This document shows positions 1 through 25,084 of a DNA stretch of 25,084 nucleotides, in pieces. The notes under the pieces were generated by a model. The model was not told the origin of the DNA and searched no databases. It saw only the letters and a list, made by a program, of their open reading frames with translations. Every line of letters starts with the position of its first letter. The first letter of the stretch is position 1. This stretch comes from a virus, in the IMG/VR virus record IMGVR_UViG_3300041411_000234, positions 1-25,084 of that record. One strand, given 5' to 3'. A program made the position numbers and the translations under genes.

Positions 1-696
1 GTAGGTTGGAAGGTTCTCTGCCAAATACTGCATACCTTTATTGGTGATCTTCATTTGCTGGTACGAGCTATCACCACCAGATTTAACACCAACCTTCACG
101 AGCATCAGACCTTTATTGATCGACGTGGCGTAAGGCAGCAGGGTGTTTGCTGGCTGGGAACGGAAGGCCAGCTTGCGATCCACCAACCAATGCCCAAGTT
201 CACGCATGTTGCACTTGAGGACACGAGCAGCAGCTTGAATGCCAAGGCTGCCATCAACCTCCATGTACTTTTCAACGTAGTCAACCTTTGGAGCTTGTTC
301 AATTAGCAGAGCTTCCTTCTGCTCTACGACCAGAGCGAGCTGTTCGCTACGTTCGTACTCAAGAGCCCATGCACGTGCAGCTTCTGCTGGGTTGCTGAAG
401 TTTGGCAGAGCTGCTACAGCTTGCGAAGCAACAACCTCTTCCAGAGCAGTCATCTTGTCGTATACAGCAGCAGAGATTGCTGGAGAGTAGGACATCGCCA
501 TTAGAGTAGCTTCACGTTTTGGGAAGCTGTACATGGCAACCTCCTTATTCTGTGGGGTCAAGTAGGACGCCTTAAATTTTAGGGCTCCTTCTTCACCGAG
601 CACAGACACCACTTTCGACATGAAATTATCATGGCGAAGTCCTACAAATTTCTTACCACCATTCAGTTCAATTTGCATGCGCTCCTTGTTGATCAT
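1..696 (-). CDS. Phage antirepressor, Rha-like N-terminus plus KilAC domain, C-terminus cut by window edge
   Basis: Read leftward from an ATG at 696, this gives 232 residues and is still open at position 1. The N-terminus (MINKERM, then LRHDNFMSKVV and FPKREATLMAMSYSP) is the Rha-type DNA-binding pattern. Roughly residues 130-232 match the KilAC (ANT) domain, including VDYVEKYMEVDGS, QAAARVL and ITNKGMQYLAENL. Proteins with this architecture commonly act as antirepressors or lysis/lysogeny regulators. The start is uncertain. The in-frame residues just upstream (ATSLEIVD) are typical of the family but follow a TAA with no ATG between, while the chosen ATG overlaps the stop of a 35-residue ORF as ATGA. 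The base run 497-623 is repeated at the right edge. Family call is strong; exact start is not. Confidence 0.85.
   Translation of the reverse strand, partial: MINKERMQIELNGGKKFVGLRHDNFMSKVVSVLGEEGALKFKASYLTPQNKEVAMYSFPKREATLMAMSYSPAISAAVYDKMTALEEVVASQAVAALPNFSNPAEAARAWALEYERSEQLALVVEQKEALLIEQAPKVDYVEKYMEVDGSLGIQAAARVLKCNMRELGHWLVDRKLAFRSQPANTLLPYATSINKGLMLVKVGVKSGGDSSYQQMKITNKGMQYLAENLPTY
497..623. repeat. 127-base exact direct repeat, left copy
   Basis: Identical to 24958-25084, the last 127 bases of the window. Upstream of it five further bases match after one mismatch. It lies inside the antirepressor gene. Confidence 0.9.
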
Positions 697-800
697 GTCA
701 ACGATTTCCAGCGATGTGGCTCCTGACGGAGCTTATGCATGGTGTTCTGCGAAACCTGAGTGTTTTGAGTGTTCTGAGTGTTCTGAATAGCTGCGTTCAT
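693..800 (-). CDS. Short upstream ORF (35 aa), Asn/Gln/Thr-repeat peptide overlapping the antirepressor start
   Basis: The reading starts MNAAIQNTQNTQNTQ and ends at a TGA that overlaps the antirepressor ATG by four bases (ATGA), which would allow translational coupling. It may instead be the true N-terminus of the antirepressor thrown out of frame by a one-base indel: the frame downstream of the TAA encodes family-like residues (ATSLEIVD) that lack their own start. No strong ribosome binding site is visible. No function assigned. Confidence 0.4.
   Translation of the reverse strand: MNAAIQNTQNTQNTQVSQNTMHKLRQEPHRWKSLT
758..784. repeat. Three tandem 9-base units inside the short upstream ORF
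   Basis: Units are GAGTGTTTT, GAGTGTTCT and GAGTGTTCT on the plus strand, encoding the NTQ repeats on the minus strand. Because the unit is a multiple of three, copy-number change would keep the frame. Confidence 0.7.
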
Positions 801-1012
801 GTAAGCACATCCCACAGGAGCCTCTATAGCTGCCTCTAAGAGCTTCTATGCTCTCTCCTATACACTGACCTACCTTATGACTTACAGCGACTAACATGCT
901 TTCACAAGAGCTTACATCTTACACTCATGAAACAACTCTACACCTCCTGTATTCACTGACTAAATCACCTAAATTAGTTACACACTTAGTATTGACAAAC
1001 AGCATATATTCA

Positions 1013-1041
1013 TTGACAGAAGTGCATATACATGAGACAAT
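1013..1041 (+). promoter_or_regulatory. Candidate sigma70 promoter reading toward tail operon 1
   Basis: TTGACA (1013-1018), a 17-base spacer, then GACAAT (1036-1041). The -35 is perfect and the -10 matches four of six. It lies in the non-coding stretch 801-1437 and would transcribe a hairpin-rich leader that meets a terminator at 1319 before the first gene. A second TTGACA at 992 has no suitable -10. Confidence 0.5.
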
Positions 1042-1108
1042 AACTTGTAGTAGAGAAGAAACTTTCTAGTACACACTGAGACATTGCTTTACCCTCCTAA
1101 GTGCCCTC

Positions 1109-1234
1109 CCAATCGGGTTTATAGATTGGCTCCCTCATTTAAAGAATTCCATATACTGCTTTATGGAACACTGCCCGTCTGTCTGTGACGCAAACACAAC
1201 AGCGGGCTCCATTCAAGGGTTTGATGAGTCATCA
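1109..1234 (+). ncRNA. Structured leader RNA upstream of tail operon 1
   Basis: This part of the 640-base gene-free stretch 801-1437 holds consecutive inverted repeats: CCAATC/GATTGG (1109-1129), TTCCATA/TATGGAA (1147-1168), GCCCG/CGGGC (1173-1207) and the odd-length dyad TGATGAGTCATCA (1222-1234). With the terminator at 1319 it looks like a cis-acting leader, for example an antitermination or attenuation element, or a short terminated RNA. The rest of 801-1108 shows only the promoter. Mechanism is inferred from structure alone. Confidence 0.45.
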
Positions 1235-1318
1235 GTGAAAGCTGAATTAGATTCATCCTCTTAGCTACACACTCACAACACACGGTCACAACGTGGCACA
1301 TCGCTAGAAATTTATACT

Positions 1319-1345
1319 AAGGGCCAGTATACGACGGCCCTTTTT
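1319..1345 (+). terminator. Rho-independent terminator inside the operon 1 leader
   Basis: Stem AAGGGCC/GGCCCTT with a 10-base loop is followed by TTT. No plus-strand gene precedes it, so it acts on the leader transcript. The terminator at 19587 before operon 2 has the same geometry: 7-bp stem and 10-base loop. Confidence 0.85.
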
Positions 1346-1369
1346 CACATTCGTTTCGCCTACCTGCAC

Positions 1370-1395
1370 ACAACGTGACATCAATCACACCCTCT
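1370..1395. promoter_or_regulatory. Conserved dyad box before operon 1
   Basis: The core GTGACATCAATCAC (1375-1388) is an inverted repeat GTGA-N6-TCAC. The 26-base segment around it recurs at 19659-19684 with three differences, in both cases between a terminator and the first gene. The half-sites resemble CRP/Vfr-type sites, but a phage activator or operator is equally possible. A GATAAT at 1415-1420 could be a following -10 element. Confidence 0.55.
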
Positions 1396-1437
1396 GCACA
1401 CATTACACAATCCTGATAATTAAAAGGAGTCTTTACC

Positions 1438-1578
1438 ATGCCTGTTCGCCGCACTCGTGCCCGTGTTTGTGAGTGCAAATACTGCTCACGCACATTCAAC
1501 ACATTCTCTACACAAACCCTCTGGTGTTCTGGCTCTTGCAGATTGAGAGCATATCGCCAGAAGAAAGCAACTGAGTAA
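1438..1578 (+). CDS. Small zinc-finger protein (46 aa), FCS-like
   Basis: First gene of operon 1, with AAAAGGAG just upstream of the ATG. It is an Arg-rich basic peptide with a C-x2-C pair (CKYC) and, after 13 residues, a WCSGSC pair followed by a basic tail (RLRAYRQKK). That is a treble-clef/FCS-type zinc finger likely to bind nucleic acid. Four other proteins in the window carry the same pattern (9717, 22718, 23399, 23580). Similarity to P2 Ogr, a small zinc-finger late activator, is a loose analogy only. Role unknown. Confidence 0.65.
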   Translation: MPVRRTRARVCECKYCSRTFNTFSTQTLWCSGSCRLRAYRQKKATE

Positions 1579-1596
1579 TCCCGCTACAACCCTCCC

Positions 1597-1616
1597 CTCT
1601 CATACAAGGAATCAAA
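1597..1616 (+). repeat. 20-base leader motif, copy 1
   Basis: CTCTCATACAAGGAATCAAA lies directly before the ATG at 1618 and includes its ribosome binding site (AAGGA). A copy with one difference sits before the gene at 20041. Conservation beyond the binding site suggests a duplicated operon head or a shared translational signal. Confidence 0.7.
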
Positions 1617-1617
1617 C

Positions 1618-1932
1618 ATGAATGTCCATATTGGAAGTCTGACAATTAATGTCATGAACGATACATCCACACATTGCACTTCTGAAAACCTGGCTGAGCA
1701 ATTCGCTATAAACCAGCGAGCCGCTGAAGGCTTGTTCCAGATGGTGAAAGGCACTCTAGATGCACAGTTAGTGCGTGAAGAACGAGCTGAACAAGACAGG
1801 CAACAACGTCTAGCCCTGTCTGCTGCTCTCCAAGAAGCTAAACGTGCTGCATACCATGCACGCATCTTAGATCACATTAAACACAACATGCCTTCTCTCC
1901 ATTGCATGTTCCCTGAAGGAAAATTTAAATGA
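1618..1932 (+). CDS. Hypothetical protein, helical, 104 aa
   Basis: Not recognised. The N-terminal 15 residues look like a beta hairpin (MNVHIGSLTINV), and residues 25-85 are charged and Ala/Gln-rich (REERAEQDRQQRLAL), suggesting a helix or coiled coil. It is preceded by the 20-base leader motif and its TGA overlaps the ATG of the Dit-like gene (ATGA), so the two are probably translationally coupled. Position just before the baseplate genes suggests a structural or assembly accessory, by context only. Confidence 0.6.
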   Translation: MNVHIGSLTINVMNDTSTHCTSENLAEQFAINQRAAEGLFQMVKGTLDAQLVREERAEQDRQQRLALSAALQEAKRAAYHARILDHIKHNMPSLHCMFPEGKFK

Positions 1933-2717
1933 CTATCGCAATCCGCCGTTTTAACGGGGATATTCTATGGTTCGACGCAGTTGAAGGTTTTGGTGAACAA
2001 TACCAAGGTCAAACCAGCAAGCACCCTCTGGGCTCTGGGGCATTCGTCACAGACCATTACGTTATTGAAAACCCACGCTTCTCTCTGAAAGCTGTTCTAT
2101 CTGATGCTGACTTTAACCTTGACCGTCCACAGCTATCCGCAACTACAGAAGAATACGAAGGCTGGCAATCTGTTACTACCAAAAAGCAGTACGTGAATAA
2201 CACGCCAGTTAGTAGCCCTGTGTCGATCAACAGCAGCAAGAACACATTCAAGAGTTTCCTTCCTGAATCTATTTCTCAATTCGCATCCACCAGCATTCCT
2301 GAAGTTGTTGTAACTGAACAGCCTAAAGTAAGGTCTGCTCAAGCCATTAAGATGCAAATGGTGGCAATGCAAGAACAGAAGGAAGTATTTACGCTTGTAG
2401 ACTTCAATGACAGCTACATCCGTAAGAGCTGGGTGAATTGTATTTTCACTGCATTATCTTTCAATGAAGATGCTGACACAGGTGAAGGTGTATTCCCACT
2501 CATGGAGATTGAGCAAATCACTTTCGCAGAAGTTAAAGCTATTAAAGTCCGAATCAAGAATCAGACATCTAACAAAGGACGTCAGCAAACAGACGCTTCA
2601 AAGCGTGCCGCCGTCGCTAGTGATAAACCGGACACCAACCCCACAGATTACGCCTCTCAGTCTGCATCACAACGTGTGAACTCTCAGGGTGCTCAAAGCG
2701 GAGCATCCACGCCATGA
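1929..2717 (+). CDS. Baseplate Dit-like protein
   Basis: 262 residues. The first 70 contain a pattern typical of Dit-like phage tail proteins of small contractile phages: a strand rich in aromatics, KHPLGSGAFVTDHYVIENP, then RFSLKAVLSD. This domain forms the ring linking the tube to the hub. Residues 145-200 carry a second conserved-looking stretch (FTLVDFNDSYIRKSWV), and the last 50 are Ser/Gln/Thr-rich low complexity. It overlaps both neighbours by ATGA and precedes the hub gene, the expected order except that the plug gene normally nearby is missing here and sits at 20808. Call rests on remembered family pattern and context. Confidence 0.65.
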   Translation: MTIAIRRFNGDILWFDAVEGFGEQYQGQTSKHPLGSGAFVTDHYVIENPRFSLKAVLSDADFNLDRPQLSATTEEYEGWQSVTTKKQYVNNTPVSSPVSINSSKNTFKSFLPESISQFASTSIPEVVVTEQPKVRSAQAIKMQMVAMQEQKEVFTLVDFNDSYIRKSWVNCIFTALSFNEDADTGEGVFPLMEIEQITFAEVKAIKVRIKNQTSNKGRQQTDASKRAAVASDKPDTNPTDYASQSASQRVNSQGAQSGASTP

Positions 2718-3637
2718 TGCTTTATGAACGTGCATATGTCCTGACAATTGGAAACTATAAGACAGGGGATGGGATTCAACTTAAGAGCGACGGATGGGAC
2801 GAAGAGTCACAGTCTTTCACTCGCGGCGTCAACATTGCCTTCTCTTTCGCTAAAGACTCTGACAACAGTCGTACAACAAACAGTGCTGAAATCTCTGTAT
2901 TCAACCTCTCTAGGGATCAACGCAAGCTTATTGATGGAGACTTCACAGAACTAACCTTAAGCGTTGGCTATAAAGACACCGGGGCTCAGCTCATGGTGCA
3001 AGGTAATGTAGTTGAAATGTCCCATGAGAAATCTGGCCCTGACTGGATTACAACAATCAAAGTAGGAGAAGCCTACAGCGCCCTTAACCACAGAAAAGTG
3101 AAGGCGTTAGTGTCTGCTGGCAAGACTATCGAAGACTGCATTGATGTTGTCCGTGAAGCGATGGGTGGAGCTATTACCAAAGGCACTTACAGGGGCGATG
3201 GATTGAAGAAGCCTGTTGTCTCTGGAATGTCTCTACACGGAACACCGAAAGAACAGCTCATCCGTCTTTGCAAGGCTAATGACCTTGAATGGAACATTAC
3301 AGGCAACGTCTTAAATATCACCGGTAAGAATCAGCCATCCAGTAAATCTACAGTTAATGCTACGGTGTTGAATGAGGACACTGGACTAATCAATGTTCCT
3401 TACTACACATCTGCCGAAGGAAAGAAGCTACCAAAAGATAAGACTCGTAAACGCGGCGTCAAGTTTGAAGCTCTTTTGAATACTTCTCTAGTTCCCGGCT
3501 CAATCGTCAAACTAGAAGACCCTGACATTAGTGGTTTCTTCCGCGTTAACACATCCCATTTCTCGGGTGCGTATCGTGGAGATACTTGGCAAGTCGAGTG
3601 CTTCTGTTCTGAAGTCAATGCAGAGGAACTAGTCTAA
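2714..3637 (+). CDS. Baseplate hub protein (gpD/gp27-like)
   Basis: 307 residues, starting MMLYERAYVLTIG, overlapping the Dit-like stop (ATGA) and itself overlapped by the spike ATG (TAATG). The beta-rich sequence with FNLSRDQRKLI near residue 65, a central GTPKEQLIRLCKANDLEWNI segment and a C-terminal RGVKFEALLNTSLVPGS is characteristic of phage hub proteins that hold the spike at the tail tip (late control D/gp27 type). Length is in the usual 300-360 range. Position between Dit-like and spike supports the call. Confidence 0.75.
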   Translation: MMLYERAYVLTIGNYKTGDGIQLKSDGWDEESQSFTRGVNIAFSFAKDSDNSRTTNSAEISVFNLSRDQRKLIDGDFTELTLSVGYKDTGAQLMVQGNVVEMSHEKSGPDWITTIKVGEAYSALNHRKVKALVSAGKTIEDCIDVVREAMGGAITKGTYRGDGLKKPVVSGMSLHGTPKEQLIRLCKANDLEWNITGNVLNITGKNQPSSKSTVNATVLNEDTGLINVPYYTSAEGKKLPKDKTRKRGVKFEALLNTSLVPGSIVKLEDPDISGFFRVNTSHFSGAYRGDTWQVECFCSEVNAEELV

Positions 3638-4386
3638 TGCGAGCCCCATCTAGCGAAGACACACTAAATAGTATGATCGATCAGAAGCAAGCACGGATGT
3701 TTACATCTATGCCTGCTGTTATCACAGGCGTTAACTTGGATAGCATGAGCGTTAACGTGCAACCCGCCATTAATGAACTGTATTCTGATGGTGAAGTTGA
3801 AGAGTTTCCAGAAATTCTAAGCGTTCCACTTATCATGCCGGGTAGCCGTAAAGCTCTCGTAAGTTTCCCTGTTGAGGTTGGAGACACAGTAATGCTGATC
3901 TTTGCCCAACGCTCTATGGACAACTTCAAGCTAGGCAACGGACGTCCTACGCAGCCTAACGACTATCGCAAGCACGACATGCAAGATGCTATTGCGATTC
4001 CCGGCCTATTCACTTTCGGTAACAGTGCTAACAAGCCGTCTAGTCGTAAGTGGTCACACAATACGAAAGACGTTGTGATTGTTGCCAACATCGGCGGCAA
4101 TGAAGCTGAGATTCGAATTGCTGAATCTGGCGATATCACAATGAACACTGAGTTCAAAGTGAATGTAAACGCCAAAGACATCAACCTGACCGCAACCAAC
4201 GCTATTGCTATCAAAGCCGCGTCTATGTCTATCGAAGTCCCAACCACTACATGGCTTGGTGATTACTCCCAGACTGGCAACTACGACCTTACAGGCGAAG
4301 CAACATTCAACGGTATTGCGTTCTCTACACACCGTCACACAGGCGTTACACCGGGTAGCGGCACATCCGCTGGCCCTATCGCTTAA
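3637..4386 (+). CDS. Baseplate central spike, Gp138-like OB domain with His-rich apex
   Basis: 249 residues. About residues 20-110 match the N-terminal OB-fold of Gp138-type spikes (MPAVITGVNL, SVNVQPAINELYSDG, PVEVGDTVMLIF). Then comes a repeated beta region that would form the trimeric beta-helix (IRIAESGDITMNTEFKVNVN, DINLTATNAIAIKA). The C-terminus HRHTGVTPGSGTSAGPI is the HxH apex that coordinates a metal at the tip of gpV-like membrane-piercing spikes. The ATG overlaps the hub stop; a later in-frame ATG (MIDQKQ) is a weaker alternative start. One of the surest functional calls in the window. Confidence 0.85.
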   Translation: MRAPSSEDTLNSMIDQKQARMFTSMPAVITGVNLDSMSVNVQPAINELYSDGEVEEFPEILSVPLIMPGSRKALVSFPVEVGDTVMLIFAQRSMDNFKLGNGRPTQPNDYRKHDMQDAIAIPGLFTFGNSANKPSSRKWSHNTKDVVIVANIGGNEAEIRIAESGDITMNTEFKVNVNAKDINLTATNAIAIKAASMSIEVPTTTWLGDYSQTGNYDLTGEATFNGIAFSTHRHTGVTPGSGTSAGPIA

Positions 4387-4398
4387 ACCCTCTTATAC

Positions 4399-4414
4399 GG
4401 GCTCTCACGAGCCC
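4399..4414. other. Intergenic hairpin after the spike gene
   Basis: GGGCTC, loop TCAC, GAGCCC. There is no U-tract, so it is more likely an mRNA processing or stability element than a terminator. The same six-base stem recurs after the gene at 20041 (20562-20578). Confidence 0.55.
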
Positions 4415-4444
4415 ACAACACTATATCCAATACAAGGAACAACA

Positions 4445-4819
4445 ATGATGACTCTACAACCAATCTTTAAAACCACCTCCCCCGAATATCTGACCCTTAT
4501 CCTGCAAACACAAAAAGCGATTAACAAGGCCAAGGAAGAGGTAACAGAAGCAACATCGATCGACTTCAAACAAATCGCATTTGATTATCGCGTGAACGAC
4601 CTTTACAAACTATACCCGAATACCTCACCCGAGTTCCGTGCTCAAATTGTAAAGTCAATGGGTGATGTTGATGCTCTAGGCTATGCCAAGGAGTTTTTCC
4701 GCATCAAGAAGCAGGTTGATATCTTGAAAGCTTATGAAGAGTCCCAGCTGGTAGAAGTGAAAGCTGAGCCTATTGATCGTACACGAGAAATCCTTGAAGC
4801 GAAGTACGGTAAGAAGTAA
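4445..4819 (+). CDS. Hypothetical helical protein, possible tail assembly chaperone
   Basis: 124 residues from tandem ATGs at 4445/4448 (AAGGA upstream). An open frame extends upstream to 4205 but lies inside the spike gene. The sequence is mostly helical and charged (TQKAINKAKEEV, SPEFRAQIVKSMG, YAKEFFRIKKQVDILKAYEESQ). Its stop overlaps the next ATG (TAATG). Two small genes ahead of a tape measure are commonly chaperones made by frameshifting. The next frame is the -1 frame, but no convincing slippery heptamer is visible, so this remains a positional guess. Confidence 0.6.
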   Translation: MMTLQPIFKTTSPEYLTLILQTQKAINKAKEEVTEATSIDFKQIAFDYRVNDLYKLYPNTSPEFRAQIVKSMGDVDALGYAKEFFRIKKQVDILKAYEESQLVEVKAEPIDRTREILEAKYGKK

Positions 4820-5049
4820 TGGCCAAACCAATTTTATCGTTAAAGAAGAACAAACCTGAGATTGAAGCGAAGCCTGAAACAGAAACGAAGCCCCAGATCA
4901 AGCTTGAAGAAATCCCAGCTAATCCTCTTACAGTGATTGAAGTATCTAATTGGGATTACACACCAGAAGAAGACTTCGCTCCGCGTCAACGTAAACGACG
5001 CAAAGATAGAGAAGTTGAGCAATATCGTAAAGAGTCTAAATGGCAATAA
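4819..5049 (+). CDS. Hypothetical small protein, Lys/Glu/Pro-rich, 76 aa
   Basis: Not recognised. The N-terminal 35 residues are Lys, Glu and Pro repeats (EIEAKPETETKPQ), followed by a short ordered-looking segment (PLTVIEVSNWDYTPEEDF) and a very basic end (RQRKRRKDREVEQYRK). It overlaps the previous gene by one base and the next by ten. It could be the second half of a chaperone pair, but that is positional inference. Confidence 0.55.
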   Translation: MAKPILSLKKNKPEIEAKPETETKPQIKLEEIPANPLTVIEVSNWDYTPEEDFAPRQRKRRKDREVEQYRKESKWQ

Positions 5050-5264
5050 CCGTCACCTACGAATCTGAGCCTAGTCACAACACGTTCCAAGATATGAGCC
5101 TTTCCTACTACACCAAGACTTATAACGAAGACCGCCGTGTAATGCAGGCTCGAATCTTTGAGCTTGAAATCCTTCTTTCAAACCAAGCTGAAGCTTTCGA
5201 CCAAGTGCTAGAGCGAATGGAATCTGTTTACACAGATATTATTCGCTCTCTCATTTCTGAATAA
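5040..5264 (+). CDS. Small coiled-coil protein, 74 aa
   Basis: Not recognised as a family. Residues 33-74 form a heptad-like amphipathic helix (ARIFELEILLSNQAEAFDQV, LERMESVYTDIIRSLI). The 56-residue protein at 21155 has a comparable helix (ARVQELADEVSLL, LLEATVQYTTNILEAI) and also precedes an FRYFW-type gene, so the two may be diverged paralogues. Start overlaps the preceding gene by ten bases. Confidence 0.55.
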   Translation: MAITVTYESEPSHNTFQDMSLSYYTKTYNEDRRVMQARIFELEILLSNQAEAFDQVLERMESVYTDIIRSLISE

Positions 5265-5269
5265 TCCTT

Positions 5270-5284
5270 TGTAACGCAGTTACA
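5270..5284. other. Short intergenic hairpin
   Basis: TGTAAC-GCA-GTTACA, a perfect 6-bp stem with a three-base loop just after the stop at 5264, without a U-tract. Confidence 0.45.
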
Positions 5285-5323
5285 GCCCCTCTCTCATATC
5301 CCAATATTCTAGGAGTCACCTTA

Positions 5324-5722
5324 ATGGATATCAATCCAAAGACGCTAGCCTATGCTCAAAGCATTCTAGGCAATCGCACCAGCTACTACATTGGCTACCT
5401 TATTGGTAGTTGCCCAATCAGTAAGCTGATTCAAGACATTCGTAACACAATCAATAGCAAGACTCGCAACCTTGGTCGATTCAGATACTTCTGGATTCTG
5501 ACAGACAAGGGCTTAGCGTTTGCTATCGGTGGTGACGCTGCTTCTGTAGCCGCTGCTAAACAATACCTGAATACAAGTGAAAGGTTTGACTGTGCTACAG
5601 CCTATGAAGGCAAGCATGGCCGCCCAATGGGCAAGGCTCTAATCAAAGCAGTTGAAACCCACGTCACTCTCCCAACTAAAAGAACTTTCGGCGGTTCTCA
5701 AGTCCCGAAAGACAGCGAGTAA
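5324..5722 (+). CDS. FRYFW-type protein 1, hypothetical, just before the tape measure
   Basis: 132 residues, GGAG binding site upstream. Family not recognised. A segment near residue 52 (FRYFWILTDKGLAFAIGGDA) aligns with the 149-residue product at 21679 (FRYFWLNTSIGIVAAFSGDA), and both have a short helix before it and a basic, Gly/Ser-rich tail. This is a clear paralogous pair within the window. Placed six bases before the tape measure, it may assist tail assembly or be a phage-specific accessory. Confidence 0.65.
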   Translation: MDINPKTLAYAQSILGNRTSYYIGYLIGSCPISKLIQDIRNTINSKTRNLGRFRYFWILTDKGLAFAIGGDAASVAAAKQYLNTSERFDCATAYEGKHGRPMGKALIKAVETHVTLPTKRTFGGSQVPKDSE

Positions 5723-5728
5723 TCAACC

Positions 5729-7987
5729 ATGAGTAATGAATCTATCGGCAAGTTCTTTGGTGAGCTAGGTTTCAAAGTTGACTTCACTGGCATCAATGCT
5801 TTTGAACGTCGCATGAAAGCCCTCACCGGCAAGATCAATGCAATGGGCAATCAGTTGCAAAAGGCTTTGAATGTTAAGCCAGCAATGGCTTCCCAAACTG
5901 CACAACTGAAATCTATGCAAGGTATTGCTGCCAAGATGCAGAAGGCACAGCAAGCCGCTGCAAAGTTCAATCTGGCAGCCAACCAACAAGCCGCTAAACT
6001 CGGCCTGACACAATCCAAGGTAGCCGCACAGAACGCAAAGACTCAACAGGCGTCTTCAATGCACGCTCTGAAAATGAGTCACCAGCAACTACGCAATCAG
6101 AGCGCTAACACGCAACATCTGACACAACAGCAACGGCTACAGAAGGCTACGCATCAAACACAGCTCAGCTCCATGCGTGTAAATCAGGCAATGAACGCGG
6201 CTCAAACGAAGCGTGCAATGTCTGGTGGTCTTGGTGGCCTGGCTGGCGCCAAGGCTCACGGTTTCCAGATGCCAGCTCTTGGTGGGTTTGCTGGTGCCGT
6301 GAGTGCTGCTGCTGGTGGTGCGATGGCTCTCACGGCGGCTATGGCTGCTGCTGCATTCGCAATGAAGACATTCGTTGATGCTGCTGTAACCGCTGGTCAG
6401 ACACAGCAAGCCCGGATCGGTAACTTCGCTGCTATCTACGACGATGGCAAGAACAGCAAAGAACAGGTTCAAGCAAAGGGCAAACAGGCCAACTTCAGAT
6501 TCCTAGGCGTTGCCGATGAACTCGGTTTGAACGCTTCTGATCTAGGTTTGGACTATGCGAAGAACGTAACCACTATGCGTGGTGTTGGTCTGGATGAAAA
6601 GCGCTCTGAAACCATGATGCACGGCTTGCTATCTTATGCCAAAGGTACAGGCATTTCTAACGACGCTCTCAAAGGCGTTACGAAGGCAATGTCTCAATCC
6701 TTGAGTAAAGGCAAACTGTCTCAAGAAGAACTTAGACAACAACTCGCAGAACACTTGCCGGGTTCTGGTGCAATCGCTGCTGAAGCCTATCAGAAGTCCA
6801 CAGGCGGTAAACTCACTGGAACGGCTGCAATGGCAGCTCTTGAAGCGGCTATCACTAAAGGCGTCAAAGGTGAAGCGAACGTCAAGTTCTGGGAAGCAAT
6901 GACCCAAATCATGGAACGAGACGCTAACAAAGGTGGTCGTCTTGATGTTGCTAAGAGCAATGCTGAATCCCAAACTAACCGTCGTGCAAACGTAAGTAGC
7001 CAAGTGCTGGCTAATGCCTATACATCCGATAACGGTGCAATGGGTAAAGCTCTTGCTGAAAACAGCAAAGCTCAGATTGATCTTATCTCTAAGTTGGGTC
7101 CACTCGCTGACAAACTCGCTGGCTTTGGTACGAAGGGCATTGAAGCTTCTACTGATTTGCTCCGTGGTATTGAAAGGCTCATTCCAGCTATTGAAGGCTG
7201 GTTGAATGGTGTAGACGGTGCTGGCGTTAAGCTAGAAGCTGCTATGAAGTCTGTGACCGATGGAATCAAGGTATTCACTGATGGCTTCCAAGAAACTTTC
7301 CGCTCCATTGGTATTGATAAATGGATTGAGAAAGTTGGTGGTTTGTGGGATGCAATGGTTAGACTCAATACAGCCCTAGAACCTATCAAAGCGTTGATTG
7401 GGCTCATTGCTGGTGTAGCTGCTACGTTGGCATCTATGGGGCTTCAAATCGCTCTAACGACGCTCACAGGAGCTATTAACCTCCTTGCCGATGGCATCAA
7501 CTACATCGCTGGCAAAATGGGATATGTAACGCAAGCTGAGAAGGCTAATAACGCATATAACGAAGCACACCCTAACCGTCTAGTGGATGGTAGTGGACTC
7601 AAGCCTTCTGTTATGGCTCCAGTTGCTAATGATAACGTGGTGCTTTCTCAAATGGCTAACAGCCCAATCATGGGCGGACTATTGAAGCTCCATGAAAGTA
7701 AAACCTTTGAGCGTATGCAGAATGCGACCATGCCGCCTGTAGGTGTTATGCCAGCTAGCCCAGCTACTACTGCTCCTGCTGTCCCTTCTGTCACAACAGT
7801 TAACAACGACATTAAGCTTGGAGATATGAGCTTCAATATCACATCTACAGCAACTAATGCCGCTGACTTGATGAAAGAAGTAGGGCCATTGATTCAACAA
7901 CAAGTCAAAGAGGCTGCCAAGGCTGGCGTTAATAATGCTCAGTCTCGCTCTGGCACTGCTGGCATCATGGTAATCGACGCCCGCTAA
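5729..7987 (+). CDS. Tail tape measure protein
   Basis: 752 residues, the longest gene here. Residues 1-170 are Gln/Ala/Lys-rich coiled coil. Residues 185-220 and 553-590 are hydrophobic, Ala/Gly-rich segments of the kind that insert into the host membrane. The middle (LGLNASDLGLDYAKNV, KGKLSQEELRQQLAEHLPGS) matches a common tape-measure domain (TMP_3 type). The C-terminus carries LMKEVGPLIQQQVKEAA, which recurs in the 70-residue protein at 20599. At about 1.5 A per residue it would set a tail of roughly 110 nm. It follows the spike operon rather than preceding it as in most contractile phages. Confidence 0.85.
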   Translation: MSNESIGKFFGELGFKVDFTGINAFERRMKALTGKINAMGNQLQKALNVKPAMASQTAQLKSMQGIAAKMQKAQQAAAKFNLAANQQAAKLGLTQSKVAAQNAKTQQASSMHALKMSHQQLRNQSANTQHLTQQQRLQKATHQTQLSSMRVNQAMNAAQTKRAMSGGLGGLAGAKAHGFQMPALGGFAGAVSAAAGGAMALTAAMAAAAFAMKTFVDAAVTAGQTQQARIGNFAAIYDDGKNSKEQVQAKGKQANFRFLGVADELGLNASDLGLDYAKNVTTMRGVGLDEKRSETMMHGLLSYAKGTGISNDALKGVTKAMSQSLSKGKLSQEELRQQLAEHLPGSGAIAAEAYQKSTGGKLTGTAAMAALEAAITKGVKGEANVKFWEAMTQIMERDANKGGRLDVAKSNAESQTNRRANVSSQVLANAYTSDNGAMGKALAENSKAQIDLISKLGPLADKLAGFGTKGIEASTDLLRGIERLIPAIEGWLNGVDGAGVKLEAAMKSVTDGIKVFTDGFQETFRSIGIDKWIEKVGGLWDAMVRLNTALEPIKALIGLIAGVAATLASMGLQIALTTLTGAINLLADGINYIAGKMGYVTQAEKANNAYNEAHPNRLVDGSGLKPSVMAPVANDNVVLSQMANSPIMGGLLKLHESKTFERMQNATMPPVGVMPASPATTAPAVPSVTTVNNDIKLGDMSFNITSTATNAADLMKEVGPLIQQQVKEAAKAGVNNAQSRSGTAGIMVIDAR

Positions 7988-7995
7988 CAATCCAT

Positions 7996-8028
7996 AGCCC
8001 TTGCCCTACTCACGCAGTAGGCAGGGCT
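7996..8028 (+). other. Hairpin after the tape measure gene, possible weak terminator
   Basis: AGCCCTTGCCCTACT pairs with AGTAGGCAGGGCT around a CACGC loop, giving 13 base pairs with two single-base bulges. Only a weak pyrimidine stretch follows (TCTATT), so it may attenuate or protect the mRNA. Confidence 0.55.
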
Positions 8029-8047
8029 TCTATTGGAGACAATTCAA

Positions 8048-8299
8048 ATGCTATCCAAACATAAAGGAATGGTGCTGACGTTTCTATTAACTGTGCTGGT
8101 AGGTTATACACCACTGGCACAGAACGCAGCTCAATACACACCCATTCAACAACAAACAGAATTCAGACTTGATCTGGTTCATCAATCCCAAGCTATCGAC
8201 ACGAGTATTAGTGATGCTTTGGCTCTTGCAAGAGAAGCCAGAGTGTTAGCAGAGCAACTATGCATTAGTTCTGTCGGTGCTGCCAACTGCCAAAGGTGA
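8048..8299 (+). CDS. Small membrane protein, 83 aa
   Basis: ATG at 8048 lies nine bases after GGAG; an upstream TTG at 8033 sits on that site and is rejected. Residues 1-25 (MLSKHKGMVLTFLLTVLVGY) form one hydrophobic segment with a positive N-terminus, followed by Gln-rich sequence and a helix (ALALAREARVLAEQL). The N-terminus resembles the product at 22251 (KHFGMLVLTFLMLV). Two small membrane proteins after a tape measure could be lysis (holin/spanin-like) proteins, but no diagnostic feature confirms it. Confidence 0.6.
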   Translation: MLSKHKGMVLTFLLTVLVGYTPLAQNAAQYTPIQQQTEFRLDLVHQSQAIDTSISDALALAREARVLAEQLCISSVGAANCQR

Positions 8300-8303
8300 G
8301 CCC

Positions 8304-8609
8304 ATGCAACTAACACTCAAACAACTCAAGCAAGTTTTTATCGGCCTAGGTGCCGGCCTAGCTCTACTGTTCGTAGTTCATACCGTCACAGGGCTTCAAG
8401 ACGCACACAATCAAGTGCGTGAGATTCCTGTCCTCATTGCTCGTGTTGAAAAACTAGAGAGCGTTGTCACCACACTAGCAGAATCTCAAATTACCACAAA
8501 GAAGTCCCAACAAGAAGTTGTAGAGATTACAGGACAACTTCAGGAAGCTGTCTTTTTGCTAACCCGCATTGCTGGCAAGACAGTAGGAGTAGAACCGGAT
8601 GGCGATTAA
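8304..8609 (+). CDS. Small membrane-anchored coiled-coil protein, 101 aa
   Basis: ATG at 8304 after AAGGTGAG. One transmembrane segment (VFIGLGAGLALLFVVHTVTG, about residues 11-30) is followed by a heptad-patterned helix (IPVLIARVEKLESVV, LAESQITTKKSQQEVVEITG). The topology, with N-terminal anchor and long coil outside, resembles inner-membrane spanins or phage anchor proteins, but this is shape only. It starts five bases after the preceding gene and overlaps the next by eleven bases. Confidence 0.6.
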   Translation: MQLTLKQLKQVFIGLGAGLALLFVVHTVTGLQDAHNQVREIPVLIARVEKLESVVTTLAESQITTKKSQQEVVEITGQLQEAVFLLTRIAGKTVGVEPDGD

Positions 8610-9060
8610 ACTAGACCTTAAAGGGCTCCACTCTTTGAAGAAGAGGTTGATAGCTCTTGAGAAACGAGACGTGAAAGTTGGGTTCTTTGATGATGTCTAC
8701 GACGATGGTATGTCAGTTGCTCATGTGGCAATGCTGAACAACTACGGTACACACGACATCCCGGAACGCCCATTCATGGAAGACACATTCTTGAACAAGC
8801 TCAACAAGGCACGCATCAAAGCAGCATTGAAAGATGTATTCAAATCTGTAGCCAAGGCTAACGGCGCTTCTCTGAATGCTCTCAACAAGCTAGGTGACAC
8901 ACTCACTGAAATCATGAAAACAACTATTGATGATTATCCGGGACACAACAGCAAATCCACTATCGCACGCAAAGGCTTTGATGATCCTCTTTACGACACA
9001 GGCAAAATGCTTGCTTCTGTCAAGTTTGTCATTGATTCATCCAAACAACTAACGTCATAA
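8599..9060 (+). CDS. Tail completion/head-tail connector protein, HK97 gp10 or Mu gpG-like
   Basis: 153 residues, GGAG upstream. The sequence has the typical run: N-terminal LKGLHSLKKRLIALEKRDV, then VKVGFFDD, SVAHVAMLNNYGT, IPERPFMEDTF, a middle helix, and C-terminal PLYDTGKMLASVKFVI. The G(T)-x-IP-x-RPFM motif is the hallmark of small neck/tail-completion proteins. In most phages it lies between head and tail genes, before the tube. Here it comes after the tape measure and no head gene follows, another sign of rearranged order. Confidence 0.75.
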   Translation: MAIKLDLKGLHSLKKRLIALEKRDVKVGFFDDVYDDGMSVAHVAMLNNYGTHDIPERPFMEDTFLNKLNKARIKAALKDVFKSVAKANGASLNALNKLGDTLTEIMKTTIDDYPGHNSKSTIARKGFDDPLYDTGKMLASVKFVIDSSKQLTS

Positions 9061-9076
9061 CACAAGGAACTAAACA

Positions 9077-9373
9077 GTGAACCGAAATTTCTACCGTGGA
9101 TACACAGTAAATCCTGACGCAACCCCATTCGGATATATCCCGCCCTTCAGCAACCTGAGCATTGCAATCAACTTCACAGCTTGTCGTTCTCTGCAATCCC
9201 GTCAAGGCGACATCATCACACAGCTTGAGAATCATCTAGTCACCACACATCTAAGTGTGCTTGGTGGTGCTGGCTGGTTTGGCCCTCTGGCTATTGAAGC
9301 TCAAGCATTCCTAGACACGATTGCCCCCAATGCAATACTCACTTCTATCTTTAACGATGGCTACGTTAAATAA
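9077..9373 (+). CDS. Hypothetical protein, 98 aa, GTG start
   Basis: Not recognised. GTG at 9077 follows AAGGA by seven bases, a good ribosome binding site; no ATG is suitably placed. N-terminus is aromatic and Pro-rich (NFYRGYTVNPDATPFGYIPP), the middle holds SLQSRQGDIITQLENHL, and the end is hydrophobic. No signal peptide or zinc pattern. It is spaced 16 bases from its neighbours on both sides, in the same operon. Confidence 0.5.
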   Translation: MNRNFYRGYTVNPDATPFGYIPPFSNLSIAINFTACRSLQSRQGDIITQLENHLVTTHLSVLGGAGWFGPLAIEAQAFLDTIAPNAILTSIFNDGYVK

Positions 9374-9389
9374 CACAGGAGAACTAATA

Positions 9390-9671
9390 ATGCATTACAT
9401 CCCAACTCCGGAGAAGGCTGTAGCTTATGAAGCTCTGAGTCTTCAGGAAGATCATATTGAAGCTTGCGGACATTACATCGCCAAGACATACGGCATTGAC
9501 TACGTGCTAGCGTTTCCTAACACCACACGTAAGTTGTTCGATCTTGTGTTGAGCGGCTTCAATGAAGAGCAATCTCAGATGCAGCTCTATGCCTGCTTTG
9601 GTTTCCCACTCCCTGTAAAGGTGGCTGAAGGTGCTCCAGCTCCAAAGCCTAGAGCCAAACGCAAAGCCTAA
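9390..9671 (+). CDS. Hypothetical protein, 93 aa
   Basis: Not recognised. ATG at 9390 after CAGGAG. Predicted helical (EKAVAYEALSLQEDHIEACG), with an Ala/Pro/Lys tail (GAPAPKPRAKRKA) that is probably disordered and nucleic-acid-binding. An earlier frame start (9321) overlaps the previous gene and lacks a binding site. Confidence 0.5.
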   Translation: MHYIPTPEKAVAYEALSLQEDHIEACGHYIAKTYGIDYVLAFPNTTRKLFDLVLSGFNEEQSQMQLYACFGFPLPVKVAEGAPAPKPRAKRKA

Positions 9672-9716
9672 CCAACATCGAACACATCAACGAACATTTT
9701 CAAGAGGATTCACATA

Positions 9717-9884
9717 ATGAGAATCAACACATGTGAGCACTGTCTGAAAGTGTTCGCTGCTAACAGATTCAAACGTCTATGCAAGCCTTCATGCATTCCC
9801 CTAGAAGCTCTTACAAGCCCGCAGGAGACGCTAGAAGCCTTCCATATAGGCAATGGCAACACTCGCACTTTGAAGCCCGTGTAA
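9717..9884 (+). CDS. Small zinc-finger protein (55 aa), FCS-like
   Basis: ATG at 9717 after AGAGGA. CEHC at residues 6-9 and CKPSC at residues 22-26, separated by twelve residues with two basic patches, then a short disordered tail. This is the same C-x2-C ... C-x3-C plan as the genes at 1438, 22718, 23399 and 23580. It is the last gene of operon 1, so the operon begins and ends with a zinc finger. Function unknown, probably nucleic-acid or protein binding. Confidence 0.6.
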   Translation: MRINTCEHCLKVFAANRFKRLCKPSCIPLEALTSPQETLEAFHIGNGNTRTLKPV

Positions 9885-9952
9885 TCACCTTACAGCAGCT
9901 TCTGTGCATATGGAATTCAGACACTTTCATCCTGTCCCTGTCTGAATACGAG

Positions 9953-9992
9953 AAAGCCCCGACATCTATAACGATGGCCGGGGCTTTGTTGT
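9953..9992. terminator. Strong bidirectional terminator between operon 1 and membrane/wHTH protein A
   Basis: Stem AAAGCCCCG/CGGGGCTTT with an inner ACAT/ATGG pairing, then GTTGT on the plus strand and TTTCTC on the minus strand. It sits between two convergent genes, so it can end both. Confidence 0.85.
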
Positions 9993-10003
9993 CTCCGCTG
10001 CAA

Positions 10004-10630
10004 TCACTTCACTTCCAAGAAGCCCCACGAACCGCTACTCTGTAGAACGCCGTTCTCTACAACATATTTCTTCCCCTTTGGCGAAAGCTCAACACTATTA
10101 CCTAAGTAATAATTTCTATGAATTTGCAGAAAACCATCATCTAAGAGTTGGTTAACGGCATTATCAACAATCAAGCTATCTAGGCCAAGCGAGGTGTAAA
10201 TATCTTTAAGATTTACAGATTTCTCAAACTCCATCACATTTGCAAGAAAGGCTAATACCTGTTTCTGCTCACTAGTTACATTGGACGCCAGCACAGGCAT
10301 AAGTTGAGCCATTGAGACAGGAACAGGCTCCGTAGGCTTCTGCCTTTCAAACTTCTGATTTGTTGCAATCACGGCAGCTCTAATCACCACACCAGCGATG
10401 AACAACGCAGCAATAATCACTAGCCAAAGCTGAACTCCCACAGGCGCTACTAACATCGTTGGTATATTCAGAACGAACTGGATGATTCCCTGTACAAACT
10501 CTGACTTCCAATACTCTGTTAAAGCTACACCAAAGACGACTAAGAACAGTGCCCCGGCACCACTTAAGAACTTACCGCCCATCTTGAATATCCCCGCCCC
10601 TGTCGTATCCCCAGAGTATAGCGATGCCAA
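10004..10630 (-). CDS. Membrane protein with C-terminal winged helix, copy A
   Basis: 208 residues from a TTG; an internal ATG (residue 17, MGGKFLSG) preceded by a G-rich stretch is a possible alternative start. Two transmembrane segments: LSGAGALFLVVFGVAL (about 22-37) and LWLVIIAALFIAGVVIRAAV (about 68-88). Residues 115-200 form a MarR-like winged helix (SEQKQVLAFLANVMEF, LIVDNAVNQLLDDGFLQIH, LSPKGKKYV). The protein at 15157 has the same plan and a recognisable N-terminal match. A membrane-tethered DNA-binding sensor or exclusion factor fits the architecture, but no family name is known to me. Confidence 0.6.
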   Translation of the reverse strand: MASLYSGDTTGAGIFKMGGKFLSGAGALFLVVFGVALTEYWKSEFVQGIIQFVLNIPTMLVAPVGVQLWLVIIAALFIAGVVIRAAVIATNQKFERQKPTEPVPVSMAQLMPVLASNVTSEQKQVLAFLANVMEFEKSVNLKDIYTSLGLDSLIVDNAVNQLLDDGFLQIHRNYYLGNSVELSPKGKKYVVENGVLQSSGSWGFLEVK

Positions 10631-10689
10631 GGCAAAGAATCACCCTCCCCTCGAGGATACAAAGTAATCCGCTCTAAATCGCTGAGAGC

Positions 10690-11130
10690 CACAGCCCGCA
10701 AGGGCTAGAGGGTGTTTTCGACTGACATATTTCACATGGTAAGCGACAGCTTACAGCCTGACCCCCTCTGAACTACGTTCAAGGTTTAGCACGGGTAAGG
10801 CGTGAGCCTTGAGAGTATCTCTTTTGAGAGTATCCCTCTTTAAGTGTTTCCTCTTGAGTAGGTTGCTGATGGATTCACTAATCCATCCATCAGCTCTAGA
10901 AGGATTGTCCCTAGCTGACTGCAAGTCAGGAGGTATTCACTCTGTGTCGGTAACGACACAATATAGCCCTTCTCAATGACTCAAACAGACGCTAACAACC
11001 TGATAAAAACTATCGGTTATCTAGCTCGAAACCGTAGGTTTCATAGAACAACCTTGTGACTGAGTGAATCCCACTATATGGGACATATAGAAGTGTGAAC
11101 ATCATACTCTATAAGGGTTTGAGTATGACA
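10690..11130 (+). ncRNA. Candidate large structured RNA, ten consecutive hairpins
   Basis: The first half of a 1,030-base gene-free stretch contains ten perfect or near-perfect hairpins: AGCCC-GCAA-GGGCT (10693-10706), GTAAGC-GACA-GCTTAC (10739-10754), TGAAC-TAC-GTTCA (10769-10781), AAGGC-GTGA-GCCTT (10797-10810), CTGATGGAT with ATCC/ATCAG (10866-10893), CTGACT-GCA-AGTCAG (10915-10929), TGTGTCG-GTAA-CGACACA (10943-10960), GAAACC-GTA-GGTTTC (11028-11042), CTATAT-GGGAC-ATATAG (11074-11090) and CATACTC/GAGTATG (11103-11127). Three loops are GNRA tetraloops when read on the plus strand, which argues for a plus-strand RNA. Bounds are approximate and no known RNA family was matched. Confidence 0.5.
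10693..10732. repeat. Hairpin plus CTGACATATTT element, copy A
   Basis: Hairpin AGCCC-GCAA-GGGCT, then GTTTT and ACTGACATATTT (10721-10732). It belongs to a three-copy family with 15788-15833 and 24898-24930: hairpin, T-run, then (A/C)CTGACAYATTT. Confidence 0.5.
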
Positions 11131-11591
11131 AATGCGGGACAACTACTAACACCACTGACTAACTGAAAATGCATGTAATACCCCTCACACCCCTTTTCAC
11201 TCGCTCTTTACCCTCTTCTACCCCTCTTCTGTTAAGCAAGTGCTTTTCTCACAGTCAACACATATTTTCACTTTTTCATAAAATGTGCATGTGAGGTCAA
11301 GGCGAGTCGCATAGGTCAAGGTGAGTTTCACATTCTCGACAAACGGTTAATGAAGCACGCCAGTAGCCCTTTCAGGTCTTTAGACCAATCCCTTCAATTT
11401 GCTGTCTCGCACTCACTCTAGGGGAGATTCTAATCCCCGCAATATCGCTCAAGCCCTTGTGTAACGTGGCCTGTAGCTTGGTTTAGCTGACGCATTCCGC
11501 ACGATTGAGTGCGTACAGGGTGAAAGGTTCTAGAAAGTAAAGGTATTGACGATGCGTGCAATGTCTGAATGTTAATACTCAACACACAACC
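11131..11591. other. Non-coding stretch with pyrimidine tract and tandem repeats
   Basis: No gene is supported. It holds a pyrimidine-rich tract (about 11180-11232), a weak AAGC/GCTT hairpin with pyrimidines (11235-11250), two tandem 17-base repeats spaced 19 bases apart beginning GGTCAAGG (11295-11311, 11314-11330), a GGTC-TTTA-GACC dyad near 11373-11384, and GGGGAGATTCTAATCCCC (11421-11438), whose core recurs at 24853. The minus-strand frame at 11430-11654 has no binding site and is not called. Confidence 0.5.
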
Positions 11592-11663
11592 CATAACATT
11601 GTGTAGACGGACGTCGCAGTGTGTTATGACTTCATGTAGAATACTTTTACACACAACGTTATG
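11592..11663. promoter_or_regulatory. Inverted repeats upstream of the resolvase, candidate recombination site or operator
   Basis: CATAACATTGTGT (11592-11604) and ACACAACGTTATG (11651-11663) are inverted copies with one mismatch, with a related GTGTGTTATGA between them. A TAGAAT (about 11636) may be a -10. Serine resolvases usually have their res site next to the gene with several inverted subsites, which this resembles. Confidence 0.4.
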
Positions 11664-11675
11664 AAGGACTCACTC

Positions 11676-12392
11676 ATGAAGCTTGTAGCCTACTACCGTG
11701 TTTCTACTCGTGCTCAAGGTGAGAGTGGTCTAGGTCTTGAAGCACAGAAGGCTTACGTAGAGACAGCCTGCAAGACTCATGGTTGGGAAGTGGTGGCTGA
11801 GTACATTGAGACTGTAAGCGGCTCCATCGCTCCCCTAGAGCGTCCTGAGTGTGCTAAGGCACTGGCTCATCGGAATGCTCAAGGTGAGCCCCTGCCTGTC
11901 GTAGTGGCTAAGCTGGATCGCCTATCTCGTGACGTTGAACACATCGCATCCTTGATGAAACGTGTGTCTCTCAAGGTGGCGACCATGCCCCAAGCTGATA
12001 ACTTCCAACTTCACTTGTTTGCAGCTCTGGCTGAGCAGGAACGAGCTTTCATTTCCCAGCGTACCAAGGAGGCTCTGCAAGCCCTCAAGGAACGTGCTAA
12101 CGCTGGATGTGTGGAGAGTATTCAGAAGATTGCTAACCGTTCTGCTGTGAAGCCTGAAGGCTCTAAGAACCTGGCCCTAGCTACAGCTCGTGCAGCACGT
12201 AGTGACAAGGCCAATGCCTTTGCCGTGACAGTAGAAGCAACCATTGCCCTTGCTCAGTCCAAGGGACATAGCACACTTAATGCTATTGCTGAGTTCATGA
12301 ATGATCGTAAGGTCTTCACAGCCCAAGGTGGAGAGTGGTCTTCTATGCAGGTGAGCCGCGTTCTGAAGCGTTTAAACATTGATGCTGCATGA
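11676..12392 (+). CDS. Small serine recombinase (resolvase/invertase family)
   Basis: 238 residues from the ATG at 11676, seven bases after AAGGA; the ATG at 11661 lacks a binding site. Catalytic pattern YYRVSTRAQ with nucleophile Ser10, then AKLDRLSRDVEH (the conserved D-R-x-S-R) and EQERAFISQRTKEAL before the long helix. The C-terminal domain (STLNAIAEFMNDR, WSSMQVSRVLKRL) is the usual recombinase helix-turn-helix with T-x-x-G-G-x-W-S. It probably resolves dimers or inverts or integrates a segment; inverted repeats lie just upstream. Function as an active recombinase is likely, target unknown. Confidence 0.85.
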   Translation: MKLVAYYRVSTRAQGESGLGLEAQKAYVETACKTHGWEVVAEYIETVSGSIAPLERPECAKALAHRNAQGEPLPVVVAKLDRLSRDVEHIASLMKRVSLKVATMPQADNFQLHLFAALAEQERAFISQRTKEALQALKERANAGCVESIQKIANRSAVKPEGSKNLALATARAARSDKANAFAVTVEATIALAQSKGHSTLNAIAEFMNDRKVFTAQGGEWSSMQVSRVLKRLNIDAA

Positions 12393-12671
12393 GACAGCAG
12401 TTCTAGTCTGTCGTCGCTCCTAGGGGCTTACAGGGCAGCCTAGGTTATTTGTATTTCCCGTGGGTTTCTATTTGGCCCCCGTCTGTCTTGCTAAGCAGCT
12501 AGTACACCGTGACCGTTTCTAGGATGGACCCCCACCCCTCTGTGTGAAAGTGCCCATAAAAAATTTGGACGGGGTTTGGTTTCGTTATAGAAAGCGTCTC
12601 TACTTATTTTCCCTAGCCACTACATAGAATACTGTCGAAGTGCTAAGTCCAATTTTCGGCGGGACTGGAAT
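12393..12671. other. Non-coding gap after the resolvase
   Basis: Begins with GACAG/CTGTC (12394-12413), a hairpin without a U-tract. The remainder is C/T-rich in places with an A-run at 12557-12562. No gene or clear site was seen. Confidence 0.4.
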
Positions 12672-13538
12672 TCAGCGACCGCCCTCTCTACTTTGAAGTG
12701 CGGCGCTCTCCATAATCAGACGTGCGTATTCTACTAGCGCCTTCAAAAACTCATTCATGGGGTCATGATATGTCCGTAATCCTGATGGCAAACTATCATC
12801 TTCAGTGGGGTCTTCTAGTAGATCAATAAGCTTATCGCCTCTATGCAAGATAAAGTAAGACTCTACATAGCCCCTTACTTTTTTCATGTCCACACCTTTC
12901 AACTCAGCTTGCATCTTATCTACAAGTAATTTTACATCCTTGCAGTAGCCTCCGTTATGTACAATTCGATGCCTAAGCTTTTCAATCAGAACAAAGACAA
13001 CTTTGTAGTTAGTGCCTGTAGGGCTTTCCATTTCATAGCGTGCAAAATGCTGAGAACATTCCCTGAACGCTTTCAACTGACCATATGGCTTTCGCACAGT
13101 GTCATAATCCTGAATGTCTTGGGAGCCTTCATGCTTCCAGTTATCAGGACGCTTCCAGATGCCATTTCCCTCAAGCCCACAATAGGCGTAGGCGGTCACT
13201 AAAAACTCTTCAAATACTTCATACGCTTCTGCCAGTAGCCATTGATACATTTTCAATTGATGGAGCGTGTTGCGTTCCATTAGCTCATCGACATTCGTTT
13301 TCTTCGCCCCAAGCATCGCCGGTTCACCGCTTGAAGGGGAGTAATAAAGGAAGTTGCTTATTGAGCTAATGCCTTCAAATGGCCCGCCCTCTGTTCTATT
13401 CTCAATCTCCACATGCAGCGCCTGTTGCCGGGATTCAAATATTTCTTGTGTGTCGCGCTTGCATGAGCTGATTTCTTTGATCTTACCTGAGAATAAGTCA
13501 AACCCGTTTCGCAGATGCTCTATGTGCTTATATTGCAA
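12672..13538 (-). CDS. HEPN-motif protein, putative RNase or abortive-infection factor
   Basis: 288 residues from a TTG eight bases after GGGAGG; no better start was seen. Residues 185-200 read IEKLRHRIVHNGGYCKD: Arg189-x4-His194 with following Asn-Gly-Gly is the HEPN Rx4-6H catalytic signature as found in helical nuclease toxins and some defence proteins. The flanking sequence is helical (LHQLKMYQWLLAEAYEVFEE before, LLVDKMQAELKG after), as in HEPN bundles. It stands alone on the minus strand with no obvious antitoxin partner. Function is inferred from one motif. Confidence 0.55.
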   Translation of the reverse strand: MQYKHIEHLRNGFDLFSGKIKEISSCKRDTQEIFESRQQALHVEIENRTEGGPFEGISSISNFLYYSPSSGEPAMLGAKKTNVDELMERNTLHQLKMYQWLLAEAYEVFEEFLVTAYAYCGLEGNGIWKRPDNWKHEGSQDIQDYDTVRKPYGQLKAFRECSQHFARYEMESPTGTNYKVVFVLIEKLRHRIVHNGGYCKDVKLLVDKMQAELKGVDMKKVRGYVESYFILHRGDKLIDLLEDPTEDDSLPSGLRTYHDPMNEFLKALVEYARLIMESAALQSREGGR

Positions 13539-13569
13539 TGCGCTACCCTCCCTAGCTGTGACTACACCC

Positions 13570-13622
13570 TAAAGAAAAGCCCGCTCTATAGAAAGGATGG
13601 AATCCTTCCCTCTAGGCGGGCT
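13570..13622 (-). terminator. Terminator of the minus-strand gene 13696-14118
   Basis: AGCCCGC (13578-13584) pairs with GCGGGCT (13616-13622), with an inner AAGGAT/ATCCTT stem. On the minus strand it is followed by TTTTCTTT. Confidence 0.75.
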
Positions 13623-13695
13623 CTCTGTTTCAATACTGTAATTCTAGACTTGTAATTTTTACAACCCTAGGACTACGGATTTCGTACCCCTAGCT

Positions 13696-14118
13696 TTATT
13701 CGTCCTTGGCACTCTCAAGCTTTTGAATCTCGCTCTCTACGGCTGCAATCTGAGTACGCAAGTCAGCAGCTTTCTCTTTCAAGAAAATCAGGTATGCATC
13801 ATCACGACTAGCGTTGAACTCATCGCGCAAGCTCATTGCTGTACGAGAGGACGCACTAGAAGACTTGGAGCCTGTCGCTCGTGGTGCATCATCACCATCA
13901 ATCCATTTCTTGAATACTTGATAGGATGGTTTACCCGGCTGCTTACAGAAGGCTGTCATTGCAGCGCCTGAGAGGTTGTATTCAGCAATCAACGCCTCCC
14001 GCTCTTCTGGTGTGTAGCGTTTGCCTTGGATGGCTTGCTTGGGAGTGCTGGCGGTGCTTTCCTTGGTCTTGCGGCGTCCGTGAAGGACTATATCGGGGCC
14101 GTTAGCTATGCCAGTCAT
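13696..14118 (-). CDS. Helix-turn-helix plus coiled-coil protein, transposase-like DNA-binding domain
   Basis: 140 residues, AGGAG before the ATG. About residues 33-75 (KRYTPEEREALIAEYNLSG, MTAFCKQPGKPSYQVFKKWI) resemble the helix-turn-helix of IS3/IS66-type transposase A subunits. Residues 97-140 are a coiled coil (YLIFLKEKAADLRTQIAAVE, SEIQKLESAKDE). No transposase catalytic gene is beside it, so it may be a stand-alone regulator with a dimerising coil. It has its own terminator. Confidence 0.55.
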   Translation of the reverse strand: MTGIANGPDIVLHGRRKTKESTASTPKQAIQGKRYTPEEREALIAEYNLSGAAMTAFCKQPGKPSYQVFKKWIDGDDAPRATGSKSSSASSRTAMSLRDEFNASRDDAYLIFLKEKAADLRTQIAAVESEIQKLESAKDE

Positions 14119-14160
14119 TGTGAAGCTCCTGTTCGCGGTGATGTGTTGTGTGAATGTAGC

Positions 14161-14191
14161 ACAAACAAAGGAAAGCCCGTATGAGAGGCTT
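14161..14191 (-). terminator. Probable terminator of the minus-strand gene 14283-14594
   Basis: On the minus strand AAGCC and GGGCTT pair around an eight-base loop and are followed by TTCCTTTGTTTG. The stem is short but the U-tract is clear. Confidence 0.55.
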
Positions 14192-14282
14192 AAAACCCTA
14201 ACAGCTAAGTCACCCTACCCCGCACCCTTGGAACGCCTGCAATCGCGTCTCAGGAGGTTACAGAGACTTCCATAGCCAATGC

Positions 14283-14594
14283 TTACGCTCCCTTAGTGAC
14301 AGCTACACATTCTACATTCGTTGTCACATACCAAGGTGCTGCGAGACGCTCTAACGACTTCTGAGCAATAGCAGCAGTGAACAAGCACGCCTGTAGATTC
14401 TCAACGTTGTAATCAACCTTGCGTGAGCAGTTGTAGATGTAAGCCTTGCACGTTGTCACTTGCGACACAGCACCATCACGACCATAGCCCGTTGTAGCTG
14501 TAGCAATACTAGATTGCTCTATCTGATAGGCAGCAAACGCAATGACTATAACGCCTGCGACAGCTAGTAGAATTTTCTTGATCCTGTGTTTCAT
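14283..14594 (-). CDS. Small membrane-anchored or exported protein with Cys residues, 103 aa
   Basis: A positive N-terminus (MKHRIKK) and hydrophobic residues 8-24 (ILLAVAGVIVIAFAAYQ) form a signal anchor or signal peptide. The remainder contains four Cys (TTCKAYIYNCS, LQACLF, VECVAV), consistent with disulphides in the periplasm. It has a good ribosome binding site (GGGAG) and its own promoter at 14631-14659. Family not recognised. A periplasmic exclusion or immunity factor is possible but only by location. Confidence 0.55.
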   Translation of the reverse strand: MKHRIKKILLAVAGVIVIAFAAYQIEQSSIATATTGYGRDGAVSQVTTCKAYIYNCSRKVDYNVENLQACLFTAAIAQKSLERLAAPWYVTTNVECVAVTKGA

Positions 14595-14630
14595 GTTTGT
14601 AACTCCCTGTGTGTTGTTATTGTGTAGCTC

Positions 14631-14659
14631 ATTCTATACAATTATATACTCAAGGTCAA
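14631..14659 (-). promoter_or_regulatory. Sigma70 promoter for the minus-strand gene 14283-14594
   Basis: On the minus strand TTGACC, a 17-base spacer and TAGAAT, with the -10 about 37 bases before the start codon. Five of six positions match at each element. Confidence 0.65.
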
Positions 14660-14797
14660 TCAGCTGTTGACATACACGACAGGTGTGCTAGGAGACACGA
14701 AGCACACATAGAAATATTTCTTATATCACCTATTGACAAAGCAGGATTCTGCGATACCCTAAAAGCTCTTTATGGGTTATTGAGAATCTTTCTCATA

Positions 14798-14880
14798 TTA
14801 GTATTACTCTAGAAGTAGGTATTCTCTCCAAATAGTATTACTAATATATTATTTAATAGTATTACCTTATAAATTATAGG
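14798..14880. repeat. AT-rich patch with three AGTATTAC repeats
   Basis: AGTATTAC at 14800-14807, 14834-14841 and 14858-14865, embedded in an AT-rich tract that reads TAATATATTATTTAATA. An iteron-plus-unwinding-element arrangement could be an origin or a binding array. The surrounding 14660-15156 carries no gene. Confidence 0.4.
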
Positions 14881-15156
14881 GTTACTAGCTCAGAAGGTAT
14901 CACTTTAAAGCTCACGCTTTCCCGCGTAGCAGCTCTGCCCTTCTCGCTTCTGTGCCTAGAAGCCCTGTAGTGCGTTCTGAGCGGTGCTAGTCTGATATGG
15001 CTATGCTGGCTTGTACTTGTGCTTAAAGCCGCTCCTGCGACATCTCAGACGCCTTGCCGCCTACCTAAAACCCTCTGCCACCCGTGCTAATGCCAGAGTG
15101 CCACTTTCCGCGTGCAATGCTGATAAGATCGGTTTCCCACATTGGAGACACGCAGC

Positions 15157-15738
15157 ATGGCAACGGAAGGTAAGCATTCCCCTTTTTCGATTAAGACGAT
15201 GGTGCTTTCGGGTGGTGGCTTCCTTGTCGCATGGGGCGCCACGAAGCTACTAGACACTTACTTCGATACAACACTCCTGCAAGACGCTAAGGGTTGGCTG
15301 TTGCGTGCGTGGAGCTGGCTTCTGTTAGACACACCGATGCCAAATTGGTCGCTGCTAATGATTATCGTGGTTTTAATCAGCACGCTGTCTGTCGCGATTT
15401 ACTACTACCGCACCACTGACGGTGCCTATGGCGACTTACATGAAGCAGAGCTAGCAGTTTACAAAATGAACAATCCTCAGTCCCCTCAGTTGACTGACGT
15501 GCAAACACATCTGGTGGAAGCTTTGGCCTTTCATGCAAATTATGCCAAGACCGCAACTGTGGAATCAGTTTGTAAATTTAGCTCGTTAGGTAAGCTGCAA
15601 GCTGAAGCTGGTCTAGAGCAACTCGAAGCTAAAGGTCTGGTGAAGCGGAAAGTGTTCAGAGGTACATTCGCCACTACCACTTTTGAACTCACCTTGGCAG
15701 GCAAGGAGTATGCGTTAGAGCAACTTGAGCTGACCTAG
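15157..15738 (+). CDS. Membrane protein with C-terminal winged helix, copy B
   Basis: 193 residues from the ATG nine bases after GGAG; the TTG at 15142 overlaps that site. Hydrophobic segments at about 14-30 (VLSGGGFLVAWGATKLL) and 66-85 (SLLMIIVVLISTLSVAIYYY). Residues 110-193 form a winged helix (VQTHLVEALAFHANY, LQAEAGLEQLEAKGLVKRKV, LTLAGKEYALEQLEL). Same domain order and spacing as the product at 10004-10630, on the opposite strand. No known family assigned. Confidence 0.6.
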   Translation: MATEGKHSPFSIKTMVLSGGGFLVAWGATKLLDTYFDTTLLQDAKGWLLRAWSWLLLDTPMPNWSLLMIIVVLISTLSVAIYYYRTTDGAYGDLHEAELAVYKMNNPQSPQLTDVQTHLVEALAFHANYAKTATVESVCKFSSLGKLQAEAGLEQLEAKGLVKRKVFRGTFATTTFELTLAGKEYALEQLELT

Positions 15739-15784
15739 CCAATACGCCCAAGTAGGATAGGAACTAATCCGCATGAAACCGCTA

Positions 15785-15833
15785 CAAGCCACACGAAACG
15801 TGGCCTAGAGTCACTTTTTACCTGACATATTTA
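15785..15833. repeat. Hairpin plus CTGACATATTT element, copy B
   Basis: Hairpin GCCAC/GTGGC (15788-15804), then CTTTTTACCTGACATATTTA. It lies between the convergent 3' ends of the plus-strand membrane protein and the integrase, so it may act as a terminator. Confidence 0.55.
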
Positions 15834-17387
15834 TCAAGATTCACCAGTCTTGATAGTGACTTTTGAAAGATCAAGCTTACCAAGCTGCGAGACATCTACA
15901 GGCTTACGCTTTGGAGCCTTCCCTTCCCGCTGGATTGGGAGCTTGACAAGCTTCCCATCAGGCAATATTACCTTATGAACGTCTTCAGCTCTGCCCCAAC
16001 CTTCATACATGAACACTTCATTCTCAAAGATAACACGTCCGTCTGAGTGGCACATAAGCTGATAACCGACAGACTGTAACAGCGCATTAGCTTTCATTGG
16101 GTCTTTGGTGAAGTCGCTCATATTCTTCACCTTATCCATGATGCTTGCTGAAGCATCAACTGCTAGCCCTTCCTTCTCAGCCTGTAAGACTCTACGTTCT
16201 GCCTGAAGACTCGCATACTTACTTGCAAGCTCATCACCATCAGCTTCATCTAGGTTCTCCATGAAGCCTATGATGCGTTTGATTTTCTTGTTCACTTCAC
16301 CAATCTCCCCGTCAAGCTCCATGCCACGCTTCTGTGAAGCTGTGAGCTGTTGCCCTTCAAGAGCCTTCAGGATGTGTTTAGCGTTCGTCAGACGAAAAGC
16401 CAGGTCAATGATAGGCTCAGGAATAGAACGATTATTAGAACAGCCTGTAGCCCCACGTCGGGCTCTACTGGAACATTCCATAGACGTCTGTCCACTTGAA
16501 CGAAAGAACTTTGTATTGAAGTTTTTCCCGCATTCAGCACACACAACAAGACCAGTAAAGCGGTGTTTGGTTGGCAGCCCTCTAGGACTGAACTTCTCTT
16601 CCATTCTCTTCTGTACGCGGTAGAACAGCTCAGGTTCGATTACAGCCGGGTACACGCTGGGAATCCCGTTCCACTCCCCTATAGCCGTGCGGTTGTTCAT
16701 CCAACGTTTCACGGTGCTAGGTGCCATGCGAGCTAACAGCGGGTTATCGTTCCCTTCAAAGATGCGTTCAAAGATTCGACGTTCCCCAAGGCCAGCCGCG
16801 TAGTCTTCAAATGCTTGTTTTACCAATGGTGCAATCTCTGGAATCAATTCACCTTCAGATGTGAGCCAAACGGGGGTGTTCCTTTTAGGAACCACTCCTT
16901 CAGCCGCTGCCTTCTTCCTAGAGGAATAGCTAGCCTTCATACGACGGCTCAGTGTGTCGGAATACTGGTGAGCCTGTTGAACCTTTGCCACGAGTAGAAA
17001 CAGATGATTACTATTTGCAGATTCGCGGTTGTATCTGATGCCATCATCTAGGGTAACGATGTCTACGCCACTGCTCACAATGCGAGACAGGAGCGGCAAC
17101 ATTTCCATAGGTTCAAGACGCCCGATTCGATCCATAGCTTCAATCAGAATCACATCGCCCGGTTGTATGCTTCCATTTTCGATAGCAGCTAGGAGCAAAC
17201 CAAAGCCGCTTTCAAGGTGCTTACCGCTGAAGCCAGAGATTCCCAAATCCTTAAAGCTCTCACTCGACAGGGTGAAGTCAGGGTTAGCTGTGAGCCAGCT
17301 CGCAAGCATGGCTTGTTGCCGTTCATGGCTGCTACCCTTCGCCTGCTTACCAGTCGAGAAGCGTATATAGGAAATGGCCTTGGACAT
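15834..17387 (-). CDS. Large serine integrase
   Basis: 517 residues. Catalytic domain about 1-150: SYIRFSTGKQ with nucleophile Ser11, then EAMDRIGR (Arg87, Arg90). Recombinase domain about 165-270 (TPVWLTSEGELIPEIAPLVK, WMNNRTAIGEWNGIPSVYP). Zinc ribbon with Cys283, Cys286, Cys305 and Cys316. A coiled coil follows (about 340-400), as in phage integrases that use it for directionality. It should integrate the element by attP x attB recombination. An attachment site is expected next to the gene; a 24-base inverted repeat at 17433 is one place to look. No excisionase was identified. Confidence 0.9.
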   Translation of the reverse strand: MSKAISYIRFSTGKQAKGSSHERQQAMLASWLTANPDFTLSSESFKDLGISGFSGKHLESGFGLLLAAIENGSIQPGDVILIEAMDRIGRLEPMEMLPLLSRIVSSGVDIVTLDDGIRYNRESANSNHLFLLVAKVQQAHQYSDTLSRRMKASYSSRKKAAAEGVVPKRNTPVWLTSEGELIPEIAPLVKQAFEDYAAGLGERRIFERIFEGNDNPLLARMAPSTVKRWMNNRTAIGEWNGIPSVYPAVIEPELFYRVQKRMEEKFSPRGLPTKHRFTGLVVCAECGKNFNTKFFRSSGQTSMECSSRARRGATGCSNNRSIPEPIIDLAFRLTNAKHILKALEGQQLTASQKRGMELDGEIGEVNKKIKRIIGFMENLDEADGDELASKYASLQAERRVLQAEKEGLAVDASASIMDKVKNMSDFTKDPMKANALLQSVGYQLMCHSDGRVIFENEVFMYEGWGRAEDVHKVILPDGKLVKLPIQREGKAPKRKPVDVSQLGKLDLSKVTIKTGES

Positions 17388-17432
17388 CGTGGAGCCTCTG
17401 TGTTTGTTGGGCTAGGGGCTGGGGGGTAACAG

Positions 17433-17456
17433 CAGCGGCTAAATTTTTAGCCGCTG
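17433..17456. repeat. Perfect 24-base inverted repeat upstream of the integrase
   Basis: Half-site CAGCGGCTAAAT and its complement (17433-17444, 17445-17456). It lies 46 bases upstream of the integrase start. No U-tract follows on either strand, so an operator or part of attP is more likely than a terminator. Confidence 0.5.
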
Positions 17457-17631
17457 AGCCATTCTAGCATTCTTCCCCACCTTGCCGCTTTCTTCACCCA
17501 AGATGCGGCGCTGTGGGGATGATTGATCTTAGTGAGCCTATAAACGCGTGTCAACTACCCCCGTCGTTCGCTCAATGGCACGGGCCTAGGTGCAGCGGTA
17601 AACTGGGGGAAATCCCCGTTGAGCTAGCCGA

Positions 17632-17796
17632 ATGTCGCACGATCCCTACCGCAATCCACACCTCCCGCCTAAGACAACGAAAGACAAAATCTCTGGCTAC
17701 CTCTACATCGCACTGGTCGTAGGTGTGAACCTGTTCGGCTTGTACCTCCTGTTCTCTGGGGAGATTCACGACATGGGCGACTTCTTCCGCAAATAG
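17632..17796 (+). CDS. Small membrane protein, 54 aa
   Basis: Too short for many gene callers. It starts MSHDPYRNPHLPPKTTKDK and has one transmembrane segment, SGYLYIALVVGVNLFGLYLL (about residues 20-39), then a short acidic/basic tail (GEIHDMGDFFRK). The ribosome binding site is weak. Position between the integrase and the SOS-boxed gene is compatible with a small accessory or toxin-like peptide, without further evidence. Confidence 0.45.
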   Translation: MSHDPYRNPHLPPKTTKDKISGYLYIALVVGVNLFGLYLLFSGEIHDMGDFFRK

Positions 17797-17837
17797 CCCG
17801 CCCATCCTCCCAGCTTGAACAACCCTGCTGATTCGAT

Positions 17838-17857
17838 TACTGTCTATCCATACAGTA
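17838..17857. promoter_or_regulatory. LexA (SOS) box
   Basis: TACTGTCTATCCATACAGTA is a near-perfect CTGT-N8-ACAG operator of the E. coli type, with the outer TA bases also present. It ends 15 bases before the start of the gene at 17873, so that gene should be repressed by host LexA and induced by DNA damage. Confidence 0.75.
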
Positions 17858-17872
17858 CTTGGTAACGCCGCC

Positions 17873-18181
17873 ATGAATGAAGACTTGATCGATGAGACAG
17901 GGTTTGGATTGGGAGTTGTTGAAATGCTCCAGCAGTACAACTGTCTGTTAGAAGCTGAGCTAGAGACGACTCGTTGTGACTTACGCAAGGCACACCAGAA
18001 CATTGCTGGGTTGATCGTGATGTACCGAGACAACTCTAAAGAGCTTGCAGCTCTGAAGCTGGAGCACGAGCGTCTACGTTGGACATTGAGTGATATGTAT
18101 AGACGTGAGAGTGAGAGGAAAACTGCACGCATGGGCTACCAGTACGGCGACCACAGCAAGCGACAGGAACAGCCTAACTGA
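17873..18181 (+). CDS. SOS-regulated small coiled-coil protein, 102 aa
   Basis: The LexA box lies immediately upstream. The protein is acidic at the N-terminus (MNEDLIDETGFG) and has a long heptad-like helix (LLEAELETTRCDLRKAHQNI, ELAALKLEHERLRW), ending in a basic, disordered tail. No known family was recognised. Damage-induced phage genes often act on repressors (antirepressors such as Tum) or trigger excision, and the neighbouring integrase makes this idea attractive, but it is untested. Confidence 0.6.
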   Translation: MNEDLIDETGFGLGVVEMLQQYNCLLEAELETTRCDLRKAHQNIAGLIVMYRDNSKELAALKLEHERLRWTLSDMYRRESERKTARMGYQYGDHSKRQEQPN

Positions 18182-18187
18182 TAAAGG

Positions 18188-18481
18188 CTAGTCGTATTTC
18201 TTCCCGGTAATCACCAGAGCGGATGGCCCCCATTTCTTCAGGAACGCCTCTCCCTCTCTCGTGGTGAGGCATTGAGTCTTAACTTGAATGTTAGATACCC
18301 CGATACCAAGGGTTTGTGCCTCCGCATTGAGATTCTCGACAGTCGTCTTCTCAACCGTGCTGGCAGCAGAGTAGCAACTGACCAAACTTGAGTACATTGT
18401 GTCGATCAGCCTCTCTGACTCGCATGCCGCTGGCATGCCCATAATCGAAGCACATACACTGAAAACTACGTGATAAAACAT
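18188..18481 (-). CDS. Small secreted protein, 97 aa
   Basis: AGGAG precedes the ATG. Residues 1-20 (MFYHVVFSVCASIMGMPAAC) look like a signal peptide; the lipobox is imperfect, so export rather than lipidation is the safer reading. The mature part has several Cys (SLVSCYSA, VKTQCLTT). It is divergent from the Rap1a/Tai gene at 18616 and convergent with the SOS gene. No family recognised; a partner or second immunity factor is possible from location only. Confidence 0.55.
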   Translation of the reverse strand: MFYHVVFSVCASIMGMPAACESERLIDTMYSSLVSCYSAASTVEKTTVENLNAEAQTLGIGVSNIQVKTQCLTTREGEAFLKKWGPSALVITGKKYD

Positions 18482-18615
18482 CTCGCACCTCTCCTTCTAG
18501 TGGCCAAACGATGCCAGCCTGATTCGAGCCTAGCAGAAGAAACTCACCGGGATGGCAGATTGCCGCGATGTGTAGTTGAGCTAACATCAACTGACGAGAA
18601 TCTGAGGAAACCATC

Positions 18616-19002
18616 ATGAAGGCATGGACGGCGTTGCTTGGTGTGCTTGTTGGCGTATGCGTTGTTGAAGCTAGGGCTGATGAAACTAGCGGAAATGAGC
18701 AGCTTGAAATGTGTACCAAAGCACTGATGATATATGAGAGAGGTGCAGGTGCTAAGAATGTCCTTGAAGGCATGATGTTTGGAGAATGCTTGGCACACAT
18801 AGAAGGCGTAAGGGATACGATGATCAACTACAATAATCAGCTCCCCAAAAGTTCTCAAACCTGCTTCCCGAAATCAGGAGGGACCAATGGGCAATCTGTG
18901 CGTATTGTGTTGAAGTATCTTAACGAGCACCCAAAAGACTTGCACGAGAATCGAACACTACTAACTATAAACGCACTGCACAGCGCCTACCCATGCAAGT
19001 AA
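18616..19002 (+). CDS. Rap1a/Tai family immunity-like protein
   Basis: 128 residues. Residues 1-21 form a signal peptide (WTALLGVLVGVCVVEARA). The mature protein has the family landmarks: a CLAHIEGVRDTM helix (58-69), a Cys-Phe-Pro turn (83-85), GQSVRIVLKYLNEHPKDLH (92-110), TINALHSAYPC at the end, and paired Cys. Rap1a/Tai proteins bind and neutralise peptidoglycan amidase effectors of type VI secretion in the periplasm. No effector gene is adjacent, so as phage cargo it may protect the host (orphan immunity) or serve another periplasmic role. Confidence 0.75.
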   Translation: MKAWTALLGVLVGVCVVEARADETSGNEQLEMCTKALMIYERGAGAKNVLEGMMFGECLAHIEGVRDTMINYNNQLPKSSQTCFPKSGGTNGQSVRIVLKYLNEHPKDLHENRTLLTINALHSAYPCK

Positions 19003-19048
19003 TATTACAAACTACCGTCATCATTTTATAAATAAATGATTTGCAATT

Positions 19049-19064
19049 AACACTCAATAGTGTT
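19049..19064. promoter_or_regulatory. Operator-like dyad overlapping the operon 2 promoter
   Basis: AACACT-CAAT-AGTGTT, a perfect inverted repeat whose last two bases are the first two of the -35 TTGACA. A repressor bound here would block the promoter. Confidence 0.5.
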
Positions 19065-19090
19065 GACAAGTAAGGGTTTCATGGTACAAT
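19063..19090 (+). promoter_or_regulatory. Strong sigma70 promoter for operon 2
   Basis: TTGACA (19063-19068), 16-base spacer, TACAAT (19085-19090), preceded by an AT-rich stretch. The spacer contains TAAGGGTTTCATGG, nearly identical to that of the promoter at 23261. Confidence 0.75.
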
Positions 19091-19586
19091 AGTCTATAAG
19101 GTAGAGTAAAAGATTACATAAAACTCTAACACTAATTTCCCCTTCAATAGTTGTCTCTTCTCGGTTACACACTATTGTCTTCTGTCAGGCTCATTCATGG
19201 CCTTCCTTAAGCTCCCCCGGTAGCTAGACAGACACCGGGTTATATTCTCAATTCTGTTGTCACCATTTAGCGATTGTCACAACTGAAAGACCAAAGGTCA
19301 TTGGCCCGCGAAGCCGTGCAACCTCTTCCCCGCTCCCCCTGTAGTGTCTGGTCGAAACAGGGCTTCTATTTCCACGCCAAAACATCAACTCCCTCCATGG
19401 GTTGAGGTTTCCTCACGCTTCGCTTGTAGTGTGGCAAATACAAGTAGACTTACATACTAGGTGCGTGGTTGTTCTCTGGTGTGCATAAACTCTCGTCCGG
19501 GAGAGAGTCGAACCGGAACTACTTCAGAGCATGGCCCCGATATCGGTAGCGCCAGTTCAACACTAATACCAATGAGAGCGGGTATG
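19091..19586 (+). ncRNA. Structured leader RNA of operon 2
   Basis: About 500 untranslated bases between the promoter and a terminator. Visible hairpins: CCCGGT/ACCGGG (19216-19239), CTTGTA/TACAAG (19423-19444), ACTCTC/GAGAGT (19489-19508) and the palindrome CCGATATCGG (19537-19546). No ORF with a binding site was found. It resembles the leader before operon 1 in plan, not in sequence. Confidence 0.45.
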
Positions 19587-19618
19587 AAGGGGCTGAGAAA
19601 TTGGCCCCTTTGTTTTGT
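19587..19618 (+). terminator. Rho-independent terminator inside the operon 2 leader
   Basis: AAGGGGC/GCCCCTT stem, 10-base loop, then TGTTTTGT. It stands upstream of the first gene, so full expression needs read-through or a second promoter. Confidence 0.85.
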
Positions 19619-19658
19619 CTCGACTCTCAACCTGCACACTTTTGGTATACCTCGCAAC

Positions 19659-19684
19659 ACAATGTGACATCAGTCACGCCCTCT
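19659..19684. promoter_or_regulatory. Conserved dyad box before operon 2
   Basis: Core GTGACATCAGTCAC with flanks matching 1370-1395 at 23 of 26 bases. It is followed by a possible -10 (TATAAG, 19690-19695) and the ribosome binding site AAGG of the first gene. Confidence 0.55.
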
Positions 19685-19707
19685 CTCAATATAAGGTAAC
19701 AAAAACA

Positions 19708-19806
19708 ATGATTACATTCGCTCTAATGCTTGCATGTGCTGTATCCATCGGTCTGTTCGCTTATGGCGCTCCGTCCCTCATCGCTCTATTCAGAGGCACA
19801 CGGTGA
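19708..19806 (+). CDS. Small membrane peptide, 32 aa
   Basis: Starts MITFALMLACAVSIGLFAYG: nearly the whole peptide is one transmembrane helix, ending in a basic FRGTR. AAGG precedes the ATG. The TGA overlaps the next ATG (TGATG), indicating coupled translation. First gene of operon 2. Function unknown. Confidence 0.5.
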   Translation: MITFALMLACAVSIGLFAYGAPSLIALFRGTR

Positions 19807-19958
19807 TGGATGCTGAAGTAATGGCTTTTATGCAAGCTTACATAAACACTCTCGACGTGCAAAAGTTTCTTGAAGCTGAAGATGTCGAGTGCCTAGGTCT
19901 TCTCCCAGATGAAGAAGACGAAAACCCTTACGCTGATTTGTATGAGGACATTATCTAA
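19806..19958 (+). CDS. Small acidic protein, 50 aa
   Basis: Starts MDAEVMAFMQAYINTLDVQK and ends PDEEDENPYADLYEDII, a strongly acidic tail. Translationally coupled to the preceding membrane peptide. Highly acidic small phage proteins can mimic DNA or bind host factors, but nothing specific supports that here. Confidence 0.5.
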   Translation: MDAEVMAFMQAYINTLDVQKFLEAEDVECLGLLPDEEDENPYADLYEDII

Positions 19959-20008
19959 TGGAAACCTTCTTCATGGCTACAGCATTCATTTTACTAACCT
20001 CGTTTTAA
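19958..20008 (+). CDS. Possible 16-residue peptide
   Basis: An ATG overlapping the previous TAA opens METFFMATAFILLTSF. It is hydrophobic and coupled by position, but too short to be sure it is a gene. Confidence 0.2.
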   Translation: METFFMATAFILLTSF

Positions 20009-20016
20009 CAAACCCA

Positions 20017-20036
20017 CTCTCATATAAGGAATCAAA
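20017..20036 (+). repeat. 20-base leader motif, copy 2
   Basis: CTCTCATATAAGGAATCAAA, one base different from 1597-1616, again just before a start codon (20041). Confidence 0.7.
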
Positions 20037-20040
20037 TCAA

Positions 20041-20550
20041 ATGACTATCCAATCCGTTCCAACCAAAGCCCAAATCCAAGAAGCTAAAGACGCTGCAACG
20101 TTTGCATACCTCAACCGTCTAGACGGTATTAGCGAAGACTATAGTGCTGAGCCAAACGCTCGTGGCGATTACCCACGTAAACGTTTCATGGGCGCTCTTG
20201 AAAGCTTCACATATCCTTACGTTGACGCAATGGTTCGTGACCTTGCCGTTAAGCTGTCTGAAGGTTATACGCTGTCTGAAGTGGTTACACAGTCTGTTGG
20301 TGTTGTGCAAATCATCGTTCTTACAAAACCTGAAGCTTTAGTCGCCGAAGCACTGAAGATTATTCAAGCAGAGGCTGAAGCTGAGTTGAAATCCAAGATG
20401 TTGAAGGCTGCTAACAAGCAAATCGAAGTTGAGATTCAAGCTGCTATCGCTAAACAGATTGCTGAAGAAGAAGCTTCTGAGCAAGCCGCTAAAGCTGCTC
20501 AACGTACCCGCATTGAACGTGACATCCGTACAGCTCACGGCCTGAAATAA
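20041..20550 (+). CDS. Hypothetical helical protein, 169 aa
   Basis: ATG at 20041 follows the 20-base leader motif; an upstream extension to 19909 lies over small genes. About residues 30-100 look globular (DYPRKRFMGALESFTYPYVD, MVRDLAVKLSEGYTLSEVV), and residues 100-165 form a long charged helix (EALKIIQAEAEAELKSKML, AAIAKQIAEEEASEQAAKA). Not recognised. In place and length it could be a scaffolding-like or tail-assembly protein, by shape only. Confidence 0.6.
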   Translation: MTIQSVPTKAQIQEAKDAATFAYLNRLDGISEDYSAEPNARGDYPRKRFMGALESFTYPYVDAMVRDLAVKLSEGYTLSEVVTQSVGVVQIIVLTKPEALVAEALKIIQAEAEAELKSKMLKAANKQIEVEIQAAIAKQIAEEEASEQAAKAAQRTRIERDIRTAHGLK

Positions 20551-20561
20551 TTAAGTTGAAT

Positions 20562-20578
20562 GGGCTCGCATAGAGCCC
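20562..20578. other. Intergenic hairpin in operon 2
   Basis: GGGCTC-GCATA-GAGCCC, the same six-base stem as at 4399-4414, without a U-tract. Confidence 0.55.
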
Positions 20579-20598
20579 TCACAGAACACAAGGAAAAT

Positions 20599-20811
20599 AT
20601 GAACATGACAATCCAAGACACTCCAGTTATTGAAATCACCGTAACCTCTGCCAGAACTGTAGAAGAGCTTATGAAAGAAATCGGCCCTGTTATTCAGTAC
20701 GAAGTCAACAAGGCGGCACTCCAAAACATCGCCATTGCCCACGGCATGAGTAGTGACATTCGTGTAATCAAAGGCGAGATTACAAATCTCGTTGTTGGTG
20801 ACGCAGCATGA
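20599..20811 (+). CDS. Small protein matching the tape-measure C-terminus, 70 aa
   Basis: ATG at 20599 after AAGGA. Residues 22-40 include ELMKEIGPVIQYEVNKAA, which aligns with LMKEVGPLIQQQVKEAA near residue 715 of the tape measure at 5729; both are preceded by a beta stretch with ITVTS or ITSTA. The TGA overlaps the plug ATG (ATGA). Either it is the detached C-terminal module of a second tape measure that once preceded the plug, or a small cofactor derived from it. This end of the tape measure is expected to contact the plug and baseplate. Confidence 0.65.
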   Translation: MNMTIQDTPVIEITVTSARTVEELMKEIGPVIQYEVNKAALQNIAIAHGMSSDIRVIKGEITNLVVGDAA

Positions 20812-21155
20812 GTACCGTATTCGTTCAACTGCCTTTGCACTCTGACTTGAGCTATCGCTACAGTGCATCCCTTGAAACCGTTTCTCTTCAGTTCAAATTC
20901 TACTGGAACGAACGAGCCACACAGTGGCTTATGGATATCCGCCTAGAAGATCAAACACCAGTTGTCTTGGGATACGCTCTAGTGTCTCAGTTCCCAATGC
21001 TTGCAGATACAACACTAGAGTCTGTCGGCCTGAGTGGGCACTTTGAGCTAATGCCTGTGAACATCGCAGTGGCTTCTTCTATCACACTAGAATCTTCTGT
21101 AGTTCCCGAGTTCTTCAAACTTTACTACGTCTATGACGTTGAGGACGCAGCATAA
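20808..21155 (+). CDS. Baseplate plug protein, Pam3 gp18-like
   Basis: 115 residues. The pattern FVQLPLHSDLSYRYSASLET, then VSLQFKFYWNERATQWLMDI and PVVLGYALVSQFPML, is that of small beta-barrel plug proteins in simple contractile baseplates: a strand, then an F-x-W-N-x-R motif, then W-x-M-D-I and G-x-x-L-V. The plug seals the tube around the tape measure tip and normally sits between the Dit-like and hub genes. Here it is 18 kb away from them. Its start overlaps the tape-measure-like gene and its stop overlaps the next ATG. Family call is from memory of the motif. Confidence 0.65.
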   Translation: MSTVFVQLPLHSDLSYRYSASLETVSLQFKFYWNERATQWLMDIRLEDQTPVVLGYALVSQFPMLADTTLESVGLSGHFELMPVNIAVASSITLESSVVPEFFKLYYVYDVEDAA

Positions 21156-21325
21156 TGGAAAACATTTCTGAATTAGCCATTTACATTGCACAGAACGCAG
21201 CTCTGAATGCTCGTGTGCAAGAACTGGCAGATGAAGTAAGCCTGTTGGTAGAACAGCGTGACGGTTTACTTGATCTTCTAGAAGCTACAGTGCAATACAC
21301 TACCAACATTCTCGAAGCTATCTGA
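21155..21325 (+). CDS. Small coiled-coil protein, 56 aa
   Basis: ATG overlaps the plug stop (TAATG). Continuous heptad helix (ARVQELADEVSLLVEQRDGL, LDLLEATVQYTTNILEAI). Resembles the C-terminal helix of the 74-residue product at 5040 and, like it, stands before an FRYFW-type gene. Function unknown. Confidence 0.55.
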   Translation: MENISELAIYIAQNAALNARVQELADEVSLLVEQRDGLLDLLEATVQYTTNILEAI

Positions 21326-21342
21326 CATAAGGATATGAACGC

Positions 21343-21552
21343 ATGAATCACACTTCCCATCCCATCATTTATAAAATCCCGGCAATCCAAAATATTGCTA
21401 ATGCTGCTGATACTCTGGTGATGGAATATAAGGAAGCTGGTTTCATGCCTGACATCCCCGGAATCAATCCTGACGAACTTATGACAGTTGCCCAACACGA
21501 GCGTCTAACCGCTCTGGCGATTCGTAATGTTCTCAGAGCTTCAACAATCTAA
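21343..21552 (+). CDS. Hypothetical protein, 69 aa
   Basis: Starts MNHTSHPIIYKIPAIQNI, then a helix (ANAADTLVMEYKEAGF), a Pro/Gly linker (MPDIPGINPDE) and a last helix (RLTALAIRNVLRA). Not recognised. Last gene before the internal terminator at 21581. Confidence 0.5.
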   Translation: MNHTSHPIIYKIPAIQNIANAADTLVMEYKEAGFMPDIPGINPDELMTVAQHERLTALAIRNVLRASTI

Positions 21553-21580
21553 CTAACACAGCAACACGCCCAACTCTATC

Positions 21581-21616
21581 AAGGCTCAGGGCTTAACAAC
21601 TCTGAGCCTTTTCTTT
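21581..21616 (+). terminator. Rho-independent terminator inside operon 2
   Basis: AAGGCTCAG/CTGAGCCTT with a 12-base loop, then TTCTTT. It separates the plug group from the FRYFW-type gene at 21679. Confidence 0.85.
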
Positions 21617-21632
21617 GACCCGCATAAAGGTA

Positions 21633-21656
21633 GGAGAGAGTAAATTTACTCTCTCC
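21633..21656. repeat. Perfect 24-base palindrome before the gene at 21679
   Basis: Half-site GGAGAGAGTAAA and its complement. It lies between the terminator and the ribosome binding site, so it may be an operator or a 5' mRNA hairpin. Confidence 0.6.
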
Positions 21657-21678
21657 CCCAAATTCAAGGAGACATTTA

Positions 21679-22128
21679 ATGTCCAAAGCAAGAGCACTAC
21701 CCGACTACATCAATGCAGTCGCTGACCCAACCCTAGACAAATACGCTGCTTATCGTTTGGTAGGCTGCAAAGACATTTCTGAAATCTTCTACGACCTGAA
21801 GAAAGTCCTCAAGATTCGCCTAGGTTCTGAAGCCTATAAATTCCGCTACTTCTGGCTTAACACATCCATCGGTATCGTTGCCGCTTTCTCTGGTGACGCA
21901 AGGGTATTGGAAATCATCGCCAATCGCTTGTGTGATCGTAGTAGCCACTTCACACGAGCTGAACAGCTTCACAGTGGCGGTGGCCCTGTTCGTTTCAAAT
22001 CCTACATGCAAGAGATTGAAATGATGTACCAGCCAATCCCACGCACACGTTCTTACTCTGGCTCTGCTGTTCAAACGAAGGCTAAGCCCCGCCAAGCTCG
22101 TACAAGCTCCGCCTCCCCTAACGTCTAA
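21679..22128 (+). CDS. FRYFW-type protein 2, hypothetical, 149 aa
   Basis: AAGGAG upstream. Residues 56-75 (FRYFWLNTSIGIVAAFSGDA) match the protein at 5324, with a preceding helix (ISEIFYDLKKVLKIRL versus SKLIQDIRNTINSK) and an SHFTRAEQLHSGGG segment paralleling RFDCATAYEGKHG. The tail is basic and Ser/Arg-rich (PIPRTRSYSGSAVQTKAKPR). Clear paralogue; family unknown. Unlike its partner it is not followed by a tape measure. Confidence 0.65.
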   Translation: MSKARALPDYINAVADPTLDKYAAYRLVGCKDISEIFYDLKKVLKIRLGSEAYKFRYFWLNTSIGIVAAFSGDARVLEIIANRLCDRSSHFTRAEQLHSGGGPVRFKSYMQEIEMMYQPIPRTRSYSGSAVQTKAKPRQARTSSASPNV

Positions 22129-22133
22129 GGGCT

Positions 22134-22222
22134 TAGCCGCAAGGCTGGCTCTCACGCCGTACAGGCTCACATAGAGCCTTCAATCGTGTATATCAAAGCA
22201 CATTCAATATAGCCGAAAGGCT
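22134..22222 (+). other. Structured intergenic stretch with GNRA hairpins
   Basis: AGCC-GCAA-GGCT (22135-22146), a larger stem GGCTCT/AGAGCC enclosing GCC/GGC (22147-22178), and AGCC-GAAA-GGCT (22211-22222). Two GNRA tetraloops on the plus strand suggest an RNA structure within the operon 2 transcript. Confidence 0.5.
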
Positions 22223-22250
22223 CACCCACCACAGAAAGGAACCTAGGACC

Positions 22251-22664
22251 ATGCGAAGTCTGTCAGAGATTCTAGCGGCCTGTAGCCGTTGGTTTCGTAA
22301 ACACTTCGGAATGTTGGTTCTTACATTTCTCATGCTCGTTCAACACTCCTGCACTGCTCAACAGATTGAGACTGTGAGACAAGAGGCTGATTACAAGATT
22401 ACTCAGCAGGCTTTGCTCAGTCGCAAACAGCTTCAAGACTATCAGCAGGAAACAGCAACCGTGCTACGCGATGTAAGTAGGGCTCAAGTGAATATTGGAA
22501 AGGTTAGCAACACAACGATCAATGACCATTCCCGTATGGAGATTGGAAACGTCAACGTCAATGTAGAGGCTCCAAACTTCGGAACTCAGGCCAGAACAGA
22601 ACCAACTTCCATTATCTACAAGCCAAGACCAAACACCGAAAAGCCCAAAGAGGCTAAGCCTTGA
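22251..22664 (+). CDS. Membrane-anchored coiled-coil protein, 137 aa
   Basis: AAGGAACC upstream. Hydrophobic segment about residues 22-36 (MLVLTFLMLVQHS) after a basic stretch (WFRKHFG), then a Gln/Arg-rich helix (QQIETVRQEADYKITQQALL, LQDYQQETATVLRDVSR) and a Pro/Lys-rich tail. The N-terminus resembles the small membrane protein at 8048 (KHKGMVLTFLL). Signal anchor or lipoprotein-like, although no good lipobox is present. Function unknown. Confidence 0.55.
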   Translation: MRSLSEILAACSRWFRKHFGMLVLTFLMLVQHSCTAQQIETVRQEADYKITQQALLSRKQLQDYQQETATVLRDVSRAQVNIGKVSNTTINDHSRMEIGNVNVNVEAPNFGTQARTEPTSIIYKPRPNTEKPKEAKP

Positions 22665-22717
22665 TTCAAGGTTGAAGAACAACACCAATACACCCCACCA
22701 CAAAAGGAATCCAAGAA

Positions 22718-22852
22718 ATGAAAAACTGCCAATGTTGCACCCGTCGTCTAGGTGCTAGCGTTATTGAAGGTAAGTTCTGTTCTGCTCCGTGCGTATTCAA
22801 GTGGAGTCTTGTGCAGACTCTAAGACCCGACGCACGCCAGACAGTGAGTTAA
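22718..22852 (+). CDS. Small zinc-finger protein (44 aa), FCS-like
   Basis: AAAGGAAT upstream. NCQCC near the start supplies a C-x2-C pair and FCSAPC (residues 20-25) the second pair, with a Trp-containing tail. One of five such proteins in the window. The stop is two bases before the next ATG. Confidence 0.6.
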   Translation: MKNCQCCTRRLGASVIEGKFCSAPCVFKWSLVQTLRPDARQTVS

Positions 22853-22853
22853 C

Positions 22854-23171
22854 ATGAATAGCCCTTATAGCAACTCTCATAACATCTATGACCCCCATGG
22901 CGCTCTACAAGGTGTGCTAGCAGTTCTCGGCATTCATGCTAGCGCAATCACCTTACAGGAGCGTGTACGCATCGCCATGGAGCTTGTAGCGGCTCTGACT
23001 GTAAGCTTTGAAACTCCTGAACGACCACAAGAAGACACGCAGGATGGAACGCCAAGATTAACAACTCGTGAGCAATGGGCTTTGAATAGACAATCTAGGC
23101 CACCAGTTGAACCACGAGCAACACTACGGCGTGATCCTTCAGAGTCTGGATACTCACAATACTATGACTAA
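22854..23171 (+). CDS. Hypothetical protein, 105 aa
   Basis: A first half of about 55 residues is predicted helical (GALQGVLAVLGIHASAITLQ, ERVRIAMELVAALTV), and the second half is Arg/Pro/Glu-rich and probably disordered. Not recognised. Last gene of operon 2 before the promoter at 23261. Confidence 0.5.
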   Translation: MNSPYSNSHNIYDPHGALQGVLAVLGIHASAITLQERVRIAMELVAALTVSFETPERPQEDTQDGTPRLTTREQWALNRQSRPPVEPRATLRRDPSESGYSQYYD

Positions 23172-23179
23172 CGAGCTTA

Positions 23180-23212
23180 GCCGACTTATAGTAAACACTA
23201 CCGTTCGTCGGC
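23180..23212. other. Hairpin after operon 2, possible terminator
   Basis: GCCGAC/GTCGGC with an inner AGT/ACT pairing, followed by ATTAGTATAT rather than a U-run. Confidence 0.4.
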
Positions 23213-23260
23213 ATTAGTATATATCTGGCATAGATATTGATTAATTGTCCCTCGGAGGGG

Positions 23261-23288
23261 TTTACAACTAAGGGTTCCATGGTAATAT
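23261..23288 (+). promoter_or_regulatory. Sigma70 promoter, twin of the operon 2 promoter
   Basis: TTTACA (23261-23266), 16-base spacer, TAATAT (23283-23288). The spacer shares TAAGGGTTYCATGG with the promoter at 19063. CCCT-CGG-AGGG (23250-23259) sits just upstream. It should drive the zinc-finger and HNH-like genes. Confidence 0.65.
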
Positions 23289-23398
23289 ATACATGTAGGG
23301 GAACAGCAATTGTTTCTCTCTCATCGCAATACAAGCAACACTTCTGCTACACCAAACCCCAAATTAATCAAATCACCATTCTCAATGGAGGAACTTCT

Positions 23399-23608
23399 AT
23401 GCCCCACGTTTCTAAACGTGCTGGTCAGTCTCAGATTTGTGTCTGTTCGCATTGCAATAGCGAATTCCTGACTCGACGTAAACAACCCTTCTGTTCTGCC
23501 AAGTGCAAACACGAATCCGGTTACACATCCCAAGCAAAACAAAACACATCCCAGCCTATCCTTGAAGGAGCTATTCAGCATGACATCCCAAACCAAAACC
23601 GTTGTTAA
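23399..23608 (+). CDS. Small zinc-finger protein (69 aa), FCS-like
   Basis: GGAGGA seven bases before the ATG. CVCSHC supplies the first pair, FCSAKC the second, with a basic linker between (EFLTRRKQP). The end overlaps the start of the 23580 gene by 29 bases, suggesting coupled translation. The finger is very like that of the next gene (CKHCKKRF, FCSREC), a likely tandem duplication. Confidence 0.65.
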   Translation: MPHVSKRAGQSQICVCSHCNSEFLTRRKQPFCSAKCKHESGYTSQAKQNTSQPILEGAIQHDIPNQNRC

Positions 23609-24770
23609 AACTTCTGCTACACGTCGCCCGACTTGCAAGCACTGTAAAAAACGTTTCACCACTTCTGTAAAGACAGCAAAGTTCTGCTCTCGTGAATGCA
23701 AACAGGCTGGCGCCAACGCCAAGGTCAGAGTTGACCCAATGGACAAGGCAATGAAGTGTGCATTCTTCTACTACCTGGCCCGTGAGTGTATGCGTGCTGG
23801 TACGCTGGAAATCCTACGGGGTCACACCGTTGAAACCCTCTCTGCTCTACACGAACTCTACAAGGCGAACATGCGTTACAACGGCTACGGCGACCGTAAC
23901 GACTACGAGCTGTCTCACATTGCCCCGGTTAAAGGTCACGCCTTCATCGGTCTTCTGTTCGCTGACAACCTTGTCTCTGCCCTTAAAACCTTGAACCGCT
24001 CTCACGGAACAAAATACTTTGGTCACGGTGCCTCTATCAGCCGTGCCACCCTCGACACAAAGCACGCAGTGAACAAGGAGCTTGAGCAAGAGTCTGAAGT
24101 TGTTACTCGTGTTCTCGCCTACATCGGCAAGGCAACCATCGTAGAAACAATCAAGGTGTGCAAGATCAAGCCTGCCCAACGTTGCCAGCTAACACAGTGG
24201 ATCGCCAACCACTACGACGAAAGCAACCCTGAACACGTCGCAGCCCTTCCTAACGTTGAAATGATTGAAACCCTCAAGACCAAGGCACTCCAGAACATCA
24301 AGACTCTGATGACTGGTAAAGACGCTAGCGGCTACTTCATGTGTGCCGCATCCAGTGTTGAAGTTGTGATGTCTCGTGAACTGACCCGCCTCTCTGAAAT
24401 TCGTCCTGAACTCGCCGTCTATGCATATGCCTTTGAAGACGCCATCACTAGCACTCGCCGTGACGGCACTACTTACGTTACTGGTAGTCTGTTTACCACG
24501 CACCATGCACAGATGTTATTTGACGTGCTGCACGGTAAGTCGATTGCTGTTATGGGCGACACACTAGAAATGGTTATCGCTGAAAACACCGCCTACAAAC
24601 ACATCCACTACACAAACGGTTGGGCTGAAGCCTTTGACACTTCGCTTGCTGCATTCAAAGCGTCTGTTGTTGCTCCTGTTCGTGCTGCTGTAACTATCGA
24701 AGACTTCAACATGGCTCGTGGTGCTGTTATTTCTATCCCAATGAACCAATACAGCGACACACCTTTCTGA
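23580..24770 (+). CDS. Zinc-finger protein with HNH-like segment, 396 aa
   Basis: ATG at 23580 after AAGGAG. Residues 19-40 are an FCS-type zinc finger (Cys19, Cys22, Cys36, Cys40). About residues 110-142 (YELSHIAPVKG, FIGLLFADNLVSALKTLNRS) resemble the His-Me finger of HNH nucleases: S/D-H-I-x-P-x-x-G, G-L-x-x-x-D-N-L and L-N-R. The remaining 250 residues are unrecognised and mostly helical. A DNA-processing or packaging nuclease is plausible, but catalytic activity is not proven since the first residue of the motif is Ser rather than Asp. Its length and zinc finger could also suit a replication or regulatory role. Confidence 0.6.
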   Translation: MTSQTKTVVKTSATRRPTCKHCKKRFTTSVKTAKFCSRECKQAGANAKVRVDPMDKAMKCAFFYYLARECMRAGTLEILRGHTVETLSALHELYKANMRYNGYGDRNDYELSHIAPVKGHAFIGLLFADNLVSALKTLNRSHGTKYFGHGASISRATLDTKHAVNKELEQESEVVTRVLAYIGKATIVETIKVCKIKPAQRCQLTQWIANHYDESNPEHVAALPNVEMIETLKTKALQNIKTLMTGKDASGYFMCAASSVEVVMSRELTRLSEIRPELAVYAYAFEDAITSTRRDGTTYVTGSLFTTHHAQMLFDVLHGKSIAVMGDTLEMVIAENTAYKHIHYTNGWAEAFDTSLAAFKASVVAPVRAAVTIEDFNMARGAVISIPMNQYSDTPF

Positions 24771-24786
24771 TATTGAAATAGACTAG

Positions 24787-24813
24787 AAGCCCTGACCTTG
24801 CGTCGGGGCTTTC
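24787..24813 (+). terminator. Terminator after the HNH-like gene
   Basis: AAGCCCTGAC/GTCGGGGCTT stem (one G-T pair), short loop, TCT tail. Confidence 0.7.
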
Positions 24814-24850
24814 TCGTATGCGAAGCAATCATAGAAAACACTGCTGCTAT

Positions 24851-24874
24851 AGGAGAGATTCTAATCCTCTCCGC
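24851..24874. repeat. Dyad with GAGATTCTAATCC core, copy 2
   Basis: AGGAGAGATTCTAATCCTCT followed by CCGC; GGAGAG pairs with CTCTCC. The core matches 11421-11440 (GGGGAGATTCTAATCCCCGC), where the outer stem changed but still pairs, suggesting conserved structure. Confidence 0.5.
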
Positions 24875-24881
24875 TCGCCTA

Positions 24882-24930
24882 CAAGTCACGTTTTATAAGG
24901 GCTACACCCTGTTTTAACCTGACACATTTA
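24882..24930. repeat. Hairpin plus CTGACAYATTT element, copy C
   Basis: AGGG-CTACA-CCCT (24898-24910), GTTTTA, then ACCTGACACATTTA. Third member of the family seen at 10693 and 15788. Confidence 0.5.
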
Positions 24931-24957
24931 AGTGTGCGACATGCATTGAAAGACATT

Positions 24958-25084
24958 GCCATTAGAGTAGCTTCACGTTTTGGGAAGCTGTACATGGCAA
25001 CCTCCTTATTCTGTGGGGTCAAGTAGGACGCCTTAAATTTTAGGGCTCCTTCTTCACCGAGCACAGACACCACTTTCGACATGA
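24958..25084. repeat. 127-base exact direct repeat, right copy at the window edge
   Basis: Identical to 497-623 and stops at the last base of the window. Joining the copies would give a 24,461-bp circle. Confidence 0.9.

Follow-up and report, generated by a model that had tools for sequence, protein, structure and literature searches.

A gene-free stretch dense in hairpins

A virus record of 25,084 bases, analysed here in full and referred to as the window, contains about 1 kb without a plausible gene between a divergent open reading frame (ORF) and the gene for a small serine recombinase (Table 1). The original prediction read the hairpins in this interval as a possible large structured phage RNA. 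Do these hairpins exceed chance, are they kept in relatives, and do they act as RNA or as DNA? Both the gap and the run of hairpins were confirmed. No ORF of at least 60 aa starts within 10668–11429, and about 550 bases (10640–11180) hold no plausible gene and are dense in small hairpins. Eleven lie within 10693–11108 when a stem of at least 5 Watson–Crick pairs and a loop of 3–6 nt are required. With stems of at least 5 bp and loops of 3–5 nt there are 10 perfect stems, against 1.2 ± 1.0 (maximum 5) in 300 dinucleotide shuffles. The element reaches slightly past its originally predicted range, through a predicted closing helix that encloses the first hairpins.

Three of the loops are GNRA tetraloops (GCAA at 10693, GUGA at 10796 and GUAA at 10943), all on the plus strand. 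They had been described as restricted to that strand, which is correct for the window, since no GNRA complement stands among its listed loops. Predicted RNA folding gave z values of −4.5 to −4.8 for the plus strand and −3.0 to −3.3 for the minus strand, a modest contrast in overall stability. Neither a recognisable promoter for the window's own array nor a terminator for the array was found; the TAAGCAA..GCTTTT element was considered as an intrinsic terminator and dropped as not convincing. This element is retained in several loci while the surrounding sequence diverges and is perhaps an operator, regulator or recombinase site. The 7-mer TTAGCAC, found immediately 5' of a hairpin, is by itself not rare in the window. 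A role as a CsrA/RsmA sponge was rejected, as only one loop in the window contains GGA.

Table 1. Coordinates of the hairpins and flanking features in the window (loops in brackets).
Feature	Position	Strand	Remarks
Divergent ORF, 208 aa	10004–10630	−	Opposite side of array; replaced in L001 by a 42%-identical version
Predicted closing helix CACCCTC (10641–10647) / GAGGGTG (10708–10714)	10641–10714	+	MFE and centroid fold, single sequence
Hairpin AGCCC[GCAA]GGGCT	10693–10706	+	From hairpin listing
Hairpin GTAAGC[GACA]GCTTAC	10739–10754	+	L002 keeps TAAGC[GACA]GCTTA
Hairpin TGAAC[TAC]GTTCA	10769–10781	+	L002, same position, different stem: TGAAAGC[TTC]GCTTTCA
TTAGCAC	10786–10792	+	Immediately 5' of hairpin in window, L001, L002 and L028; also in L004 array
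Hairpin TAAGGC[GTGA]GCCTTG	10796–10811	+	L002 counterpart TAAAGC[GAA]GCTTTA
Hairpin GATGGATT[CACT]AATCCATC	10868–10887	+	
Hairpin CTGACT[GCA]AGTCAG	10915–10929	+	
Hairpin TGTGTCG[GTAA]CGACACA	10943–10960	+	Related hairpins in L033, L035, L065 and L261
Hairpin CTGATA[AAAAC]TATCGG	11000–11016	+	
Hairpin GAAACC[GTA]GGTTTC	11028–11042	+	
Hairpin CTATATG[GGA]CATATAG	11074–11090	+	L028 counterpart CTATATG[GTA]CATATAG
Hairpin AGTGTGA[ACA]TCATACT	11092–11108	+	One G-U pair
TAAGCAA..GCTTTT element, TAAGCAAGTGCTTTT	11233–11247	+	Between array and recombinase; kept 3' of arrays L002, L028, L035, L037, L065 and L004
Small serine recombinase (Resolvase domain)	11676–12392	+	Usual downstream gene of array in relatives

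The host element

The record probably represents a whole circular element of about 25 kb, because the ORF of an antirepressor (KilAC) continues across the joined ends (1–696 and 24879–25084) and the closest relatives, L001 (24,974 bases) and L002 (25,189 bases), are of the same size. The genes include tail, baseplate, large serine integrase, small serine recombinase and antirepressor genes; among the ORFs scanned with PHROGs, Pfam or NCBIfam, none was recognised as a terminase, portal or capsid gene. Pseudomonas is indicated as the host by a baseplate hub that shares 50% identity with proteins of Pseudomonas phages and by recombinase relatives that lie mostly in Pseudomonas genomes. The window also encodes a 402-aa protein (23562–24770) that has a zinc-finger-like CxxC motif at its N terminus and also an HNH-like motif, H-IAPVKG-N-N-H. 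In L028 and L033 this protein is conserved immediately upstream of the array; phage records and the PDB had no match to it.

Related arrays

With the recombinase as search handle and one genome per species, about 15–20 comparable hairpin arrays were found in viral contigs and Pseudomonas genomes, mostly with a small serine recombinase no more than ~1.3 kb downstream. Those reached through the recombinase are L001, L002, L004, L028, L033, L035, L037, L065, L212, L213, L218, L261, L262, L266 and L268, of which L037, L218, L262 and L266 were classed as arrays only because of their hairpin density and the resemblance of their spacers. L028 is from P. mandelii OWC5. L232 and L233 were reached through DNA similarity, and both lie near other serine resolvases. 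Many further recombinase loci have no array, and in L004 the array is parted from the recombinase by an IS630-like transposase ORF (3559–4659), so they are separable. Neither the window region nor those of L028 and L213 had a BLASTN match in the phage or plasmid collections. Searching viral contigs with the pattern CTATATGGNACATATAG returned L001, the near copy of the window, as the sole relative, the other matches seen being coding or unrelated; the pattern TGAACGGACGTTCA matched about as often as expected by chance.

The array copy in L232, which belongs to the same genome as L213, lies ~2 kb from a retron-type reverse transcriptase (292–1473; best PADLOC match RT_V). A link between the arrays and type V retron reverse transcriptases was set aside, this single case being treated as neighbouring cargo.

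Conservation of the stems

Sequence is barely alignable between groups of arrays, and the hairpins are retained. The L001 array is 98% identical to that of the window and is uninformative on this point. The window and L002 have GTAAGCGACAGCTTAC in common, and two of their hairpins flank a common TTAGCACGG while the stems have changed. Helix H4, aligned in L212, L213, L268, L232 and L233 and hand-trimmed around the hairpin at a conserved GAA(T) flank, is paired in 30/30 cells, and four of its six pairs have changed on both sides. Its covariation score is 0.83, compared with 0.28 in shuffles, and none of 500 shuffles matched either the paired fraction or the score. Two further helices are paired in 96% of cells and contain five pairs with changes on both sides. 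Controls in which the partner was slid paired in 13–40% of cells for H4 and in 13–52% across all three helices. Double changes were likewise more frequent than with slid partners (3 vs 0.3 for L212/L213; 8 vs 1.0 for L213/L268). Several of the statistics in this analysis combine related sequences, which exaggerates their independence. No clear signal was seen in global alignments of L028/L033 and L232/L266, and the strongest covariation comes from a distant subfamily, not from the nearest kin of the window.

Diverged relatives thus retain hairpins while the letters change, which argues that the hairpin shape itself is under selection. Compensatory changes of the kind that mark structured noncoding RNAs are found in the arrays. 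The original prediction is partly supported. The outcomes named as refuting it did not occur: homologues keep the stems through such changes, and no coding gene crosses the region. From the sequences compared, we conclude that this is a real, conserved hairpin-chain element and apparently an undescribed one.

RNA or DNA

The element is probably an undescribed virus-made RNA. We propose that a family of temperate Pseudomonas phages and related mobile elements would produce a noncoding RNA of ~0.5–0.7 kb, read in the direction of the adjoining recombinase gene and folding mainly as a chain of 8–12 separate short hairpins, with the RNA as the functional form. To the array being a noncoding RNA of recombinase sense, folding as a hairpin chain, we assign a probability of about 0.5. 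Because nothing but the hairpins and a handful of short motifs is retained, the RNA might serve some factor that senses hairpin shape, with little demand on sequence, as its multivalent platform or decoy; this is the least certain step and a doubtful one.

Near-consensus sigma-70 promoters in the sense orientation lie at the 5' edge of four arrays. Those of L212, L213 and L268, three of the four and all from one subfamily, read TTGACA-N17/18-TATACT/TATGCT/TAGAAT; that of L002 reads TTTACA-N17-TATAAT and lies ~7 nt before the first hairpin. Matches at 10 of 12 promoter positions occur in array loci at 0.14 per kb per strand, and no antisense promoters were found at the arrays. Loops counted in recombinase sense are biased (GNNA 26 vs TNNC 7; GNRA 11 vs TYNC 2), the strand and orientation of some arrays being uncertain, and hairpins are slightly more stable on that strand. 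Orientation by the GTGTCG hairpin instead of the recombinase was rejected, as the loops then conflict with the flanks and the TTAGCAC motif; with it, GNNA:TNNC becomes 22:12 and G·T versus A·C stays as it was. Strand bias of GNRA loops had been taken to indicate RNA rather than DNA-level palindromes. Across relatives this argument becomes weaker: GNYA loops are as common as GNRA loops, which counts against RNA, as do the triloops, which show no strand bias (18 GNA, 22 TNC).

Other observations also count against RNA, including the missing promoter and terminator noted above, the derivation of three of the four promoters from one subfamily and the distant source of the best covariation. Among 6-bp stems in the arrays, 56 are perfect, 13 have one G·T and 11 one A·C, so that G-U is not preferentially tolerated on one strand; outside the stems there are 46 A·C and 32 G·T. 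Stems of E. coli rRNA, RNase P RNA and tmRNA, used as RNA controls, gave 1 perfect, 8 G·T and 3 A·C; with G·U allowed and a loop of 4, RNA controls gave 30 against 17.5 expected. Modules are also inverted between and within loci (L033 vs the window; L028 vs L035).

Stems without a preference for G-U over A-C make DNA hairpins a serious alternative, in which the array would act in single-stranded DNA as a priming or complementary-strand start site (cf. single-strand initiation sites and plasmid sso) or as a fold-back platform for proteins. The nearly universal perfection of the stems, the occurrence of modules in both orientations, the predominance of loops of 3–4 nt and the common c(GNNA)g, c(GNAB)g and c(GNA)g motifs all fit this explanation. 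So does C-G closing in 50/94 hairpins, as expected of GNNA and GNAB loops, whose stability in DNA as well has been reported (PMC8373063). However, the neighbourhood of the array yielded no recognisable replication-initiator gene, and a replication origin was dismissed because GC skew has no origin-like turn at that point. GNNA loops also have a strong strand bias, and promoters point into four of the arrays. We know of no single-stranded DNA step for these elements. Taking promoters, loop bias, G·T/A·C counts and inversions together, we regard action in single-stranded DNA as possible but rather unlikely, and structured RNA as the more likely reading. Still more doubtful is the fuller version, with the chain kept as shapes under little sequence constraint, partly independent of orientation, and acting as DNA folded in single-stranded form, within a mobile element that resembles a tailed phage and beside a serine recombinase.

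The perfect stems, inverted modules and fast turnover might also be the by-product of a mutational process, such as template switching at quasi-palindromes or the spread of small hairpin units, that makes and keeps perfect hairpins in an unconstrained intergenic region; similar hairpins are indeed repeated, with TGAACGTCCGTTCA-like copies several times in L035. Against this, the rest of the window has at most a weak excess of 3–4 nt hairpins over shuffles, hairpin positions are retained over large divergence with a set optimum of loop length and strand-biased loops, and the arrays recur upstream of the same gene. We therefore judge a by-product improbable. Double-stranded palindromes bound by dimeric regulators or the recombinase would suit the location just upstream of the recombinase gene and the conserved TAAGCAA..GCTTTT element. 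In 14 arrays (7.8 kb), however, inverted repeats with spacers of 2, 3, 4 and 5 nt numbered 20, 38, 38 and 13, against about 5–6.5 expected (about 6–7 at 3 nt and about 5–6 at 4 nt), and there was no excess at spacers of 0–1 or at least 7 nt. An excess confined to 2–5 nt indicates single-strand hairpins rather than operator or protein-binding palindromes and, with half-site sequences that are not conserved, makes palindromes of this kind very improbable.

Comparison with known systems

ROOL and GOLLD are phage-borne noncoding RNAs of 0.5–0.8 kb with many hairpins, covarying stems and an open function, often but not universally near tRNA islands (PMC12286853). The original prediction likened the hairpin run to them, and the likeness of setting stands: the array is also phage-borne, noncoding and multi-stemmed, with covarying stems. 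A large ornate RNA of their kind is not shown. Membership would call for a conserved multibranch fold with pseudoknots and oligomer contacts; in the arrays only local helices are supported, from few alignable sequences, and no multibranch or pseudoknot core was established; the stems are short separate hairpins with little G-U, and sequence and module order turn over fast. The window matches no Rfam covariance model, including those of ROOL, GOLLD and OLE, at gathering score (10000–11700 not even at E 5), and contains no tRNA. In 14 relative loci the sole Rfam match was a tRNA in L028. Because the covariance models are unmatched and the window lacks a tRNA, we do not file the array under ROOL or GOLLD; a new family of hairpin-chain elements is the best description for it.

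Among DNA elements, the single-strand initiation sites and single-strand origins of plasmids consist of short stable hairpins clustered in noncoding DNA, and it is as folded single strands that they function. The array is likewise a noncoding cluster of short hairpins, but it is much longer, no initiator was recognised, and promoters mark the 5' edge in some cases. The REP/BIME palindromes found in bacterial genomes are short hairpins with a conserved spacer that occur in both orientations, features shared by the array, and have many copies scattered over the host genome. In contrast, array stems are not conserved in sequence, and the recurrent hairpin CTGAACGTCCGTTCAG was found only inside array loci of six Pseudomonas genomes, with one 1-mismatch exception, not as many scattered copies.

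Few large structured noncoding elements are known from phages, and their functions are open. The family described here is apparently absent from Rfam 15 and recurs in prophages of culturable Pseudomonas; its architecture, separate perfect hairpins in a chain with fast sequence turnover, is unlike that of described ornate RNAs. Carriers include cultured, genome-sequenced strains, so that transcription and function are directly testable. The comparisons of G-U with A-C, of loop lengths and of loop motifs offer a simple means of asking if RNA or DNA is the working form of a hairpin-rich region.

Some sequence is also shared within the arrays. In L035 (3667–3974) two inverted modules of ~100 bases flank a GTGTCG hairpin and give rise to long-range complementarity (AAACAAGAAAC / GTTTCTTGTTT), which is retained in L261. 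Shared sequence around TACAGGCCACG (~20–40 nt) lies 5' of hairpins in L028 (3910–3990), L033 (3620–3730), L035 (4550–4640), L232 and L266.
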